From positions 248,001 through 312,000 of the forward strand of contig JAFEAQ010000019.1 of NCBI GenBank assembly GCA_018266295.1: 64,000 bases of DNA, given 5' to 3'. Positions 1-64,000 of this stretch are shown one piece after another. The notes beneath the pieces are model-generated. The model ran no database searches. It worked only from the letters and a program-made list of their open reading frames with translations, and was not told the origin of the DNA. How positions within the stretch are numbered: position 1 is the stretch's first letter; each line of letters begins with the position of its first letter. Both the position numbers and the translations under genes were made by a program. This stretch comes from Bdellovibrionales bacterium. Its GTDB lineage: Bacteria; Bdellovibrionota; Bdellovibrionia; Bdellovibrionales; Bdellovibrionaceae.

Positions 1-588
1 ATTGATTTGAATGACGAGTACTTAAAAGGCGTCAGCGGCAAAGCAGATTGGAAGTACTTCCGTTATCCGAACTTGCACGAAGGCGATACCCTAGAAAAGC
101 GCAATGCAGTTCGCGCTCATCTTAAAGAGAAGGGTTACAAGATCGCGCAAGTGACTATCGACTTCAATGACTGGGCTTGGAACAACCCCTACGCACGCTG
201 CCTGGAAAAGAACGATAAGAAATCCATCGAGTGGCTGAAAGAGTCTTACTTACAAAATGCCACGGACAATATGTTGCACTCCGAAGAAGTGTCGAAGAAG
301 GTTTTCAAAAAACAAATTCCCCACATTCTCTTGATGCACGTCGGAGCTTTGGACATTCAAGTGCTAGATCAAATGCTCACGAACTACGAAAAGAAAGGCG
401 TTGAATTCATTCCGCTTGCTGAAGCGGTGAAGGATCCGATTTACGAAATCGATCCCGGCGTGACACTCAAGTGGGGCGGCGAGCTTCAGTATCAAGTTCT
501 GCGCGGCAGCGGTAAAACGATCAAAGACCTCGGCATGCAACCTTTTGACGAGTTTCCTGAAGACAAGCTGAATAAGATTTGTATGTAG
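1..588 (+). CDS. Polysaccharide deacetylase (NodB fold), C-terminal part
   Basis: Only the 3' part is present; the reading frame stays open to the window edge, so the true start lies upstream. The visible ~195 residues show late NodB-family motifs: an FRYPN segment (the R-x-P motif after the metal site) and ILLMHVGALD near the C-terminus, equivalent to the LLLH motif carrying the last catalytic His. This family deacetylates N-acetylated sugars of peptidoglycan, chitin or exopolysaccharide. The metal-binding D and HxxxH motifs would lie outside the window. It ends 7 nt from the stop of the convergent response regulator. The substrate cannot be told from this fragment. Confidence 0.8.
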   Translation: MDLNDEYLKGVSGKADWKYFRYPNLHEGDTLEKRNAVRAHLKEKGYKIAQVTIDFNDWAWNNPYARCLEKNDKKSIEWLKESYLQNATDNMLHSEEVSKKVFKKQIPHILLMHVGALDIQVLDQMLTNYEKKGVEFIPLAEAVKDPIYEIDPGVTLKWGGELQYQVLRGSGKTIKDLGMQPFDEFPEDKLNKICM

Positions 589-595
589 TCGCCGC

Positions 596-1315
596 TTAAG
601 CAGCTTTCTTCGAAGTCTCTGGTTTGCTCGTGAATCTGTATCCTGCGCGCGGCACGGATTGGATGCAACCTGAATAGGTTTTGAGCTTCTGGCGAATCGT
701 GTAGATATGAGTATCCACAGTTCTGTCGGTGACATTTGCAGCCTGGCCCCACACGGCATCTAAAAGCTGCTCGCGGCTCAAGACTTGGTCTTCGTGTCGA
801 AGCAGGTACGAAAAGAGTTTGAACTCCATCGTTTTTAATTCGAGATCCGTTTCCCCCGTGTCTGTGACGAGGAAGATTTTCTGTTGCAGGGCTTGAAGGC
901 GGAACGGGCCCACACGGAGGACGTCGTTGTGTTCAAGCGAATGACTCACATTGCGCAGGCGAGCTTCAACGCGGGCTTGGAATTCCAAAGGATCAATGGG
1001 TTTTACGATATAATCGTCAGCGCCCAAAGTCAGGCCCATCACCTTGTCTGTTGTTTGACCGCGGCCGGACAGAAAAATCACGGAAGTGTTGCGATGGCGT
1101 TCTTCGAGTTTGATTTGTGCGCAGATTTTAAAGCCGTCGCCGTCAGGCAGCTCGACATCCAAAATGAGCAAGGAATAGGTTTGCTTTGCAAGTTCTTGCA
1201 AAGCCTCGGCAACCGTCGAAACGATCTTCAGATCGAATTTTCTTTTCAACGCCGCCGCGACGATCACTTGAACGTCCGCGGAGTCTTCAACTAAAAGAAT
1301 ACGATGGGTGTTCAT
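596..1315 (-). CDS. OmpR/PhoB-family response regulator
   Basis: A 239-residue two-domain regulator. The receiver domain (about 1-125) has the acidic pair ED near residue 10, the phosphoacceptor Asp53 in LLILDVELPDGDG, and the KP switch lysine in DDYIVKP. The C-terminal winged helix (about 140-232) contains the usual SREQLLDAVWG and VDTHIYTIRQKL segments. It should bind DNA as a dimer after phosphorylation. It is divergent from the hybrid histidine kinase at 1516, with 200 nt between them, so the two may form one signalling locus. The kinase has its own receiver and an adjacent Hpt protein, so a phosphorelay to this regulator is plausible but inferred. Confidence 0.9.
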   Translation of the reverse strand: MNTHRILLVEDSADVQVIVAAALKRKFDLKIVSTVAEALQELAKQTYSLLILDVELPDGDGFKICAQIKLEERHRNTSVIFLSGRGQTTDKVMGLTLGADDYIVKPIDPLEFQARVEARLRNVSHSLEHNDVLRVGPFRLQALQQKIFLVTDTGETDLELKTMEFKLFSYLLRHEDQVLSREQLLDAVWGQAANVTDRTVDTHIYTIRQKLKTYSGCIQSVPRAGYRFTSKPETSKKAA

Positions 1316-1515
1316 GCTCTTCCCTCAACTTTTTTTTCGACGGATTTTTTCGAAAACTCGAGGCTGGGTTTGTGGAATCACCCAAAGGCCAGGTCTGGGA
1401 GGCAAAAAAGCAGGACCCGCGTAAGGACTAGAAAGGCCTTTCTTGAGCCCATTCCAACTTAAATCACGACAGCTTTAAACCGAAAAGAAGCAGAGTCAAA
1501 TAGCGGAGTTAGAAG

Positions 1516-3876
1516 TTGGAAAAGAACATTCGCAAGATCGCAACACAGAGCCACTGGGTGAGCTCTTTTATTCTGTTACTAATTACGAGTCTCGTGGTTG
1601 GTTCCAGTCTGTATTCGCAACTTTCAATCCGTCATATCGAAGAACGCACCGGAGAGCGGGCCCGCGCGCGCCAAGCAGTGGTGGAGCTTGAAACTCTGCA
1701 TTCCAAAATTAAGGATGCTGAAACCGGCGAACGTGGTTATATCATTACCGGCCGAGAAACATATCTGACACCCTATGAATCGGCTCAGTTTAGCATACCG
1801 AACCAAATTCAACGCCTCAAAGAAAGTTTAAAATCACAGCCAGATCAAGTCGGTCGTTTGATGGCGCTGGAACCGCTTATTGAAATGAAGCTCAATGAGC
1901 TGAATGATGCGGTTGAAGCCCGTCGGACGAAAGGTTTTGAAGCAGCCAAGAAGATCGTTCAGACGGACCGTGGCGCGACCCTGATGGAAAGAATTCGTGA
2001 GATCATCAGCGAAATGGAACGCACGCAGATGGATATCGTCGCCGGGCTGAATATTGAAACGAGCAAGGTTCTGCGTATTCATATGGAGATCGTCCTTGCC
2101 AGCAGTTTTGCTTCGATCTGCTTTTTTGTGATTGCAATCTTCTTGGTTCAGATGGCCCACCGCCGCCGCATGCGGGTGGAAGGCGAGCTGAAAGAAAGCA
2201 ATGTTCAGCTTGAAGCGCAGAGTGAAAACTTAAAAGCCATCAATCGCATGCAAAACCGTCTCGGGATGGCTGGACTTGAAACCAAAGAGATCATGGAGCT
2301 CATCGTTCGCGAGGCCGCGCAGCTGACCTCGGCCGATGGTGCGATCATCGAAATGCTTGAAGGCGACGAATTGGTTTATCGCTTTGCCAGTGGTCTCGGA
2401 AAACCTCATCACGGTTTAAGAATTAAAATGCAAGGCAGCTTCTCGGGCTTGGCCTTTGCGCAGGACCGCCTTTTAATATGCTACGACACTGAAAGCGACG
2501 CACGTGTAAACCGCGAGGCCTGCCGCAAGACGAATGTGCGCTCGATGATGGTGGCGCCGATTTCTCATAATAATCAAAGTATCGGGGTTCTGAAAGTGGC
2601 GGCCTCAGAAGCCCATCGTTTCGGCGAAGCTCAGAAGCGTTCTTTGGAACTGATGATGAGTTTGCTTTCGGCGACTCTGGGCCGTGCGCACGAGTTTGCC
2701 GAAAAGAACAAGGCCAAAGAAGAAGCCGAAGCGGCTTCGAAGGTCAAAGCTCAGTTCTTGGCAAATATGAGTCACGAAATTCGCACCCCGCTCAACGGCA
2801 TTCTCGGCATGACTCACTTGCTGATGAAAACCCCGCTGTCGGAGGAGCAATCTGATTTGACGCGCACACTGCAACAGTCGGGTGATTCGCTCTTATCCCT
2901 CGTAAATGACATTCTCGATTTTTCGAAGATCGAAGCCGGCAAGTTGGAAATGGAAGAACTCGATTTTGATATCGTCAGCACTTTGCAGGACGTGACAAAG
3001 TCCTTCCGCTACGGCGCGCAGATGAAGGGGATTGAGCTCCATCTAGATATTGATAAAAAGCTTCCGCTTTATGTGAAAGGGGATCCGTACCGCCTGCGCC
3101 AGATTTTGAATAACTTGATCGGAAATGCGATCAAGTTTACGAACAAAGGGGCCGTGAGTATTAAGGCCGTTTGCGAGCACGAAAATGCCGATGTGGCAGA
3201 ATTGAAATTCTCCATTAAGGACTCGGGGATCGGTATTCCGGCAAAGCTCTTGCCGCAGCTTTTTACTGAATTCCATCAGGCAGATTCTTCGACGAAACGA
3301 AAGTTCGGTGGCACCGGTTTGGGTCTTTCGATTTCTAAAAGACTGGCAGAGCGCATGGGCGGTACCATCGGTGTTGAAAGCCGTGAAGGCGAAGGTTCGA
3401 ACTTCTGGTTTACGGTCCGCTTTAAAGCCGGTGTAAAACCTCAGGATCTGCACTCAGCAGCCGACAGCGTGAGACCCCTGAAGGTCGATACGAATATCCG
3501 TATTCTGATTGCCGAAGACAATCCGGTGAATCAAATGATCAGTTTGAAACTCGTCAAACACATGGGTTTCCATGCCGATGCCGTTGCGAGCGGTAAGGAA
3601 GCTCTGGATGCTTTGAATGAGCGTCCTTATGACCTGATTTTAATGGACTGTCAGATGCCGATCATGGACGGCTATGAAGCGACCCTGGCGATTCGTGCAA
3701 GTAAAACTCTGCCGAATCCGCAGATCACCATCATTGCCATGACCGCGAACGCGATGGATGGTGATCGCGAACAGTGTTTGAAAGTGGGAATGAATGATTA
3801 CATCTCAAAACCAATTACACCCAATGCACTGCAAGCGGTTTTGATGAAGTGGACCCAGAAGCAGAAGGCGGCTTAA
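1516..3876 (+). CDS. Hybrid sensor histidine kinase (CHASE3-GAF-HisKA-HATPase-REC)
   Basis: A 786-residue membrane kinase. A TTG start at 1516 is supported by GGAG 8 nt upstream. TM1 is at about 16-34, a periplasmic CHASE3 domain at about 38-190 (DAETGERGYIITG is typical), TM2 at about 194-213, and a GAF domain at about 255-395. The dimerisation domain follows with phosphoacceptor His420 (MSHEIRTPLNGIL), then the ATPase domain with its N box (NLIGNAIKFT) and G boxes, and a C-terminal receiver with Asp711 (LMDCQMPIMDG). This is a full phosphorelay kinase lacking only its Hpt, which the next gene supplies with a 1-nt stop/start overlap. The ligand is unknown. Confidence 0.93.
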   Translation: MEKNIRKIATQSHWVSSFILLLITSLVVGSSLYSQLSIRHIEERTGERARARQAVVELETLHSKIKDAETGERGYIITGRETYLTPYESAQFSIPNQIQRLKESLKSQPDQVGRLMALEPLIEMKLNELNDAVEARRTKGFEAAKKIVQTDRGATLMERIREIISEMERTQMDIVAGLNIETSKVLRIHMEIVLASSFASICFFVIAIFLVQMAHRRRMRVEGELKESNVQLEAQSENLKAINRMQNRLGMAGLETKEIMELIVREAAQLTSADGAIIEMLEGDELVYRFASGLGKPHHGLRIKMQGSFSGLAFAQDRLLICYDTESDARVNREACRKTNVRSMMVAPISHNNQSIGVLKVAASEAHRFGEAQKRSLELMMSLLSATLGRAHEFAEKNKAKEEAEAASKVKAQFLANMSHEIRTPLNGILGMTHLLMKTPLSEEQSDLTRTLQQSGDSLLSLVNDILDFSKIEAGKLEMEELDFDIVSTLQDVTKSFRYGAQMKGIELHLDIDKKLPLYVKGDPYRLRQILNNLIGNAIKFTNKGAVSIKAVCEHENADVAELKFSIKDSGIGIPAKLLPQLFTEFHQADSSTKRKFGGTGLGLSISKRLAERMGGTIGVESREGEGSNFWFTVRFKAGVKPQDLHSAADSVRPLKVDTNIRILIAEDNPVNQMISLKLVKHMGFHADAVASGKEALDALNERPYDLILMDCQMPIMDGYEATLAIRASKTLPNPQITIIAMTANAMDGDREQCLKVGMNDYISKPITPNALQAVLMKWTQKQKAA

Positions 3877-4253
3877 TGAAAACACCGGTTATCGATAAAT
3901 CCGTTTGGGAGGGTCTTCGTGAATTCGAAAAAGCAGAAGGCTCTGAGGGCTTCTTTACAGAATTGTTGAGCACGGTCCTCACAGCGTCAACGACCCATAT
4001 GCAAGGGCTTCTTGCGGCCTCAGCCGCCGGAGATGTCGCTAAAACCCGTCATTATTCTCATTCATTGAAGTCCACCTGTGCTTCACTGGGGGCTGCGGGC
4101 CTTTCTGCTCAATTTGCCGAGATCGAAGCCGGCTGCCGGGCCACGCCGCCGGTGATGGATGCGGGCAAAGTCACGGCCGCCCAACAGGTGTTTCAGGTCT
4201 TTTATAAAGAAGTCCAAGAAGAGTACGATCGCCTGACAAAGAGTGCCGCCTGA
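3876..4253 (+). CDS. Histidine phosphotransfer (Hpt) protein
   Basis: A 125-residue single-domain protein. ATG at 3876 shares one base with the kinase stop codon (TAATG), indicating translational coupling. The Hpt signature HSLKSTCASLGA places the phosphorylated histidine at residue 62, followed by the conserved Lys and the small-residue helix. It should carry phosphate between the receiver of the upstream hybrid kinase and a downstream regulator; the OmpR-type protein encoded divergently at 596-1315 is the nearest candidate. An in-frame ORF extends nine codons further upstream inside the kinase, but the coupled ATG is the better start. Confidence 0.88.
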   Translation: MKTPVIDKSVWEGLREFEKAEGSEGFFTELLSTVLTASTTHMQGLLAASAAGDVAKTRHYSHSLKSTCASLGAAGLSAQFAEIEAGCRATPPVMDAGKVTAAQQVFQVFYKEVQEEYDRLTKSAA

Positions 4254-5336
4254 ATGAAAATCTTTGCAGACCTCGCCACGGATGTTGAAGCCCAATGGAG
4301 CAAAGCCGCTCACAGCTTGGCAGCTTTTCCCGAAATAGCCACCACAGCGCTGAAGGATTTCAAATACCGTCTCTCGAAAGATGAGTTTGATAAGGCTCTG
4401 TCTGAGTGGTTATTGCAGACCAAGCCTCTGCCTGAGCAGATCAATGTGCATAATACTTTCGGCCAACCTCCGGTGACGGTTTTCAATAATGGCCGCTTCG
4501 TTGTTGATATTTATATTTGGCTCAACTTCGACACCTCCATTCATAGCCATGGATTCCGCGGAGCCTTCAAAGTTCTGCACGGAAAATCGCTGCAAGAGGA
4601 TTTTAAACCAAAGACTTTAAAAACATACGCACCGGATACAGAGCAGACGGAACTGGGCACACCAGAAATGAGTTTACTGTTCCCGGGGGATGTGCGCACC
4701 ATTGCGCCGGGAAAAGATCTCACGCATCGAGTGATTCACTTGGAAAATCCCACGGTCACACTCTGTGTAAAGACGATTAATGAGCCGTCTTTGCGTCAAT
4801 GGAATTACTTTCCAAACGGCCTGGCGATTCAGAAGCGATCGATTTCCGGCGGACTCGTTAAGTCGCTTTATTACTTTCAGTATTTGATGGGACAAAATCC
4901 TACGACAGGGATGAAGTTCCTGAGTCAGCTCCTGGATCAAACGGATCTTTCGCTGCAGATGAATCTTTGCGAGGAGATTTCCGGCGGCGCCTACAGCTTG
5001 AATGAGGGGATGGCCGAGTTTATTTTAGATCAGGTGTATCAACGCCATTCAGAGACGGAATGGTTTAAAAACTATGAACAGCTGATGGAGCTTGCCGAGG
5101 CGGAACTTCATTTTGAGCACACCGACGTGGCGTCGGAGCGATTGCTGGCTCATTTTGTGAATTGTAAGTACTCGGCAGAGACGGCATTGCCGTTGCTGGC
5201 GGCTCTGGCCTCGGCGCCTTTTAGCGAAGACGATATGGAAGATCTGCTGGGGCGCTTGGTGGAAGATCCGCGTCTTTTTGGCAGCGGTGAAGGCCCGAAT
5301 GAAGCTCAGGCCCTTAAGATTCGGGAATTTAAATAA
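4254..5336 (+). CDS. Cupin-like protein of unknown function
   Basis: A 360-residue cytoplasmic protein starting on the base after the Hpt stop codon, so it is probably co-transcribed with the kinase and Hpt genes. A segment around residues 95-170 contains HSHGFRGAFKVLHG and later THRVIHLEN. These spaced histidines resemble the metal site of small-molecule cupin dioxygenases such as the cysteine dioxygenase group. The C-terminal half is acidic and helical, with no motif I recognise. There is no signal peptide. Its place in the phosphorelay operon suggests an output or sensing role, but that is only inference. Confidence 0.6.
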   Translation: MKIFADLATDVEAQWSKAAHSLAAFPEIATTALKDFKYRLSKDEFDKALSEWLLQTKPLPEQINVHNTFGQPPVTVFNNGRFVVDIYIWLNFDTSIHSHGFRGAFKVLHGKSLQEDFKPKTLKTYAPDTEQTELGTPEMSLLFPGDVRTIAPGKDLTHRVIHLENPTVTLCVKTINEPSLRQWNYFPNGLAIQKRSISGGLVKSLYYFQYLMGQNPTTGMKFLSQLLDQTDLSLQMNLCEEISGGAYSLNEGMAEFILDQVYQRHSETEWFKNYEQLMELAEAELHFEHTDVASERLLAHFVNCKYSAETALPLLAALASAPFSEDDMEDLLGRLVEDPRLFGSGEGPNEAQALKIREFK

Positions 5337-5954
5337 TCATTTCTTCTTTTTCTTGGTCATTTCGTATTTCCAATTGCGCGATTTGCCTTCGCTGATCCAA
5401 TCGATGGAAGTCTCGATGCGCGCTTCGCGAGTTGGGTCTGTTTTCGCGCTCAAGATCCAATAGATATAGTCTTTGCGTTTAGAAGGCGTAAAAGCATTGA
5501 AATTTTTAAGCGCCGTTGGATTTGCCCGTAAGGAATCCATTAAATCATTTGGCGGCTTTACGACGGTGGTGCGTTTCTCGCGCGGCGGGAGCTTCGTCGT
5601 CGGCTCATTGAAATGCATCGCAAGCTTTAAGTATTCGGCAAATTCTTTATCGGGCAAAAGATCTTCGACCATCGTCATCTTGCGCATGTGTTTCATGTGC
5701 GCTTTGGCCTTAGCCCCTTTTTTCTTTACGATCAGCGGAGTTTTCCAGAACACCACGGCGCAGTGCTTTTTAAAAGCCATCGTCGCGCAAAGAATGCGTC
5801 CTTGATAAAGATAAAACGGAGAGTTCCATTTCATCTCTTCAACGACTTGAGGACAGGTTTTATGAATCACCTTGCGCAGGTGCTTTAAGATCGGCTTTGC
5901 GAAGTCCGGTGATTTTTTAATGTATGCATCGATTTGGGGATTCTTTTTTGCCAT
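5337..5954 (-). CDS. DUF1801/YdeI-like protein
   Basis: A 205-residue protein with a basic Lys-rich C-terminus. The N-terminal half resembles DUF1801 (KWNSPFYLYQGRILCATMAFKKHCAVVFW), a compact fold often found in YdeI-like proteins. The C-terminal half matches the YdeI/OmpD-associated helical region (PNDLMDSLRANPTALKNF, then FTPSKRKDYIYWI). Members of this group are usually called bacteriocin-protection or hypothetical proteins; the biochemistry is not established. It is convergent with the cupin-like gene, whose stop is immediately adjacent, and probably monocistronic. Confidence 0.8.
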   Translation of the reverse strand: MAKKNPQIDAYIKKSPDFAKPILKHLRKVIHKTCPQVVEEMKWNSPFYLYQGRILCATMAFKKHCAVVFWKTPLIVKKKGAKAKAHMKHMRKMTMVEDLLPDKEFAEYLKLAMHFNEPTTKLPPREKRTTVVKPPNDLMDSLRANPTALKNFNAFTPSKRKDYIYWILSAKTDPTREARIETSIDWISEGKSRNWKYEMTKKKKK

Positions 5955-5972
5955 GGATTTATTGTCGCCGGA

Positions 5973-7154
5973 CTATGCTTGGATCGCAAGAATATGCGTG
6001 TCCAATGCTGCGGCATCCATTTTCTTCCAATTCGTGGCACTGCCAATTTGGACAGGCGAACTTTTATTGTTTGTGTCACCATAGCCAAGTTCTCCGGAGG
6101 AGTTAATGCCCCAGCCCCACAGAGTGCCGGTGGTTTTTATTGCAAAGGTGTTGCCTTCGCTGCCAGCGACCTCTTTCCAATCCGTCGCTGTTCCCACCTG
6201 AACAGGCGAGCTGCGGTTGATCACGTTGCCAGTGCCGAGCTGGCCGCTGCCGTTGGCACCCCAAGCCCACAGTGTCCCATTCGACATGATGCCCAGAGTG
6301 TGACTGACGCCAGCGGAAACTTTCAGCCACGTTCCTGCGCCGACTTGCACGGGCGAGCTGCGATGTGCGATATCGCCCAGTCCTAACGAACCACGGCCAT
6401 TTTCTCCCCACGCCCACAGCGTGCCATCGGTCTTGATTCCGAAAGCACGAGCTCCGCAGCTGGAAATCTGGGCCCAGTCGGTGAGGGCTCCGACTTGAAC
6501 CGGAGAACTGCGCGCTGCCGTTGTGCCAGAACCAAGTTGACCTGTGTCGTTCAAACCCCAGGACCAGAGAGTGCCGTTGGTTTTTATCGCGAAGCAATTA
6601 TGATAAGCGCTGCGAATTGTGGCCCAGTCCGTGTCTGTTCCAAGTTGAGTGGGAGTGCTTTTCGCCGTTGAGTTGCCAAACCCCAGGGCTCCATCGGTAC
6701 CACCGCCCCACGACCACAGCGAGCCATCGGTTTTTAGGGCGAGGCAATTGTAAGCCCCGAGCGAGATCGCGCTCCAGTCGGTGGCAGTTCCCACTTGCAC
6801 TGGAGAACTTCGATAGGTCGCAGCGCCGGAGGTGCCGGCGCCCAATTGACCGACGTCGTTGGCGCCCCAGCTCCACAGAGTGCCGGGCTCTTTAATGGCC
6901 AGAGTAGTTGTTGTTCCGGTCGAAATATCGCGCCAGTTGCCGTCAGTGCCGATTTGTTTTGGCGCAGCCACATCGGTGGTCGTCCCATCCCCCAGCACGC
7001 CGGTCGCATTAGCGGCCCAGCCCCAAAGCGTCACAGGTGGAGTGTATTTTTTGAAGAATGCAAAGGGGATGAGTTGTGCGAAAATTTTCTCCGGGAAGAG
7101 AAACAATAAAAACGTCTGTAAAAATCTAGCCAAAAATTCGCGCCGATTCGCCAT
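5973..7154 (-). CDS. Exported RCC1-repeat beta-propeller protein
   Basis: A 393-residue protein with an N-terminal export signal. NRREFLARF resembles a twin-arginine motif and is followed by a hydrophobic stretch and a probable cleavage near AQ/L. The rest consists of seven RCC1-type units of about 52 residues, each with a core such as LWSWGANDVGQLG followed by SSPVQVG, predicting a seven-bladed propeller. The repeats are also visible in the DNA as diverged tandem units. Bacterial RCC1 proteins are usually surface or secreted binding scaffolds; no partner is suggested by the neighbours. It is convergent to nothing and divergent from the lipoprotein at 7471. Confidence 0.88.
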   Translation of the reverse strand: MANRREFLARFLQTFLLFLFPEKIFAQLIPFAFFKKYTPPVTLWGWAANATGVLGDGTTTDVAAPKQIGTDGNWRDISTGTTTTLAIKEPGTLWSWGANDVGQLGAGTSGAATYRSSPVQVGTATDWSAISLGAYNCLALKTDGSLWSWGGGTDGALGFGNSTAKSTPTQLGTDTDWATIRSAYHNCFAIKTNGTLWSWGLNDTGQLGSGTTAARSSPVQVGALTDWAQISSCGARAFGIKTDGTLWAWGENGRGSLGLGDIAHRSSPVQVGAGTWLKVSAGVSHTLGIMSNGTLWAWGANGSGQLGTGNVINRSSPVQVGTATDWKEVAGSEGNTFAIKTTGTLWGWGINSSGELGYGDTNNKSSPVQIGSATNWKKMDAAALDTHILAIQA

Positions 7155-7470
7155 TAGTAGTCCTTACTTATTTTTAATAAATAAAGACTAGGGCGTCGTT
7201 CCGACTTCGTCCAAAACAGATCTCAAGTGGAAAATCAAAATGACACTGGACTTGTTTCGACGACTTGTAAGTGCTTGCAACGTCTGCGGAAAAAAAACTG
7301 AATTACCGATCATTTCCGATCGTTCTTATCGCCGGTCCGGTTTTGCGTAGCGATTTCGATCAAGGCTTTCAGGTGTTAGAGACCAACGCCCAGGCTTCGA
7401 AATATATCAGGCGAAAGGGTTTTCTTGGTGCTAATTTATTAAAAGAACTTCACTGAAAACGGAGACGTCC
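7155..7470. other. Intergenic divergent promoter region
   Basis: This 316-nt gap separates the divergent RCC1 protein and the lipoprotein gene. I see no ORF with coding character. An AT-rich segment with an imperfect palindrome (TTATTTTTAATAAATAA, about 7167-7184) lies just upstream of the RCC1 gene and may carry its promoter. The right end has the ribosome site ACGGAGACGTCC before the lipoprotein ATG. No repeat or RNA gene is recognisable. Confidence 0.4.
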
Positions 7471-8868
7471 ATGAGACTTGGTGCGGGTGCGATTCTGACT
7501 CTTTCGGCAATGTGTTTAGCGTGTACGACTTCAAAAGTTGCAACGACAACAGACACCAACTCCGAGCGCCAAGTGGCAAGTGGAGCTGCGAGCGAACCTG
7601 GGTGTGAAGTGCCAAGCTCTCTTACAGGAGAAGCCAAGCAAAATCTTTTTTTAGATTATCAGCGCCGATCCATTAACGAAGTGGCCACCCAAAGTAAAAG
7701 CCCGGCGATTTCTTCTGTCACCGTCGACGGTGTGACCCAAGGGCAGGACGGAGCGAATGAAAAGTATGTTCGCGAAGCATTCTATCCACAACACCGTTTG
7801 GGATTTGCGACAGAAGCTGTTCAAGCTACAGTGAAGTTCCTTGTGCCGGCAGTAAATGATTCCGTGGGCTATAAAAGCCTGCGCACGACCTTCTCAAGAA
7901 AGTGCGAGCTCTTTGAAGAACCGGCGGCAAAAAAGGTTCATGCGTTGGGATCCCTCGCAACAGCGCGCATGGTGGTTTACCCAAAACTAAAAACTCTCGA
8001 TGCGAATGATAAAGTGACGGGCGAAACGGCAAATCCGTTTACGGGTTTATTGCAACCTCAAGGAAATGAAAACGGCATTCCGCTCCTCCTCAGAGTGTCT
8101 GTGGCAAATCCAGTCGCTGAAACCATCGAAGTCGGAAACAAATCTTTATTGCTCGAGTTCATTCCGGGATTGGGTTTAAAGTTCCTGATCGATGGTCAGC
8201 GCAGCGTCGACCTCGTTGCCATGGAATCTCTTGCAGGGCAAGGATCGGATCAGAATTATTTCAAATACGAATTCTCTCCGGACTTTTCAAAGCACGCGCC
8301 GTCAGGTTTCAATACCGCTGAGGGGGCAGAGAAAAAACAAATGATGGATAGATACGACAGAAATGCCGTGAACCACTATGTGATGAACCTTGTTGGAAAG
8401 AGATTCTTCCAGGTGATTCCGGATGTGACGGGGATTCCGCTGGATAAAATCGATCCACACTCAAACGCGGGCCCGCATCCGTTTGTGATTTCGATTCAGA
8501 GTCTCGCGCAAACAGACAGCAAGGGCCACGCCGTGGAGCCAGCAGCACAGAAGCGTCCATGGCGTTTGGTGTTTAAGCCGGCATTAGACAACTTGCCAGC
8601 GGCTCGTAAAGCCGCGGTCACAAGTTCTGCTCCTTATAAGCCAGGCAAAGTGGAAACGGATTTCCGTTACAAGCTGACATCGTTAAAGCCAAACGATCGC
8701 ATGTACTATGTGATTGCAGAGACCGAAGCGAAGAAGAGATTTATCCTCGGCGAAATCGTATTGACGTCAGCACTGACGCCAAGTCCGTTTGCGGATAAGC
8801 TTTATTTTGTTCAGCATCAGCTGGATTTGCGTAAAACGACGTTTGCCAATTCTATTGTGAATCCTTAA
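7471..8868 (+). CDS. Predicted lipoprotein of unknown function
   Basis: A 465-residue protein with a lipoprotein signal peptide: a short basic start, a hydrophobic core and the lipobox LAC with Cys18. The start is supported by GGAG upstream. The mature region is soluble and rich in beta-prone segments, with no motif I recognise. No TM segment follows the signal, so it is probably anchored in the inner or outer membrane. Its stop codon overlaps that of the convergent peptidase T gene by 4 nt, so the two transcripts must overlap. Confidence 0.8.
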   Translation: MRLGAGAILTLSAMCLACTTSKVATTTDTNSERQVASGAASEPGCEVPSSLTGEAKQNLFLDYQRRSINEVATQSKSPAISSVTVDGVTQGQDGANEKYVREAFYPQHRLGFATEAVQATVKFLVPAVNDSVGYKSLRTTFSRKCELFEEPAAKKVHALGSLATARMVVYPKLKTLDANDKVTGETANPFTGLLQPQGNENGIPLLLRVSVANPVAETIEVGNKSLLLEFIPGLGLKFLIDGQRSVDLVAMESLAGQGSDQNYFKYEFSPDFSKHAPSGFNTAEGAEKKQMMDRYDRNAVNHYVMNLVGKRFFQVIPDVTGIPLDKIDPHSNAGPHPFVISIQSLAQTDSKGHAVEPAAQKRPWRLVFKPALDNLPAARKAAVTSSAPYKPGKVETDFRYKLTSLKPNDRMYYVIAETEAKKRFILGEIVLTSALTPSPFADKLYFVQHQLDLRKTTFANSIVNP

Positions 8869-10106
8869 TTCAGATTTGCAGCCAGCAGGCAAATTTTCTC
8901 TGTCAACTCGTAGGACTTCACAAAAGATTGAAGTGGCAGAAACTCATACTTCGAATGAAAATTCAGAGCGCCGGTGAAGTAGTTAGGCGTTAAGATGCCC
9001 TTTGCAGAAAGGGCGGCGCCGTCGGTGCCACCGCGCATGGGAATGACTTTCGGTTCGACACCGATTTCTTTAAGGCCGGCAAAAATCAAATCAATGGCTC
9101 GGCGATCTTCGCCGATGGCGCTGCTGATATTGCTATAGGTATCGGTGATTTTCGTTGAAACTTGCGCTGTCGGATATTTGGCGGCGATGGTCTTTGTAAC
9201 TTCTTCGATTTTCTTTTTTCGTGCAGCAAAGCTTTTGAGATCAAAATCACGAATAGAAGCGGTCAGCTTGGCTTCTTGTTGAGTGGCGTTCATGCCATTG
9301 AACCAGATATAGCCTTCGCGGCCGGCGGTGTTTTCGGGGGTTTCCGAGCGGTCAAAGTGACTGATAAAATCTTGCGCCATCAGGATCGGATTTACTAAGA
9401 CACCTTTGGCGGACATAGGATGTGCGGTGACACCGGTGAAAGTCATATCGGCGGTGGCGGCATTGAAGTTTTCATAAACCACTTCACCGAGTTCGCAGCA
9501 ATCAATGGTATAGGCAAAATCCACATCAAAGCGCGCAAGATCCAGAGCTTTAGCTCCGAGTAGTCCAATCTCTTCATCGGGGACAAAGGCAACGACGATA
9601 TCGCCGTATTCCTGGTCGTTGCGCAGATTCGCAAGCAAGGTCATAACGACGGTGACGGCGGCTTTGTTGTCAGCGCCGAGGACGCTGGTGCCGTCACTGA
9701 AAATGATTTGCTGACCTTTATAGGGAAGGATCTCAGGATGTTCGGAAACGCGCAGCCAGATGTTTTCTTTTTGATTCAGGCAAACGTCGTCACCGGTGAA
9801 GGTAAGGATCTGCGGATGAATATGGGGACTAAGGCCCACGTCGACGGTATCGATGTGGGTGATGAACCCAATACGGGGGCCGCCTTTTTTAGTTCCGGGC
9901 TTAACGGCGGTGACGGTAGCGTGTTGGTCGATCTTGATGTCTTTGAGCCCGAGAGCTTTGAGTTCTTCCGCGAGAAGTTCCGCGAGCTTTTGCTGACCCG
10001 GGGTGCTTGGGAGGTTAGCGATGTTGTCATCGCTCTGTGAGCTCACGGCTAGATAGCGGAAGAAGCGTTCGGTGAGTTGTTTTTCTAGTGAAGTTGTAGA
10101 TTTCAT
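8865..10106 (-). CDS. pepT: Peptidase T (tripeptide aminopeptidase)
   Basis: A 413-residue M20-family metallopeptidase, close to the usual length of about 410. The di-zinc ligands are visible: His in FITHIDTVD, the bridging Asp in GADNKAAV, the catalytic and ligand acidic pair in VPDEEIG, Asp in YTIDCCELGEVVYENF, and the C-terminal His in ALNFHSKYEF. The lid/dimerisation domain includes MRGGTDGA. PepT cleaves the N-terminal residue from tripeptides in the cytoplasm, fitting an organism that lives on protein-derived peptides. It appears monocistronic. Confidence 0.95.
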   Translation of the reverse strand: MKSTTSLEKQLTERFFRYLAVSSQSDDNIANLPSTPGQQKLAELLAEELKALGLKDIKIDQHATVTAVKPGTKKGGPRIGFITHIDTVDVGLSPHIHPQILTFTGDDVCLNQKENIWLRVSEHPEILPYKGQQIIFSDGTSVLGADNKAAVTVVMTLLANLRNDQEYGDIVVAFVPDEEIGLLGAKALDLARFDVDFAYTIDCCELGEVVYENFNAATADMTFTGVTAHPMSAKGVLVNPILMAQDFISHFDRSETPENTAGREGYIWFNGMNATQQEAKLTASIRDFDLKSFAARKKKIEEVTKTIAAKYPTAQVSTKITDTYSNISSAIGEDRRAIDLIFAGLKEIGVEPKVIPMRGGTDGAALSAKGILTPNYFTGALNFHSKYEFLPLQSFVKSYELTEKICLLAANLN

Positions 10107-10138
10107 CCGTTACATCGTTACAAGAATGAACGGATTTA

Positions 10139-10351
10139 TCAATGCCTAGTATTAAAATACATTTCCAATTTGTCAGCGACGTCAGGTCGATCCAGGAAGT
10201 CAAATTTCTGTGGCTCAGGCTTTCTTGCGGGCTCCTCGCGTAAAGGACTGTGTGGATATGTGGTGAAAACAACCAAGCAGGTAATGCCGGCCATAACGAG
10301 TGTAGCTATGTAGATGGGCTCTGAGAGGATGCTTTTCATTGCATCTTTCAT
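10139..10351 (-). CDS. Small single-pass membrane protein
   Basis: A 70-residue protein with one hydrophobic helix (about 12-29, IYIATLVMAGITCLVVF), then a Pro/Arg/Glu-rich soluble tail. No family is recognised. The first ATG has only a weak ribosome site; a second ATG four codons later has AAAGA upstream and could be the real start. Support comes from the clean membrane-helix architecture and the lack of a competing ORF, so confidence is moderate. Confidence 0.55.
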   Translation of the reverse strand: MKDAMKSILSEPIYIATLVMAGITCLVVFTTYPHSPLREEPARKPEPQKFDFLDRPDVADKLEMYFNTRH

Positions 10352-10499
10352 ATTAGTATTTTCTTGAGAAGAACGTCCAAATCTTTATAAATACGTATTA
10401 GTTTGATACGAATTTCTAATTCCATAGTTCATTAGGTTTTAGTCTCTTATTATATGTATGCAGCAACCTAACAACTTATTGATGGGAGATGGTAAATTT

Positions 10500-10784
10500 A
10501 TGAGTAGATTTTTAGTAAGGTCCATTCTTGCTTCCGCTATGGTATTTGGAGTGACTGTGGAGGCAAACGCTCGCGGTGGTGGCGGGCATCACAGCAGCGC
10601 GTCCTCATATTCCCATTCGTATTCAAACCCGAGGTCAGTTCATGTGAACGGATATACAAAGAAAGACGGAACCTACGTAGCTCCGCACGAACGATCAGCG
10701 CCTAACAATACAAAACTTGATAACTGGTCACACAAAGGAAATGTGAATCCTTACACCGGCGAAGTTGGTACTAAAGAAGACTAG
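10500..10784 (+). CDS. Small exported protein with VNGYTKKDGTYV motif
   Basis: A 94-residue protein. I chose the ATG at 10500, which follows GGGAG, rather than the longer frame from 10458, because the shorter form begins with a standard signal peptide (basic start, hydrophobic core, cleavage near ANA/RG). The mature part is Gly/His/Ser-rich, then carries VHVNGYTKKDGTYVAPH and NVNPYTGEVGT. These are common to many small secreted or phage-encoded proteins of unknown function. The gene is immediately followed by the first ~100-bp repeat, whose hairpin can serve as its terminator. Confidence 0.72.
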   Translation: MSRFLVRSILASAMVFGVTVEANARGGGGHHSSASSYSHSYSNPRSVHVNGYTKKDGTYVAPHERSAPNNTKLDNWSHKGNVNPYTGEVGTKED

Positions 10785-10880
10785 TTCAAAAAATAAGGCC
10801 GTGAAAAAATCACGGCCATTTCTCTTTGTAAGTATGAAATCATTGTTCTAAAGTCCTCATCGAAAAAACTAAGACTCCGA
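10785..10880 (-). repeat. ~100-bp direct repeat R1: terminator plus 3' end of a MerR-polymerase-like gene
   Basis: This 96-nt copy aligns with 18259-18366 and 20628-20723: a TTCAAAA box, an A-rich run, a GGC-GTG-AAA hairpin, about 10-30 nt, then a conserved ~55-nt block. Read on the minus strand, 10826-10880 corresponds to the last ~20 codons of the MerR-polymerase gene at 24659. Here it decodes to DEDFRTMISYL with the stop changed to CAA. It marks the left edge of the RHS-bearing block. Confidence 0.75.
10797..10817. terminator. Bidirectional intrinsic terminator (repeat R1)
   Basis: A perfect 8-bp stem GGCCGTGA/TCACGGCC encloses a 5-nt A loop. T-rich sequence follows on the plus strand and an A-run (TTCAAAAAATAA) precedes it, giving a strong T-run on the minus strand. 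It ends the small gene at 10500 and belongs to repeat R1. Confidence 0.8.
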
Positions 10881-11129
10881 TGCCATAATTTTGCCAAAAG
10901 AAAAAATGTATTTATACCTTCGTTTCAGAAAGACACGATGTAAAATCATCGCATCATTAATCATCGAACATCTTTCTAAGATGATGGATGCTCGATCGTG
11001 TCCTTAGAATTTTTGAAATCAGGAAAACATTGAGTAAATCAAGTTAAACAATATAACTTTAGTCTGGGCAGCACCCTCCGATAAGTTAAACAAATTAAGT
11101 TTGATCTTATCTATAAAGAGGATGCAACC
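10881..11129 (+). promoter_or_regulatory. Leader region of the RHS gene with long imperfect hairpin
   Basis: The gap between repeat R1 and the RHS gene contains an imperfect inverted repeat: GACACGAT (10931) pairs with ATCGTGTC (ending 11001), with inner GCATCAT/ATGATG pairings. AT-rich sequence with possible promoter elements and the ribosome site AGAGGA (11117) follow. I see no ORF. The hairpin may be a terminator-like or regulatory structure; its role is not determinable by reading. Confidence 0.45.
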
Positions 11130-14100
11130 GTGGCACGTACGATCTTGCACAAAGTAATCTCCTTATCTTCAACTAAAACCAGTCTCGCATTCATGGCAGC
11201 AGCGACCATTGGCGGTGGCGCATTTATGGTTTATCAGGCCAAATATGCAACGCCTGTGGACTCCAAAGTTTTGGCGTCAAACTCACCTGAGAATGCGTTA
11301 AGACATCAGCCGATCCTCAAGCCGGAAGATGCTAAATTTATTCAAGGCTTAATGCCGACGCTTCAGTCGCAAGCGGCGCATGATCCAAATGCGATGTTGC
11401 TGGCGAAGGTGATGGAGTTCGGCGAAAAATATCGTACAGCTCAGAATGCGACAGATGCGAATGCGAAAACTCTCGCGGTCGCGACGGTTCGGTCTACATC
11501 AGCAAGTCTTAAGGCGGCCATAGATGCGATTTCTCGCCAACCTAAATTAGCTAAAGCTGTCAAACCTGAATTGCTCGATCTTGCTAAGCAAGCAGTAACG
11601 CTGGCTTCAAATATTTCAAGTTCAGAAAAGATGGCCGTATTACCGGCTATACTTGATTTTAAAGTTGTGCCAGGACTTGAGGGATCGAAAAAAGATGAGT
11701 GGCATGGAAGTTCGTATAGTTACGGAGGAGGAAAGTTTCGCGGAAAAGCGCTGTTTAACCCTCCACCAGTTGTTCCTGCAGCTGCTCAGGCTGCGGCTAT
11801 AGCGACAGTAACTTGTACACCTGTAAACCTTGTTGATCCATCGCCAACAGGTGAAGCGTTGACGGGAAGCGACCTCTATACTGAGCGAAGTACCGAGGTC
11901 ATGGCAGCAGCACAACAACTCAGCTCGCCAGAGGCCGTGTTTGCGTTTGTCCGTGATCAAATTCAATTTATCCCGCATTTTGGTGCGACACAAACTGCGA
12001 CCCAGGTTATTCAATCTGGAACCGGTTCGTCTGCTGATAAAGCGACGCTTCTGATTGCTTTGTTACGCGCTAAAAATATTCCGGCCCACTATGTGATGGG
12101 TGAAGTCTTCCTTAATAGCCATGATACCAACAGTGTGTTTCATGTTGTTGGTGATAAGCCAATTTACTGGGCGTTTCATGAGCTTCTGGCTGAGTATTTC
12201 CAAGACTCCAATGGCAACTTTGATTTAAATCGCATCGCTCACAGCGAAAATGGACAAAACATTTATCACTTGCCGCAAGTGTGGGTGCGCGCCTACATCG
12301 ACGGCAAATGGTTGCAATTGGATCCAATGTCTTTGCCACATGATTTAAGCCTTGGCAAAATCACTCAGATTCCGATTGGTGATTCGACTAACGAATGGCT
12401 TTTCTTACCGGATGCCAACGGACTCTATGTTAAAAACTATAGTTTAACTGATGAGCTTATGCGCCGTGGAAATAGTGCTGTCCGTGGTGTGCTTGGCGCA
12501 AATGCGAGCCTTTCAGATATCGGTATTATCGATAACGGTGCGATGATTGTGCCGGCTTCTAGTAAGCTGCTACAAAACCTACCCGGAGTCCGCCAGCCTT
12601 GCATTTATGAGCAAGCAAACAGTATTCCAAATAGCTATCAGTACTTTTCAGAACTTCGTTTGGGTCATGAGGGCGATACCACTTACTCTTTATTAAGAGT
12701 AAAAATGCCTTCACCAAAAATTCGTGATCTGCCATTGGCTATTTCACATACGACAGGTGTCATTGGCCAAAGTAGCAGTCAGGCTGATGGCAATCTGCAA
12801 ATTCGCCTCGGCGATCAGATCCTTGCGTCAACACCGATGGCTTTCAAAGATGCCTATGATTACATTCACTATTTCCGTGACCCAGAGAAATACTATAAGT
12901 CTGTAGATTTCCGCAAATGGCAAGGACGTGCAGGTCAAGTGCAAGTCATAAATCGCTTTATGTCGCCTGTGAACCAAGCCGAAATCAACCGCGAAGTTCA
13001 GCGCATTCAAGCTTTAAGAGCAAATCCAGCAACAAGACGCCAAGAAATCATGACGGGTCTTTTGCGTTTGGCTGCTCAGATGAATATGCTACGTAACGGT
13101 GAATCTGAACGGGACATGCACCGCCTTCGAGCAACAGGCGGCACAGGTATGTATGCGTTTACGGCATCTAGTGCTGTTTCCCGTGTCATTGCTGCTGGCG
13201 ATCGTGCTCTTGGCGTGATTCCATCAGGAGTGTATATCGACGAGTCAGGGCAATTCCGCGATTATCCTGCCGCCGGTGACTATGCTAGCCTTGCTAATTA
13301 CCAAAACTTTATGCAGGCACGTAATGATCTTGCATTAACAGCTTCTGGAGTTGAGGCCGAGGTTTGGGAAGAACTTTACGGCGTGCCTTCAATGTCTGCA
13401 ATCCGCGTTTTACAAAAAGCCTCTGAGATCAACGCGCAGACACCGGGTTCATATAAATTTATTAAAAATGTGCCACTGACGACGGCCAATCGTCCAAGCA
13501 TCATCGCACAACTTGGCCCAGGCATGCTTGAGCAGGTAGATTTCTTAGATAGCTACATCAACACGAATAAGAGGATGTACAGTTTAACGGATTCACTCAC
13601 TTTGCCTTCGGGTTGGGTGGGTGTTGCCATTGTGCTTGCAACGGATACACCAAGTGACTATCACCATGTCTTTATCACTCAGTACACCCAAGCAGCTGCA
13701 GGCTCAGACTTGCCAGCGCCTTTGCCATCAGATCAACAAAACCTTGATCTATTGGCGCCAGATCAAACTTTGGCTGCGGCAAATACAGCAGTGGTGTCAG
13801 CCGGCACCTCTAGTGAAGGATCAACCTCTGGTGGTTCGTCAATTGTTACAGCCGGAGGCGGATCAAATGCTGCATCTCCAACTTTAGCATCAGATGCACC
13901 GGCAGGTGATGGGCAGGGTTCTCCATCTGACAATACTGGGGCCACTTGTCCGAGTCCCGTTGACGTGGGCACAGGGGCTATGTGGCATCAATTGACTGAC
14001 TTTAAACTGATGGGTCGTACACCTGAAACGAATATCGTTTATCAACGCACCTACCTTGCGCGCCCATTTGTGGCAAGCAAAGTGCTTGGTCCAAACTGGC

Positions 14101-17100
14101 ATGACAACTGGCGAACACACATGTACCTCGCAAACCCGGCGAAGTATCCAGCTGGAAGCGTCTTCTGGCTTGATGAAAACGGGGGTTCGTGGATTTATCA
14201 AAAAAGTTCTAACGGAAGCTTTACTCTTCCTCCGGGACAGTTTGCGACTTTGAGTGAATTTAGTGACCGCTACGAACTTCGCAAAAAAGGCGGCGTCGTA
14301 CTTACGTTCTCTCGCTCGAATGCGGCTCCTTTTGGTAGTCTCACGCAAATTACCGATCCTCATGGCGAAAAAATTGTTCTCAGCTATGGCTCCAATCAAT
14401 TGCTCTCGCGCATCTATAACTCATTTACTGGTGGAGTGAGCTTTACTTACGATGCGCAAAACCGTGTAATTCAGATTCTCCGTGAACGTGAGAACTTCGT
14501 CTATACTTACACTTACGGGGCTGATGGTAAGCTTTCGAAATCAACTGACTTTACCGGAAGAAGTTACACCTATGAGTACAATCAAGGCCAAGTAGGTACT
14601 TTGGCCAACGGTCTTATGTCAGTATTGACGGACCCCCTCGGAAGAAAAATTAATTTCTCATACTATGATAATGGTAAAGTCTTTGAGCAGGTCGAGCCGG
14701 GGAATGCCCATCGCAGTTATTTCTACTCGCCATTCCTAGGTGATATTAATACCCGCGTTCTTGATACCGATGGTGAGTCGACGGACTACCGTTTTGACAG
14801 TAATTTCCGTCTCACTGAGATTATGGCGGCTGACGGTGGACGAATTGCGCAAGTTTGGGATAACTCCAATCAGCTTGCACAAAAAATCGATGAGCTCGGC
14901 TATGTGACACAGATGCAGTACGATGCACGTGGAAACATGATCAGTCTCCAACGTCCGAATGATCTCCAGCCAACGACGATGACGTACGATGCGACTTTTG
15001 ATAAGCTGCAGTCTATTGCGCCGCTTGCGGGCTCTCCGCTCAATTACACGATTGATTCGGCTAAGGGCGATGTGCTTAAGATTCAACGTTCGGATGGCAG
15101 CAAGCTTTTAAGCCTCTCGATGGCCTACGATAAATTTGGCCATGCTATTCAATTTACGAATGATCGCGGCAGCTTTGCTAACCAGACTGATGCCGATGGT
15201 TTGCTGACAAGAGTTTTCGACTCCCGTAATCCTGAAACACGCACTTACGATTCACGCCACCGCTTGGTTCGTCGTAAGTTCAGCTCAGGCCGCGTACTGT
15301 CTATTCAGTACGATAATTTGGATCGCGTGACCCGCGTTGACGACTCCGCAGGTCCAAGCGTCATCAATGTTTACGATGCTGGTGATCGCCTCGTATCAAG
15401 AACAGTGACTGATGGTGTGACTTCACAAATCACAAAATATACCTGGGACGATCGCGATCGTATTAGCTCTGTGACAGATTCCCTGGGACGCATTACTAAG
15501 TATGGTTATGGCTTTGCCAACCTTGGCTGTCGTCAGAATGATAGACCAACATCAATCACAGATCCTATGGGACGTGTGACAACCCTTGAATACGATTCTC
15601 GCAATAGACTTGTAAGAAAGGTGTCTGCGATTGGTGCCGTCACACGATATGAATACAATATGCGTGGCGATCTGATTGCATTGACAGACGCTGTCGGCAA
15701 CCGCACGACTTACACACGCGACGGCAACGGCCGTGTCGTTCAGAGCTTAGAGCCTGTGACGATCACCAACAGTGATGGTTCGTCAACGTCGACATTAAAA
15801 GAAATCAAGTATCAGTACGATGCCGCGGGCAGAGTCGTGCGTGAATCCTCGGGCTTGCAGGGTTCAGCGGCGGTATTAAGCGTGCGTGAATTCAAATATG
15901 ACGTTATGGGACGCTTGATTTCCCGTGTAATGAAGAAGGAAAAGAATGGCACCGTACTTGAAGTGCAAGATAGTTCAAACTTTGCTTATCAAAGTCAGCT
16001 TTTACCAGAGCAGTTAAAATCCGCTTATAACGGGGTTGCGCTGAATGAGTTTAACAATGAGGCTCTGCCTCCTTATAGCCTCGTAGCGTTCTCGCAAAAA
16101 GCTGCTCAAGCGGGTAATCCTCTTAGTTTGATCGAGGGTGAATATGCTATCTCGGCGGCACAGAGTGCTGATATCGCATCCATTGCTCAAAAAGGTAAAA
16201 ATCCGTTTGTTGTCGCTGATTACGACAGCGCGGGACGTATGCAGCATATGCGCGGAGTTCTCAGTGGCAATGATTTAGAGTTTGCATTGAGCTATGATTC
16301 TTACGGCCGCAAGTCAGCTGTTTATGCTGATGACCGCCTGGTTACTAAATTTAGCTATGACATTGCCAATCAGTTAACAAGCCTTGCTTACCGCGACAAC
16401 GCGGCAGAGTTAAATGAATCATTGGCCTATAATCTCAACGGAAATATCACTGAACGCCGTCATAACTCAGGCAGTTTGACTTATGCGTATGATGAAGCAG
16501 ACCGTTTGATTTCAGCAAACGGACTCCGCGGCGGGATTAGTCAGGCTTTGCAATACGATCTTAACGGCAACCACACCTTTGACTCTTTCACAGGCCAAGG
16601 ACAGTTCGCTACGAACCAAATATTGGCGGATCAACTGCACTCATTTGCTTCGGATGCGGAGGGTAGTGGTAATTTGGTTGCGGAGACTGACGTGAATAGA
16701 ACTTATCAGGACAGATTCACTTACCGGGTCGATGGCAAGTTGTCGGGTTTCGAACGAGTTCTTGGCGCGACTCCGAACGATGATGACTTTGACGACAATC
16801 ATCGTCACTCGGATTTCTGTAATCATGATCACGACAACGTCAACCGTATCCGCGGTCAGTCTGCGCAGTACTTCTTTGATGCTTTGGGAAGACGGGTGGC
16901 TAAGAAGATTCAGATCAAAGCTAAGGGTAAAGTAGCCTCTAGTTTCATCCAGAGCTATTTGTATCTGGGTAATCGTGAGCAGATCTTAATGGCGAAGGCT
17001 GGAGATGGTGATTTATCGCTGTACCTAGATCGTCAAGGTGCCGATGCTGGCATGGATGAGCACCTTGGAGAGGTAAGCTCTAATAGTAGTAAAGCATATC

Positions 17101-17831
17101 AAGCCGATCATCAAGGTTCCGTATTGAATTCAACCGCAGCTGCTGGTGCTCGAGCTTATACGCCATTTGGAGCAAGTTTCTCAGTTGTTAATTCGATAAA
17201 CCGTCACTCAGAACCAGTGGTGTACGGATATACCGGTCGCGAGTACGATATTGAATCTGGAAAGTACTATTATCGTGCTCGTCAGTATGATCCTTTGGCT
17301 GGGAGATTCTTAAGTAAAGATCCGATTGGCTTTGAAGGTGGCGATTCGAATTTATATGGGTATGTTTCAAACGATCCAATAAATTTCATTGATCCGCAAG
17401 GATTAAACAAAGATGATATTAATTCTGCAATTAAGATTGTTCAGACTGCTATGGGAAGTAAATTAAAAGGGGTAAAATTTGTGACTGGCGAGTTGGAGCC
17501 TGGTACTCTTGGCGAATATGATCCGGTGACAAAAACAATCACAATTTCTGAAGTTTTCGATATGAATAGTGGTTCGTTATCGAATTCAAGTGCGGAAGCG
17601 CTACTTCAAGTTGTATTTCATGAGGCGTTGCACACGGGACAAAGCTATTCGGACTCTACTCTTCAGCTTTATCAAGACGTATTAGCAACTATAAAAGCCG
17701 GTGAGTATGACACTGGTGCTATTCACAAAGGGCTAGACAATCAAGCTTTAGATTATGCGAAAAAATACATGGATTTTTACAATCAGCTCAGGAAATCTCC
17801 TGGTTGCCCATCACCCGGTTCAATGAAGTGA
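11130..17831 (+). CDS. Giant RHS/YD-repeat protein with HExxH C-terminal tip
   Basis: A 2233-residue protein with a GTG start preceded by AGAGGA. Order: N-terminal membrane anchor (about 18-38); helical region; a transglutaminase-like domain (about 255-400) in which the usual Cys and His positions read Ser (GSSADKATLL) and Gln (QVWVRAYIDG), so it is probably inactive; S/G-rich linker (about 905-938); DUF6531-like start of the RHS cage (PVDVGTGAM, about 940); some 20 YD repeats; a D/H-rich insertion (about 1882-1906); and the RHS core ending DPIGFEGG...NLYGYVSNDP...DPQGL (about 2033-2092). The last 141 residues are unlike the rest and contain HEALH (2164-2168), an HExxH zinc-protease motif. 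This is polymorphic-toxin architecture, with the tip as effector. Its DNA turns AT-rich after DPQGL. Confidence 0.9.
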   Translation: MARTILHKVISLSSTKTSLAFMAAATIGGGAFMVYQAKYATPVDSKVLASNSPENALRHQPILKPEDAKFIQGLMPTLQSQAAHDPNAMLLAKVMEFGEKYRTAQNATDANAKTLAVATVRSTSASLKAAIDAISRQPKLAKAVKPELLDLAKQAVTLASNISSSEKMAVLPAILDFKVVPGLEGSKKDEWHGSSYSYGGGKFRGKALFNPPPVVPAAAQAAAIATVTCTPVNLVDPSPTGEALTGSDLYTERSTEVMAAAQQLSSPEAVFAFVRDQIQFIPHFGATQTATQVIQSGTGSSADKATLLIALLRAKNIPAHYVMGEVFLNSHDTNSVFHVVGDKPIYWAFHELLAEYFQDSNGNFDLNRIAHSENGQNIYHLPQVWVRAYIDGKWLQLDPMSLPHDLSLGKITQIPIGDSTNEWLFLPDANGLYVKNYSLTDELMRRGNSAVRGVLGANASLSDIGIIDNGAMIVPASSKLLQNLPGVRQPCIYEQANSIPNSYQYFSELRLGHEGDTTYSLLRVKMPSPKIRDLPLAISHTTGVIGQSSSQADGNLQIRLGDQILASTPMAFKDAYDYIHYFRDPEKYYKSVDFRKWQGRAGQVQVINRFMSPVNQAEINREVQRIQALRANPATRRQEIMTGLLRLAAQMNMLRNGESERDMHRLRATGGTGMYAFTASSAVSRVIAAGDRALGVIPSGVYIDESGQFRDYPAAGDYASLANYQNFMQARNDLALTASGVEAEVWEELYGVPSMSAIRVLQKASEINAQTPGSYKFIKNVPLTTANRPSIIAQLGPGMLEQVDFLDSYINTNKRMYSLTDSLTLPSGWVGVAIVLATDTPSDYHHVFITQYTQAAAGSDLPAPLPSDQQNLDLLAPDQTLAAANTAVVSAGTSSEGSTSGGSSIVTAGGGSNAASPTLASDAPAGDGQGSPSDNTGATCPSPVDVGTGAMWHQLTDFKLMGRTPETNIVYQRTYLARPFVASKVLGPNWHDNWRTHMYLANPAKYPAGSVFWLDENGGSWIYQKSSNGSFTLPPGQFATLSEFSDRYELRKKGGVVLTFSRSNAAPFGSLTQITDPHGEKIVLSYGSNQLLSRIYNSFTGGVSFTYDAQNRVIQILRERENFVYTYTYGADGKLSKSTDFTGRSYTYEYNQGQVGTLANGLMSVLTDPLGRKINFSYYDNGKVFEQVEPGNAHRSYFYSPFLGDINTRVLDTDGESTDYRFDSNFRLTEIMAADGGRIAQVWDNSNQLAQKIDELGYVTQMQYDARGNMISLQRPNDLQPTTMTYDATFDKLQSIAPLAGSPLNYTIDSAKGDVLKIQRSDGSKLLSLSMAYDKFGHAIQFTNDRGSFANQTDADGLLTRVFDSRNPETRTYDSRHRLVRRKFSSGRVLSIQYDNLDRVTRVDDSAGPSVINVYDAGDRLVSRTVTDGVTSQITKYTWDDRDRISSVTDSLGRITKYGYGFANLGCRQNDRPTSITDPMGRVTTLEYDSRNRLVRKVSAIGAVTRYEYNMRGDLIALTDAVGNRTTYTRDGNGRVVQSLEPVTITNSDGSSTSTLKEIKYQYDAAGRVVRESSGLQGSAAVLSVREFKYDVMGRLISRVMKKEKNGTVLEVQDSSNFAYQSQLLPEQLKSAYNGVALNEFNNEALPPYSLVAFSQKAAQAGNPLSLIEGEYAISAAQSADIASIAQKGKNPFVVADYDSAGRMQHMRGVLSGNDLEFALSYDSYGRKSAVYADDRLVTKFSYDIANQLTSLAYRDNAAELNESLAYNLNGNITERRHNSGSLTYAYDEADRLISANGLRGGISQALQYDLNGNHTFDSFTGQGQFATNQILADQLHSFASDAEGSGNLVAETDVNRTYQDRFTYRVDGKLSGFERVLGATPNDDDFDDNHRHSDFCNHDHDNVNRIRGQSAQYFFDALGRRVAKKIQIKAKGKVASSFIQSYLYLGNREQILMAKAGDGDLSLYLDRQGADAGMDEHLGEVSSNSSKAYQADHQGSVLNSTAAAGARAYTPFGASFSVVNSINRHSEPVVYGYTGREYDIESGKYYYRARQYDPLAGRFLSKDPIGFEGGDSNLYGYVSNDPINFIDPQGLNKDDINSAIKIVQTAMGSKLKGVKFVTGELEPGTLGEYDPVTKTITISEVFDMNSGSLSNSSAEALLQVVFHEALHTGQSYSDSTLQLYQDVLATIKAGEYDTGAIHKGLDNQALDYAKKYMDFYNQLRKSPGCPSPGSMK

Positions 17832-17844
17832 AAGGTTTTTTAGT

Positions 17845-18252
17845 GTGAAAAAATACATTGGTGGCATATTCTTAATATTAGTACTTCTCATTGGTACAAG
17901 AGCTATGACTCAGCGAGGCCCAATGGAGCCTCGCCAAGAAAAAAAAGCAACCGTTATTATTTTGGAGCAGTTGGAATCTGCTTTGGTTGCATACAAGAAA
18001 GATTGTGGGAAGTTTCCCACTCAGAGTGAAGGATTAAAAGCTCTGGTGGAGCCAAATGGATCTTGCCAAGGAAAGAGTATGCATTGGCCTTATTTTAAAA
18101 AGTTTCCGGTAGACGGTTCGGGGAAGGCATTCGAGTATCTAAATGATGGTAAAAAAATTCGTGTTGGAACGAACGAAGATCAAATAAAGGCTGGTCATAA
18201 CTTGTATTTTGAGTGTGAAATCGAGTCGAGCCAATGTAAGAATTCCTTCTGA
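17845..18252 (+). CDS. GspG-C-like membrane-anchored protein downstream of the RHS tip
   Basis: A 135-residue protein with a GTG start 14 nt after the RHS stop. It has an N-terminal hydrophobic helix (about 4-20), then a domain resembling the C-terminal part of the type II secretion pseudopilin GspG: LESALVAYKKDCGKFPTQSEGLKALVEP, then YFKKFPVDGSGKAFEYL. It lacks a prepilin-peptidase site and the Glu5 of a true pilin, and no secretion genes are nearby. Its position directly behind a toxin tip is where an immunity gene normally sits, so an immunity or chaperone role is a reasonable inference, unproven. Confidence 0.7.
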   Translation: MKKYIGGIFLILVLLIGTRAMTQRGPMEPRQEKKATVIILEQLESALVAYKKDCGKFPTQSEGLKALVEPNGSCQGKSMHWPYFKKFPVDGSGKAFEYLNDGKKIRVGTNEDQIKAGHNLYFECEIESSQCKNSF

Positions 18253-18258
18253 GCGGTT

Positions 18259-18366
18259 TTCAAAAGGTTAAGGCAGTGAAAATTTCACAGATCTTTCGGT
18301 TTTTTTAATGCATAGAGCAAGAAGATTTAAAATCCTCGTCGATGAACTAAGATCCGACTAAGCAGA
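18259..18366 (-). repeat. ~100-bp direct repeat R2: terminator plus 3' end of a MerR-polymerase-like gene
   Basis: This 108-nt copy shares the TTCAAAA box, AAGGC, a GTGAAAATTTCAC hairpin (18276-18288) and the downstream block with R1 and R3. On the minus strand, 18305-18366 matches the 3' end of the gene at 24659: SDL, then (after a 1-nt deletion) FIDEDFKSSCSMH and a TAA stop at exactly the homologous position. It separates the RHS block from the next block; the ribosome site of the gene at 18381 starts where the homology ends. Confidence 0.78.
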
Positions 18367-18380
18367 AAAGAGAGAATAAG

Positions 18381-19244
18381 GTGCGTATAGTTATAATGAT
18401 GCTTTCTTTTTTTCTTTTAAATGCAGCCAATGCTGAGATTCGCATCGATACCTTATCAAACAATCAATGGCTTTCAGGAAGTGAAGGAAAAAAAGATATC
18501 GTAGTAAGCGGTTCTGTAGAGAAAAAATTTGCCGATTCTAATATTAAACTGGTTATTCTTTCTGTCGGTACCGGCGATGGGAAATCAGTTTCCGCTAAAA
18601 TTGCTAAAGACGGAAAGTTTAAGCTGACCTTTGATCAGAGTGAATTAGCTTTAAATGGTGAAAGCAAGCTCAAGTTTTCAGTGCATGATGGAAAGAAAAC
18701 CGCCGAAGAAAAAACTATTAGTGTTTTTTGCTGCTCTGCTGAAAAGTATGGATTCATTAAAGAGATAAGTTCAAAAATCGATCAAAATATCGAAGCCAAG
18801 ATGCCCGTCACTGAAATTGATATGGCCGGTGTTTTTATTCCTAGTAAAAGCACAAGTGAGAAATCTCATATCACGATAGTTCCAACAAGAATTGATACAG
18901 AGGTCGACACAGAAAAGTTCATTCTTTTGGGCGCTTTGACCCGATTTAATATTGAGAACCTTTCCACATGGAAAGGCGTTGAGTTCAAACTCTTAGCTAA
19001 GACAAATCTTCCTAGAGAAGGTTCAGGCATACCCATCCCAGTAAAAGACTGGGAGTTCAAGAATGGTCGTAAATGGAATGAGATCGACCTCAAGAAGAGC
19101 AAAGTGTTGATCTTGGCCTTTGATGAAAATACTCAAGGGTGGAAGGAAATCAATCCAACTAAGATCGATGGGAAAGTGATTTACTTTAATATTCCGGAAC
19201 ATAATAGTTTTAATCTCGTATTTGTCCCGGTCGTTGTAAAATAA
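18381..19244 (+). CDS. Exported protein with Ig-like segment, unknown function
   Basis: A 287-residue protein with a GTG start behind GAGAG. It has an N-terminal signal peptide with probable cleavage at ANA/EI. Residues about 20-115 are beta-rich and resemble a bacterial Ig-like module. The remainder has an Asp/Lys-rich beta region ending in a hydrophobic strand (NLVFVPVVV). A CC pair occurs near 116. I recognise no family. It lies between repeats R2 and R3 with a small membrane-protein gene 45 nt downstream. Confidence 0.65.
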   Translation: MRIVIMMLSFFLLNAANAEIRIDTLSNNQWLSGSEGKKDIVVSGSVEKKFADSNIKLVILSVGTGDGKSVSAKIAKDGKFKLTFDQSELALNGESKLKFSVHDGKKTAEEKTISVFCCSAEKYGFIKEISSKIDQNIEAKMPVTEIDMAGVFIPSKSTSEKSHITIVPTRIDTEVDTEKFILLGALTRFNIENLSTWKGVEFKLLAKTNLPREGSGIPIPVKDWEFKNGRKWNEIDLKKSKVLILAFDENTQGWKEINPTKIDGKVIYFNIPEHNSFNLVFVPVVVK

Positions 19245-19289
19245 GTAATATAATGCCGTCTTGGACGAGTAAGAACAAAAACTAATATT

Positions 19290-19580
19290 ATGAAATTCTA
19301 TCTAACATACTTCCTTCTATTTTTTCTCGGATTTAATCTTAAAGCTCTTACATTAGGTGCAGAGAGTGCGCGGATGAGAGCTACGATGAAGGGCCTACCC
19401 CGGCCACCCCATGCTTTCTGGGAAACTCTTCCTGCGAGACTTGCCCCTTTCTTAATTATCATTGTGATGATAGTCATGTTGATTGTTGACTGGCGAAAAG
19501 GCAGATCTTCTTTAAAGAAAGTATTTTTCTTAACATTTTTCCTGGCTTTTCTATTCTTATTTTCTCTTGTAGTCGTTTAG
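19290..19580 (+). CDS. Small membrane protein
   Basis: A 96-residue protein with an N-terminal signal-like helix (about 3-19), a short basic loop (RMRATMKGLPRPP), then two hydrophobic segments (about 52-67 and 78-96) separated by a basic DWRKGRSSLKK turn. No family is recognised. It is probably co-transcribed with the gene at 18381, 45 nt upstream. It ends at a bidirectional terminator shared with the convergent glycine-rich protein. Confidence 0.6.
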   Translation: MKFYLTYFLLFFLGFNLKALTLGAESARMRATMKGLPRPPHAFWETLPARLAPFLIIIVMIVMLIVDWRKGRSSLKKVFFLTFFLAFLFLFSLVVV

Positions 19581-19593
19581 TTAAAATAAAAAA

Positions 19594-19612
19594 GGCTGCG
19601 TAGTTCGCAGCC
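19594..19612. terminator. Bidirectional intrinsic terminator
   Basis: A 7-bp stem GGCTGCG/CGCAGCC with a 5-nt loop is flanked by an A-run on the left (a strong T-run on the minus strand) and CTTTCGTT on the right. It sits between the convergent genes ending at 19580 and 19622. Confidence 0.85.
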
Positions 19613-19621
19613 CTTTCGTTG

Positions 19622-20503
19622 CTACTGATAGTACTCAGTAACTTCGATGTAGCCACTTCCTCCAGCGCCGCCTGCGTAGCCGCTTGTGCCCGCAGAACCA
19701 CCTGAACCGCCTGCTCCTACGGAGTAAGTGTAAGATGAAGCTGGGCTTGCAATAGTAGCTTCGACATAGCCACCAGAAGATCCTCCTGGGCCACCAACTG
19801 AACCAGTCGCGCTAGATGGGCCACCACCGCCGCCGCCACCAGATCCGGTGTTGGCAGCTGCAGAAGAGCCGGCACCATTAGAACCGCCAGAGCCTGCTCC
19901 ACCAAATGGAGAAACTCCTCCCATGCCGCCGCCTGAATATTCATTGTTTGCGGATTGGTAGCTAACGCCGGCACCATATCCGCCACGTGTGGCTTTACAG
20001 TCCGTAATTGTTCCGCAAGTTGCTGTTCCCGGACTATTAGCGAAAGTATTACCGCCCGTATTGCCTGCATTACCGCCGTCAGCGATGAGTTGAGATCCAA
20101 AGGTGGTAGTTCCACCACCACCACCTGCGCCACCGTTTGATCCACCGCTAGCTACTGCGGAGCCATTTCCTCCAGCACCGCCACCCACCATGCGTATGCG
20201 GATATAGAGCGGTGAGCCAGTCAAGGTATGAGTTCCGCTACCAGAAGTGTACCGTGTAGTTAATGGAGCTACTTTTACACCCGAGCCTGCAAACGCAACC
20301 CATGTTGGAGAAGCGACGGTTCCGGCATTTCCGTAGAATGTTGAATCTGAATTGTTGAAAACGATTTCGCCAGTTTGAGGCTGAGAAATATTTGCCAGTG
20401 CATCTGAGGTTGGCGCCACTAGTCCCAATCCGTTTGCTGCCATTTGTGCTGATGCAACTACTCCTGTTGTGAGCACCATGCCCAATATCCACAATCTATT
20501 CAT
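19622..20503 (-). CDS. Exported glycine-rich, tail-fibre-like protein
   Basis: A 293-residue protein with a signal peptide (cleavage near ASA/Q). Residues about 25-75 resemble the short repeat-bearing start of phage tail-fibre-like or surface proteins (GEIVFNNSDSTFYGN). After about residue 100 it is extremely rich in Gly, Ser and Ala, with GGGGGGG runs, and ends in YVEATI...YTYSVGAGGSGG...GYIEVTEYYQ. This C-terminal pattern is typical of glycine-rich tail-fibre tip or adhesin domains. A surface-binding role is likely. A ribosome site (AGGAGG) precedes the start. Confidence 0.75.
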   Translation of the reverse strand: MNRLWILGMVLTTGVVASAQMAANGLGLVAPTSDALANISQPQTGEIVFNNSDSTFYGNAGTVASPTWVAFAGSGVKVAPLTTRYTSGSGTHTLTGSPLYIRIRMVGGGAGGNGSAVASGGSNGGAGGGGGTTTFGSQLIADGGNAGNTGGNTFANSPGTATCGTITDCKATRGGYGAGVSYQSANNEYSGGGMGGVSPFGGAGSGGSNGAGSSAAANTGSGGGGGGGPSSATGSVGGPGGSSGGYVEATIASPASSYTYSVGAGGSGGSAGTSGYAGGAGGSGYIEVTEYYQ

Positions 20504-20627
20504 TTTATTCCTCCTTGGAATTTGTTGTGGAGACGAAATTATCTTGGAGGAATTTCTGAGACTATATAAAACAATTTCTTGTGTATGAATCTAGACTTTC
20601 TTTAGCGCGAGCGAAAAGAGTTAACTG

Positions 20628-20723
20628 TTCAAAAAAAGAAGGCTGTGCAAATTTCGCAGCCTTCTCATTTTTTAAAAGTATAGAGCAAGAGGTCTAAAGC
20701 TCTTGCTAGCAAAACCAAGCAGA
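20628..20723 (-). repeat. ~100-bp direct repeat R3: terminator plus 3' end of a MerR-polymerase-like gene
   Basis: This 96-nt copy contains TTCAAAAAAAGAAGGC, a GAAGGCTGTG/CGCAGCCTTC hairpin (20638-20664) and the conserved block. On the minus strand, 20672-20698 decodes to FRPLALYF and a TAA stop. This is identical in protein sequence to the C-terminus of the MerR-polymerase gene at 24659, but most third codon positions differ. It is therefore the end of a diverged paralogue once under selection, not a recent copy. The upstream codons are broken. Confidence 0.85.
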
Positions 20724-20732
20724 CAGATGTTT

Positions 20733-21527
20733 CTATTTTCCGACGTTGAGCATTCCTTTAAAGTCCATAGGAACAACGATGGTGTGAACTTTTCCATTAG
20801 CAATAGCTTCAGCTACCTTCATGTTTGCCATTGCTGACATATATTCAATAGCACCTTTGTTGGCGTTAAGAGCAGCAATACGCTCAGCTTCTTTTTTGGC
20901 TGTTTGTACTTCGACTTCTTTTTGCTTGTATTCATTCTTTGCTCTAACGAGTTCGTTGGCTGAGGCAACGACAGAGTCTGCAGGCAAGATCACGCGGACC
21001 AGAACTTGACTGATGTTGATGGCAGTGTCGAGCTTTTCTTCAGCTAAGCTATGAATCATCAAGTCTTTAACTTCAGTTTCAATAGCTTGACGATTGTCAT
21101 TCATATCAAGGGCATCATACTTACGGGCTGACTTATAGATCGCATTGCGCGCAGTTTGATGGATATAGTTATACATCAAATAGATGTCGCCGTCGTGCTC
21201 GGAGTGAAAGGATCTGTTTTTCGAAACATACAATTCACTAACGGATTGAGGATTGATGCTATAGACAACCATGGCATCAAAGTCCTTCATAGTACTGTTA
21301 TCTTTTGCAAGGGGAGTCATATCTTCAACACGCACACTCACATCTTTGACTGGAAAGGTGAGAACACTTCCGATGATCGTCTGGTTGAAGCTTCCTGGAA
21401 GAAGTTCTCCGGGGCTGATTTGTTTATCAAAGCCAATCCGAACACCAACTTCCCCTGTTTCAATACGAGTACAACTGACGAGAGTTAAAAATGAAAAACA
21501 CACGATGAAAACATTCGAAAGCTTCAC
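20733..21527 (-). CDS. SPFH/band-7 domain lipoprotein
   Basis: A 264-residue protein. I chose GTG at 21527 because AGGAG lies 5 nt upstream; the frame is open six codons further. A lipoprotein signal ends in LVSC. The SPFH domain follows (about 25-190: GEVGVRIGF, VRVEDMTPLAKDNSTM, SINPQSVSELY), then a charged helical segment (about 190-235, ELVRAKNEYKQKEVEVQTAKKEAERI). Prohibitin-like proteins form membrane-bound ring scaffolds; anchoring by lipidation rather than a TM helix is less usual. Its 3' end lies just beyond repeat R3. Confidence 0.85.
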   Translation of the reverse strand: MKLSNVFIVCFSFLTLVSCTRIETGEVGVRIGFDKQISPGELLPGSFNQTIIGSVLTFPVKDVSVRVEDMTPLAKDNSTMKDFDAMVVYSINPQSVSELYVSKNRSFHSEHDGDIYLMYNYIHQTARNAIYKSARKYDALDMNDNRQAIETEVKDLMIHSLAEEKLDTAINISQVLVRVILPADSVVASANELVRAKNEYKQKEVEVQTAKKEAERIAALNANKGAIEYMSAMANMKVAEAIANGKVHTIVVPMDFKGMLNVGK

Positions 21528-21627
21528 ACGGACTCCTGTAGGCAACTTGTTTTAGTAAGTCGGAGTAAATATCGTATTGTTTCCACAATTCGAGTGCAAT
21601 AGAAATAGAAGACTGTAAGATGTTATC

Positions 21628-22698
21628 TCACTTAATAGCAAAAGGTAGTTTAAGGACCGAGGCATAACCAGTGAATTCTGCGATATACATTTTATTTCCT
21701 TCAAAAGAAGGAGTGTTAGGCCATGGAAATCTTTTATTTTTTTTATCCCATTTAATATTTAATACCATTTTCTTCTTCTTAGATGAGTAAAGAAAGATAT
21801 CGTGAAAGCCAACAATAGAGAAGAGATCTCTGTCAACCTCTCCTAGGCGAAATATATATTCACCGAGTTTTATTTTGTTGATGAGCTTTCCTTCTCTGTA
21901 CTCGGCGATATAAGTTATTTTGTCATCTTTTCTATCCTTCTTTGAGACCAGAAGAAATTTGTTCTTACCAATAACGATAAAGCCGCTTATCTTAAACCCT
22001 TTGAATTTTTCTCTGGCTACAACTTGTCTTTTCTTTTTTGAAAGGGTTGTTAGTCCTTCATCGCTTTGAATATAGATACACTCTTTTGTGATAGTTGGTG
22101 GGTAGATGCTGCCGTCCTTTACTTTGCAGTCCCATATTTTTGCTCCTGTGTTCTTATTGAAAACTGAGAGCTTGTAACAAATATTTACAGCGTAAATTAA
22201 ACTCCCATCGATTATTGGAGTTGCGTTAAGTTGATTTCTATTGCCAGATCCTGTCTGCTGTTTCCATAGAACTTCGCCGGTCTTAGCATTGAGGCAATAT
22301 AGGAAGCCTTTGCGATCGCCTAAGTACAATCTTCCGTTATCAAGAGTATATCCGGAGTAAAAATGTTCATAAGATAGGCCATAGGGAGCGAACTGCCAAA
22401 TAACTTTTCCGTTCTTTGGATTGATACATAAAACTTCCTGTGATGTTCCTGAGTAAAGGAGCCCTTGATGGCAAACAATGTTATGTCCACCAAGATAGTT
22501 AAGTTTTATCTTCCAAAGCAAATTGCCATTCTTTTTGTCCAGAGCGATGAGCCTACCCGGTGAGAAAGAATCATAGATAACCATATTCCCAACAATTAAA
22601 GGATTCGGTCTGTGATCAAAGCCGACGGCATTGCATTGAGATTTGCGTGGTAAGCGTGTTTCCCAAACTATGAGGTCTTCGTATTTCAGCGTCTTCAT
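21628..22698 (-). CDS. PQQ-type beta-propeller repeat protein
   Basis: A 356-residue protein of PQQ/quinoprotein-like repeats: LIALDKKNGNLLWKIKL, VLCINPKNGKVIWQF, LYCLNAKTGEVLWKQQ and LSVFNKNTGAKIWDCK are successive blades. It has no signal peptide, so unlike BamB or alcohol dehydrogenases it is probably cytoplasmic, and no PQQ-dependent catalytic site is apparent. There is no clear ribosome site; a TATAAT lies only a few bases before the ATG, so the true start could be slightly downstream. The DNA is AT-rich and Lys-rich, unlike core genes. A binding or recognition role is inferred. Confidence 0.8.
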   Translation of the reverse strand: MKTLKYEDLIVWETRLPRKSQCNAVGFDHRPNPLIVGNMVIYDSFSPGRLIALDKKNGNLLWKIKLNYLGGHNIVCHQGLLYSGTSQEVLCINPKNGKVIWQFAPYGLSYEHFYSGYTLDNGRLYLGDRKGFLYCLNAKTGEVLWKQQTGSGNRNQLNATPIIDGSLIYAVNICYKLSVFNKNTGAKIWDCKVKDGSIYPPTITKECIYIQSDEGLTTLSKKKRQVVAREKFKGFKISGFIVIGKNKFLLVSKKDRKDDKITYIAEYREGKLINKIKLGEYIFRLGEVDRDLFSIVGFHDIFLYSSKKKKMVLNIKWDKKNKRFPWPNTPSFEGNKMYIAEFTGYASVLKLPFAIK

Positions 22699-22793
22699 AT
22701 ATTATAAATATTTTCTTGTTTTTGGAGTTATTGGCAATAAAATAAATTGTCCTCACATGTTTTTAGTAAATCGGCAAGGCGGCGAAAATTGCT

Positions 22794-23606
22794 ATGGAAT
22801 ATAGGCATAAAATAAATAGTTTGTCCCAATACCTAGAGATAATTTCAAAAGCTGGTAAATTCGCGACCAAATCGCCACTGTGGTTTCGCGGCCAAAGATC
22901 AGATAAACTCGGTTTGGTACCTGGAATCTATCGAAGGTCCAATAAGCATCTTAAACGCGATGAAAAGTCTCCAATTATCGAATTTTTTCAGCTGTCAAAT
23001 AACTTCCTTGAGCGAGAGAACTTGGATGGCTGGGATTGGCTAGCATTAATGCAGCACTATGGCTTGCCAACGAGGCTCTTGGATTGGACTGAAAGCAGCT
23101 TAGTTGCGCTCTACTTCGCCCTAAAGGACGGTGAGAGTCCGCAAGATTTTCCTACGATATGGATTATTGATCCGTATGCTTTAAACCTTAAATCAATTGA
23201 CGATGACAATATCCAGCTTGCTTGGGGTTCTAGATTATTTCCTTGGCTTCCTGAAAGTCTAAGAATTGAAGGAGCTGTTAAGCATCTGATAGAGAAAAAG
23301 CCTTCGTTCAATGAAGCTGGGAAGTATCCAATTGCTACATATGTTAGGTATACAAATCCAAGAATAATTGCTCAAAGTGGTGCGTTTACACTACATGGTC
23401 ATTATGAAGATTGCCTTGAAAAGTACTTTGAATCCAAATCTATTAAATATAGAAAAATAGTTCTAGAGCCGGTCAGAAGTAGTTCGCTGAAATGGCTGAG
23501 AGCTAAATTGCTTTTCGAATTAGAAAATGTTGGTGTTCATCAACTGTCATTGTTTCCAGAGCTATCATCTGTTGCTTCTTTTATTATAAATAGACGTACT
23601 CCTTAA
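22794..23606 (+). CDS. FRG domain protein
   Basis: A 270-residue protein with an FRG domain over the N-terminal half: LWFRGQRSDKLGLVPGIYR (about 29-47) and LMQHYGLPTRLLDW (about 85-98), then ALYFAL. FRG proteins occur widely in phage-defence neighbourhoods, but their activity is not settled. No signal peptide or TM helix is visible. It overlaps nothing and is followed after 10 nt by a DUF4365 gene with its own AGAGG site, so the two form one operon. It lies in AT-rich DNA between repeat R3 and the MerR-polymerase gene. Confidence 0.88.
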   Translation: MEYRHKINSLSQYLEIISKAGKFATKSPLWFRGQRSDKLGLVPGIYRRSNKHLKRDEKSPIIEFFQLSNNFLERENLDGWDWLALMQHYGLPTRLLDWTESSLVALYFALKDGESPQDFPTIWIIDPYALNLKSIDDDNIQLAWGSRLFPWLPESLRIEGAVKHLIEKKPSFNEAGKYPIATYVRYTNPRIIAQSGAFTLHGHYEDCLEKYFESKSIKYRKIVLEPVRSSSLKWLRAKLLFELENVGVHQLSLFPELSSVASFIINRRTP

Positions 23607-23616
23607 GAGGTTTGAA

Positions 23617-24618
23617 ATGTATTATCCGAAGAAATCACATATTGGAGCAAAAGGCGAAGCGCATTTAAAATCGACAATTTTCAATGATATTGGTTGGATT
23701 TATCGTCCCCAGCCTGAATCTGACATTGGAATTGATGGCGAAATTGAAATACTAGATGAAAAAAATCATAGTAAAGCGGTATTAGCTAAGGTGCAGGTAA
23801 AGACTTCGGAGGAAATTAAAAACTTAGATAATATAAAGGTGCCAGTAGACGAACCTCATTTGGTGTATTGGAGTCGATTCAGAATTCCTGTTCTTTTGGT
23901 TGCCGTTGACCTTAAAACAAAAACTTCATATTGGACTTTGATTGATTCTACAATTTCTGTCCCACCTGGCCAAGAGACATTCTCGGTTCATATACCTAAA
24001 GAAAATATTATCAATGTTCATAGAAAAGAATTTCTATCTGAGACACTGGCAATTCCGAGAGGAGTTTTCGATGGCCTTATTGAGTTAGTTGAGTTTGAGG
24101 CCGAAAATTTATTAGATGTCTCATGTTACGCGGATGATAAAGAATTTGATGACGCAAATTCAAAAGTTTGGAAGATGGTTCAAAATATTTTCCAATTGGC
24201 TGAAAATTTTGAGGGAGTCCTGTCGTTTCAGCATCGAAAGAGAATTTTGATGGGGGCTAAGAAGGTTTTTGAAAATCATATGAAAGACTTGAGTGAGCGC
24301 CTGAATAACCTATCGCATGACACTGTCGTAGGAAATGTGCGAGTAAATACGACCATGAAATTAAATTATGGTGGCAATAATTTTGATGGTGTTGACTATT
24401 ATGATTTTAATGACCCATCCATTTTGAACTCTGAGGATTGGATTATTGAAGTGACTGGCAGCGTTTGTATGGGACACAACAATAGCGGTAAGGCGATTTG
24501 GAGAGATATAGCTGATTTTACCGAAAGGGGTTGGTGGTCAAGTAAAGACCCGCTAGATGCTATTGGTAAGGCCAAGAATGAACTAGTAGAAGTTATTAAT
24601 GATTTTCCGAGAGAGTAA
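23617..24618 (+). CDS. DUF4365 (PD-(D/E)xK nuclease-like) protein
   Basis: A 333-residue protein. The N-terminal ~150 residues match DUF4365: IGAKGEAHLKS, GWIYRPQPESDIGIDGEIEI and VLAKVQVKTS. The D...E...QxK arrangement is the active-site pattern of restriction-endonuclease-like folds. The C-terminal half (about 170-333) is helical then beta-rich, without a recognised motif. It is the second gene of a pair with the FRG protein (10-nt gap). A DNA- or RNA-cleaving effector is the natural inference. The pair ends at the GGGCTCCTC hairpin (24630). Confidence 0.85.
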   Translation: MYYPKKSHIGAKGEAHLKSTIFNDIGWIYRPQPESDIGIDGEIEILDEKNHSKAVLAKVQVKTSEEIKNLDNIKVPVDEPHLVYWSRFRIPVLLVAVDLKTKTSYWTLIDSTISVPPGQETFSVHIPKENIINVHRKEFLSETLAIPRGVFDGLIELVEFEAENLLDVSCYADDKEFDDANSKVWKMVQNIFQLAENFEGVLSFQHRKRILMGAKKVFENHMKDLSERLNNLSHDTVVGNVRVNTTMKLNYGGNNFDGVDYYDFNDPSILNSEDWIIEVTGSVCMGHNNSGKAIWRDIADFTERGWWSSKDPLDAIGKAKNELVEVINDFPRE

Positions 24619-24629
24619 TAGACATTATT

Positions 24630-24652
24630 GGGCTCCTCAAATAGAGGAGCCC
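24630..24652. terminator. Hairpin between convergent genes
   Basis: A perfect 9-bp stem GGGCTCCTC/GAGGAGCCC with a 5-nt loop lies between the stops of the DUF4365 gene and the MerR-polymerase gene. There is only a weak T-run on either side. It differs in sequence from the hairpins of repeats R1-R3. Confidence 0.65.
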
Positions 24653-24658
24653 ATGCAA

Positions 24659-26212
24659 TTAGAAATACAAAGCCAACGGTCTAAAATCTTTATCGATAAA
24701 TCCGAGATCCGACCAAGCGGAGTGGTGATTGTCTTCCCAGTCCTTTAAAGCCGCGCGGTATTCCTTCGGATAAAGCGAATTCATCACAGCACTGCGCTTG
24801 ATAAACCACCACATGCAGACCATATGGCTCTTCAGGAACACGGATTTAGCTTCAGTGTCTAGTAATTCTCGAATTTCTGCAGGAACATGTTTTTCATATT
24901 CTTCCGCTCGTGGGAATTCTTTCAATCGGCCATTTTTAAAAGAGTAGAACTGATTGCATTCTGAAACTGACCAGTCCAAGTAGACTTGTAAGATACGGAT
25001 AAAGTCTTCGCGGTACATCAGAAGACCCTTTGTCTTCGCCAAGATCTTTTGAATCTGCACAGGCAGCTTCTTAGCGCTTGGAACGAGCTTTTCGTGGTTT
25101 ACATACTCTTCCAACATCGCGATCTTATTCCCGATGGGATAGGCAAGTGTGCAGAGGTTTAAAATGTCTTCTGCATCTTTGACCTTGTATGTTTCTAGCT
25201 GCTTCCAGATCGCGCGTTTTACTTCGTTCTCTTTTTGCCAGAATTCCAATGCAGAGTTTGCATGCATGATGGATTTTTCCGGAGCATCAAATAAGAAGAT
25301 CTGTTCCACTTGGCCTTTGACGAAGCTTGAAAGGACGCGCGTGTCGTGATCAGGGATTGCATCGTAGTTAATAGGCCCCACTTGTTTTTCAACTTGGGCC
25401 ATCACGCTCAGGAAGGGGCATTGGAAAATAAAGATCTTTGCTTCACGCAGTTCTTCGAGCGTTGTTCTCTTTAGCAGGTGGTTTAAAAACTCAGGGCCCT
25501 CATCGTAGGCCACATCGACCCAGATGAGTGGCTTCACGGCATGGAAAAAGAGTTCCGGCAGCAGATCAAACTGCTGGGAGTAATTGTGATTAAAACCTTT
25601 TGAATAAAGCAGCAAGCTACCGGCTGCGGGACCGCGGCCTGGGCCGATCGTGGTGCCCATTTCGTCGGCGACGTCTTTGATGATATCGAGCAGCTCCATC
25701 ATTTTTGTGAAGTGGGTGCTTTCGGCGGCCTTGAGTTCGTGGCGCAGGTTGCGTTCAAGGTCTCCCGAGACGGCGACGCCGCGGGCTTTTATCTTTTGCT
25801 TTGCTTGGGTGACAAGCTCTTCCATGATGATCCTCCTTTGTGGCTCACTGAGTTTGTGAGCAGTGTTTAAGGAGGCAATGAGGGCTTCGAGCTTTTGAAT
25901 CCGCGCCGCCGCCTGCACGTGATCGGCTTTGAGCGCTTTCAATTTCTTCTTCAAGGAATTCTGAAGATTCTCTGTGGTGAGAGTGGGGTCCTGCGCCAAC
26001 AGCTCAGCGATTTCGCCGAGGGTGAATCCAAAGTCTTTGAAGTTTTTAATTCTCTCGGCTTGGGTCACTTCGGACTTCGAGTAAAAGCGGTAATCATTAT
26101 CGCCTCTAGAATGCGATTTGAGTAAGCCCTTAGCTTCATAAAAGCGAATAGCCCGCGCGGTGAGCCCGGTCTTCTTAGCCAGTTGTCCGATAGTAATCCA
26201 GTCCTTCATCAT
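24659..26212 (-). CDS. MerR-family regulator fused to a DNA polymerase III alpha-like core
   Basis: A 517-residue protein. The second ATG (26209) is better spaced from GGAGG than the first. Residues 5-75 are a MerR helix-turn-helix (ITIGQLAKKTGLTARAIRFYEAKGL) and about 80-125 a dimerisation coiled coil. Residues about 155-490 match the C-family polymerase alpha subunit (DnaE): GPGRGPAAGSL (190-200), FDLL (215-218), a palm strand WVDVAYDE (231-238), VLSSFVKGQVEQIFLFD (293-309), LAYPIG (357-361), LLMYREDFIRILQ (397-409) and KSHMVCMWW (461-469). Compared with DnaE, D233 and D309 match two catalytic aspartates, but the third is Ala235, and the PHP, OB and clamp-binding regions are absent. It is probably a DNA-binding regulator with a repurposed polymerase core sensing nucleotide or DNA. 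Related 3' ends form repeats R1-R3. Confidence 0.85.
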   Translation of the reverse strand: MMKDWITIGQLAKKTGLTARAIRFYEAKGLLKSHSRGDNDYRFYSKSEVTQAERIKNFKDFGFTLGEIAELLAQDPTLTTENLQNSLKKKLKALKADHVQAAARIQKLEALIASLNTAHKLSEPQRRIIMEELVTQAKQKIKARGVAVSGDLERNLRHELKAAESTHFTKMMELLDIIKDVADEMGTTIGPGRGPAAGSLLLYSKGFNHNYSQQFDLLPELFFHAVKPLIWVDVAYDEGPEFLNHLLKRTTLEELREAKIFIFQCPFLSVMAQVEKQVGPINYDAIPDHDTRVLSSFVKGQVEQIFLFDAPEKSIMHANSALEFWQKENEVKRAIWKQLETYKVKDAEDILNLCTLAYPIGNKIAMLEEYVNHEKLVPSAKKLPVQIQKILAKTKGLLMYREDFIRILQVYLDWSVSECNQFYSFKNGRLKEFPRAEEYEKHVPAEIRELLDTEAKSVFLKSHMVCMWWFIKRSAVMNSLYPKEYRAALKDWEDNHHSAWSDLGFIDKDFRPLALYF

Positions 26213-26235
26213 TGCCTCCGAGTTAAGACTGGGGG

Positions 26236-26256
26236 TTGACGTAGAGTCAAGGTCAA
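26236..26256 (-). promoter_or_regulatory. Candidate MerR-type operator/promoter
   Basis: On the minus strand, a TTGACC (-35-like) hexamer is followed by the dyad TTGAC-TCTAC-GTCAA, 24-45 nt upstream of the MerR-polymerase start. MerR regulators typically bind such dyads inside an elongated -35/-10 spacer, so autoregulation is likely. The -10 element is not obvious. Confidence 0.55.
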
Positions 26257-26331
26257 TGCCGGGAGTGGGGTGTGGGGGCGGGGTGTTAATATCACAATAG
26301 GATCATTATACGCACTGTAACTACGCTCTTA

Positions 26332-27483
26332 CTAATCTGATATTGCGTATACACTATTGGACAATTCTCCCAATGTTAGGAGGGCCATGCGATCTTCAAT
26401 GTTGTTTAGAAACGATTTAATTAATACTGAAAACTCGCTGGACGATTCTATTTCTAAAATCCACTTATCAGGAAAATACCGAGCTAAGTTTCCAATTATG
26501 TACAAGCTTACATATATAGTACCAAATTCATTTAGGCAAAATGGCGGAAGAAATCCGACTTCACTTACCGACTTTTGAAAACATTCTGGGACCGACAATT
26601 GTGGAGAGACTCCTTTGCCACCATTGATAGTTACCACGAAGCCCCCCGCAGGAGATTCGCTTATATCTACTTGCTTCCATGCCCAAGGTTCGATTTTGAA
26701 ATGATCAAACACTTCCCACAATAGTGCTGTAGTTGTTGGATGCGTGATAAACTTTAAGCGCGAATTGAAGTTATCATTTGGGAGAACGCTAGTTTCCTGG
26801 ATTACAACTCCACGTACAACCTTTCCACTAATGTTGTACGTTGATAATTCTCTTTGCAGCCATGGTAAATGGGTAAAGCATTCTAGTAAAGTTAGGCCTT
26901 GTAATGGGAAGTCAGAAATATTGGAGCCGGTTAGGAGCACTTCAGTACTCTTATTGGAGACATTAGTATCATGATATTGTGTAGTATGCAGACCTATCAG
27001 AGAAGCGTATTGAGCAGTGCGTCTCCAAAGTTCAAAGGTACCCATTCTAGCACCGTCTTTAATCATGGGTTTTGCTCTAATACTTGAAAACTTCTCTTCG
27101 ACTGTTAGCTGTTTTTGTATATTTTCGGAAAATAGTAGTCCGTGATGTCTGTGACTTTCTCGCGCGACATCTAGGCTACTGGTGCCATCCTGTTTCACCA
27201 ATATCTCAGCGAGTGCTAGGCACATGCATGAGTAGTAGAGCAATAATGGCTTGGTAGCCAAGCTGACTGTTTTTGATGCATCTCTATATTCTTTGGCTTG
27301 TTGAATGCAATACCGGATTTGTTCAGCTTGCTTTTGAACGTTTCCTTTTTGATTCTTGGGGACTGAGTGCCATTTCATTAGAAGGTTTGTAACATATGGT
27401 ACACTTCGATAAGTTTCGAGCCAATCCCAAGCATTATGACTCTCGCGATCTGAAATTATTCTACCTGTTTTATATGATTGCAT
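26332..27483 (-). CDS. YaaC-like protein
   Basis: A 383-residue soluble protein that looks like the YaaC family: an early W-x-x-L segment, a helix with QQAKEYRDA, then KPLLLYYSCMCLALAEI (about 80-97) and a nearby HHGLLF, ending in a conserved region on residency in small communities (IYVSLYIIGNLARYFP, FLNNIEDRMA). YaaC proteins are uncharacterised and often found beside other genes in defence-like contexts. The ATG follows directly on the stop of the upstream coiled-coil membrane gene (TAGATG), so the two are translationally coupled. Confidence 0.72.
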   Translation of the reverse strand: MQSYKTGRIISDRESHNAWDWLETYRSVPYVTNLLMKWHSVPKNQKGNVQKQAEQIRYCIQQAKEYRDASKTVSLATKPLLLYYSCMCLALAEILVKQDGTSSLDVARESHRHHGLLFSENIQKQLTVEEKFSSIRAKPMIKDGARMGTFELWRRTAQYASLIGLHTTQYHDTNVSNKSTEVLLTGSNISDFPLQGLTLLECFTHLPWLQRELSTYNISGKVVRGVVIQETSVLPNDNFNSRLKFITHPTTTALLWEVFDHFKIEPWAWKQVDISESPAGGFVVTINGGKGVSPQLSVPECFQKSVSEVGFLPPFCLNEFGTIYVSLYIIGNLARYFPDKWILEIESSSEFSVLIKSFLNNIEDRMALLTLGELSNSVYAISD

Positions 27484-28902
27484 CTAGTTGATGGTCTCTT
27501 CGGCTGATTGCGAGGATTTTTTGCTTATTGTTGTTACACTACTAATTATATCTTTAATACCAAATTTTTCTGGCAATACTGGGGCGACTTTGTCTAAGGT
27601 GTTTGCATCTATCTCTAGGTCATAAGATAGCGATTCAAAGGACATATTCATAAAATGGTTCTTTAAAACTACAAATGAGAGAAAAGAAGCGTAATTTCTT
27701 TTCTCAGAGTCAGGCTCGCCTTTGAGCACCGTTTCAGCGGTATTTCTGGCAAGAATTAATTTTGCCTCAATATTCCTGGTGTCGGTTACTAAGTTTAGCG
27801 TATTTTTGACAGTATTTTTTATAAGTTCGAACAGCCAGTAAAATGCGGTTAAAAATATAGCCCCTGCCCCAAGTCGTAGCGCTGTGATTGTATACAGTTG
27901 ATGAGGTTCTGTAGTATTTTGTATTTGCTCAAGTGCATGCTCATAATACGTCATAGCACCTTGACATAGTACTTTTGCGAGGCCAATTAGGAGAAGTGAA
28001 AGTGCTAAATTAATTGCAAAATTTTTCCGAGTTTCACTTTTAAATCCTTCAAGTGTCGAGTTATAGAAATTTTTTTTATTTAAGATGTTGTCTAGGTCAA
28101 TTTGAGCTCTATATTTCTCGTCTTGTTTTGTTGCAATTTCTGACTTTAAATTATTAATATTATTGTCTAGTGCCTGATATTCTCCTCTTAAGCTATTTAA
28201 GTTTGTATTAAGAGATTCATTTTTCTTCATCAGCTCTTCAAGATTAGATTCTAATTCTTGTTTTTTGCTCGATAAATCTTCATTAATTTTATGCAGGCGC
28301 CCCTCTTCGGTCTTTAATCCGGAAATATTATTTTCCAGATTCACGCCTGAATTTGTGAGCACTAGTGCTTGGGACAAGTTCTTTCTGAATGCTTGTATAG
28401 AAGTCGACAGGTTTTGAAAATAGTTTGAAAGTTTATCTTGAAAGTCAGAAGGGTCAAAGTTTAGGTCGCCATGTATTTCAATCTCGCTAATGATCTCAGC
28501 TAAAGGTTTAGTCGTGTTGATTTCGATTGCGACAACTACCCCATTAACGACTATCTCTTTTTGTTCCTTAAACGGATTTATAGTTTTAAATTCTGAATTT
28601 CTTTTGCTTGGATCGCAGCCGTAATAAATTATTTGTACTCGGCGGGTTCCGAGAGCGCCTTTGTTATGGAGGTTAATGGTGTGAATATATGCCGGCCTCT
28701 TGAATTCTAGTCGTAAACTTTTCTTCTGTGTAACTAGTTGCAAGGGGCCGTCTAAGATTTTACTTTCTTGATTTGCAGATGATTGTTCGTTTAGTGAATT
28801 ACTTTTGATTCTTTCAAATGCATAAAATGGAAGGTCTGATTCTACTGTCGGTATTTGAGTCTCAATTTTTTTGAATTCAGCCTCTAAGTTTTGAAAACTC
28901 AT
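27484..28902 (-). CDS. Coiled-coil membrane protein, partner of the YaaC-like gene
   Basis: A 472-residue protein with AAGGAA before its ATG. Order: an N-terminal beta-rich domain (about 40-150), perhaps a carbohydrate- or ligand-binding sandwich; a long coiled coil (about 185-285, heptad-like runs of Leu/Asn/Lys/Glu); two TM helices (about 298-320 and 346-366); and a helical cytoplasmic tail with LDKVAPVLPEKFG. No family is recognised. This layout (sensor, long coiled coil, membrane segment) and tight coupling to a YaaC-like gene suggest a two-component unit, possibly defensive. The DNA is AT-rich, which suggests transfer. Confidence 0.7.
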   Translation of the reverse strand: MSFQNLEAEFKKIETQIPTVESDLPFYAFERIKSNSLNEQSSANQESKILDGPLQLVTQKKSLRLEFKRPAYIHTINLHNKGALGTRRVQIIYYGCDPSKRNSEFKTINPFKEQKEIVVNGVVVAIEINTTKPLAEIISEIEIHGDLNFDPSDFQDKLSNYFQNLSTSIQAFRKNLSQALVLTNSGVNLENNISGLKTEEGRLHKINEDLSSKKQELESNLEELMKKNESLNTNLNSLRGEYQALDNNINNLKSEIATKQDEKYRAQIDLDNILNKKNFYNSTLEGFKSETRKNFAINLALSLLLIGLAKVLCQGAMTYYEHALEQIQNTTEPHQLYTITALRLGAGAIFLTAFYWLFELIKNTVKNTLNLVTDTRNIEAKLILARNTAETVLKGEPDSEKRNYASFLSFVVLKNHFMNMSFESLSYDLEIDANTLDKVAPVLPEKFGIKDIISSVTTISKKSSQSAEETIN

Positions 28903-29199
28903 ATGGTTCCTTAGCTTGTACTTTAGTTTGAACTACTGCAATAAATAAATATAGTTTAATCTTAAACTAAGATTAGTTGCCTTAGGGAGTAATCGATCAG
29001 AAAAAGCCATTCAACCAGAATTTGGTCTAGGCACTAGTCTCTAGATGCTTAGTAAGCATGCCTAAGGTAATAAGGTGTTATTTAAGAAAAATTTAAAATA
29101 GTATGTATCCAAAAAAGAGAGAATTACTATTGAGTCTAGACAAATGCTGATTACACCTATGCGGTGGAAAAGAAATTCTAGCATAGTTCATATACGAAA
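28903..29199. other. AT-rich intergenic stretch
   Basis: About 300 nt lie between the cyclase gene's stop and the coiled-coil gene's start. A 15-nt hairpin ATGCTT-AGT-AAGCAT is at 29045-29059. No ORF with coding character, RNA gene or repeat is recognisable. It probably carries the promoter of the coiled-coil/YaaC operon. Confidence 0.4.
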
Positions 29200-30021
29200 T
29201 TAGAATCTTTCAAGTTTATTTGAAAGATCATCATTACTAATTTCCTCTATGGTAGGGCCAAATGCCTTTGCCATTTTATTAGAGACGGCAAGATAATCGG
29301 CAACCCAACGAAATTTCTCATACGCAATAGGATTTTTTTGTGACGCTTCATTTAGGTTGTGTGCAATTACTTCCAGCTTTGTATAATTCTCATGACTAAA
29401 ATATTGTGAAAGGTAGTCTACGAATAGCGGGTAGTCTTTTTGAAATGATCCGAACTTGCTTAGATTCTGTCTCCAATGAAAAAGCACTCTATGATTCCAA
29501 GATCCCGTAGGTTGATTAATTTTTTGAATTAAACTATGCGCACTATCAAAGTTTAGGTAAGAAATTATATTTTGATCTAAAATAATTCGTGGAAATTTTG
29601 CGTGTTTGGTTTCCAAATCATATGCTCGAATAAAACCTGGACCAAATATAGTACGACTTTCTTCATTAAAAGTCATTTCGCCGACACTAACGCCACCTCG
29701 TAGCCAAACATTATATAAAGCAAGTTCTGCTTGTAAAAGGGAAAGTGCAATAAGAAATTCTTTCGTTTTAATTTGATTCCCTTGCGAGCGCTTTGATGAG
29801 TCCATTTTCATAAAAGCAACGATACTATCGCTGAAACTAATAAACTGAATATCTTTTTTAATATAGATTTCTCTTAAGCGTGCTGTTACAGTTTTTGAAA
29901 TTTTAAAATACTGATTTATTTTTTCATCCTGATTTTCCTGTATCATCTCGCGAAAGCCTAAGACGTCTAGAAAAGCAATTATATAGGTAGAATATTTGTA
30001 ACGAGAATTTGGTAAACTCAC
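29200..30021 (-). CDS. Class III nucleotide cyclase, Pycsar-like
   Basis: A 273-residue protein. I chose GTG at 30021, with GGAG 6 nt upstream, over the longer frame to 30039. The cyclase fold shows IIAFLDVLGF with metal-ligand Asp19, FISFSDSIVAF with the second Asp65, WLRGGVSVGE with Arg108, and the following IFGPGFIRAYDLE and KFPRIIL typical of the PycC group of pyrimidine cyclases in anti-phage Pycsar systems. It has no membrane or receptor domain. The 60-nt-upstream gene on the same strand is a DUF2971 protein, in the position of the effector. The base specificity (cUMP, cCMP, cAMP or cGMP) cannot be read. Confidence 0.8.
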   Translation of the reverse strand: MSLPNSRYKYSTYIIAFLDVLGFREMIQENQDEKINQYFKISKTVTARLREIYIKKDIQFISFSDSIVAFMKMDSSKRSQGNQIKTKEFLIALSLLQAELALYNVWLRGGVSVGEMTFNEESRTIFGPGFIRAYDLETKHAKFPRIILDQNIISYLNFDSAHSLIQKINQPTGSWNHRVLFHWRQNLSKFGSFQKDYPLFVDYLSQYFSHENYTKLEVIAHNLNEASQKNPIAYEKFRWVADYLAVSNKMAKAFGPTIEEISNDDLSNKLERF

Positions 30022-30098
30022 TAAAGTCTCCAATAGCATTTGCTATTCAAAAAGTAAGGCTTTGCTGAAGTATAGTCCTCGGACAGGATGATTTTTTT

Positions 30099-30974
30099 TC
30101 AAGCTTTAGGTAAACATTTAGATTTTACTATTAACACATTGGGACAGTTTCTCTCTATAAGTCTCCTTATTATTTTCTCATTCTTTTTTGATATCCTTGA
30201 TCCTAGAGAAATTTTGATTAGTAGATTTGATAGATCTACAGGAACTTTAATAGATTTTCCTCTTTGTTTTTTAGTATTAACCCTTCTCCGAAACTTACTA
30301 ATATTAATATGATTCCCGTCAAAACTCACGGAATCGGTAACAAACAGGCGTTCAGATGTCTTTTGAAGTTCTTCGGCATTATACAAAATAAAACGATATT
30401 CTTGCTCATGTTCAAAGTCGGTATCGGGATCGCTGTCGCCATCTAAAAAGAAGAAAGGGAGGTGATAGTCGTCGACTTCATTGGCGCCATCAATATATGT
30501 GTGCGCATTTTCTCGGTCATATGTAACGGCGTTAGATCTGACATCAAATGGGGAATTTTCTTCGCAGAAATTGAAAAGTTCTTCATTTACCTTTTGGATG
30601 GTCGAATAAATTGCAACACCAGAGAAATCATTTGCAAAGTATTCCCACAGCTTAGCATCTTCTTTATCTTTATGTGTCCAACATGAAATAAATGAAACTT
30701 CTCTTGCCGCAAGAAGATTTGAAATTGTAGATGTAAAGAATAAGTCAGTACTATCGTCGTCCTTAAATGATTTTCGGAACCAATTTCTTACGACGTTTAC
30801 ATAAGATCGGGAGAATCTTGCTTCATTCAAATCAGAATCTTCGTATTTTACTGCTGTGGGAAGATAAAGTTTTTTGTATCGAAGCAGATATATAACCTTA
30901 TCTGCTGGCATATACCTTAATATGGTTTTATTGTTGGTGATTCCCAACATCTCTTCTCTATCTTCATACCACAT
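30099..30974 (-). CDS. DUF2971-family protein, candidate effector of the cyclase
   Basis: A 291-residue soluble protein. It carries DUF2971 features: an early LRYMPADKVIYLLRYKKLYLP, then FISCWTHKDKEDAKLWEYFANDFSGVAIYST (SCW...MWE-YA-like core) and EHEQEYRFILY. The family is common in defence-associated loci and its biochemistry is unsettled. It is the first gene of a pair with the downstream cyclase (77 nt to the chosen cyclase start). GAGG precedes the ATG; a second in-frame ATG eight codons later is also possible. Confidence 0.78.
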   Translation of the reverse strand: MWYEDREEMLGITNNKTILRYMPADKVIYLLRYKKLYLPTAVKYEDSDLNEARFSRSYVNVVRNWFRKSFKDDDSTDLFFTSTISNLLAAREVSFISCWTHKDKEDAKLWEYFANDFSGVAIYSTIQKVNEELFNFCEENSPFDVRSNAVTYDRENAHTYIDGANEVDDYHLPFFFLDGDSDPDTDFEHEQEYRFILYNAEELQKTSERLFVTDSVSFDGNHINISKFRRRVNTKKQRGKSIKVPVDLSNLLIKISLGSRISKKNEKIIRRLIERNCPNVLIVKSKCLPKA

Positions 30975-31264
30975 ACGATGATACCTCGGCGCCTTTTTGT
31001 AGATAAAATGTTATTTATAAAAACATTTAAATAGACGACTGGCAAAGAATAGTTAAAAAAATTAGACCTGCAGATTGAGGGTTAAAATTGGTTGGCGAGA
31101 GCAAAAGTTGAGTAAGTAGAAAGTAATTCTTCTTTCTAACTTTCTTATGACCGTTTTGTGGCTGTGGTAAATGCTAAGGCCTGTGGGTAAACCTACTCTT
31201 AGAGAAATAAAAAGCCCCAGGATATCCCGAGACTTTCTTGAAACTCCCAAAACGTACTAAACCC
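30975..31264. other. Intergenic stretch with weak terminator
   Basis: About 290 nt with no credible ORF, between the DUF2971 gene start and the LysM protein stop. An imperfect palindrome CAGGATATCCCG (about 31219-31230) next to AAAAAGCCC may act as the LysM gene's terminator on the minus strand. AT-rich sequence near 31010 could hold the promoter of the DUF2971-cyclase pair. Confidence 0.4.
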
Positions 31265-32413
31265 CTAAAAATAAAACCCCACGCCCACAGTACCAACATC
31301 TTCCTTCTTCTTGTTCACGCTCGTCTCCTGGTGGCCGTGCTTGTAAGTCAAAGTCACCTTGTAGTTCACGCGATCCGCTCCAAGGTTCGATTTCCAGTAC
31401 AGAGCTCCGTAAGGCTCCAGCGCTGATTTGTACTCAACACCGTCCTTCGTGGCATTGCCCAGGTACTCGCCAATCACAGACAGACCCACGATGTTTCTTG
31501 CTCCTGAGTAAATGTCCCAAGAGATATTGAGCTCCACCCCCGGAAAGGCAATCGCTTCCAGCCTGTATTCGCCCAAAGTCGCTTCCGGCAGCAAGAAGCT
31601 CTGTTCCGTGTACAACGCCATTAAATCCACATGCAGGCTCGGAGTCGCCTCGTAAGCCACGCCCACCCCAAATGATTTCAATGTTTCAGACTTGTGACCT
31701 ACGTTCGTACCCGCACCGTCTTCGATTTCGCCAAACCGCGTGCTTGTCAGGCCCGCTTGAAAAAGTAAATGCCAGCGCTCGTTGATGATCTTACCGTATT
31801 GCAAATCAAAACCCACGCTGCTGTTGGATTTCATCGTCGCTTCCGTGTGATTTGCTTCATCTTCAGACGTTAGCTTCACGCTTTGATAGCGCGGCTGAAC
31901 GAAAATGAAATTATGGTGAGCAGCCTCTGCAGAATGCGCTTCTTTTGCATGCTCTTCTTTCTTTTCTGGAGCTTCTTTAGCCGCGGCTTCAGGTTTTACT
32001 TCCGCTGAAGGTGATGGTGCAGGCAGGGGAGCCGCCGGCGCTGCCGGTGCCGCTACGTGCGGTTCAGGCTTCGCTGCGATCACTGCCGCTGCGGCAGCAA
32101 CAGGTTTCAACGAACCGACCTTTTCGTTTGCCGGTGCCGTTTCCTTCACCGCCGCCTCCTTCATCGAAGGAGCATCGCCAGGTAACAGAATCGTCTGACC
32201 CGGCACGAGAGCATTTGGATTTTTCAGCTTTGGATTTAATTTAACTAAATTCTTCGCATACTCATAACGACGGGGATCTTTTTTATCCGTACTCCCCAAA
32301 GACCGATCCGCGATTTTCAACAGCGTATCGCCTTCGCGAACTGTGTACTCAGTCTGCGACCAAGCTAAGCAGGGAGTGATTAAAAAAGCAGCGGTTACAA
32401 GCTTCATAAACAT
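31265..32413 (-). CDS. LysM and outer-membrane beta-barrel protein
   Basis: About 382 residues. AAGAGG lies 6 nt before the ATG at 32413, so the longer frame is not used. After a signal peptide (cleavage at AWS/Q) comes a LysM domain (YTVREGDTLLKIADRSLGS...LVKLNPKLKNPNALVPGQTILLPG), then an Ala/Pro/Glu-rich linker (about 80-150). The C-terminal half is a beta-barrel-like region with alternating strands and a terminal aromatic (VGVGFYF), typical of outer-membrane proteins. The LysM module should bind peptidoglycan while the barrel sits in the outer membrane, tying the layers together. It is not in an obvious operon. Confidence 0.82.
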   Translation of the reverse strand: MFMKLVTAAFLITPCLAWSQTEYTVREGDTLLKIADRSLGSTDKKDPRRYEYAKNLVKLNPKLKNPNALVPGQTILLPGDAPSMKEAAVKETAPANEKVGSLKPVAAAAAVIAAKPEPHVAAPAAPAAPLPAPSPSAEVKPEAAAKEAPEKKEEHAKEAHSAEAAHHNFIFVQPRYQSVKLTSEDEANHTEATMKSNSSVGFDLQYGKIINERWHLLFQAGLTSTRFGEIEDGAGTNVGHKSETLKSFGVGVAYEATPSLHVDLMALYTEQSFLLPEATLGEYRLEAIAFPGVELNISWDIYSGARNIVGLSVIGEYLGNATKDGVEYKSALEPYGALYWKSNLGADRVNYKVTLTYKHGHQETSVNKKKEDVGTVGVGFYF

Positions 32414-32501
32414 AAGACACCTCTTCATCATTGAGGATGTCATAATCATTTTTTGAAGCCTACTAGGAATTGAGTGCAGCTAGCCTTAAGGGCAATCAGG
32501 C

Positions 32502-32936
32502 CTAGACGCCTTCTTTTAGGATCGACATAAATCGGCGATTTTCTTCTGCTGAGAGTGGCTGAAAGCCAAACTTCGCATACAAACCGTGGGCATCTTTTGT
32601 GAATAGAGTAAAGCGTCGCAGCTCCGAAAGCTCGGGATTGCTCATGATCGCTTCCATCATCCACTTCGAAAGTCCCTGGCCGCGAAACTCTTCGTCGACA
32701 AAAACATCGCAGAGATAAGCGTAAGTGCTGTAGTCCGTCACAAGCCGCGCAAAAGCCACCTGGCGACCATTAAAGAAAACTCCGTAACATAAAGAATTTT
32801 CGATGCTCTTGGCCACCGTCGAACGCTTGCGATTCGCAGCCCAGTGGCTGCGGGCTAGAAAACCGCAAATCGTATCTAGCGATAATTTGGATTTATCCGT
32901 CGTCAGAAGAAAGCCGTCTTTTGAGATCTCTTGCAT
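32502..32936 (-). CDS. GNAT-family acetyltransferase
   Basis: A 144-residue protein of usual GNAT length. The acetyl-CoA-binding motif is VFVDEEFRGQGLSKWMMEAI (about 85-104), followed by FTLFTKDAHGLYAKFGF, the usual C-terminal motif B. The substrate is not predictable. The start has no obvious ribosome site. It is 52 nt upstream, on the same strand, of the LysM gene's longer frame. Confidence 0.88.
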   Translation of the reverse strand: MQEISKDGFLLTTDKSKLSLDTICGFLARSHWAANRKRSTVAKSIENSLCYGVFFNGRQVAFARLVTDYSTYAYLCDVFVDEEFRGQGLSKWMMEAIMSNPELSELRRFTLFTKDAHGLYAKFGFQPLSAEENRRFMSILKEGV

Positions 32937-32999
32937 ATAGAGGCGACGATACTTAAATTTCGTAACGCTGTCTAGGTTGGAATGGGCTCGGCCTGTTAG

Positions 33000-34616
33000 T
33001 TATGGGCAATCCGTCCTGACTTTCGCCAGCGGTGCGCTCACCAAGTTCAAGATCTTCGCCCCATTAAACAGGCAAAGATCGCCCGTATAGTTTTTCACCG
33101 TGTTCACCGTCGCACCGTAGATAGCCAAACTTCCAGTACCGCCATCGATCATGCCGATGCTCTTGGCGATGATTTGGTGGTTGCCGGCGATGCCGTCCAT
33201 CAGCTCGATCGTTTCCGCCGTTGCGCAGATCGGGCCGGCACTCGTATTAATCACTTTGATATTTTTAAGCACGTACAAGAACTTATCGCCGCCCGAGAAC
33301 ATCGTATCTAAATACTGCGTGCGAATAAAGAAGTCCGTCGCGCCCTTCAACAGCGGCACGTTGATCGCGCTATTCACCGTTACATCCACCGCACCCACGC
33401 CGTCGGCGGTAAAGTTGCGGGCTGAATTCAGCACGTAGTGAGTTTTCGCTCCTGATAAAATTACGTCGTTCGTCGCTGTGTAATCTATCGGCGTCGTAAC
33501 GCTTAAGAAGTTTTTGCACTTAATGCTCATGCCGCTGGAAGCATACGCGAGCTGCTGTTGCGTATAAATAATCTGCGGATCTAGCGGCCCCGGTGTCGGA
33601 GTCGGCGACGGAGTTGGTGTCGGAACCGGCGTCGGCGTCGCCGTTGGCAACGGAGTCACCGTCGGTGTCACCGTCGGAGAAACCGTCGGAGTGACCGTGG
33701 GTGTTGCAAACGGCGTCACTGTTGGTGTCACGGTCGGAGTTGGCGACACCACCGGAGTGATGGTCGGTGTTGGAGTCGGCGAAGGACTCGGTACCGGAGT
33801 TGGCGTCGGAGCCGGAGTCGGCGTTGGCGCCACCACACACGAAGCATTGCCGGCGCCATTAGACACGAGCAACATACCCGCAGGACAGGAGTTCGCAATC
33901 AACGTCGCCGGAGCCACACAAATCGGATTCCCCGAGCTATCGAGGCCGCTATAGAGTTTGCCAAGCGGGCAGAGCGACGGCAACACGCAGTTACCACTCG
34001 CATCCGGTGTACCGCCGGACTCAGTACACATATCAAAGCCCTGATCTAAAAGAAAACAACGAGAGATCCCGCCGTCAGAGTCCACCGACAGCACCACGCC
34101 CCCCAGGGATTGATCGCGGTAGGCAATTTTAGAATCACTATTCAGATCCTCAGTGCGGATCATGAGCTCACCATATTGCAATTGATTGCCCGGAATCCGC
34201 GGGTCATTCGCGAAGTCCATGCCACCGCTGGTGAAGGCTTTAAACTTTAAGGAGTTCACGCGGATCCCGTACTTAGGCAGAATCACATTTGAGCCAACCA
34301 CCGTGCCATCAGGCAGGTTATAGGTCATATCCATGCCCTCAGACGACGCGGCATCGGTGCTATTAAACTGACTTGCGCCCGCTAAGCTTGACGCACAGGA
34401 AGCGCGCGAGTCTAGCGTCGTACGCAGATCTTGCTGAAGAGAGTTTGCTTCGCTTCTGACTTTAAAGCGATAGACCTCATTATAGGTCGCATGCACCATC
34501 GTGCCGACCGCCAAAGAGACCACCACAACCACCGGAATGGCCGTGATCACAGAGACAAGACTTTGCCCCCGTTGATTGCTGAATATTTTTTTAGAAAACT
34601 CTCGAGCTACGTTCAT
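33000..34616 (-). CDS. Pseudopilin-like protein with Thr/Pro-rich linker
   Basis: A 538-residue protein. The N-terminus resembles a prepilin: [23 protein letters not shown], with cleavage expected after Gly and a hydrophobic helix of about 20, but no Glu at mature position 5, so it is like a minor pseudopilin. A middle domain has several cysteines ([19 protein letters not shown]). Residues about 262-345 form a TP/VTP-repeat linker, and a C-terminal domain of about 190 residues follows. The N-terminal and middle parts are paralogous to the protein at 34696, directly upstream in the same direction. No ribosome site is evident. A surface fibre or tip role is inferred. Confidence 0.7.
33590..33830 (-). 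repeat. Degenerate TP/VTP codon repeats
   Basis: The DNA coding the Thr/Pro-rich linker of the gene at 33000 is built of short degenerate units (GTCGGAGT/GGAGTCGG type). Antisense reading produces a spurious Val/Gly ORF. The repetition could change the linker length by slippage. Confidence 0.7.
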
Positions 34617-34695
34617 ATATATAAATTATATTCTGTTGTTTTCGAAAATGGAAATTTCTCCACTCTTTTGTCTCATTGATACTCGGAAGATTTCC

Positions 34696-35514
34696 TCAAG
34701 GAGTTTTGCAACTCACGCTCCCAGAACCATTCGAAACAATGTACTGACCCGCAGGACAAATAGATCCTACGACTTGTGCCATCGTCTGACATTGCGGAGA
34801 TCCCGTACTCGAGTAACCAAGAAAAACGGCGTTGGGTATGCCCGCACAAGGGTAGGGCATTTTGCATTTCGGATAACTCGTATCATCGTAGACGCCGCCG
34901 ACCTCAACACAAGATTGCCGCGCGTCTGTGAGCGCATAGCAGCCGGTGATGGTGTTCGTCGCCGGATTTACAGACACTGTCATCGTGCCAACGCTGCGTT
35001 CTCTGAGAGATGTTCCTCCGGCCACTTCCGAATTCGGGCCATTTTTTTTTAACCGCAAAACCAACTCACCGGAATAAAGCGTATTGCCCGGAGCCGCTGG
35101 ATCTGTCCCGATAGAGTGCGCGTTTCTGTACGTCAGCGCTTCAATCGATACATCGTAGCTCATCAGAAAACTTCCGGCTTGAGCTTTGAGTCCCGTGGGG
35201 CCGCCACCCATATAAAGGCTGATGGGAACTCCGTCTTCAGTGGCAGCTTGCGTGGGGCTAAAGTTCTTCGACGAGTCGGCAAGGTTCGCGATACATAAAT
35301 TCGGATAAGCGACAATTCCTTGCAGCGTCGATAACAGCGCGCGAGTTCCCACCATCGAATTAAAGTGCCGTGACTGTGCATTGAAAGTTCTAAAGATAGT
35401 CATCATGGTCATCGACAAAGCGCCGACGACGGCGATAGCCATTAATGCCATAATCAAGCTGAATCCACTCTGACTCTCTAGATGTTTCACGGACGACCTC
35501 AATACACGGTACAT
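34696..35514 (-). CDS. Pseudopilin-like secreted protein
   Basis: A 272-residue protein with a prepilin-like N-terminus: SQSGFSLIMALMAIAVVGALS, a Gly|Phe cleavage site and a hydrophobic helix, again lacking Glu5 as in minor pseudopilins. The C-terminal part has paired cysteines (SCVEVGG, KCKMPYPC, ICPAGQYIVSNGSG), also found in the neighbour at 33000. It lies 80 nt upstream of that paralogue on the same strand. No pilus assembly genes are in the window, so the assembly machine must lie elsewhere. Confidence 0.7.
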   Translation of the reverse strand: MYRVLRSSVKHLESQSGFSLIMALMAIAVVGALSMTMMTIFRTFNAQSRHFNSMVGTRALLSTLQGIVAYPNLCIANLADSSKNFSPTQAATEDGVPISLYMGGGPTGLKAQAGSFLMSYDVSIEALTYRNAHSIGTDPAAPGNTLYSGELVLRLKKNGPNSEVAGGTSLRERSVGTMTVSVNPATNTITGCYALTDARQSCVEVGGVYDDTSYPKCKMPYPCAGIPNAVFLGYSSTGSPQCQTMAQVVGSICPAGQYIVSNGSGSVSCKTP

Positions 35515-35646
35515 ATCGGTTTGTTGATGGCGTCCAAGAGGTCGTTTGCGGCCATCCCGGTTTCAATTTGAGAATGAAAGCGACAGGAAAACCGCTGTTG
35601 CTGAGTCTTTCCGGACTCCTAGCGAGGTGCTACCACAAAAAGAAAA

Positions 35647-35668
35647 AGCGCTGCAAACCTGCAGCGCT
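35647..35668 (-). terminator. Terminator of the VOC remnant
   Basis: A perfect 9-bp stem AGCGCTGCA/TGCAGCGCT with a 4-nt loop is followed on the minus strand by TTTTCTTTTT. It follows the stop (35695) of the VOC remnant. Confidence 0.85.
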
Positions 35669-35694
35669 CCCTCTGAAGACTCGGTGGTTTTTAG

Positions 35695-35940
35695 CTATTG
35701 CGGTGGAGGTGCGGCACTCATATCCATCCACACCGATTCCCAGATGTGGCCGTCGAGATCTTCGAAACTGCGGCTATACATGAAGCCATGATCTTGAACA
35801 GGATTCGGATCGGCTTTACCGCCCGCTTTGGTGGCGTTATTGGTAATCGTATCCACATCGCCTTTGGCATTACGAGTGATCGCAAGCATCACCTGCGCCA
35901 CGGATTTCGCGTTTGGAATTTCTTTCTTTATAAAACATTG
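35695..35940 (-). pseudogene. Truncated VOC (glyoxalase/bleomycin resistance) protein
   Basis: Only the C-terminal ~80 residues of a VOC protein remain: IPNAKSVAQVMLAI, AGGKADPNP, and QDHGFMYSRSFEDLDGHIWESVWMD, with the family's conserved His and Glu ligands. VOC proteins of this type are about 130-140 residues; the first half is missing. The frame runs a further ~25 codons into unrelated sequence (coding for the PLD fragment on the other strand), giving a non-homologous N-terminus. A terminator remains 27 nt after the stop. It is likely dead. Confidence 0.8.
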
Positions 35941-36702
35941 CCGGATCACTCGCGCTTTCCGCAGCTTGTGCAATATGGCCCGGGTAAAGACGATGACTTT
36001 GTTCATTGGAATGATTTCGAAGCGAAAGTCACATCAAAGGAACTAGCAGAATCGACAGCGGCTCATCTGCAGCGCTTTATTTCGCGTGATAAGAAGACTC
36101 AAAAGATGGTGCCGTTCTCGACGAATCAAGGGTGTCAGCCGAGCCAAGCACCGACTGAGGATACGTTTCAGCATTTTATCTCGGTTCCGTACGTCGATGA
36201 TCATGCCCTTGAAAAAGAGTACGTGAAACTCATCGACTCAGCCAAAACTTCGATCAAAATATCCAGTCCGTATCTGAGGCCCCTTCCGGCAGTCACAGCG
36301 GCGATCGAGCGCGCAGCAAAACGGGGAGTCGATGTCCAAATCCAAACCCGCGTAGTACTCAAAGGCGACACTCAGTCGGAGCTTTATGAAGAGGCGAACA
36401 AAGAGAGCATCAATACGCTTTACCAAAAGGCAAAGATCTACGAGTGGAAGGAAGACTCGATTCTGCATTCAAAATTTATTTTGGTTGATAGCACAAAGGC
36501 CATGATTGGCTCGGTCAATTTGAGCCGCCGCAGTTTCATTCAAGACGTCGAAAACGGCTTCCTGATCAACGACGCCGACGTCGTAAAAAACATGGAACAG
36601 ATTTTCAATTCCTACGTCAATAAATCAGCCCAAATCACGAAGCCATTGCCTCGTAAGATGATTCCAACGCTGAAAATCAATATCCTCGAAAACCAGTTTT
36701 AA
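35925..36702 (+). pseudogene. Truncated phospholipase D-like protein
   Basis: The homologous part begins around KTLPDHSRFPQLVQYGPG (about 35931) and continues through VHWNDFEAKVTS, SPYLRPLPAVTAAIERAAKRGVDV, and one HKD motif HSKFILVDSTKAMIGSVNLS. PLD enzymes such as cardiolipin synthase or PLD nucleases need two HKD motifs; the first, and everything before it, is absent. The in-frame ATG at 35698 lies inside the antisense VOC remnant and its first ~75 codons are noise. It could give a one-motif fragment, but a remnant is more likely. Confidence 0.75.
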
Positions 36703-36853
36703 GAGTAATGGGGTGCTCCCAAAAATCCATTTTTAGCAGGGACAAATTCAGCTCTGTGCTCAAAACATAGGCGGGCTGGGGCCGCCAATAGTGATTAAGA
36801 ATCAATACAGGGCGGGCACGGGTTTTGATAGAAGGTTTGCCGGAGGAGATCTT

Positions 36854-37879
36854 ATGAAATCTGCCAAAACGAGTTTATTCATTTTTCTTTCGGTTTTAAA
36901 TGCCTCGGTAGCCTTTGCAGGGAGCTATTCCCTGGATCCATTGCCGATTAGCCAAAGCCTTACGGATGATGCGAATCATATTCCGCAGGCAGAGCGTGAT
37001 AGACGTGTGGGTTTTATCATCGAAAGTGCGCAGAATTTTATCGCTCAAAACGCGAAAGACTCGGCCACTTTGGGCGAGCAACTTAAACATCCCAGCGATA
37101 CTCGCATGCAATATGCCGCTCGTTTAAATGCCATCGCAGATCAATACGGGCAGCCGAATGGAGCCTTTAAGACCTTCTATAAAAAGGCCGCCTATTTCGT
37201 ATTGAATTCCAATGTCTACACAGCCAGTGCTGTTCCGTCGAATGGCTTTACTGTCGACAGCCGACAAAAAGCCCTGGATCTGATCTCTGAGAATGGATCT
37301 TACGCGACCTACGTGAAACAGTTTCTGGCAAAAATTCTCAAGTTAAAAGCAGCCATGGATGCCGCGAAAGATGAAGACATCGCCGCAGCGATGTACGGCG
37401 AAATCCGCGGTATCGCGGCCGCATTTGATCCCTTCCACGATTACACGGTGTATGTTGAACCGATTCGCAGCGGATTTATTGATAGCGAAATCTTGGTAAA
37501 ACAAATGAAGATTCCATTGGCGAATATCCTCAAAACAACTGGCCAGTGCCCATTTGCTTTGACTCAAGTTTCTATTGATGAGGGTGCTTCAACTCCGGGC
37601 GAGGAGCAATACCTCCTTTTGACGGATTTAAATACGTTCTCTTTAGTGAATGACTACAAAGTGATGCTGGCGCTGTTGGAAGGTCCTCGTGGCCACGGCC
37701 CTGTCGTCGCATCATGCCCTGAGGCTTCCTTCCTTTCATCGTCTTTTAGTTTCGATGAAGACAAAGGCGTGATCGTCGACACCTTCAAACGTGGCAGCAC
37801 AAAAATCTGGAGTGAAACAATTGTTCCTAAAGTGGACAGCACGGAGCTCATCCAGAAATTGCGTGCGCTTTATCACTAG
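36854..37879 (+). CDS. Exported protein of unknown function
   Basis: A 341-residue protein. The ATG at 36854 has a strong GGAGGAG 5 nt upstream, so the longer frame from 36791 is rejected. It has a signal peptide with cleavage at AFA/GS. The mature protein is mixed helical and beta, with no recognised motif; an acidic stretch MDAAKDEDIAAAMYGEI lies near residue 170. It is followed after 34 nt by another small exported protein on the same strand, so the two may form an operon. Confidence 0.75.
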   Translation: MKSAKTSLFIFLSVLNASVAFAGSYSLDPLPISQSLTDDANHIPQAERDRRVGFIIESAQNFIAQNAKDSATLGEQLKHPSDTRMQYAARLNAIADQYGQPNGAFKTFYKKAAYFVLNSNVYTASAVPSNGFTVDSRQKALDLISENGSYATYVKQFLAKILKLKAAMDAAKDEDIAAAMYGEIRGIAAAFDPFHDYTVYVEPIRSGFIDSEILVKQMKIPLANILKTTGQCPFALTQVSIDEGASTPGEEQYLLLTDLNTFSLVNDYKVMLALLEGPRGHGPVVASCPEASFLSSSFSFDEDKGVIVDTFKRGSTKIWSETIVPKVDSTELIQKLRALYH

Positions 37880-37913
37880 ATTTTTATTTCGTTAGTAAAC
37901 GTAGGAGGCATTT

Positions 37914-38405
37914 ATGAAAAAGATGATTTTTTTCGTACTTTTGATTTCAGCGCAATCTTTTGCCGGCACTGTAAAGCAAAGCATACAGGGAACAGGTCTT
38001 GATGGTAAGCCTTGCGCTGTTTCTATCACCCGTGATGGCGATAAGCTGATTGACGTTCAACTCACCGGAGCTTCAGAAGTTTTTCAAATCCTAGCGGACG
38101 TAGGCAGTAGTGTCAGACCTAAAACGGAAATGCGCCCGGATGGCGGTCGTGAGATTTTTCCAGCAAATGATCCGGCAGCATTTGGTTTATTCACTCACAG
38201 CAATGATCTTTTGGGCAGCGGAGAGACCTTTAATTTGGATTCCAATGACATCCCAGGGGACAACCCCTTCAAAGGTGTTAAGATCCTCAGTGCCATTCAG
38301 TTGAAATATGATGGCCGCGAGCTGGTCGAAGTCAGAGCTGCAACAAAAGCAAAAGGACTGGGCCTCGTGACATTGGGCTCATCAAAATTCAGCTGCGCTA
38401 AGTAA
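37914..38405 (+). CDS. Small exported protein of unknown function
   Basis: A 163-residue protein with GTAGGAGG before its ATG. It has a signal peptide (cleavage at SFA/G) and a compact beta-rich mature domain with two cysteines (PCAVSI near 33 and the C-terminal SCAK), probably a disulfide. No family is recognised. It is convergent with the gluzincin gene, 8 nt between the stops. Confidence 0.72.
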   Translation: MKKMIFFVLLISAQSFAGTVKQSIQGTGLDGKPCAVSITRDGDKLIDVQLTGASEVFQILADVGSSVRPKTEMRPDGGREIFPANDPAAFGLFTHSNDLLGSGETFNLDSNDIPGDNPFKGVKILSAIQLKYDGRELVEVRAATKAKGLGLVTLGSSKFSCAK

Positions 38406-38413
38406 TAGACTTG

Positions 38414-39352
38414 TTATTTTGCTAAATCGGCGAGGGCTTTAGCCACCAGAGGGTTAAAGCCTTTTTCGTCTAAACCTGTGACCTCAGCCAAGCTTTTTGT
38501 TTTCATCACTTCACGTATCACTGCGAGCCCCAAGCAATAGCCACGTCGTTGGGGTTGAATAGTGCCACTAGCTGTGAACCACTCTTTATAAGTATCTGAG
38601 TATTTTTGATCGTCATGGCCGACTAGATACAAACCGAGATATTCCTGAGCCATTTTTTTTATGTTTCCAGGAGTAACACAGTAATCTGCAAGCTCCGTAT
38701 TCATAAGTACGGCAGCCTCGGAAGCATTTGGATTTAAGTAAGTACTAATCCAAGTCGCAAATCCTTCAAACCACAGTGGCGAAGACATGGTGACAAACTT
38801 CTCTTTACCTTGAAGCTTCGCGAACTGATAGACATGAAAAAACTCATGCGAGAACAGCACATCCAAATCATGGCCACGCATTGACGTAAAATCCACCCCA
38901 ATCAAAAGCGCCGCTTTGCCATTAGGAAGGTCGACACCTTTGCCATTAAATGAAAGCAGAGAAGGCATAAAAACAATCGGAGTATCTTCTTGGAGATCAG
39001 GAAAAGCATTTTTAAAGCGCCCAAACTGAACCGCCGTCAACGCATCGGCACGATCAAACAGATCCCACATCTGAGATTCAAACTTAGGCATCTCAGTAAA
39101 TAACATATCAAGCCGAGTCTTTTTCTTCAGCTCACAACCAGAATCCGAAGCCGGACAAAGTCCAACATCAAAATAGACTGGGTATTTACTCTCAAACGCT
39201 TTCCACCCAGCCCACTTCTCGTCCGAAGAAGAATTACGGTACTGACCAACAAAAGTTTTAAACTCGGGCCCCATATTAACAAGAGCATAGGGAGCGGCAT
39301 GAGCAAAGACACCAGCGACAAAGAAAGTAAAAAAGAAAAAAGTCTGTTTCAT
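38414..39352 (-). CDS. Exported gluzincin metallopeptidase
   Basis: A 312-residue protein with a signal peptide (cleavage near AHA/A). It shows HEFFHVYQ, a zinc-binding HExxH near residue 163, and about 24 residues later WFEGFATW, whose Glu is the third ligand in gluzincin peptidases. The surrounding arrangement (DVLFSHEFFH, SSPLWFEGFA) resembles the DUF2268-like or M1-like exported peptidases. It probably degrades protein in the periplasm or outside the cell. There is no operon partner. Confidence 0.82.
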   Translation of the reverse strand: MKQTFFFFTFFVAGVFAHAAPYALVNMGPEFKTFVGQYRNSSSDEKWAGWKAFESKYPVYFDVGLCPASDSGCELKKKTRLDMLFTEMPKFESQMWDLFDRADALTAVQFGRFKNAFPDLQEDTPIVFMPSLLSFNGKGVDLPNGKAALLIGVDFTSMRGHDLDVLFSHEFFHVYQFAKLQGKEKFVTMSSPLWFEGFATWISTYLNPNASEAAVLMNTELADYCVTPGNIKKMAQEYLGLYLVGHDDQKYSDTYKEWFTASGTIQPQRRGYCLGLAVIREVMKTKSLAEVTGLDEKGFNPLVAKALADLAK

Positions 39353-39417
39353 AACCGGGATCTAACACCAGCCACTAAACAAGTCCACCGGCACCCACGG
39401 CGCACCCACCCGGTGCA

Positions 39418-39531
39418 CAATTTTCCCTCTTCCCAAATGCGAGTTCCGCAGCGAACGAAAAGCGCATGCGAAGCCACAACGAACCAACATTGAGCGAGGA
39501 CTGTCTGAGTATTTGGGAAGAGGGAAAATTG
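39418..39531. repeat. 21-bp perfect inverted repeat abutting tRNA-Arg
   Basis: The arms at 39418-39438 and 39511-39531 are reverse complements over all 21 bases (CAATTTTCCCTCTTCCCAAAT). They enclose a 72-nt GC-rich segment. The right arm touches the last two bases of the tRNA's CCA end. The structure may serve as the tRNA terminator or an insertion relic. No integrase gene is near. Confidence 0.8.
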
Positions 39532-39606
39532 GTGATGCTGGCACGACTCGAACGTGCGACCTATTGCTTAGAAGGCAATTGCTCTATCCAGCTGAGCTAC
39601 AGCACC
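39530..39606 (-). tRNA. tRNA-Arg (anticodon UCU)
   Basis: A complete 77-nt cloverleaf on the minus strand: acceptor GGTGCTG pairs with CAGCATC (one G-U pair), D arm GCTC...GAGC, anticodon stem ATTGC/GCAAT with loop CTTCTAA (anticodon TCT), T arm GCACG-TTCGAGT-CGTGC, discriminator A and an encoded CCA. It reads AGA codons. Confidence 0.96.
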
Positions 39607-39677
39607 ACGGTATGAATAGCCCATTGGTTTTAAGAATTGGGACGCTCTAAGTCAAGGGGAAAACCAGGTGCCGCAGG

Positions 39678-40532
39678 CTACAAAACCCCAGTGTTTTCAG
39701 CCTCATCTTCCAGTAGCTGCCGTCTTTGGGTCGAAGCGCAGATGGCAACGCCCCCTAAAATCACGTACCACACGGTCAGAACCCAGATCAGGAAGATCGG
39801 CACGGCCGCGAAACTCCCGTAGATGTTGCTGATACGGAAAAATTTCACTGTCACCCAGGTAAATGTGTTCTGAACCACCCACAGGCCCGAGGCCGCGAGC
39901 AACGCCGAAAAGAACGCGGACTTGGCTTTGACCTTCAGATCCGGCACGTACTTATAGACCAAATACAACACCAGAATCAGCGTACTGACTCCCGTCGCTG
40001 TGCCCGGCAGGAACTGCTTGCCGAACTCCATGCGCACCAGAGTCGTAAAACCCACGTAAATTGCCAAGAAAACAGGCAGGATGATCACCAAGAAAAAGTA
40101 AATAAAGAAGCGCTTCAGAAGAGGGCGCGTATTGCGCTGATTCCACACGCGGTGAATCCCGAACTCCATATCATGCATCAGGCGAAAGCTCGTGATCACT
40201 AAGAACGTAGCACCGATAAAGCCGAGGCCGCCGGCGTGAATGTTGCGAATCGCAGTCTTAATTACCAGCGTGAACTCAGCCCCCGCCGCTTCCTTGAAAT
40301 AAAGTAGCAGCAAGTTTTCAACTCGCGAGTACAGAATATCATCGCCGCCCAAGAATTTAAAAGTCGCCAGGATCACCGAAAGAAAGGGCACCACAGACAA
40401 CAGAGTCGAAAACGACAAGCTCGCTGCCACCAACTGGATTTCTCCGTCGCGCAGTTGGTACATCAAATCCTTCCCCATGTAATAGAGGCGGCGAGAGTAC
40501 ATGCGCGAAAGTGTGCGAAACTTAATCTTCAT
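39678..40532 (-). CDS. YihY/virulence factor BrkB family membrane protein
   Basis: About 284 residues. I chose the ATG at 40532, one base after the stop of the MBL gene, over a frame extending into it. There are six TM helices after a basic N-terminus; characteristic YihY/BrkB segments are LVAASLSFSTLLSVVPFLSV, RVWNQRN and the C-terminal SNIYGSFAAVPIFLIWVLTVWYVILGG. The family's function is unsettled (it was once mis-called RNase BN). It is the last gene of a five-gene coupled operon. Confidence 0.88.
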   Translation of the reverse strand: MKIKFRTLSRMYSRRLYYMGKDLMYQLRDGEIQLVAASLSFSTLLSVVPFLSVILATFKFLGGDDILYSRVENLLLLYFKEAAGAEFTLVIKTAIRNIHAGGLGFIGATFLVITSFRLMHDMEFGIHRVWNQRNTRPLLKRFFIYFFLVIILPVFLAIYVGFTTLVRMEFGKQFLPGTATGVSTLILVLYLVYKYVPDLKVKAKSAFFSALLAASGLWVVQNTFTWVTVKFFRISNIYGSFAAVPIFLIWVLTVWYVILGGVAICASTQRRQLLEDEAENTGVL

Positions 40533-40533
40533 C

Positions 40534-41424
40534 CTATAACCAGTATCGTTCCTTGACTGCAAAGTCAGCGCCCTTTTTCTCAATCAGTGCGGAATCACAG
40601 TACGGATCGTGTTCGAAGAACAAGTACCAGTTATGGTCTGCGGCCTCAGACAAGTACTTTTGTTTTTCTTCCATCAACACGAGCGGATGCAGATCATAGC
40701 CCATGAGCCACGGGATTTTCACGTGCGTGCTGGTGGGGACGACGTCGCCACAGTAGAGCAGTGTCGTTTTTCCGTCGGAAACTTTCACCATCTGCTGTCC
40801 CTGCGTATGACCATTCGAGATCAGCGTTGAAATTCCCGGAAGAAGATTTTCCGTAGGTCCCTTCAAAATCACGAGCTGATTGTTATCAATCAACGGCTGA
40901 AAGTTCGCCGGGTAGTAGCTGGCACGTTCGCGCAGATTCGGCGTACTTGCGGTCTCGAGGTTTGCCTGCTGAACGTAGTACTTTGCCTTCGGAAAGGTCG
41001 GTACAAGTTTGTGATCGCGCTCTGTGGTGGCGCCGCCGGCATGGTCAAAATGCAGGTGAGTCAGAATCACATGATCGATGTCCTCGGGATTGAGGCCATG
41101 CGCTTTGAGTGATTTTAGCAAACTCGGTCCACTGTCATCGATGTTGTACATCTCAGCGAATTTCGGTCCGAGCTTGTCACCGTACTTGGTGACGAAGTCG
41201 CCACCATTGCCGGTGTCGATGAGAATATTGTTACCGCGGGATTTTAGCAGCAAACCGCGAGCTTCCATCTGGATGCGGTTCTTCTCATCCGGCGGGTTGG
41301 TTTTTTCCCACAGAACTTTGGGTACGGTTCCAAACATCGCGCCGCCGTCGAGCCCGAAGATTCCTGTCGGAATCGGGCAGACTTCATAGGCGCCGATTTT
41401 AAGCTTCAAATGTTGGGTCGTCAT
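40534..41424 (-). CDS. MBL-fold metallohydrolase
   Basis: About 296 residues. The ATG at 41424 has GGGGGAGG 6 nt upstream and lies inside the 3' end of the upstream gene (26-nt overlap). The metal-binding motif HLHFDHAGG is near residue 120, with the further His in NGHTQGQ, the bridging Asp in YCGDVVP, and the last His in FFEHDP, all as in quorum-quenching lactonase or MBL-like hydrolases. The substrate is unclear. It is fourth in the operon. Confidence 0.88.
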   Translation of the reverse strand: MTTQHLKLKIGAYEVCPIPTGIFGLDGGAMFGTVPKVLWEKTNPPDEKNRIQMEARGLLLKSRGNNILIDTGNGGDFVTKYGDKLGPKFAEMYNIDDSGPSLLKSLKAHGLNPEDIDHVILTHLHFDHAGGATTERDHKLVPTFPKAKYYVQQANLETASTPNLRERASYYPANFQPLIDNNQLVILKGPTENLLPGISTLISNGHTQGQQMVKVSDGKTTLLYCGDVVPTSTHVKIPWLMGYDLHPLVLMEEKQKYLSEAADHNWYLFFEHDPYCDSALIEKKGADFAVKERYWL

Positions 41425-42181
41425 TGCTTGCCTCCCCCGGTGCTTGTTCTTCATTTGCCGCCGGGAATGCATCAGGATTGATCGTCATCACCCACGCTTT
41501 GTAAGCCGCAAACACGGTCTTGATATCAGCCGGAGGATGAACAGGTCCTACATGGATTACTAGCTTACCAGGTTTTGGCAGCAAATTCCCCTTCGGCCAC
41601 AAATCCGCATTGCCTTCAAGGTATAAAAACAAAATCGGCGTCTTCGTGCGCTCAGCAAAGATGCTGATACCGCGTTTAAACTCCTGAATCTTGCCTGTCT
41701 TCGATCTTGTGCCCTCAGGAAAGATAATCAGCCACATGCGTGGAAGCTCGTTCAGGAGCTTGATAATGAGGTTAATGGCCTCGCCACGGCGGTCTTTACG
41801 GTCAATCGGAATCGCCCCTAAACAGTGCTTTGAGAAGAACGTGAAAAGAGGATTCGTGAAAAAGTAATCCTTCGCCGCTGCGATGTACAGATCGAGCCAA
41901 TAACGGCGGGGGATGGAAGCCGCCACCGAAACCGCGTCTAAGTGACTCGCATGATTTGAAATCACAATCAGGCGGGGGTGTTCTTTGTAAATTTGCGCGA
42001 AACTGCCGCCGGTGACTTTGAGGCGGATGTAAAACTTAAAAGCGATGTCTTTAAGGAAAATACTCCAAACATAGCGCCAGAAAGCGCTAAACAAGTCGAT
42101 ATGTCTGGTGAAGAGTGGCAAGTGCTTTAAATAAGTCGGTAGCTTCGTCCACTGTTCGTTTTCGTACTTCCAATCCTTCAT
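41399..42181 (-). CDS. PlsC-family 1-acylglycerol-3-phosphate acyltransferase
   Basis: A 260-residue protein with acyltransferase motifs: the catalytic NHASHLDAVSV (HxxxxD), FPEGTRSKTGKI, and a helical start. It acylates lysophosphatidate or a related lipid at the membrane. Its start overlaps the stop of the CdsA-like gene by 4 nt (ATGA), and it is followed by the MBL gene with overlap. Together with the CdsA-like partner this makes a lipid-synthesis pair. It is probably a paralogue of the housekeeping enzyme, since it sits under a sigma-54 regulator. Confidence 0.88.
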   Translation of the reverse strand: MKDWKYENEQWTKLPTYLKHLPLFTRHIDLFSAFWRYVWSIFLKDIAFKFYIRLKVTGGSFAQIYKEHPRLIVISNHASHLDAVSVAASIPRRYWLDLYIAAAKDYFFTNPLFTFFSKHCLGAIPIDRKDRRGEAINLIIKLLNELPRMWLIIFPEGTRSKTGKIQEFKRGISIFAERTKTPILFLYLEGNADLWPKGNLLPKPGKLVIHVGPVHPPADIKTVFAAYKAWVMTINPDAFPAANEEQAPGEASNDDPTFEA

Positions 42182-43098
42182 AATGAAATATCCGGTAATG
42201 CAAGCATCACGTAAAAGTAAATCGGAGCCACAAAGATCAATCTATCCATGCGCGATAAGAAGTCACCACGGCCAATAATGAAGGGACCTACGATTTTTAC
42301 TCCCGCGTCTTTTCTGATCACACTCATCACTAGGTCACCGATAAAGCCACCGAGCGACGCGATTAAGCCTGCCGTCAGCCAGTACTTGTCTGAACGATCC
42401 GGCAACAAGAAGCGCATTGCTCCGGCAAGGACGAGAGTTAGCAAGATCGAAATCCCTAAACCACCAAGCGTACGGCGCGGATTCAATTTCGGAAAGAGTT
42501 TGAATTTTCCGAAATATCTTCCCAGCGCCAAGTTCGTGTTATCGCAGAACTCAGTCAGGATGATGAGGTAGATAACTTGGTAAATACCGTTCTCAAGATG
42601 CATGATCAAACCCAAGTGCATGAACGACCAGCCAAGGAAGATAAATCCCAGAAGAGTCAGCGAAATGTACTGAATCATGCGCTTATAGTTATTTCTAAAC
42701 ATCGGAACTAAGCACGAGACACCGAGGACTGCCATCGGCATGACGTTGTAGATATCCACACGATTAAAGTACGCGCACACTCCCAGAGCTGCGATCCCGG
42801 CATAGCAGATTAAAACAAAATAACTGCGGTGGAACATCCCCATGAGCTGAAAGAAAACCTTTGCGCCCATAATCGCAATCGCCGTAAGGACGAGGAGTGG
42901 GAATGGATCCGGAAGACCCATCAAAATAAATAACACCGGAGCGACAATGAGCCAGCTCTTAATACTCGCCCAGCTCGAAGTGAAGTAATAGTTCTGTTGT
43001 CTCAGGAAGTACACGATCAAGCCCGAGCCGAAGATGATGCTCAAGACGATGATCACTGTTTGCTGATAGACAGGGCTGGACCAGGATGTGCCGATCAT
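42178..43098 (-). CDS. CdsA-like phosphatidate cytidylyltransferase
   Basis: A 306-residue protein with about eight TM helices. The C-terminal signature is present: GGFIGDLVMSVIRKDAGVKI...GRGDFLSRMDRLIF, corresponding to the family's S-x-x-K-R...K-D...GGxxDR. It makes CDP-diacylglycerol from CTP and phosphatidate, or a similar CDP-lipid. The start overlaps the stop of the sigma-54 activator by 4 nt (ATGA). It is next to the PlsC-like gene in the same operon, so sequential steps (acylation, then CDP-activation) are encoded together. Confidence 0.85.
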   Translation of the reverse strand: MIGTSWSSPVYQQTVIIVLSIIFGSGLIVYFLRQQNYYFTSSWASIKSWLIVAPVLFILMGLPDPFPLLVLTAIAIMGAKVFFQLMGMFHRSYFVLICYAGIAALGVCAYFNRVDIYNVMPMAVLGVSCLVPMFRNNYKRMIQYISLTLLGFIFLGWSFMHLGLIMHLENGIYQVIYLIILTEFCDNTNLALGRYFGKFKLFPKLNPRRTLGGLGISILLTLVLAGAMRFLLPDRSDKYWLTAGLIASLGGFIGDLVMSVIRKDAGVKIVGPFIIGRGDFLSRMDRLIFVAPIYFYVMLALPDISL

Positions 43099-44459
43099 AA
43101 TGCGTCCTCATCGATGTTGTAGTCTTTGATTTTCTTATACAGGTTCGAGCGCGAAACTTTGAAAACCTTCGAAGCCTCCTCGACATCCTTGTGCGCTTTC
43201 AAGCACGCGCGGATAAGATTGGCTTCGAATTCTTCAACCAAGAAGTTCAAACCTTTCGAGAAGTCGATGTCTTTAAACGCCGGGCTTAAGTATTCCGTTT
43301 TGGCTTTCGCAGCTCCCGGATTTAAAAGATTCTCGACGTCGTCTTCGCGGATAAATGGCAATGGCGATACCAGACTGATCTGCTCGCACACGCGTTTCAG
43401 TTCGCGCACGTTGCCGGGCCAGTTGTAAGCTTCGAGTGCTTTTAAGCCGTCATCAGTGAATTGCTTGTTGCGCTTCGGGCGTTCCATTTCAAGGAAGTTT
43501 CTCGCAAGCTCTGCGATATCTTCTTTGCGATCTCTTAATGGTGGCAGCTCAATACGCTGACTTGAAAGACGGAAGTATAAGTCTTCGCGGAATTTACCCT
43601 CAGCCACCAGTTTTTTCAGCGGCTGATTGCTCGCCACGATCACGCGTGTTTGCACGTGAGTGACGTCTTTAGAGCCGACTTTACGAACTTCGCCGGACTC
43701 TAAGAAACGAAGAAGCTTCACTTGTTGAGTCAGTGGCAATGCCTCGATCTCATCGAGGAACAAGTCCCCACCGTGAGCGGCTTCTGCAAGGCCGATTTTG
43801 TTTTGATCCGCACCTGTGAATGAACCTTTCGTATGACCGAAGAGTTCTGATTCAAAAAGATTTTCAGGAATGCTGGAAATATTCACGGTGATGAACGGAC
43901 GCTCGTCTTCTTGCTGATTTAAGAGACGTGCCGCGACTTCTTTACCGCAACCGGTTTCACCCTCGATGAGGATCGTGTTGCTTTCGCCCTTCAGATCGGC
44001 GATGCGCTTTCTGATTTTTTGCGCAGCTGAGCTCACGCCAACCCACGCGATGTTCTTACCGGCTGTATCGAGATTGCGGATGCTCCAGTAAGCTTCGATT
44101 TTATCAAGCACGAGTTTTACTTCTTCAGCGAGAAGCGGCTTTGCGAGAAATCTCTGCGCGCCGACTTTCAAACATTGCTCCATGGTCTCGCGATTGAGAT
44201 CTCCGGACATCGCGACGACTTCGAGCTGAGCATTGTGCTTCATCAACTTTTCGATGACTTGAACACCTTCAGGCTCGTTGCTTCCCGGAGTTAGATGCAT
44301 GTCAACCATCGCTGCGTGGAAGAAGTTTGTGTACGGAACGAGTTCCTTTTTCGATACAGAAACAATCTTCCACGGCGCGGGAACGCACAGCTTCAGAGCC
44401 TGGTGAATTAAGGAATCATCATCAACGACCAATAGATGAAATGCTCTAGTACTTTTCAT
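43095..44459 (-). CDS. Sigma-54-dependent NtrC-type response regulator
   Basis: A 454-residue protein: receiver (about 1-125, Asp in AMVDMHLTPGS), AAA+ domain (about 145-380) with Walker A GETGCGKE, the sigma-54 contact loop GSFTGA (a variant of GAFTGA), Walker B GGDLFLDEIE, and the arginine-finger region, then a Fis-type helix-turn-helix (SKVFKVSRSNLYKKIKDY). The receiver loop carries a small insertion. It is the first gene of the operon with CdsA-like, PlsC-like, MBL and BrkB genes, suggesting it may control lipid or envelope genes via sigma-54 promoters. Confidence 0.92.
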   Translation of the reverse strand: MKSTRAFHLLVVDDDSLIHQALKLCVPAPWKIVSVSKKELVPYTNFFHAAMVDMHLTPGSNEPEGVQVIEKLMKHNAQLEVVAMSGDLNRETMEQCLKVGAQRFLAKPLLAEEVKLVLDKIEAYWSIRNLDTAGKNIAWVGVSSAAQKIRKRIADLKGESNTILIEGETGCGKEVAARLLNQQEDERPFITVNISSIPENLFESELFGHTKGSFTGADQNKIGLAEAAHGGDLFLDEIEALPLTQQVKLLRFLESGEVRKVGSKDVTHVQTRVIVASNQPLKKLVAEGKFREDLYFRLSSQRIELPPLRDRKEDIAELARNFLEMERPKRNKQFTDDGLKALEAYNWPGNVRELKRVCEQISLVSPLPFIREDDVENLLNPGAAKAKTEYLSPAFKDIDFSKGLNFLVEEFEANLIRACLKAHKDVEEASKVFKVSRSNLYKKIKDYNIDEDAL

Positions 44460-44528
44460 TCTGAAAGCATCTCTTTCAAACAGAGATTTGGCTACCTGTT
44501 TTGCATGACGTTATGGTAGGACCCTCGT

Positions 44529-45530
44529 ATGAAAACAATTTACTTTCTTGTCAGCCTTCTTTTTTGTTCCGTTACTTGTTTGGCGGCTTCTGCAAAAGGG
44601 CCCCAAAGCACATTCATCAAGCTTGATGACGGTGTCGAAAGATACGTCGAGTACGTCAAGCCCCAAAAGGGCAAGCCTTGGATTGTTTTCACCAACGGTC
44701 TTGTGTATGAAATCGAGCGCTGGGGCGATCTCGATAAAAAGCTCATCGCTCAAGGCTATGGCATTTTCCATTACTATTTCCGCGGCCAAGATCTGACTCT
44801 GGCTCGCGAGGCCGAACAATCTTCTCAGCAGCCGGCTTTCTTCAAAACGGGCCTTGAGCGCAAGGACTTTGCTGATGAATTGCATGAACTTCTCGCGAAA
44901 ACCGGCATCAACGACAAAGTGATCCTCGTCGGTCTTTCCTATGGCGCGCACATCGCAGCGACCTTCGCCGAACAATATCCGGCGAGTGTTGATGAAGTCG
45001 TCTTTATGGCGCCACTCGTGGTGCCGCTCGAGAAGTACCAACCACAAGGGCAGTGGCTTGATTGGAATCTGATGTGGGTGAAGATGATGTGGGGACCCTA
45101 CTTCTACGAGTACGCCTATCGCCAAATTTATGGCACCTACTTGCGTGACCGCGTGACAGAAGACCGCGTGCCGGAGCATTTGGCAGCGATCCCAGATACG
45201 TACCGCGAAAGCTTGTATTTCCTCGTGCGTGCGGTTCGTGACTTTGACTTGAAAACATATAAATTCAGCAAATTGGCGCCGAATTCAGTTCACTACTTCG
45301 TTGCTCAAGAAGACGAGGAGGGAGCGTTTAAAGATCAAGTTGCGGCCTTTGACGGGACGGATTCTCGCTCTCAAGGAAGTCTTATTTGGCTCCCGGATTC
45401 TGCTCATGCGATCCCAGACAGTGCGCCGAGCGATGCTGCTTACTATTTGCGCTTTTTAATTGAGCGCGATCCTCGACTTGAGCAGGGGAAGAAATATAAA
45501 AACACTTCCCAAGGTCTTAAGGCCTGGTAA
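44529..45530 (+). CDS. Exported alpha/beta hydrolase
   Basis: A 333-residue protein with a signal peptide (cleavage near CLAA/S). The alpha/beta hydrolase fold shows the nucleophile elbow GLSYGAH (Ser near residue 142), the oxyanion-hole strand FTNGL, and late acidic and His candidates (DSAHAIPD). It probably acts in the periplasm as an esterase or lipase-like enzyme. It is divergent from the sigma-54 activator and precedes serA by 43 nt, but with a different role. Confidence 0.85.
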   Translation: MKTIYFLVSLLFCSVTCLAASAKGPQSTFIKLDDGVERYVEYVKPQKGKPWIVFTNGLVYEIERWGDLDKKLIAQGYGIFHYYFRGQDLTLAREAEQSSQQPAFFKTGLERKDFADELHELLAKTGINDKVILVGLSYGAHIAATFAEQYPASVDEVVFMAPLVVPLEKYQPQGQWLDWNLMWVKMMWGPYFYEYAYRQIYGTYLRDRVTEDRVPEHLAAIPDTYRESLYFLVRAVRDFDLKTYKFSKLAPNSVHYFVAQEDEEGAFKDQVAAFDGTDSRSQGSLIWLPDSAHAIPDSAPSDAAYYLRFLIERDPRLEQGKKYKNTSQGLKAW

Positions 45531-45573
45531 AACTCAGAAAATCGAGTAGACTTTTTAGCTAGGAGTCTACTCT

Positions 45574-46785
45574 ATGAGCTCAAATTCATTGAAAATCCTG
45601 TTAGTCGAAAATATTCACCAAGTTGCCAAAGAACGATTGGAAGAAGAGGGCTTCAAAGTCGATTTGATCTCTTATGCCCCTTCCGAAGAAGAGCTTCTGA
45701 AAGTTCTGCCTCAGTATCAAGTTCTTGGCATCCGCTCAAAGACGGAACTCACCGCCAAAGTTTTAGAAAATAATCCGCATCTTTTCACGATCGGGGCTTT
45801 TTGCATCGGCACCAATCAAGTTGATTTGAAAGCCGCTCGCAAAGAGGGCATTCCGGTTTTCAATGCGCCTCACTCCAACACGCGAAGCGTGGCCGAGCTC
45901 GTGATTGCTGAAATGATCGCGCTGTCTCGTCAGCTTGGGGATCGCAATACACTCGCCCATCGCGGAGAGTGGATGAAGAGCGCCGACGGTTCGCGCGAAG
46001 TGCGCGGCAAAACATTGGGCATTGTCGGCTACGGCCACATCGGCAGTCAGGTGAGCATCCTTGCTGAAGACTTAGGGATGCGTGTAGTATTTTATGACGT
46101 GGTGAAGAAGCTCCCCCTCGGAAATGCCCAGGCGAAGTCTTCTTTAGATGAACTTTTAAAAGTTTCTGACTTTGTCAGCTTGCATGTTCCTGAGACTCCG
46201 CAAACCAAAGACATGATGGGTGCAAAACAATTTAAGCACATGAAAAAAGGGGCGCATCTCATCAATGCCAGCCGCGGCACGGTGGTTGTGATCGAAGACC
46301 TCGTTGAGGCCCTGAAATCTAAACACATCGCGGGTTGCGCGATTGACGTTTTCCCCGAAGAGCCAGCTTCAAACAAAGTGAAGTTCGTGACTCCATTGCA
46401 GAATCTTCCGAATGTGATCCTAACTCCGCACATCGGCGGCAGCACGGAAGAAGCCCAGTTCGCCATCGGCATCGAAGTGGCTGAAAGCTTCCGCCGTTAT
46501 TTGAAAATCGGTTCAAGCAGTGGCGCCGTGAATTTTCCGAACGTAGATTTGCCGGTGAAGCAAGGGACTTCTCGTATTTTGAATGTCCATCGCAATGAGC
46601 CGGGTGTCTTGGGTGAAATCAACGGCATTATCTCGCGCGAAGGTGCGAACATCGAAGCACAGTATTTATCGACCGACGACAAGATCGGTTACATGGTCAT
46701 GGATCTGAGCTCACCGCACGCTCAGCAGCTCGCGGATGATATCCAAAAACTCAGTCGCAGCATCCGCACGCGGGTCGTTTACTAA
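45574..46785 (+). CDS. serA: D-3-phosphoglycerate dehydrogenase
   Basis: A 403-residue protein with TAGGAG before its ATG. It has an N-terminal catalytic domain, an NAD-binding Rossmann domain with GIVGYGHIGSQVS, and the catalytic Arg/Glu/His set (ASRGTVV, DVFPEEP, LTPHIGGST). The C-terminal ACT domain (about 330-403) is the serine-sensing module. The length matches the short type of SerA. It catalyses the first step of serine synthesis in the cytoplasm. Followed by a hairpin that may end its transcript. Confidence 0.95.
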   Translation: MSSNSLKILLVENIHQVAKERLEEEGFKVDLISYAPSEEELLKVLPQYQVLGIRSKTELTAKVLENNPHLFTIGAFCIGTNQVDLKAARKEGIPVFNAPHSNTRSVAELVIAEMIALSRQLGDRNTLAHRGEWMKSADGSREVRGKTLGIVGYGHIGSQVSILAEDLGMRVVFYDVVKKLPLGNAQAKSSLDELLKVSDFVSLHVPETPQTKDMMGAKQFKHMKKGAHLINASRGTVVVIEDLVEALKSKHIAGCAIDVFPEEPASNKVKFVTPLQNLPNVILTPHIGGSTEEAQFAIGIEVAESFRRYLKIGSSSGAVNFPNVDLPVKQGTSRILNVHRNEPGVLGEINGIISREGANIEAQYLSTDDKIGYMVMDLSSPHAQQLADDIQKLSRSIRTRVVY

Positions 46786-46820
46786 ATCTTCCAACGTCAT
46801 TGCCATTTGCCAAAAGCAGC

Positions 46821-46870
46821 CTTGAGGACTTGCTCTACGGGTTTCCCGGGGGTCTGATAAAGTCCTCAAG
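46821..46870 (+). promoter_or_regulatory. Strong hairpin between serA and the ABC transporter genes
   Basis: An 11-bp perfect stem CTTGAGGACTT/AAGTCCTCAAG encloses a 28-nt loop, followed after GGAG by TTCTTTTT and the ATG of the binding-protein gene. It may be the serA terminator or a cis-acting leader: the right arm touches the ribosome site AAGGGAG. I do not recognise it as a known riboswitch. Confidence 0.6.
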
Positions 46871-46882
46871 GGAGTTCTTTTT

Positions 46883-47851
46883 ATGGCAAAAGTGATCTTT
46901 ATATTTGCTGTTCTTTTGGGCCTTTCCATTCAAACTTATGCCGCCGATGAAGTCGTCCGTGTCGGAAATCTGAAGTTCGCGCACTACGGAGCTATCAGTT
47001 ACATGACAGAGATCTGCGGTAAGTACGGTCTAAAAGTCCAAGAGCGCGTGTTCCCCAAAGGCATCGATATTATGCCGGCGATCATCGCCGGTGAAATCGA
47101 TGCGGCAGCCAGTGCCGCGGATGCCGCGATCGCTGGCCGCGCGAGTGGTGTGCCGATCTATGCTGTGGCCGGTTTTGCCAAAGGCGGAGCCCGCGTTGTC
47201 ATTCGCCCGGATCTGCCGATTAAGTCCATCAAAGATTTCAAAGGTAAAAAAGTCGGCGTCGCCCGCGGCGGCGCTCAGGAATTATTACTGCTCGCGGAGC
47301 TTTCAAAAGAAAATCTAACTTGGTCAGATAAACCCGGAAAAGACGTGCAGATCGTCTACATGGCATTTGCTGATTTGAATCAGGCACTGCAATCTAAAAA
47401 CATCGATGCCATGGTTCAGTCGGAACCCCAATCCTCGCAGGCCATCAACAAAGGCTGGGGGAAAGAGCTTATGAAGCCCTACAACACGCCGATGGGCGAA
47501 CCGATCCGCGCGCTTGTGATCACCGAGAAAATGTACAACACCCGTAAAGCCGTGGCTGAGAAATTCATGCAGTGCTTTGTTGAAGCGACAAAAACCTTCA
47601 TCGAAAAACCCGAGGTTGCTGAAAAGTATGTGATTGAAAAAATGTTTAAAGGCCAAATCACTCCGCAGGATTTCAAGGATGCCATCGGCAATTCGCCTTA
47701 TACGTACGATATCACCCCGGAGCATATTCAGATCACAACGGACATGATGCAAAAATACGGCGTCGGCCGCATGGAGAAACCACCGAAAGCCACCGACTGG
47801 GTGAAGCTCGATCTTTTGAACGACGCGAAGAAGGCTTTGAATATCAAATAA
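46883..47851 (+). CDS. NitT/TauT-type ABC transporter substrate-binding protein
   Basis: A 322-residue exported protein (signal peptide, cleavage TYA/AD). It has the NMT1/SsuA-type fold: VRVGNLKFAHYGAISYMTE, VQERVFPKGIDIMPAIIAGEIDAAASAADAAIAGR, and KDFKGKKVGVARGGAQELL. It precedes permease and ATPase genes in the same direction, forming a complete importer. Relatives take up nitrate, taurine, alkanesulfonates or thiamine precursors; the substrate is not readable here. Confidence 0.9.
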   Translation: MAKVIFIFAVLLGLSIQTYAADEVVRVGNLKFAHYGAISYMTEICGKYGLKVQERVFPKGIDIMPAIIAGEIDAAASAADAAIAGRASGVPIYAVAGFAKGGARVVIRPDLPIKSIKDFKGKKVGVARGGAQELLLLAELSKENLTWSDKPGKDVQIVYMAFADLNQALQSKNIDAMVQSEPQSSQAINKGWGKELMKPYNTPMGEPIRALVITEKMYNTRKAVAEKFMQCFVEATKTFIEKPEVAEKYVIEKMFKGQITPQDFKDAIGNSPYTYDITPEHIQITTDMMQKYGVGRMEKPPKATDWVKLDLLNDAKKALNIK

Positions 47852-47861
47852 CGGAGGACAC

Positions 47862-48674
47862 TTGAAAGAAACTCTGGGCCGCCTAAAAGGTGTGTGGGTG
47901 CCGCTGTTAGTGGTGCTAATCTGGCAAGGAGTTTCCGATGCCGGGTGGCTCAATGTTCAAGTCTTACCGTCACCGTGGGCTGTGATCACAAAATGGATTC
48001 AATACCTCAAGCCGCTAGAGCCGTACACTGCCGAGAGCGGGCCGTATTGGCAGTGGTTTTTTTCAGGTGAATTGCCACATGATCTTTGGGCCAGCTTCTA
48101 TCGCGTGCTGGTCGGAGTACTGATCGGCGGAGGGCTCGCGCTGCCATTGGGCTTAGTGATGGGCGAAAGCCGCCGCGTTTATGATTACATGAATCCCCTC
48201 GTGCAAGTGCTGCGGCCGATTCCGCCGATTGCCTATATTCCACTGGCGATTTTGTGGTTTGGCTTGGGGAATCCGCCGGCTGTTTTTTTGATTGCACTCG
48301 GCGCCTTTTTTCCGATTCTGATGAACACCATCGTTGGAGTGCGTTCGGTTGACAGCATCTACATTCGCGCCGCCCTTAACATGGGTGCAAGGCCTTTTAC
48401 TATGTTTGTGAAAGTGATTGTGCCGGCAGCGATGCCCTATATTTTGAGCGGCATTCGTATCGGCATCGGTACGGGTTTCATCTGTATGATTGTCGCAGAG
48501 ATGATTGCCGTGAATAACGGTCTTGGTTATCGCATCCTCGAAGCTCGAGAGTATTTTTGGTCAGATAAAATCATTGCAGGGATGTTCACGATCGGACTTT
48601 TGGGTCTGGCGATTGATTTCGTCGTCGATAAAATCAATAACTACTTACTGCGTTGGCACCGTGGATTAGAATAG
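47862..48674 (+). CDS. ABC transporter permease (SsuC/TauC family)
   Basis: A 270-residue protein starting with TTG, well placed behind GGAGG 10 nt after the binding-protein stop. It has six TM helices with the loop motif EAR...W typical of this family (GYRILEAREYFWSD) and the binding-protein-dependent permease signature (GALFP-type FIALGAFFPILMNTIVGVRSVD). Neighbours are the substrate-binding protein and ATPase. There is no separate second permease, so it should work as a homodimer. Confidence 0.9.
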   Translation: MKETLGRLKGVWVPLLVVLIWQGVSDAGWLNVQVLPSPWAVITKWIQYLKPLEPYTAESGPYWQWFFSGELPHDLWASFYRVLVGVLIGGGLALPLGLVMGESRRVYDYMNPLVQVLRPIPPIAYIPLAILWFGLGNPPAVFLIALGAFFPILMNTIVGVRSVDSIYIRAALNMGARPFTMFVKVIVPAAMPYILSGIRIGIGTGFICMIVAEMIAVNNGLGYRILEAREYFWSDKIIAGMFTIGLLGLAIDFVVDKINNYLLRWHRGLE

Positions 48675-48689
48675 AGGAATGGAATAACT

Positions 48690-49484
48690 ATGGCAGCCAA
48701 CGTTGAAGTCAAAAACGTTTCAAAAACATTCCGAGGGCAGGGGAAAGACGTTGTCGCTCTTCGTGATATCAACTTAGAAATCCCCGCCGGCCAATTCGTC
48801 TGCTTGCTGGGCCCCTCGGGCTGCGGGAAAAGCACATTATTAAACGGCATCGCTGGATTTTCATCGCCGACAACGGGTGAAATCAAAGTCAGCGGTAAGC
48901 CCGTGACTCATCCGGGCCCAGATCGCGGCATGGTCTTTCAAGAATACGCGCTCTTCCCGTGGATGACGGTCGAAGATAATATCTCTTTCGGTCTGCGATT
49001 AAAGAAGACAAACGAGAGCGAAATCCAAAAAACAGTGGACCGCTTACTCGCAACACTCAAGCTGACAGAATTCCGAGACAGATTCCCAAAAGACTTGTCG
49101 GGCGGAATGCGCCAGCGCGTAGCCATCGCCAGAGTTTTGGCACTCGACCCACCCATCATGCTGATGGACGAACCTTTCGGCGCCCTCGATGCGCTCACTC
49201 GTCGTAGTCTGCAAGATGAAATCCTAAAAATCTGGCAAGAAAATAAAAAGACCGTGATCTTCGTCACCCACAGCATGGAAGAGTCGATTTATTTAGCAGA
49301 CAGAATCGTGGTGATGACCTACCGACCGGGCACCATTAAAAAAGACATCATGGTCGACCTGCCACATCCGCGCGATCCCGCCGACATGTCTTTTAACAAG
49401 CTCAAAGGCGAAATCTCCCGCCTAGTCATGGAAGAGCAAGAACGCTCTCAACAAGGCGAATTCCGCGCCACCACCGGCGATTGA
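48690..49484 (+). CDS. ABC transporter ATPase (SsuB/TauB family)
   Basis: A 264-residue ATPase: Walker A GPSGCGKST, Q-loop FQEYALFPW, ABC signature LSGGMRQRV, Walker B IMLMDEPFGALD, and the H-loop VTHSMEE. Typical of NitT/TauT importers. It lies 15 nt downstream of the permease and completes the operon with the binding protein. Confidence 0.95.
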   Translation: MAANVEVKNVSKTFRGQGKDVVALRDINLEIPAGQFVCLLGPSGCGKSTLLNGIAGFSSPTTGEIKVSGKPVTHPGPDRGMVFQEYALFPWMTVEDNISFGLRLKKTNESEIQKTVDRLLATLKLTEFRDRFPKDLSGGMRQRVAIARVLALDPPIMLMDEPFGALDALTRRSLQDEILKIWQENKKTVIFVTHSMEESIYLADRIVVMTYRPGTIKKDIMVDLPHPRDPADMSFNKLKGEISRLVMEEQERSQQGEFRATTGD

Positions 49485-49566
49485 TTTTCGACATATTTAG
49501 GCTTCCTCACAGATTATTCATGCAAGCTTCAAGAGGCACTTTTAACCTGGGGCCAGAGGTGACATC

Positions 49567-50145
49567 ATGGCAAAAAAACTCAACGGCAAGAAAATCGCAA
49601 TTCTTTCGACGGACGGTTTTGAACAGTCCGAACTTTTTGAACCAAGAAAAGCGCTGATCGAAGCGGGAGCAGAGGTCACGGTCGTCAGCCTGCACGGCGG
49701 TGAAATCAAAGGCTGGCACGAAGGAAACTGGGGAAAGAGCATCAAAGTCGATGCCCTCGTCAGTGAATCTGACAGCGATCAGTTTGATGCACTGATGATT
49801 CCTGGCGGTGTTATGAATCCTGACAAACTTCGCTGCGATGAAAATGTCATTGAATTCATTGAAGGCTTTTTTCATAACGCCAAACCTGTTGCAGCGATCT
49901 GCCATGCTCCGGCCGTCTTGATCGAAACCGGACTCGTTGCCGGTAAAACTCTGACTTCGTGGCGCTCTATTAAAACGGATCTTCTGAATGCGGGAGCTAC
50001 TTGGGTCGATAAAGAAGTGGTCTCAGACGAAGGCTTAGTCACAAGCCGTAAACCCGCCGACATTCCTGCGTTTAATCGCAAGATGATCGAGGTATTTGCG
50101 GAAGGCATTCCGGATATTCATCCGCAGCGCCCGCTGAATCACTAA
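49567..50145 (+). CDS. DJ-1/PfpI-family protein
   Basis: A 192-residue protein with the DJ-1/PfpI class I glutamine-amidotransferase-like fold: KIAILSTDGFEQSELFEP at the start, the nucleophile elbow AAICHAPAVLIETGLVAGK with reactive Cys, and RKPADIPAFNRKMIE near the end. Members act as stress proteins with protease, deglycase or glyoxalase activity reported. Acts in the cytoplasm. Convergent with the pseudouridine synthase, overlapping its stop by 4 nt. Confidence 0.92.
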   Translation: MAKKLNGKKIAILSTDGFEQSELFEPRKALIEAGAEVTVVSLHGGEIKGWHEGNWGKSIKVDALVSESDSDQFDALMIPGGVMNPDKLRCDENVIEFIEGFFHNAKPVAAICHAPAVLIETGLVAGKTLTSWRSIKTDLLNAGATWVDKEVVSDEGLVTSRKPADIPAFNRKMIEVFAEGIPDIHPQRPLNH

Positions 50146-50834
50146 TAATTGTAGTCGATGAGAGTTTTAAAATAAGCCGGCACCGGAGCGGTGAAGCGCA
50201 TGCGTTTTTTATTAAACGGATGGGTGAATTCTAAGACCGCTGAGTGCAGGCGCAGATCTTTATGCTTGTCATTGGCTTTGCCGTACTTGGTATCGCCCAC
50301 GATCGGGTGACCTTCGCCGGCAAGATGAACACGGATCTGGTTTTTCTTACCAGTGAGTAAGTTGATTTTCAGAAGACTGAATTGCTCGGTTTCTTTCAAA
50401 ACTTCGTATTCTGTGATCGCAAGCTTGCCCTTGTCGCTGTCTTTGCTCGAGTGAACGACGTAGTTTTCGTCTTCTTCGAGATAGCTTTCAATCGTGCCAC
50501 TCTTTTTTGGCATTTTGCCGTGAACGATGGCGTAGTAATTCTTAATCGTTGATTTCCAGTTGTCTTTTAGAAAGTGCATGACCTCTTCGGTCTTTGCAAA
50601 AACTAAAACCCCCGAAGTCGCTTGATCCAGGCGATGAACCACGTACACGGATTTTGTCGCACGGGGATTGCCTTTGCGCACGTACTGGTTCAGCGCGCTG
50701 TGAATGGTCTCATCACGATTCCATTTCGCAGCGACAGTCAACGCGCCCGGAGCTTTATTCCCCACGATAAGATCGATATCTTCGTGAATAATATTGAATC
50801 CGCGCGGTTGGTATTTCTTAGGGACTTTCTTCAT
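50142..50834 (-). CDS. RluA-family pseudouridine synthase
   Basis: A 230-residue protein without the S4 domain. The catalytic-Asp motif HRLDQATSGVLVFAKT is near residue 69, followed by KNYYAIVHG and the L-I-R type motif KKNQIRVHLAGEGHPIVGDTKYG. These mark RluA-type enzymes that isomerise uridine to pseudouridine in rRNA or tRNA. The exact target is unknown. Convergent to the DJ-1-like gene. Confidence 0.92.
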   Translation of the reverse strand: MKKVPKKYQPRGFNIIHEDIDLIVGNKAPGALTVAAKWNRDETIHSALNQYVRKGNPRATKSVYVVHRLDQATSGVLVFAKTEEVMHFLKDNWKSTIKNYYAIVHGKMPKKSGTIESYLEEDENYVVHSSKDSDKGKLAITEYEVLKETEQFSLLKINLLTGKKNQIRVHLAGEGHPIVGDTKYGKANDKHKDLRLHSAVLEFTHPFNKKRMRFTAPVPAYFKTLIDYNY

Positions 50835-50848
50835 TCGGGGTCTTTCAG

Positions 50849-51265
50849 CTATTTGCAGGCTTTCGTGTACTTGCCGTCGTAATCAACGCCTACGCTGATA
50901 TCACCCATCACAACGTGGGTGCCTTGCAGAGTGCCGCCGATTTTAAACTCTTTATCGGTGACTTTGCCGCTGAGATTGCCTTTAGCTTTGTACTGGTTGT
51001 TTTCGCAAGTCAGGGTGACTTTGAGGTCGGGCTTTTTATAATCCCAGGTCTTCACCGTGCACTGAGTTTCAGGAATCAGATTTTCTTGAATGTATTTTTT
51101 GATGTCTTTGGCTTCAGCGGGGCTGATGCAATCATCGACATCAAAAAGCGGCATCGACATACCCCCCAGAGTGATCTTGGTCTTTGCTTTCCAAAGGCCC
51201 GGCGTAATATTTTGCGCCGATGCAGTCACGCTAAAAAGAAAAACCGCCAACAGAGTCAATTTCAT
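50849..51265 (-). CDS. DUF3617 exported protein
   Basis: A 138-residue protein with a signal peptide (cleavage SA/Q). The DUF3617 pattern is visible: ITPGLWKAKTKITLGG at the mature N-terminus, a first Cys (DDCIS), and later CTVKTW, LTCEN and KACK, suggesting two disulfides. Function is unknown; probably periplasmic. It lies 16 nt downstream of the FAD oxidoreductase gene on the same strand. Confidence 0.82.
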   Translation of the reverse strand: MKLTLLAVFLFSVTASAQNITPGLWKAKTKITLGGMSMPLFDVDDCISPAEAKDIKKYIQENLIPETQCTVKTWDYKKPDLKVTLTCENNQYKAKGNLSGKVTDKEFKIGGTLQGTHVVMGDISVGVDYDGKYTKACK

Positions 51266-51281
51266 AGGGCCTCCGAAAGGT

Positions 51282-52667
51282 TTAGAGGTCGATCACTTTA
51301 CCTGGGTTCATGATGTTATCCGGATCGAAGACTTTCTTGATCCCTTTCATCATATCGATTTCAGCCTGCGAGCGGGTGAAGCGCAAGAATGGCTTCTTCG
51401 TCAGACCCACACCGTGCTCGGCCGAGATCGAACCTTTGTGCTTCATGATCGCTTCAAATACCAGTACGTCGACCTTGCGGCATTCTTTAACGAATTCTTC
51501 TTTCGTCATGCCTTCAGGGCGCAGGATATTGATGTGCAGGTTTCCGTCACCAATGTGACCGAACCAAACCACTTCCCACGTTGGGTATGATTTCGATAAA
51601 ATTCCGTCAAGCTCATTCATGAAAGCAGGTACTTGCGAGATCGCCACAGAAATGTCGTTCTTATACGGAGAGAACTTCGCGAGGGACTCGCTGATATCTT
51701 CACGCAGGCGCCAGAAATTTGTCGCCTGAGTTTCAGACTGGCTAATCACGCCGTCAGCAACCCAGCCTTCAAGCAAGCACTTCTCAAACACTTCAAGCGC
51801 TTGAGCTTCGTCTTGTTCAGAGCGGCCTTCCACTTCAGCCAAAACATAAAACGGAGTATCGGTTTCAAACGGACGCGGTAGACCGGTGTTTTCCATCACG
51901 CGCTTGAGTGCTTTATCCGAGAACATCTCAAAAGCCACAACCGTGGTTTTCATTTTAAACTGCGCAAAGATCTTCATCACAGCATCAAGGTTTGGCACAC
52001 CCAAAACCATCACTTTGAGTGGCGGCGGCGGCGGAGCCAAACGGATCGTACACTCAGTCACAAAACCAAGCATCCCTTCGCTGCCAATAAAAAGATGACG
52101 AAGATCGAGGCCCGTCGCATTTTTCACGAGGCCATTATTGAGTTCCAGAATATCGCCAGTACCAGTGACAACTTTCAAACCCGCGATCCACTCACGAGTC
52201 AGACCATAGCGAAGAACTTTGATCCCGCCGGCATTGGTCGCAATGTTACCGCCAATATGTGAAGAGCCCGTCGCTGCGAAGTCGACCGGGTAGTAGAGGT
52301 TTTTAGAAGTCGCAAATTGTTGCAAAGCTTCGGTCACAACGCCAGCTTGGCAGACCACAGTTTGGTCGGTCGGGCTGAAGTCTTTGATCTGATTCATTTG
52401 CTCGAAAGAAACCACCACTTCGCCTTTGGTTGCCACCGCAGCGCCACTGAGACCTGTGCGGCCGCCAGAAGGAACCAAAGCGATTTTGTGTTTGCGCGCC
52501 CAGCGCACGATTTTAGCCACATCGTCCGTAGAACGAGGGAATAGGATCGCCGAAGCGTTGATATCGAAGTAAGTGGTCCAGTCCTTGCCGTAGTATTTGA
52601 GAGAATCGGAATCCGTCTTGATTTGGTCAGCCGGCAAAAGTGTCGAAAGTTCTGGAAGCATGCTCAT
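51282..52667 (-). CDS. FAD-linked 2-hydroxyacid dehydrogenase (GlcD/D-2-hydroxyglutarate type)
   Basis: A 461-residue flavoprotein. It has the FAD-binding PP-loop LFPRSTDDVAKIVRWARKH, VPSGGRTGLSGAAV and GGNIATNAGGIKVLRYG, and the C-terminal domain with WFGHIGDGNLHINIL and AEHGVGLTKK, conserved in GlcD and D-2-hydroxyglutarate dehydrogenases. It oxidises a D-2-hydroxyacid and passes electrons to a carrier. The particular substrate is not predictable. Neighbours do not clarify its pathway. Confidence 0.9.
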   Translation of the reverse strand: MSMLPELSTLLPADQIKTDSDSLKYYGKDWTTYFDINASAILFPRSTDDVAKIVRWARKHKIALVPSGGRTGLSGAAVATKGEVVVSFEQMNQIKDFSPTDQTVVCQAGVVTEALQQFATSKNLYYPVDFAATGSSHIGGNIATNAGGIKVLRYGLTREWIAGLKVVTGTGDILELNNGLVKNATGLDLRHLFIGSEGMLGFVTECTIRLAPPPPPLKVMVLGVPNLDAVMKIFAQFKMKTTVVAFEMFSDKALKRVMENTGLPRPFETDTPFYVLAEVEGRSEQDEAQALEVFEKCLLEGWVADGVISQSETQATNFWRLREDISESLAKFSPYKNDISVAISQVPAFMNELDGILSKSYPTWEVVWFGHIGDGNLHINILRPEGMTKEEFVKECRKVDVLVFEAIMKHKGSISAEHGVGLTKKPFLRFTRSQAEIDMMKGIKKVFDPDNIMNPGKVIDL

Positions 52668-52714
52668 CTTGTTGGAATCCTTTCCTACGATGACCGGTTT
52701 TGAAAAACCGTCTT

Positions 52715-52939
52715 TTAAGATTGTTCCTCAAAAGGATTGATTCGGGGAGCTCTTTTTTCTTCGCGCAGAGTGCGAATTTTCAGAGTCGCGTAGATCGGGC
52801 AGAAGCCCCAGGCCGCGGTAAAGATAAAATACACGCCGCCGAACGCCCAAATAGGACCGCCCGCAATGGCGTAGGTGAAAAGCACCACGCCAACGAAAAA
52901 GCGGATAATGCGGTCCCAGAGGGCGACGTTACATCTCAT
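52715..52939 (-). CDS. DUF2892 membrane protein
   Basis: A 74-residue protein of the DUF2892 family: CNVALWDRIIRFFVGVVLF at the start, then GGPIWAFGGVYFIFTAAWGFCPIYATL, with two TM helices and conserved cysteines (CNV, CPIY). The start shares a base with the stop of grxD (TAATG overlap), so it is in the bolA-grxD operon. Family members often accompany sulfur and redox proteins; function is unknown. Confidence 0.88.
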   Translation of the reverse strand: MRCNVALWDRIIRFFVGVVLFTYAIAGGPIWAFGGVYFIFTAAWGFCPIYATLKIRTLREEKRAPRINPFEEQS

Positions 52940-53247
52940 TAGTTTTTCAACATCTCTTGAAGTTCGCCGCTTTGATACATTTCCATCATGATATCGCTGC
53001 CGCCAACAAGTTGCTTGTTGATGTAAAGTTGCGGGATTGTCGGCCAGTTGCCGTATTCTTTGATGCCTTGACGGATTTCTTCGTCTTCAAGCACGTTCAC
53101 GTCGTGGAATTGCACGCCGATGTCTTGCAAGATAGCGCATGCGCGAGAAGAGAAACCGCACATAGGGAAGCTTTGAGTGCCTTTCATGAAAAGCACGATC
53201 TTGTTATCGTTCAAAAGTTTTTCAATACGTTCATGAGTAGTAGACAT
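52939..53247 (-). CDS. grxD: Monothiol glutaredoxin, Grx4 family
   Basis: A 102-residue protein with the monothiol motif CGFSSRA, VMFMKGT-type strand (KIVLFMKGTQSFPMCGFS), the glutathione-binding WPTIPQLYI and GGSDIMMEMYQSGEL. Grx4 proteins bind a [2Fe-2S] cluster with glutathione and pair with BolA, which is the next gene upstream on the same strand. It acts in cytoplasmic Fe-S delivery or iron sensing. Confidence 0.95.
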   Translation of the reverse strand: MSTTHERIEKLLNDNKIVLFMKGTQSFPMCGFSSRACAILQDIGVQFHDVNVLEDEEIRQGIKEYGNWPTIPQLYINKQLVGGSDIMMEMYQSGELQEMLKN

Positions 53248-53277
53248 TTATATTCCTCCGAGCTTTCGGCTCACAGA

Positions 53278-53508
53278 TTAAGATTTTACTTTAGTTTTGA
53301 TTGAAAGTGCATGGACTTCGCCGGTTTTAAGCTCCGGTCCAAAAACAGCCATAACATGTTGATGTTGTTGAATGCGGTTTAGTCCCGCGAATTTCGCACT
53401 TTCAACGAACACTTCCCAATGGTCTTCAGTACCAGTCAAATCGACAACGTCAATGGTTCCATCAGGATAAGCGGTGGTTAAACGGTCTTTCATTTCTTGT
53501 GATGTCAT
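53278..53508 (-). CDS. bolA: BolA-family protein
   Basis: A 76-residue protein, normal BolA length. It contains DHWEVFVESAKFAGLNRIQQHQHVMAVFGPEL, with the His (QHQHVM) that ligates the shared cluster with glutaredoxins, and EVHALSIKT at the end. A longer open frame upstream is non-homologous; I chose the ATG at 53508, though no ribosome site is visible. It precedes grxD by 30 nt, so they form the standard BolA-monothiol glutaredoxin pair. Confidence 0.9.
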   Translation of the reverse strand: MTSQEMKDRLTTAYPDGTIDVVDLTGTEDHWEVFVESAKFAGLNRIQQHQHVMAVFGPELKTGEVHALSIKTKVKS

Positions 53509-53594
53509 AGGGGAAAGGGATACCAGAGCACTAGTTTTGGCGCAAGTGCTAACTGAGAGGTGACAGCTGGCTTCCAGAGGGGTAAGACCTGGGA

Positions 53595-55517
53595 ATGGCT
53601 GAATTTTTACGTCGTTTTGAGAAGCTTTTGGGTTTAGCGGCCCTCTCGTTGGGTTTTTACCTTTTTGCGAGGCTCGAGTTCCTGGTTTGGAACTGGGCGC
53701 ACTACCGCTCAAAGGAAACCGCCGACATTCTCTGGGCTTTTTTGCTGGGGTTTCGCTTCGATATTTCAGCCATTTGCATGAGTCTGACACCGCTGATTCT
53801 CTGGAGCTTCTGGCCATGGTCTGAAAAGCGTCATCGCCTGTGGGAGACCGTCGCTTTCTGGATGTGGGCTCCTTTTTTCTTTCTTTTCATGATGATGAAC
53901 CTCGGGGATTCGGAGTTTATCAATTTTGTGGGGCGCCGTTTTTCCTATGATGCTTTGTTTGTCGTCGGCGAAATGGACAGCAAGGTTGGCAATATTTTGG
54001 CCTCTTATTGGCACTTGGCACTGATTAACTTTTCGGTGATGTTCCTGGTGCTTTGGTTCGGCTGGAAAATCCTGCGCCGTCCGTCCCAGCGTGTTTATTT
54101 ACTCTCGGGCAAACGCGAAATTCCTTACTACGCCGCCGGTGTTTTTGTGGTGCTGGCGTTGGTTGTGATTGGACTTCGCGGGGGCCTTCAGAAAAAGCCG
54201 ATGAATATCGTGAACGCGCACGTATTTGCGGCACCGATTCTGAACAACCTTGTTTTGAACTCAACGTTCACCTTTGTAAAAAGCTACGGAGCCGAAACGC
54301 TGTCCCACGAAGTGTACTTTTCAGACCGCAATGAAATGCTCAGCCACCTCAATGGCTCGGTGAAAGGCCCCTCCTTACTGGAAGGACATCGCCTGAAAAC
54401 CCCACAAAACGTGGTCGTGATTATTCTTGAAAGCTTCAGCCTTGAATACATGGGTGAAGTGAATGGCGGCAAAGGCTTTACTCCATTTCTGGATTCTTTG
54501 ACTCACAAAGGGTTGTTTTTTAAGAATGGTTTTGCCAATGCTCGCAGATCGATCGAAGGGGTTGCCGCGGTGACAGCCGGGATTCCGGCGATGATGAATG
54601 AACCGTTTATTTCTTCGCACTTTTCTTCCAACTATTTCGTAGGTCTTGGCAGCGTGCTGACGGCGCAAAAATACCCGACGGCGTTTTTCCATGGCGGCAA
54701 CAACGGCACGATGTATTTTGACGTCTTTGCCAAAAGTGCCGGCTTTGAAAAATACTACGGTGCCAACGAGTATCCAAACCCGGTAGACAACGACGGAACG
54801 TGGGGCATTTTCGACGAACCTTTCTTGCAGTTCATGAAGGCTAAACTCGATGAGATGAAGCCGCCGTTCTTTGCCTCGGTTTTCACATTGAGTTCGCACA
54901 ATCCGTACCGCATTCCGGATCAGTACAAAGGCAAATTTCCTAAGGGCCCGCACGAAATTTTGGAAAGCGTCGCGTACTCCGACTATGCATTGCAGAGATT
55001 CTTCGAAGAGGCCGAGAAGTCTCCGTGGTACAAAGACACTTTATTCGTAATCACGGCCGATCACACGGGTTTTAATTACCGGCCTGAAAACGAAAACGAA
55101 ATTTCGCGCTTCCGTGTGCCGTTGATTTTCTTCCATCCGGGTTACGAGTGGCCCAAAGAAATCGATCGCGACCAAGTCGTGCAACAAATCGACGTCTTGC
55201 CATCGGTGATGGATTTCTTGGGAATTGAAAACACCAAAGAGGTGAACTACCTCGCACGCTCTGTGTTTATTCCGGGCGAGCGCACAGCCACAATGTACTT
55301 GGATGGCCGCTACTTCATTGCTGACAAAGATTATTTCATTGATTGGCTGGTGGGCGCCGACATGAAAATGTACGCCATCACAGACTCTTTCGAAAAGCAC
55401 CCACTCACAGAGCCAGCGGACCACAAATTGAATCTCGAAAACCGAGTCAAAGCCGCCGCCCAATACTTCAACGAAGGCATGTGGGACAACCGCCTCTACT
55501 ACCCAAGCGGCAAATAA
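53595..55517 (+). CDS. LTA-synthase-like membrane sulfatase/phosphoglycerol transferase
   Basis: A 640-residue protein with about five N-terminal TM helices (to about residue 185), then an extracytoplasmic alkaline-phosphatase-superfamily domain. It has VVIILESFSLEYMGE, a nucleophile-region ARRSIEG with Ser where LtaS has Thr, FFHGGNNGTMYFDVF, and the metal motif FVITADHTG. In Gram-negative bacteria such proteins add phosphoglycerol or phosphoethanolamine to periplasmic glycans. The length and topology match the family. The substrate here is unknown. Confidence 0.87.
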   Translation: MAEFLRRFEKLLGLAALSLGFYLFARLEFLVWNWAHYRSKETADILWAFLLGFRFDISAICMSLTPLILWSFWPWSEKRHRLWETVAFWMWAPFFFLFMMMNLGDSEFINFVGRRFSYDALFVVGEMDSKVGNILASYWHLALINFSVMFLVLWFGWKILRRPSQRVYLLSGKREIPYYAAGVFVVLALVVIGLRGGLQKKPMNIVNAHVFAAPILNNLVLNSTFTFVKSYGAETLSHEVYFSDRNEMLSHLNGSVKGPSLLEGHRLKTPQNVVVIILESFSLEYMGEVNGGKGFTPFLDSLTHKGLFFKNGFANARRSIEGVAAVTAGIPAMMNEPFISSHFSSNYFVGLGSVLTAQKYPTAFFHGGNNGTMYFDVFAKSAGFEKYYGANEYPNPVDNDGTWGIFDEPFLQFMKAKLDEMKPPFFASVFTLSSHNPYRIPDQYKGKFPKGPHEILESVAYSDYALQRFFEEAEKSPWYKDTLFVITADHTGFNYRPENENEISRFRVPLIFFHPGYEWPKEIDRDQVVQQIDVLPSVMDFLGIENTKEVNYLARSVFIPGERTATMYLDGRYFIADKDYFIDWLVGADMKMYAITDSFEKHPLTEPADHKLNLENRVKAAAQYFNEGMWDNRLYYPSGK

Positions 55518-55624
55518 AGGTTCTTCTGGCAATTTGGACGAGCTGCGAACTTTCGCGGCCGAGCCCCGGGCAATTCGAAGGCTAGATTTAAATACACTCT
55601 CCCTATAGCAGGGGTCCTTTCTTG

Positions 55625-55667
55625 CAAATGGTATAATATACGACCCATTCGTATATTATACCATTTG
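55625..55667. promoter_or_regulatory. Perfect 19-bp palindromic operator/promoter of the XRE gene
   Basis: The arms 55625-55643 and 55649-55667 are exact reverse complements with a 5-nt spacer. Each arm holds a TATAAT-like -10 element (CAAATGGTATAATATACGA), and the palindrome ends 13 nt before the regulator's ATG. It is most likely the autoregulatory site of the XRE protein just downstream. Confidence 0.75.
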
Positions 55668-55680
55668 GTTGGAAGGACCT

Positions 55681-56298
55681 ATGAATCAAGGCTCTCGAAA
55701 TTCACCTCACTTAGATCGTATGAATATGAGTGAATTGCAGATAAACTCGCAGTTTTTTCGAGTGTTGGCTTGGAATGTAATGGAAATGCGCCATACACAT
55801 CGCCTTACTCAAGGCGAATTGGCCGAAAAAACGGGGCTGTCAATAGATCAAATTAGCCATATTGAGCGTGGTTTTGGAAAAACCTCTTTTGAGACTTTAA
55901 TTACGTTGGCAAACTTTTTTGGGGTGAAGGTGGCTGTGCTTTGTGAGGATGTGCCCAAGGGCATTCAGATTAAGGCGGAGATGCGCAGGGCCGTTATCGA
56001 GAAAGAGGATCTTAAGTTTTCTAAAGAGTTTTCAGAGTCGCCGAAGATTTTTTTTGTGAGGCTTTCGCCGCGGAAGTGGCGGCATGTTCAAGTGCAAAAA
56101 AACTATATCTATGATTTTATCGCGGTCAGTGGACATGTGATGATTCATGGGCCTGAGGTTTTTGAACAAATGAAACCGAAGGAAATACTTTCTTTGAAAG
56201 GCTCTGGGAAGTTGCGGATACGCAGTGTTTCTGGAGTAGAGCAGAGTGAAGTCCTTGTAATTCAAAATTTTGTGCAACGCAATTTGGTGTCAGAGTGA
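55681..56298 (+). CDS. XRE-family regulator with cupin-like C-terminus
   Basis: About 205 residues, with ATG at 55681 behind GGAAGGA rather than the upstream TTG frame. The helix-turn-helix lies at about 30-90 (RLTQGELAEKTGLSIDQISHIERG). The C-terminal half has the beta-rich pattern of a small cupin (IYDFIAVSGHVMIHG, SLKGSGKLRIRSV) and may bind a ligand. A perfect palindrome directly upstream suggests autorepression. Neighbours give no target. Confidence 0.85.
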   Translation: MNQGSRNSPHLDRMNMSELQINSQFFRVLAWNVMEMRHTHRLTQGELAEKTGLSIDQISHIERGFGKTSFETLITLANFFGVKVAVLCEDVPKGIQIKAEMRRAVIEKEDLKFSKEFSESPKIFFVRLSPRKWRHVQVQKNYIYDFIAVSGHVMIHGPEVFEQMKPKEILSLKGSGKLRIRSVSGVEQSEVLVIQNFVQRNLVSE

Positions 56299-56360
56299 CT
56301 CATAGAGAGCGGGCATGAATGTTGAACTGGTTTCTTAGCATTCAAGAAAAAGGAGCCATC

Positions 56361-57104
56361 ATGTCTGGTCAAAAATTACTTCAAAGTTTTGTTGTTCTTA
56401 GTTTGTTAGTGAGTGGCATCGCTCAAGCTCAAATGGGCGGTCGCCCAGCACCTTATCCGGGTCCATCATACGGTGGCGGAGGAAGAGGTGGCGGTGGTCC
56501 CGAGCGTGGTGGCGATCGCGGCCCAGGGCCAGTTCGCCCAGGCCCGGGCGGTGGCGGAGAGGATGAGTGCCGTCGTGACCCTCGCAATCCTCGTTGCAAC
56601 AATGGCGATGATCGCCATGGTGGTGGCTATCGCCCAGGTCCACAGCCGCGCCCGCCGTATAATCCGCCGCCGCGTCACAACCCTCCATACAATCCACCGT
56701 ATCGGCCGCCTTACAATCCGCCTCCAGTGTATAACCCACCACCATCTACTCACAACGAGAGTAGCATTGTGTTGAATCAGATCACTCGCCGTGCGGGTGG
56801 TGAATGGCACCGTATCACGCTGAATTACCCAATTCGCATTGATTACATCCAAACACAGATGCTCAGCTATTCGGCGCAAATTCACGAAGCTTACGTAACA
56901 ACTCGTAGTGGAGCCCGTTACCAAGTGCGCGAACTGAGCGGCACAGGCACGTTCTCATCAAGAAGAGCGTCCGAGATTCTGAACATCTACGAAGACATCA
57001 TCGCGATTGATCTGCGCATCGAATCCATGGGGGGCTACGCCGATATGATGGTGACAGTCGTCTCTAGCGATGGTTCAACGTCGTTGTCGTCGACTCGATA
57101 CTAG
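56361..57104 (+). CDS. Exported Gly/Pro-rich protein with beta-sandwich C-terminus
   Basis: About 247 residues. ATG at 56361 follows AAAGGAG. A signal peptide (cleavage near AQA/Q) precedes a Gly-rich (GGGGRGGGG) and Pro-rich (NPPYNPPYRPPYNPPP) segment to about residue 130. The last ~110 residues are a compact beta domain (RRAGGEWHRITLNYP, YVTTRSGARYQV, IDLRIESMGGYADMMV), resembling DUF2541-like surface domains. It is probably a surface or periplasmic binding protein. The start of the signal region is low in complexity but the frame is continuous. Confidence 0.72.
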   Translation: MSGQKLLQSFVVLSLLVSGIAQAQMGGRPAPYPGPSYGGGGRGGGGPERGGDRGPGPVRPGPGGGGEDECRRDPRNPRCNNGDDRHGGGYRPGPQPRPPYNPPPRHNPPYNPPYRPPYNPPPVYNPPPSTHNESSIVLNQITRRAGGEWHRITLNYPIRIDYIQTQMLSYSAQIHEAYVTTRSGARYQVRELSGTGTFSSRRASEILNIYEDIIAIDLRIESMGGYADMMVTVVSSDGSTSLSSTRY

Positions 57105-57128
57105 AATCGCTCTTTGAATTTTTCGGAT

Positions 57129-57635
57129 TTATTGTCCAAGGTGGGCGTTGCTTTCAAACATCTTCTTGACGCGCTCTTCTTGGGCTTTCGAAAACGATGT
57201 GTGCAAAATACGTCCACCGTGTCTAGCCAGGTCGGGAATCGCTTTGTCGATCGTTATATGATGCAGTAGTAAAAATAAAGCAGAAGTGCCGGCTTTCATC
57301 TCGTTGCCCACGCTGGCCATGAAGTCATCATCAACACCGATGTCTGCGAGCGTTCCGCCCATGATCCCAGCCGTAGCGCCCACAGCGGCGCCGACATAAG
57401 GAGCGGCAAATAACAGACCCACCAGAGTCCCTAAAACCGCGCCCCCGGCAGCCGCCAAGAGGGGTAAATTGTGGCTTTGATGAATTTTAATTCGCCCAGA
57501 GGAGTCTTTGACAACGACGCAGGCGTCTTCGATCTCAATCAGACCCCTGCTTTGCAAGTGCTTGACGGTGTCCATGACGTCGTCGGCGATTTTCTCAGTG
57601 GGATACACCAAAACCATGATAGTGGAATTCATCAT
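57129..57635 (-). CDS. DUF1269-family membrane protein
   Basis: About 168 residues. ATG at 57635 follows AAGGAG. Opening TIMVLVYPTEKIADDVMDTVK, then a Gly/Ala-rich TM hairpin (LAAAGGAVLGTLVGLLFAAPYVGAAVGATAGIMGG), and a C-terminal FLLLHHITIDKAIPDL match DUF1269 proteins. These may be general stress or membrane-associated proteins; function is unknown. No operon partner is evident. Confidence 0.85.
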   Translation of the reverse strand: MMNSTIMVLVYPTEKIADDVMDTVKHLQSRGLIEIEDACVVVKDSSGRIKIHQSHNLPLLAAAGGAVLGTLVGLLFAAPYVGAAVGATAGIMGGTLADIGVDDDFMASVGNEMKAGTSALFLLLHHITIDKAIPDLARHGGRILHTSFSKAQEERVKKMFESNAHLGQ

Positions 57636-57719
57636 AGAAGAACTCCTTCGCTGTGCCTTCAATTATATCAAGGACAGCTCCATCATGGATGGATGTTTTC
57701 TTCAAACGCCGGGAAGTCG

Positions 57720-58220
57720 CTAAAACTCGATATTGCGCTCGAAATGGCAAGTATAGCCATTGGGATGTTTTTCTAAATAATCTTGATGATAATCCTCGGC
57801 GCGCCAGAATTTTTCAAACGGCTCGATCTCAGTTGCCAGCGGATGTTTCCAAGCATGCGAAGTTTCAATGCGCTCGATGACTTTTTCTGCCGTCTCACGC
57901 TGACTTTCAGTGTGATAGAAAATCGCTGAGCGATACTGACTGCCGATATCATTGCCTTGCTGATCTTCAGTCGTCGGATCGTGGATTCTGAAGAAATACA
58001 GTAAGAGCTTCTCATAGCTGAGGGTTTCAGGATCAAATTCGATTTGAATTGCCTCAGCGTGGCCGGTTTTCCCGGTTTTAACTTGCTCATAGGTCGCATT
58101 GGAGGTCGTGCCGCCAGTGTATCCGACATCTGTGTTTAGAACCCCCGGAAGTTTTCTCAGTAAATCTTCCATGCCCCAAAAGCAGCCGCCTGCGAGTGTT
58201 GCAACTTCTATTTTGGCCAT
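57720..58220 (-). CDS. msrA: Peptide methionine sulfoxide reductase A
   Basis: A 166-residue protein. ATG at 58220 follows AGGAGA. The catalytic Cys is in AGGCFWGMEDLL, with VGYTGGTTSNATYEQV, GHAEAIQIEFDP and IGSQYRSAIFYH. It reduces methionine-S-sulfoxide in proteins. No fused MsrB domain. It is divergent from the HNH gene, with 33 nt between the starts, so the promoters overlap. Confidence 0.95.
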   Translation of the reverse strand: MAKIEVATLAGGCFWGMEDLLRKLPGVLNTDVGYTGGTTSNATYEQVKTGKTGHAEAIQIEFDPETLSYEKLLLYFFRIHDPTTEDQQGNDIGSQYRSAIFYHTESQRETAEKVIERIETSHAWKHPLATEIEPFEKFWRAEDYHQDYLEKHPNGYTCHFERNIEF

Positions 58221-58253
58221 AGGGTCTCCTTGTGGTATAAAGCTTCCATCAAT

Positions 58254-58574
58254 ATGAACATTTTCTTTCAGGCCGCAAGTGCGGAACATCAAAAACGTGA
58301 AAAAGCAAAGGCCCGCGAGTTGCGCCAATCTCAATGGTGGCGCCAGCAAGTAGGACCGGGGATTTGCTATCACTGCCAGGGTCAGTTCAAGTCCTCAGAG
58401 CTGACGATGGATCATTTGATTCCGATTGCTCGTGGCGGAAAGTCCAACAAGAAGAATTGCGTACCTTCTTGTAAGGAGTGTAACTCTAAAAAAGGGTACA
58501 AAATGTCGGTTGAGCTCACCATGGAAAACATCGCCGAAGAGACCAAAAAGCGTTCGGACGACGACATCGATTAG
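58254..58574 (+). CDS. HNH endonuclease
   Basis: About 106 residues. The core ICYHCQGQF...MDHLIPIARGGKSNKKNCVPSCKECNSKKG has the HNH catalytic His (DH), Asn and the two CxxC zinc pairs. The N-terminus is basic. Such small HNH proteins act as nicking or homing-type nucleases. The start at 58254 has a weak ribosome site; a TTG at 58230 is an alternative. Not in an operon with topoisomerase VI. Confidence 0.85.
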   Translation: MNIFFQAASAEHQKREKAKARELRQSQWWRQQVGPGICYHCQGQFKSSELTMDHLIPIARGGKSNKKNCVPSCKECNSKKGYKMSVELTMENIAEETKKRSDDDID

Positions 58575-58720
58575 GACGCGGTGCATGCCCAAAAAACCAG
58601 CCAACCCTTCAAAAGTCTTGCTTTAACACCCCGCAATAGGCTTAACCTAGAAATATATCGTCTCGAGATCGTCTGTTGATCTTAGATATAACCTATTGAA
58701 ATCAAAGGAATATAGTTGCT

Positions 58721-60493
58721 GTGAGTAAAATTACCAAAAGCAGTACAGCGGAATACTTTGCAAAAAACCTGCAGCAGGTGGGTTTTTCGTCCCCTTTGAA
58801 AGCCGTTTTAACGACTTTGAAAGAGGCCGTCGATAACTCCTTGGATGCCTGTGAATCCTCAGGAATTTTACCAGATCTTCTGGTTGAAGTTACGAAAGTA
58901 GGAACTGGCTCAACGAAGAACACGGATCTGATTAAAATCGTTGTCGAAGACAACGGACCTGGTATCGAAGCCGATGACCTCGCGAAGGTTTACGGTGAGT
59001 ATTTAGCCTCTTCTAAATTCGGTCGTGGGCAATGTTCTCGCGGTCAACAGGGTATTGGTATCTCTGCGGCGACAACATGGGCGCAGATGACCAATGCACG
59101 TGGTGTTCAGGTCATTTCAAAAACAAAATCGATGCGTAAAGCTGTGTCGGCGCAAGTCGACGTGGATATCAAATCCAACACCGGTGTTCTTAAGAATAAA
59201 GAAACGATGGATTGGGATCGTGCGCACGGAACTCGCGTCGAGTTCTTGCTTGATGGCCGTATCCAAATGAATGGTGACGGCGGTCTCGTGACTTATATTG
59301 AAGGAACTGTGCTCGTTAATCCGCACATGACCATCACTTATAAGTTGCAAGAAAACGACTTCGTCACGGTCACGCGCGTGAGCAATGAAGTTCCTCAGTT
59401 GCCTGAGGCGACATTGCCGCATCCTCATACGTTCAAACTCGGTGAGTTCATCACTCATGCGACTTTGTTCGGTAAAGTGTCTGTATCGAAATTCCTGAAA
59501 ACCGGCTTTTCTCGTATCTCTGATCAGTCGATCAAAGACTTCGTGAAAAACGGTCTACCAAAGGCTTTGGTTGAAAAACCTCTGACATCTTTGAGCGAAG
59601 AAGACTTCAAAAAAGTTTTCCAAGCTGTGCAAGCAACGGAATTGATGGCTCCTTCGACGAAGTCTGTTTTGACTGTGGGCGAAGAGTCTTTGTCTAAATC
59701 TATTTTGCGTCTGGGTGAAATCGACTTCTTTGCGGTTGTGACTCGTAAGCCAACCATTTGTGACTTTAAGCCTGTTGTTGTTGAAGTTGCGTTGGCACGT
59801 TTCAAAACCCGCCAAACCGAAGCCGATTCTCCGGTGCAATTGCTTCGTTTCGCCAACCGCGTTCCGCTGCAATTCGATAAATCGGGTTGTGCGATCACAT
59901 GGGCGATTGAATCCGTAAACTGGAAAACGTACGGTCTTGCCCAGCCGAAAGACAGCTTGCCATTGGGGCCTTACATCTTTGCAGTTTCTGTCGTTTCTCC
60001 GTTCATTAAGTTTAAGAATGCTTCGAAAGAAACCATTGATGCGTCTGAGGAGCTCGTCGCCGAAATCCGCTTGGCATTGATCCAAGCCGGCCAAAAGCTT
60101 TCTCGTCATATCAAAAAAGAGTTCAAAGAAGCAGACCTCGAGAGAAAACTCGCTCACATCGAGCAGTTCGGTCCAATCTTGGTAGAGCACTTGGCTCGTA
60201 TGGTTGGCGCGAATGAAGCTCGTAAGAAGAGAGCCGAAGAGGGTTTGAAAAAGCTCCTCGGCCGTGATTCTGAGGCAGCGATCGCAGATCTCGAAGAAGC
60301 AGAGAGCAAATTGCTCGCTCAAAAGAAAAAAGAACGCCAAAAAGGCATCGCTCATGATGATGAAGAAGATATCGAAGTAGATGTGATTTCTTCAGAAGAC
60401 CTGAGTGAGGAGTCTGAGGGCCAAGAAAAACCGCAAGGCACGACAAAAAAAGCTACTACCAAAAAAGCGGGTACAAAGAAGGGTGGTAAATAA
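58721..60493 (+). CDS. top6B: DNA topoisomerase VI subunit B
   Basis: A 590-residue protein with a GTG start behind AAAGGA. The GHKL ATPase motifs are present: N box EAVDNSLDAC, G1 VEDNGPGI, G2 RGQQGIGIS. The switch-lysine region and transducer domain follow. It ends in a Lys/Thr/Gly-rich tail, which may be a local extension. Topoisomerase VI is a type IIB enzyme common in archaea and rare in bacteria. Stop and start overlap by one base with subunit A (TAATG). Confidence 0.95.
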   Translation: MSKITKSSTAEYFAKNLQQVGFSSPLKAVLTTLKEAVDNSLDACESSGILPDLLVEVTKVGTGSTKNTDLIKIVVEDNGPGIEADDLAKVYGEYLASSKFGRGQCSRGQQGIGISAATTWAQMTNARGVQVISKTKSMRKAVSAQVDVDIKSNTGVLKNKETMDWDRAHGTRVEFLLDGRIQMNGDGGLVTYIEGTVLVNPHMTITYKLQENDFVTVTRVSNEVPQLPEATLPHPHTFKLGEFITHATLFGKVSVSKFLKTGFSRISDQSIKDFVKNGLPKALVEKPLTSLSEEDFKKVFQAVQATELMAPSTKSVLTVGEESLSKSILRLGEIDFFAVVTRKPTICDFKPVVVEVALARFKTRQTEADSPVQLLRFANRVPLQFDKSGCAITWAIESVNWKTYGLAQPKDSLPLGPYIFAVSVVSPFIKFKNASKETIDASEELVAEIRLALIQAGQKLSRHIKKEFKEADLERKLAHIEQFGPILVEHLARMVGANEARKKRAEEGLKKLLGRDSEAAIADLEEAESKLLAQKKKERQKGIAHDDEEDIEVDVISSEDLSEESEGQEKPQGTTKKATTKKAGTKKGGK

Positions 60494-61656
60494 TGGCTAA
60501 GTTAATGGCCGTTCGTGAACTGAAAATTGATATCCCTAAAGAAGCGGCACTTCTCGCGGAAAAAATGCTGAAAGACTTAGAAAACTCTAAGCGCCCAGTG
60601 TTGGAAGCGGTGAAAACTTCTTTGGATAACTCGCTTTACAATCCAAAAGTGGGCTACCTCACTCCGGGTGATAAAGTGGTTCGTACTGAGTTGAACGTTT
60701 CTTCCGTGCAAAAATTGGCGCGTGTTGTGTTCATCTTGGAAATCCTGTTGAACAACTTGAAAATCGAAGCCGTGAATACGAAGCGTGAGCTTTATTACAT
60801 GGCAAAAGGTTTGATTAAAGGAAACTCAAAGCTGAAACCTTTGGATTTCGAAGATCAACCTGAGTCTGATGCGATCATCGATTTCATCGGCGATATGCTT
60901 GAAGTGTATCGTGAAGAATTGAACTGCTTCGCCAATGACCGCGGTGGACAGACTTACTCTCAGCAATTGATTGTGACTGAGACTTTGGCAGACGGGGACA
61001 AAGCGGTGATCGATCTTTCGACGCTCGGAACTTCGCCATTCCAGCCAAAGAACAAACCACAGTCTTTGAAATTGAAAGCTAAGAAGAAAATCGATTTCTG
61101 CTTGGTGATCGAGTCAGAAGGTACGGCGAATACATTGGCGACGATGGGTTTCACTAAGCGTAACAACTGTATCTTGATGGGTGCCCAAGGGGTTCCATCA
61201 AACGGTGTTCGCGGTTGGTGTAAATTGATCCAAGAGCAGCTCGATGTTCCGATGTACTTCTTCGGAGATCTCGATGCGTACACGATGCAAAACATCTATC
61301 GTACGCTGAAAGCGGGTTCTGCAGCCTCTTTGATTCGTAATGCCGATTTCTCGGCTCCGAATGTAAGATTCTTGGGCGTATTGCCAGAAGATATCAAAAA
61401 ATACGATCTTCCTCACTACAAAGTGAAGGAATCAGATCCTGCGGAAGCGCGCGCTTTGAAAAAAGCCAAAGACGTTTTAGAAAACGATCCGTTCTTCTTG
61501 GATAAGAAGAACAAAGACTTGGCGGATATTCTGCGCTTCTTGATCAAAGAGAAAATTCGTTGCGAGCAACAGAGCTATTTCTCTGTCGATCCAAAAGATC
61601 CAATCAAAACCGAGAAGATCATTCTCGAAAAGATCAAACGCGGCTCTTACGTTTAG
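60493..61656 (+). CDS. top6A: DNA topoisomerase VI subunit A (Spo11-like)
   Basis: A 387-residue protein. The catalytic tyrosine lies in the 5Y-CAP segment NTKRELYYMAKG (Tyr101 or 102). The Toprim domain has the acidic LVIESEGTANTLATMGF and GDLDAYTMQNIYRTLK. LPEDIKKYDLP near the end is typical of Top6A. It cuts both DNA strands with a 2-nt overhang, together with subunit B. A strong terminator follows at 61681. Confidence 0.95.
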   Translation: MAKLMAVRELKIDIPKEAALLAEKMLKDLENSKRPVLEAVKTSLDNSLYNPKVGYLTPGDKVVRTELNVSSVQKLARVVFILEILLNNLKIEAVNTKRELYYMAKGLIKGNSKLKPLDFEDQPESDAIIDFIGDMLEVYREELNCFANDRGGQTYSQQLIVTETLADGDKAVIDLSTLGTSPFQPKNKPQSLKLKAKKKIDFCLVIESEGTANTLATMGFTKRNNCILMGAQGVPSNGVRGWCKLIQEQLDVPMYFFGDLDAYTMQNIYRTLKAGSAASLIRNADFSAPNVRFLGVLPEDIKKYDLPHYKVKESDPAEARALKKAKDVLENDPFFLDKKNKDLADILRFLIKEKIRCEQQSYFSVDPKDPIKTEKIILEKIKRGSYV

Positions 61657-61680
61657 TCGGCAGAAGTCGTAAAAATAAAA

Positions 61681-61702
61681 AAACCCGGGGAGACCCGGGT
61701 TT
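61681..61702. terminator. Bidirectional intrinsic terminator
   Basis: A perfect 9-bp stem AAACCCGGG/CCCGGGTTT with GAGA loop, followed by TTGTTTTTTT on the plus strand and preceded by A-rich DNA. It separates the top6 operon from the convergent protease gene. Confidence 0.92.
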
Positions 61703-61724
61703 TTGTTTTTTTAAGACCGAAGCT

Positions 61725-62642
61725 TTAGCCGCCGCGTGGTTGTGGAATCGCTGCGGGCTTGAAAGTCGGTGACTGCAAGGCTTTCATCGAATTTGCAATC
61801 CAAGTTAAGTATGGTTGCACCTTCGTGTAGACAGTGTCGCCGATACATTGTCCGAGAGGATCCGTTTTGCTATCCGCGCGGCTTGTTGTGCCGGCAACGT
61901 AGTGCTGGCCATTGATCGTCACGTAAGCAGGACCGCCGGAGTCTCCGTGGCAAGGGCCTTTGCCATTACCAGAGTCGACCAGCATTTCGCTGCGGCTGTA
62001 GTTCGGATCTGCGATTGGAATATCCACTTTGAGAAGCTTGTCCGTTTGGACATTGTGGACGCCATCAGTCAGACCGAAACCTGCAAGAGTAACGGTCTGC
62101 TGGGCCTTCAGCTCCTGTTCCTTAGGTAGAAGCTGCGCTAGCTGATATCCCTCTGGAAGTCCCCCTTCGAAGCGTAAGAGAGCGATATCACCCCAATCGG
62201 ATTGTTGATTCTGAGTCAGTTTCGGCCACGCGCTGCCGACTTTGCCGCCGACCACCCGACGAACGAGAGGATCTTTCAACGAAAGTGTTTTCAGATCCGC
62301 CGACTTCGACGAGAAGTACAAGAAGATATAATTTGGATTTGCAGCTGTACAGTGAGCTGCTGTCAGAACGATGTTGTTAGCAAGCAATGAGCCCGTGCAA
62401 CCCGCGATGCCTGCAACTTTGACCTGACCGTTTTGATCCACCGTTGTTTGCAGAGTAAAGATTTGCACTGTGATCTTTGCGATGTCTTCCGTGGCAGCAA
62501 CAGCAGAACCGCCGACGATGCCGCTTGTTTGTTCGGACTGATCACCACTGAGAACTTCGTCCCCAGTCGCATGCATCTTAGAGCAAGCTGTGAGCGCCAG
62601 AACACTCGCTAGTAGCGTTGATGTTAAAAGTGATTTTGTCAT
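61725..62642 (-). CDS. Trypsin-like serine protease lipoprotein
   Basis: A 305-residue protein with lipobox LTAC (Cys20). After a short linker comes IVGGSAVAATEDI, the usual chymotrypsin N-terminus, and the catalytic triad: His in LTAAHC, Asp in SDWGDIALLRF, Ser in CHGDSGGPAYV. The disulfide Cys near His and Ser are present. A secreted S1 protease anchored by lipid fits a proteolytic, predatory lifestyle. Confidence 0.92.
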   Translation of the reverse strand: MTKSLLTSTLLASVLALTACSKMHATGDEVLSGDQSEQTSGIVGGSAVAATEDIAKITVQIFTLQTTVDQNGQVKVAGIAGCTGSLLANNIVLTAAHCTAANPNYIFLYFSSKSADLKTLSLKDPLVRRVVGGKVGSAWPKLTQNQQSDWGDIALLRFEGGLPEGYQLAQLLPKEQELKAQQTVTLAGFGLTDGVHNVQTDKLLKVDIPIADPNYSRSEMLVDSGNGKGPCHGDSGGPAYVTINGQHYVAGTTSRADSKTDPLGQCIGDTVYTKVQPYLTWIANSMKALQSPTFKPAAIPQPRGG

Positions 62643-62761
62643 GAACCCCTCCCTCTCCCGTCATCTGTTTCATCAAGAAAGCAGAATGAAGTGAAGACGA
62701 TTGTTTGGATCGGTCCCATAAGAATTGCTTATGTCGGGCCGTTCCGGGGTTCAGGTCGTTC

Positions 62762-63592
62762 TTATTTGCGGTGGGCTTGGAAATCCTCTTCTTCGCCTGG
62801 CAAATCCATCATTGGGAATGCAGAATTTTCAGGGACCGGAGCGAATTCCTGACGCAAAGGATTTTCACCGGCGATTTTTTCAAGGCCTGGATAGTAGTGA
62901 TAGATCATGGAACCGTTGCTCAGAGTCTCAATCAGCTTCGGCAGAGCTCGTGGTTCCACTGCCGGGCAACCCCAGCTCAGACCCAGGCGACCGTTGGTCT
63001 CAATAAATCTATCAGACACGTAATCCGCACCGTGCATGACGATGTCACGCTCGGCAGTGAGACTGTTGGTGGGCTCAAGGCCATAGAGATTCATCGAGCG
63101 GCCGTGGCCACCAACATAGGTATCGCCCCCCACCATGATTCCCAGGGAGGTCATCTTTGACATGTTGATATTTGAAAACTCCGTCGGCACGAGAGTGCCG
63201 GAGTTACGACCGTGGGCCACATAGAACTTTTCAACTTGTCCGGTTGAGAGGTCGATTAAGTAGAGTCTCTTTGAAGTCGACGGGCGCGAGTAATCGATAA
63301 TTGCCGCATACTTGCTTTGGATGGTGATCGGGCCGCGGGTCATGTAGGCGGGCGCACCTTTCGGACGGATCTTCTTATCGACGATGAGACTTTTGCCGGC
63401 ATAGGCATCCAGGAACACGAAACTGCGCGAAATGGCCTCTTCAGGGACGCCTTGATCTTTTAAGCGGTCATACAGGGACGCAGAGCCGACTTTATGGCTA
63501 AAGAGGGACGTGGTCTCCGGAGCGGGTGAGCTCGCGAAAGCCTGGGTTAAAAGCAATAAAGACGAAATGAAGCAAAAAAGCGCTGTTTTCAT
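62762..63592 (-). CDS. Murein L,D-transpeptidase-family protein
   Basis: About 276 residues, with ATG at 63592 chosen since the protein then begins with a signal peptide (cleavage at FAS/S); the longer frame is non-homologous. The catalytic region carries YVGGHGRSMNLYGLE, RDIVMHGADYVS and LSWGCPAV, which supply the His, Ser and Cys of this YkuD-like transpeptidase family. It remodels peptidoglycan cross-links in the periplasm. It is divergent from the partial gene at 63813, with a 220-nt gap. Confidence 0.85.
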   Translation of the reverse strand: MKTALFCFISSLLLLTQAFASSPAPETTSLFSHKVGSASLYDRLKDQGVPEEAISRSFVFLDAYAGKSLIVDKKIRPKGAPAYMTRGPITIQSKYAAIIDYSRPSTSKRLYLIDLSTGQVEKFYVAHGRNSGTLVPTEFSNINMSKMTSLGIMVGGDTYVGGHGRSMNLYGLEPTNSLTAERDIVMHGADYVSDRFIETNGRLGLSWGCPAVEPRALPKLIETLSNGSMIYHYYPGLEKIAGENPLRQEFAPVPENSAFPMMDLPGEEEDFQAHRK

Positions 63593-63812
63593 GCTTGGGT
63601 CCGTTTGCAATTCTATGGCCAAAATGCCGTGTTTTGAGGGGGCCTTATAGCCCGCCGGATGCTCCAAGGTGCGTAAAACAATGCATTTTTTCGTCACATG
63701 TCCCAAATTTAGACACCCTTTGGTCGCTGAAAAGGCATTTGCTTTATTTGGGGATAGCACTTAATTTGCTCCACACATCCGCGGAATCACTAGTCCGTTG
63801 TTGGAGGTCCGT

Positions 63813-64000
63813 ATGAAAAAGCTGATGATTGGTATGACGCTGATGTTTGCCGGAGCCATGGCCCAGGCGAAGCTTTCAGATGCTCAATCGATGAAATGCA
63901 TCGATGGCGACAGACAAACCAAATCCGCTTTTCAAGATCTTCAAGCCGCCTACGAAATGAGACTCGTGACCGCCAAAGACTTTTTCAAAGTGATGGAAAA
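63813..64000 (+). CDS. Exported protein, N-terminal part only
   Basis: An ATG at 63813 behind TTGGAGG begins a protein that runs past the window end. It has a signal peptide (KKLMIGMTLMFAGAMAQA/K) and then a helical region with one Cys (SMKCIDGDRQ) and acidic/basic residues (QDLQAAYEMRLVTAKDFFK). Family not recognisable from 62 residues. Confidence 0.6.
   Translation, partial: MKKLMIGMTLMFAGAMAQAKLSDAQSMKCIDGDRQTKSAFQDLQAAYEMRLVTAKDFFKVME

Follow-up and report, generated by a model that had tools for sequence, protein, structure and literature searches.

A MerR regulator fused to a probably inactive DnaE core in Bdellovibrionales may act as a self-inducing ligand trap

The window, a stretch of 64,000 nucleotides from contig JAFEAQ010000019.1 of a Bdellovibrionales bacterium, carries on its reverse strand an open reading frame of 517 amino acids (24659-26212) that joins a MerR domain to a DnaE palm and fingers core. 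Pfam matches the N-terminal part to MerR_1 above the cut-off (64.5 bits, residues 7-74) and the remainder to DNA_pol3_alpha (28.6 bits against a cut-off of 23.9, residues 133-223) and DNA_pol3_finger (33.9 bits against 22, residues 279-421). The winged helix-turn-helix occupies residues 6-75 (25988-26197, reverse strand, like all other features of this gene), as placed by Pfam and by the CueR, CadR and MerR structures. It is followed in the AlphaFold2 model by a long helix, residues 80-116 (25865-25975), predicted to form the dimerisation coil; Taken together, Pfam, the model and structure matches support both elements. In a profile-profile comparison with hhalign, the polymerase part matches DnaE with Prob 99.9 and E = 6.6e-35. 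The initial annotation had described a MerR helix-turn-helix fused to a DnaE-like core, and the Pfam and hhalign matches bear this out. As the same 4.2-Mb genome already encodes full-length DnaE twice (in open frames of 1180 and of 1130 amino acids), the fusion is an extra, third DnaE homologue. On one side lie an FRG-domain gene and then a DUF4365 gene (22794-24618, forward strand), both matching candidate defence models (PDC-S15 and a prokaryotic-Argonaute-associated nuclease type) in a scan that covered the window alone. On the other lies a YaaC-like gene and, ahead of it, one for a coiled-coil protein that probably has membrane stretches (26332-28902, reverse strand). Further away, an RHS-repeat protein of at least 1276 amino acids is found at 14001-17831 on the forward strand, the scanned stretch starting at 14001.

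The AlphaFold2 model of the fusion has a pLDDT of 78.7 and superposes on E. coli PolIII alpha (2hnh) with a Z of 29.5 over 351 residues at 3.5 A, residues 123-499 of the model lying on residues 284-796 of the chain. The likeness of the predicted fold to DnaE is far above chance. Homology to DnaE spans residues 131 (E. coli 290) to 489 (E. coli 786), and in the alignment about E. coli 436-568 is missing, save a few residues; this stretch we take to include the thumb region. The protein has no PHP domain, no thumb region and no OB/C-terminal part. The absence of PHP and OB domains agrees with the initial annotation, and the internal stretch that it had also listed as lost can now be placed at about E. 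coli 436-568. A TipAS effector domain (PF07739) found no match at E<=1. The MerR part resembles CueR, CadR and MerR structures, its best-scoring relative being CueR (64.9 bits); residues 1-129 of the window protein contain no Cys, and the metal-binding Cys pair of the CueR type is not found there.

The polymerase core retains several conserved positions. In the GPGRGPAAGSL palm loop, residues 190-200 (25613-25645, placed by alignment), G190, R193 and G194 are invariant, R193 being the equivalent of E. coli R362. Within the fingers segment, residues 391-475 (24788-25042, placed by Pfam and alignment), E402, D403 and H463 are invariant. H463 corresponds to E. coli H760 and, judged by motif, should be the equivalent of His787 of Mtb DnaE1, a residue in contact with the inhibitor nargenicin (PMC8922275). 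The window protein keeps this His but neither of the two other positions that contact nargenicin (by motif E. coli Q610 and R639).

The catalytic residues have fared differently from what was claimed at the outset, namely that D233 and D309 align with catalytic aspartates, that the third is Ala235 and that one catalytic Asp is lost. The palm strand D233-V-A235 (25508-25516, placed by alignment) has an invariant Asp and Val (D233 in 20/20 homologues). Residue 231 is W or H across homologues, and residue 235 is Glu in 18 of the 20, Gln in one and Ala solely in the window protein. Both hhalign and MAFFT place D233 on D405 of the PDFDVDF motif (D401/D403/D405); sequence does not fix this register, and helix spacing would suit D403. 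D309 falls in the alignment on E. coli E612, in the FQLE motif, rather than on D555, and is thereby ruled out as the third catalytic Asp. The strand matching the DnaE D555 strand, residues 260-266 (IFIFQCP, 25415-25435, from model and alignment), shows no conserved acidic residue in the aligned homologues; at position 264, 19 homologues have K or R and the window protein has Gln. At positions 235, 264 and 269, where nearly all homologues carry Glu, Lys/Arg and Asp, respectively, the window protein alone has Ala, Gln and Ser. The full set of three catalytic aspartates (E. coli D401, D403 and D555) is absent: judged from the alignments, the window protein is left with no more than one of these carboxylates, whatever the register, so that at least two are gone. 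The match to PolIII alpha structures proposed as a check was obtained, without the aspartates that had been expected of it. With its catalytic residues missing, the DnaE-derived core is very probably inactive as a polymerase, as the initial annotation had supposed, and since the defining residues are absent the fusion would not count as a C-family polymerase in function.

The MerR-pseudo-DnaE fusion defines a genuine family. Full-length relatives at about 30% identity were returned by a protein search of 66 genomes from the family that includes the window's host, and a profile search of the phylum found the fusion in 22/369 genomes of four families (f1, f7, f12 and f20), with one copy cut off at a contig edge and another broken by a stop. 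An interrupted copy (L083, 7236-8813, forward strand) has an in-frame TAG, its 3' part remaining open for 313 amino acids. In close pairs, dN/dS is 0.06-0.12 for the polymerase part and 0.06-0.15 for the MerR part, indicating purifying selection on the family. The polymerase parts form a single clade (100/100), apart from both DnaE1 and DnaE2; it is long-branched, the branch of the window protein being the longest of the family, and the tree does not settle descent from DnaE1 versus DnaE2. Beyond the phylum, searches of genome contigs, IMG/VR, plasmids and phages returned MerR-only matches, and a fold search of viral proteins returned DnaE-like phage polymerases and separate MerR proteins, but no fusion. 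The initial annotation knew of no described family of this kind; within the open-licence literature, no description of a MerR domain fused to a polymerase was found, nor one of MerR fused to DnaB, and MerR is not mentioned in two surveys of bacterial PolIII alpha or polymerase families (PMC3919608, PMC12926913).

Each of the 20 genes examined is preceded, at 15-38 bp from the long start, by a MerR-type promoter with a TT(G/T)A-like -35 box, a spacer of exactly 19 bp that contains a dyad, and a -10 box. For one gene (L082; TTGAAA, 19 bp, TATGAT) the promoter was identified by eye from the upstream sequence, and for two others (L079 and L081) it is the second candidate of the script. The promoter in the window reads TTGACC TTGACTCTACGTCAACCCC CAGTCT (26226-26256): a -35 box TTGACC (26251-26256), a 19-bp spacer holding the operator dyad TTGACTCTACGTCAA (26232-26250), and a -10 box CAGTCT (26226-26231), which is TATGGT-like in relatives. 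By its domain and its promoter sequence, the fusion belongs to the MerR family.

The operator was searched for in nine genomes with up to 3 mismatches, a threshold at which weaker regulon sites may escape. In the window genome, the gene's own promoter is the sole site with 0-2 mismatches, and three further sites with 3 mismatches are near the chance level given by a backward control. The own promoter is the best site in 8/9 genomes (7/8 besides the window's); in the ninth (G156) it ties with one other 3-mismatch site. A 2-mismatch site in another genome (G007) is the promoter of a MerR-Lon paralogue, and all remaining matches have 3 mismatches and occur in roughly the number of the backward control. 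The operator of clade A has a single site within 3 mismatches, the own promoter, in 6/8 genomes, and no site within that limit in the other two. No strong second operator was found at up to 3 mismatches in the genomes searched, and conserved neighbours that could serve as target genes are not shared between clades. Given such variable neighbours, the likely output is the fusion protein itself. The operator predicts that the fusion most likely controls its own gene; an operator at the own promoter, a mark of the TipA class, is thus present at the level of sequence.

A second translation start appears to lie within the gene. The codons of Arg125-Arg126 form a Shine-Dalgarno sequence, AGGAGG (25832-25837), followed by an ATG at Met130 (25823-25825), and nowhere else in the gene is an anti-SD match stronger than in AAAGGAGG-ATCATC-ATG (0/1512 better). 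The predicted product is a short isoform of 388 amino acids (24659-25825), the free pseudo-polymerase core, and its start falls directly before the onset of DnaE homology at residue 131. The Arg126 codon is AGG in 20/20 genes, in contrast to the other invariant or nearly invariant arginines (R23 0/20, R36 1/19, R42 1/20, R193 0/20) and to a background of about 8% among Arg codons of these genes; a binomial figure for the AGG excess is indicative only, the sequences being related. At codon 130, 19 of the 20 homologues have ATG and one has GTG, as does the stop-interrupted copy, so that, read from the codons, a start codon is kept although the amino acid changes. In clade A the AGG Shine-Dalgarno sequence is present, yet it is not the strongest anti-SD window of the gene. 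The gene most likely yields two proteins, the long form and the predicted short form, and a second in-frame start giving a free effector, again as in the TipA class, can be read from the nucleotides.

DnaE is not the only enzyme found on this MerR chassis. A MerR-Mur family (15 sequences aligned) has a weak Pfam match and a predicted fold that resembles Mur ligases and cyanophycin synthetase (Z 17-20, about 19 for the Mur fold); MerR-DnaB_C occurs in 3 genomes (110-127 bits), and a MerR-Lon N-domain fusion in 1 (86 bits). A like promoter lies upstream of the Mur, DnaB and Lon fusion genes, the three MerR-DnaB promoters having been identified by eye. In MerR-Mur, a strong internal Shine-Dalgarno sequence precedes a Met at the junction and is the best window of the gene in 8/15; it is moderate in MerR-DnaB and poor in MerR-Lon. 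A tree of the MerR domains does not resolve a single origin for each of the polymerase, Mur and Lon fusions. The MerR-Mur loci include L128 (1547-2533), L019 (1453-2502) and L074 (1501-2502), all on the forward strand, among others; they carry the central domain of a Mur ligase, its P-loop degenerate (VTGxxGLEKTA), and in six genomes lie 11.5-13 kb from the contig start, perhaps near the origin. The MerR-DnaB genes (L166, 302-1447, reverse; L167, 269-1396, reverse; L168, 567-1688, forward) encode the DnaB C-terminal domain with an intact Walker A and have the 19-bp MerR promoter upstream. The Lon fusion (L124, 1553-2638, forward) carries the N-terminal, substrate-binding domain of the protease.

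The combination of one strong operator, placed at the gene's own promoter, with a second start matches the layout of TipA, and therefore a one-gene self-inducing ligand trap is proposed that follows the logic of TipA and AlbA, with the dead DnaE core as the binder, a reading to which we give about an even chance. A dimer of the long form would occupy the 19-bp-spacer promoter that immediately precedes the gene encoding it. Upon binding of a ligand to the pseudo-polymerase core, the MerR part would remodel the promoter and turn the gene on, and the transcript, translated from two starts, would yield more sensor and much free core (388 amino acids), the latter soaking up the ligand. As the binder copies the palm and fingers of DnaE with catalysis dead, the most likely ligand would be one that attaches to DnaE around its active site and fingers. 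The candidate is an inhibitor of the replicative polymerase, either a small molecule or a phage protein, and less likely a nucleotide; a DnaE inhibitor would fit best, given that every captured domain belongs to a central enzyme and that one of them, the Lon N-domain, does not bind nucleotides. The fusion, its fold, the catalytic loss, the purifying selection, the promoter directed at the gene itself, the lack of a strong second operator within 3 mismatches and the conserved second start with its Shine-Dalgarno sequence have their basis in sequence and structure prediction. We infer that the protein would bind DNA and a ligand, that the short form is made and sequesters this ligand, and what the ligand might be.

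TipA has been described as a minimal autoregulated multidrug resistance system, in which two alternative starts are used and the short form sequesters the drug (PMC7762955), and AlbA has been proposed to work likewise (PMC6078987). The TipA class (TipAL/TipAS; SkgA) and AlbA (AlbAL/AlbAS) share with the fusion a MerR domain and a C-terminal binder, and they target their own promoter and use two starts to make a long regulator and a short binder, as the fusion does by sequence. The binder of the fusions, in contrast, is not a TipAS domain but a dead DnaE core (or Mur, DnaB or Lon-N), so that the fusion, lacking the TipAS domain, is not a TipA protein but appears to work like one. CueR, ZntR and CadR have the MerR domain and the type of 19-bp-spacer promoter in common with it, whereas their metal loop is replaced by a domain of about 390 amino acids. 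BmrR, Mta and EcmrR also combine MerR with a C-terminal ligand domain, which is GyrI-like or of another type rather than a DnaE core; these regulators mostly act on separate genes. The DnaE-type PolIII alpha proteins share the palm/fingers fold, the GRG loop and the YxE and KSH-like motifs, but the fusion differs from them in having no PHP, thumb or OB part and at most one catalytic carboxylate, and in forming a separate clade.

The initial annotation had suggested a regulator sensing nucleotides or DNA, and the dead core could indeed bind a dNTP, a related nucleotide or a primer end and report the replication state through MerR, the own promoter being simply the strongest site. The DnaE fold binds nucleotides, and the GRG loop (R193 and G194 invariant), E402 and H463 of the fingers, the invariant D233 and the mostly Glu residue 235 are consistent with this. 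However, the thumb region is absent, Glu235 and Lys/Arg264 are not retained in the window protein, and a free short isoform would merely buffer nucleotides. Generic nucleotide sensing is further disfavored because the Lon N-domain, which does not bind nucleotides, was captured in parallel on the same chassis, and the lack of a strong second operator within 3 mismatches also speaks against it. The notion is possible but not favored, and we regard it as unlikely; the promoter and the internal start point instead to a system of the TipA type.

The same layout could also serve a protein ligand: a dead DnaE, DnaB, Mur or Lon domain would mimic its target and trap an inhibitor protein from a phage or a competitor, with MerR inducing more of the decoy. 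The captured domains do come from diverse central enzymes, the gene contexts vary, and the neighbours in the window match candidate defence models, but no inhibitor protein is linked to the gene and the defence link comes from the scan of the window; a protein decoy is held to be rather improbable. MerR regulators commonly have separate targets, and the fusion might accordingly be an ordinary activator of other genes whose operators have diverged, its internal Shine-Dalgarno sequence and start being a by-product of a conserved amino-acid motif. Such a by-product is difficult to reconcile with an Arg126 codon that is AGG throughout, against about 8% for other Arg codons, or with a Met130 that changes to Val only as GTG, and no strong second operator was found at up to 3 mismatches; this explanation appears very unlikely.

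Taken beyond DnaE, the self-inducing trap could represent a general class of one-gene target decoys, built on a MerR chassis that repeatedly captures enzyme domains and protecting the real enzymes from inhibitors, a generalization that we offer tentatively and hold to be somewhat less probable than not. It is read from dead or partial DnaE, DnaB, Mur ligase and Lon N-domains, each of which would be made as a long sensor and, in most of the families, also as a short decoy on its own. If true, a copy of the target with dead catalysis under a self-controlled two-start promoter would be a new route to sensors and resistance genes, and the decoys would be ready-made reporters for finding inhibitors of DnaE, DnaB, Mur ligases and Lon. 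A DNA_pol3_alpha match in a gene need not mean a polymerase. A possible further variant of the chassis is seen in two MerR genes (L163, 367-1035, reverse; L164, 445-1086, forward) that carry an uncharacterised tail of about 90 amino acids with no Met at the junction.

Follow-up and report, generated by a model that had tools for sequence, protein, structure and literature searches.

The window, by which we mean the whole 64-kb stretch of DNA analyzed here, belongs to a genome of 4.22 Mb and contains two abutting genes that we refer to as A and B (Table 1). At their junction, which reads ...AAC TAG ATG CAA..., the stop codon of A directly adjoins the ATG of B with no intergenic bases, and both open reading frames lie on the same strand, in agreement with the TAGATG coupling proposed in the original prediction. 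The two genes are poor in GC (35.6% for A and 40.2% for B) compared with the window as a whole (46.9%), and the genes at 31265 and 32502, which flank the A/B region, have GC contents of 50.9% and 48.5%. Promoter matches occurred at chance level, and terminator-like sites were above chance (12 versus a mean of 3.9), none of them being assigned to the A/B operon. No direct repeats of at least 16 bases were detected between positions 19500 and 33000. The flanking genes have relatives in other genomes, yet none of the four stretches compared contained a match to another gene of the window, and no empty site could therefore be defined.

Table 1. Positions of genes A and B, of features within their products and of neighboring genes in the window.
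Feature	Position	Strand	Description	Evidence
Gene A	27484-28902	-	472 aa; membrane protein with discoidin-like head, coiled coil and two TM helices	Intact ORF, fold model, family searches
A, residues 21-148	28459-28842	-	Predicted discoidin (F5/8 type C, CBM32-like) beta-sandwich head	Foldseek, VIA-align
A, residues 151-290	28033-28452	-	Long helix, coiled coil	DSSP on model, heptad test
A, residues 295-313	27964-28020	-	Hydrophobic helix 1	Kyte-Doolittle 2.21
A, residues 336-354	27841-27897	-	Hydrophobic helix 2	Kyte-Doolittle 1.49, weaker than helix 1
Gene B	26332-27483	-	383 aa; YaaC family (PF14175)	Intact ORF, Pfam profile
B, residues 26-118	27130-27408	-	N-terminal YaaC stretch, YY...LA.A and HGL	Profile and alignment
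B, C-terminal YaaC stretch	26371-26550	-	L.RY.P..W motif	Profile and alignment
Gene upstream of A	29200-30039	-	Same strand as A, 297 bases from A	
Second gene upstream of A	30099-30974	-	Same strand as A	PADLOC PDC-S31, E 5e-10
FRG gene, then DUF4365 gene after 10 bases	22794-24618	+	Separate defense-like pair	Pfam and PADLOC
MerR-type gene	24659-26212	-	47.7% GC; between FRG/DUF4365 and A/B pair	

The neighborhood of the pair is defense-like, as had been proposed, with PADLOC matches to PDC-S15, an Aga-type REase and PDC-S31. The FRG gene matches PF08867 (E 4.3e-26) and PDC-S15 (9e-50), the DUF4365 gene is recognized in Pfam (7.7e-22), and the FRG/DUF4365 pair also matches Aga_REase (1e-20). 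The earlier description of one AT-rich island holding all of these genes was borne out in part: A and B are low in GC and the FRG and DUF4365 neighbors are real, but the MerR-type gene, whose GC content is higher, separates them from A and B. Of the cyclase/DUF2971 pair, the DUF2971 gene corresponds to the PDC-S31 match, but its DUF2971 score lies under the Pfam cut-off (E 0.087), and for the ‘cyclase’ gene nothing in Pfam scored above cut-off. The MerR-type gene is itself unusual. It joins a DNA-binding head of the MerR type to a DNA polymerase III alpha-like stretch (PF17657 E 2.5e-8, PF07733 E 1.4e-6) and has full-length relatives in two other genomes (G016 and G024, 31–33% identity); the profile matches make it an unusual combination of a regulator and parts derived from a polymerase.

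Protein A has the overall composition that had been read from its sequence. The beta domain is represented by the predicted fold of the head, the long coiled coil by a shuffle test and the two TM helices by two hydrophobic stretches, after which the structure model ends in a short helical tail. The model of the whole protein is weak to modest (mean pLDDT 60.8, pTM 0.31), and the head fold was modeled, at modest confidence, for the window A as the one representative of its family. The best Foldseek match of the head is 4lpl (E 1.7e-5), which falls among discoidin/CBM32 folds. Despite the modest model, the VIA-align Z score of 10.8 (110 aligned residues, rmsd 3.5 Å) and the uniformity of the top rows, most of which are discoidin/CBM32-type domains, make a discoidin-type jelly-roll beta-sandwich a credible fold for the head. 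Compared with discoidin, F5/8 type C and CBM32 domains, the head differs in its fusion with a coiled coil and TM hairpin, in its probable cytosolic location and in its sequence, for which no discoidin family appeared at E values up to 1 among the matches listed (25 of 34, Pfam). The coiled coil is real: its heptad enrichment of 0.76 exceeds the shuffle maximum of 0.57 and was reached by none of 200 shuffles.

The membrane topology of A was approached through charge. In six of the eight members of the A family described below, the loop joining the two helices carries a lower net charge than both 15-residue flanks, and in the other two its charge equals that of the N-side flank; in one member (G131) the hydropathy scan detected a single helix and the second was placed by eye. 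Because of the low loop charge relative to the flanks, a location of both ends of A in the cytosol is favored, and the head, coil and C-terminus may accordingly be cytosolic, although the evidence is weak. The same charges oppose the reading of A as an outward-facing membrane sensor, which we consider disfavored and did not retain.

Apart from generic coiled-coil scores, searches of Pfam, PADLOC, PHROGs and NCBIfam gave no named family for A. PADLOC-DB system models gave only weak matches inside the coiled-coil region (best E 1.5e-4), and matches of A to the PDB by sequence fall within the profile's coiled-coil section. Relatives were found by iterative searches of 368 genomes from the window’s phylum (Bdellovibrionota-like), which was the scope of the whole-genome profile search. 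The single sequence identified two clear relatives, in G189 (37% identity over 252 residues) and G064 (21%); a three-row profile added G131 (E 2.6e-9) and G037 (3.8e-7); and a five-row profile, which its five training members match by construction, added G335 as the sole new member (2.7e-35). The G037 protein led to a gene of the Sinorhizobium phage phi2LM21 (E 1e-4) and this in turn to a gene of a Vibrio filamentous phage (E 3e-14). The resulting family has eight members, six in the phylum (six of 368 genomes), one in a Sinorhizobium prophage and one in a filamentous Vibrio phage, and no relatives of A were found in the plasmid or viral-contig collections searched. Weak matches in many genomes were discarded, as they covered the coiled-coil part only or belonged to ORFs of other lengths; these made up six of nine rows in the single-sequence search, four of nine with the three-row profile and all rows below G335 with the five-row profile.

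Since coiled coils match one another, segments of A without the coil were tested separately against 815 decoy ORFs and 250 shuffles, with the window, G189 and G064 sequences as the core. With the core profile of the TM and C-terminal segment, the five other members rank second to sixth (E 2.7e-4 to 0.029), ahead of the next best sequence, a shuffle at 0.047; the top rank is held by a decoy that is itself a fragment of the window's own gene A. The reciprocal TM and C-terminal profile places the core members first (4.6e-6, 0.0045 and 0.18), with the best decoy at 0.35. With the head segment, the core profile sets G131 clearly apart (3e-8), and the other members are interspersed with decoys and shuffles or adjacent to them, at ranks 2, 3, 6 and 28, the last being phi2LM21; the reciprocal head profile again puts the three core members at the top (1.7e-5, 0.0019 and 0.02; best decoy 0.37). 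The profiles in both directions thus indicate that homology extends outside the coiled coil, a conclusion that is sound for the family as a whole and is thinnest for the phi2LM21 head.

The existing annotation of the phi2LM21 member, p57 (L084 3464-4843), calls it an ATP-dependent DNA ligase, but a Pfam search at E 0.01 gave no match to a ligase, and the paper describing the phage names p65 as the ligase (PMC5537653). The ligase label of p57 is probably a misannotation, the protein being instead a coiled-coil membrane protein of the A family.

Most members of the family sit on mobile elements or beside restriction-modification genes. In G037, a terminase gene precedes A, which is followed without a gap by a DUF4145 gene (E 4.9e-11) and then by a gene for a 315-aa protein without a Pfam match. 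A stop/ATG junction with no gap therefore occurs in two members, with YaaC downstream in the window and DUF4145 in G037. In G131, genes for a resolvase, a C5 methylase and an MvaI/BcnI enzyme are followed by A and, after 88 bases, by a 149-aa gene (L058 6463-6912) with sub-threshold PARP (E 0.0058) and DUF3990 scores, which possibly encodes an ADP-ribosyltransferase-like effector. The G189 copy lies near a D12 methylase gene, a DUF7687 gene and a recombinase gene and has no close partner. In G064, two integrase genes (one below the Pfam cut-off) and a relaxase gene are present, a gene upstream of A scores below threshold for PIN (E 0.052), and no neighbor follows on the same strand; G335, on a contig of 5090 bases, has a radical-SAM gene on the opposite strand and no close partner for A. 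In phi2LM21, the genes on either side of A encode a holin and an SOS-associated peptidase, and in the Vibrio phage a DUF2726 gene (E 1.6e-17) lies 208 bases upstream of it. Five of the eight loci, including both phage copies, have no close downstream gene on the same strand.

The assignment of B to the YaaC family withstood a profile search, in which B reached 71.5 bits (E 1.1e-19) against PF14175, above the curated cut-off of 27 bits. B covers the profile in two stretches, positions 4-94 and 239-304 of 307, with the middle unaligned. Of the 68 residues that seven other aligned YaaC proteins share without exception, B retains 31, and Y83, Y84, L89, A90, A92, H114, G115, L116, L333, R335, Y336, P338 and W341 are kept in all eight. 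Within the phylum, the family scored above cut-off in a single genome of 368, and in a protein search in one of 99 relatives, in both cases the window’s own; a first scan of genome contigs with B as query returned no match. No PADLOC-DB family matched B. No solved structure of a YaaC relative was found (best E 0.7), and an AlphaFold model built from four sequences had a pLDDT of 37, too low to be of use. The YY...A...H pattern prompted the idea that YaaC might be a HEPN protein, HEPN domains having a helical fold with an Rx4-6H motif. An hhalign comparison of the YaaC alignment with PF05168 members gave a probability of 0.2%, in a test in which the DUF4145 and Abi_2 positive controls also failed. 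In one open-access literature library, we found neither an assigned function for YaaC nor, among the papers listed, a report linking it to phage defense.

Elsewhere, too, YaaC was found on mobile DNA. A plasmid YaaC (P0001) used as query matched 15 plasmid records, 12 of them covering at least 80% in one place, and more copies were found on viral contigs. Most of these are solitary genes whose products, of 501-510 aa, carry an additional N-terminal domain that B lacks, and on two Methylobacteriaceae plasmids a shorter YaaC directly follows an Abi_2 gene. The extra domain, of about 100 residues, also forms the C-terminal part of an unrelated protein of 480 aa from a viral contig (L027 3870-5312, also L028 and L029); as judged from these sequences, it is a mobile domain with an unassigned role. 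On another viral contig (L026), a DUF6680 gene with a hydrophobic stretch (4341-4907) lies 66 bases upstream of YaaC (4974-6506), and its product is perhaps another membrane protein adjoining YaaC.

The original observation itself is confirmed, and its interpretation is supported in part. Conserved pairing of A with YaaC had been set beforehand as a test of the original prediction, and the result went against it. When profiles were run in both directions over 1820 ORFs from 19 loci, several of which extend only a few kilobases on one side, A and YaaC occurred together in the window and at no other locus. The pairing was thus seen in one of eight A loci and one of nine YaaC loci, a small sample, in addition to the single YaaC-bearing genome of the phylum, and B is the only one of the nine YaaC proteins coupled to an A-family gene. 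As YaaC adjoins A only here and other partners lie beside its relatives, A may be the reusable membrane part of a defense system.

According to PMC3710099, which also covers membrane-linked HEPN proteins, DUF4145 is a HEPN family with recorded defense links and DUF2726 a nuclease with a REase fold. From this, and from the recurrence of a membrane-anchored scaffold with a head of a ligand-binding type beside exchangeable genes, two of which abut it, we favor an explanation in which A is a modular, cytosol-facing membrane sensor or scaffold that acts with B as an adjoining effector, probably against phages and with interchangeable partners. We hold this explanation tentatively, at somewhat less than even probability, and the same estimate covers the acquisition of A and B as a two-gene operon by horizontal transfer. 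The protein would be held at the inner membrane by the two-helix hairpin, with the discoidin-like head carried on the coil towards the cytosol, and would oligomerize through the coil to serve as sensor and scaffold. The head would bind an infection-related ligand and in response hold or release the product of the adjoining gene, which would execute the response, so that the infected cell is arrested or killed. YaaC would be the effector in the window, and its place could be taken by the RNase-type HEPN protein DUF4145 in G037 and perhaps by the ADP-ribosyltransferase-like protein in G131 and the DUF2726 nuclease in the Vibrio phage.

In favor of this explanation are the independent junction without a gap in G037, with a different downstream family, the homology of the A family outside the coil, its mobile-element, phage and restriction-modification settings, and the presence of YaaC elsewhere on plasmids, twice after Abi_2, and on viral contigs. 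On the other side, YaaC lies beside A in only one of the eight A loci, the call of the G131 neighbor lies below the Pfam cut-off and behind an 88-base gap, the core head profile separates only G131 from the decoys, and the head fold comes from one modest model. The five loci without a close downstream gene further suggest that A may act alone and that B may be a passenger. This forms the main rival explanation: A would be a stand-alone membrane protein of phages and islands, serving in superinfection exclusion or as an abortive membrane effector, and YaaC, DUF4145 and the others would be independent cargo. The mostly single-gene occurrence of YaaC elsewhere fits such an account, but gapless junctions with two different downstream genes are more operon-like than expected of random cargo, and we rate a solitary role for A as slightly less probable than the favored explanation.

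The remaining explanations dispense with phage defense. In a housekeeping or stress-response pair, for instance one for envelope-stress signaling, the position in an island would be incidental; in its favor, bacilli carry YaaC on their chromosomes as well, and no function is known to have been demonstrated anywhere. However, the low GC content, the defense-like neighbors, the occurrence of A in six of 368 phylum genomes and in two phages, and the single phylum genome with YaaC above cut-off all speak against such a role, which we judge quite unlikely. Least probable of all, and improbable in its own right, is a toxin-antitoxin-like pair for island maintenance, for example with a toxic YaaC sequestered at the membrane by A, since the proteins are large for a classic pair and both A and YaaC exist as solo copies, even though two abutting genes in DNA of foreign composition and a G037 partner from a family of RNase-type HEPN domains would suit it.

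Returning to the sensor or scaffold explanation, the A family is a more interesting object than its pairing with YaaC. It extends from the window’s phylum to a prophage of an alphaproteobacterium and a filamentous phage of Vibrio, with different neighbors, as one would expect if a sensor could work with exchangeable effectors. A bolder version, which we consider unlikely, would have the family serve as membrane platform for anti-phage systems of a class not yet described, sensing infection at the membrane and firing whatever effector is encoded next to it, with solo phage copies engaged in phage-phage competition. YaaC would then be an immune effector, and a long-unexplained family would gain a testable role. 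Its link to a mobile membrane module already makes a role in phage conflict directly testable. No report of an anti-phage protein combining discoidin, coiled-coil and transmembrane parts was found in the same open-access library.

Besides the YaaC family and the discoidin-type domains, two known arrangements come close to those described here. The membrane-associated HEPN proteins (PMC3710099) resemble the G037 locus in uniting a membrane part with a DUF4145-type HEPN domain, which in G037 are placed on two adjoining genes; they differ in that A is another membrane protein encoded by a separate gene and that its partner in the window is YaaC, which is not shown to be HEPN. The two Methylobacteriaceae plasmids have no A-family membrane coiled-coil protein, but there too YaaC lies directly downstream of a defense-type gene, the Abi_2 gene matching PADLOC PD-T4-5 (7e-11) and AbiD (9e-8) in the one case tested.
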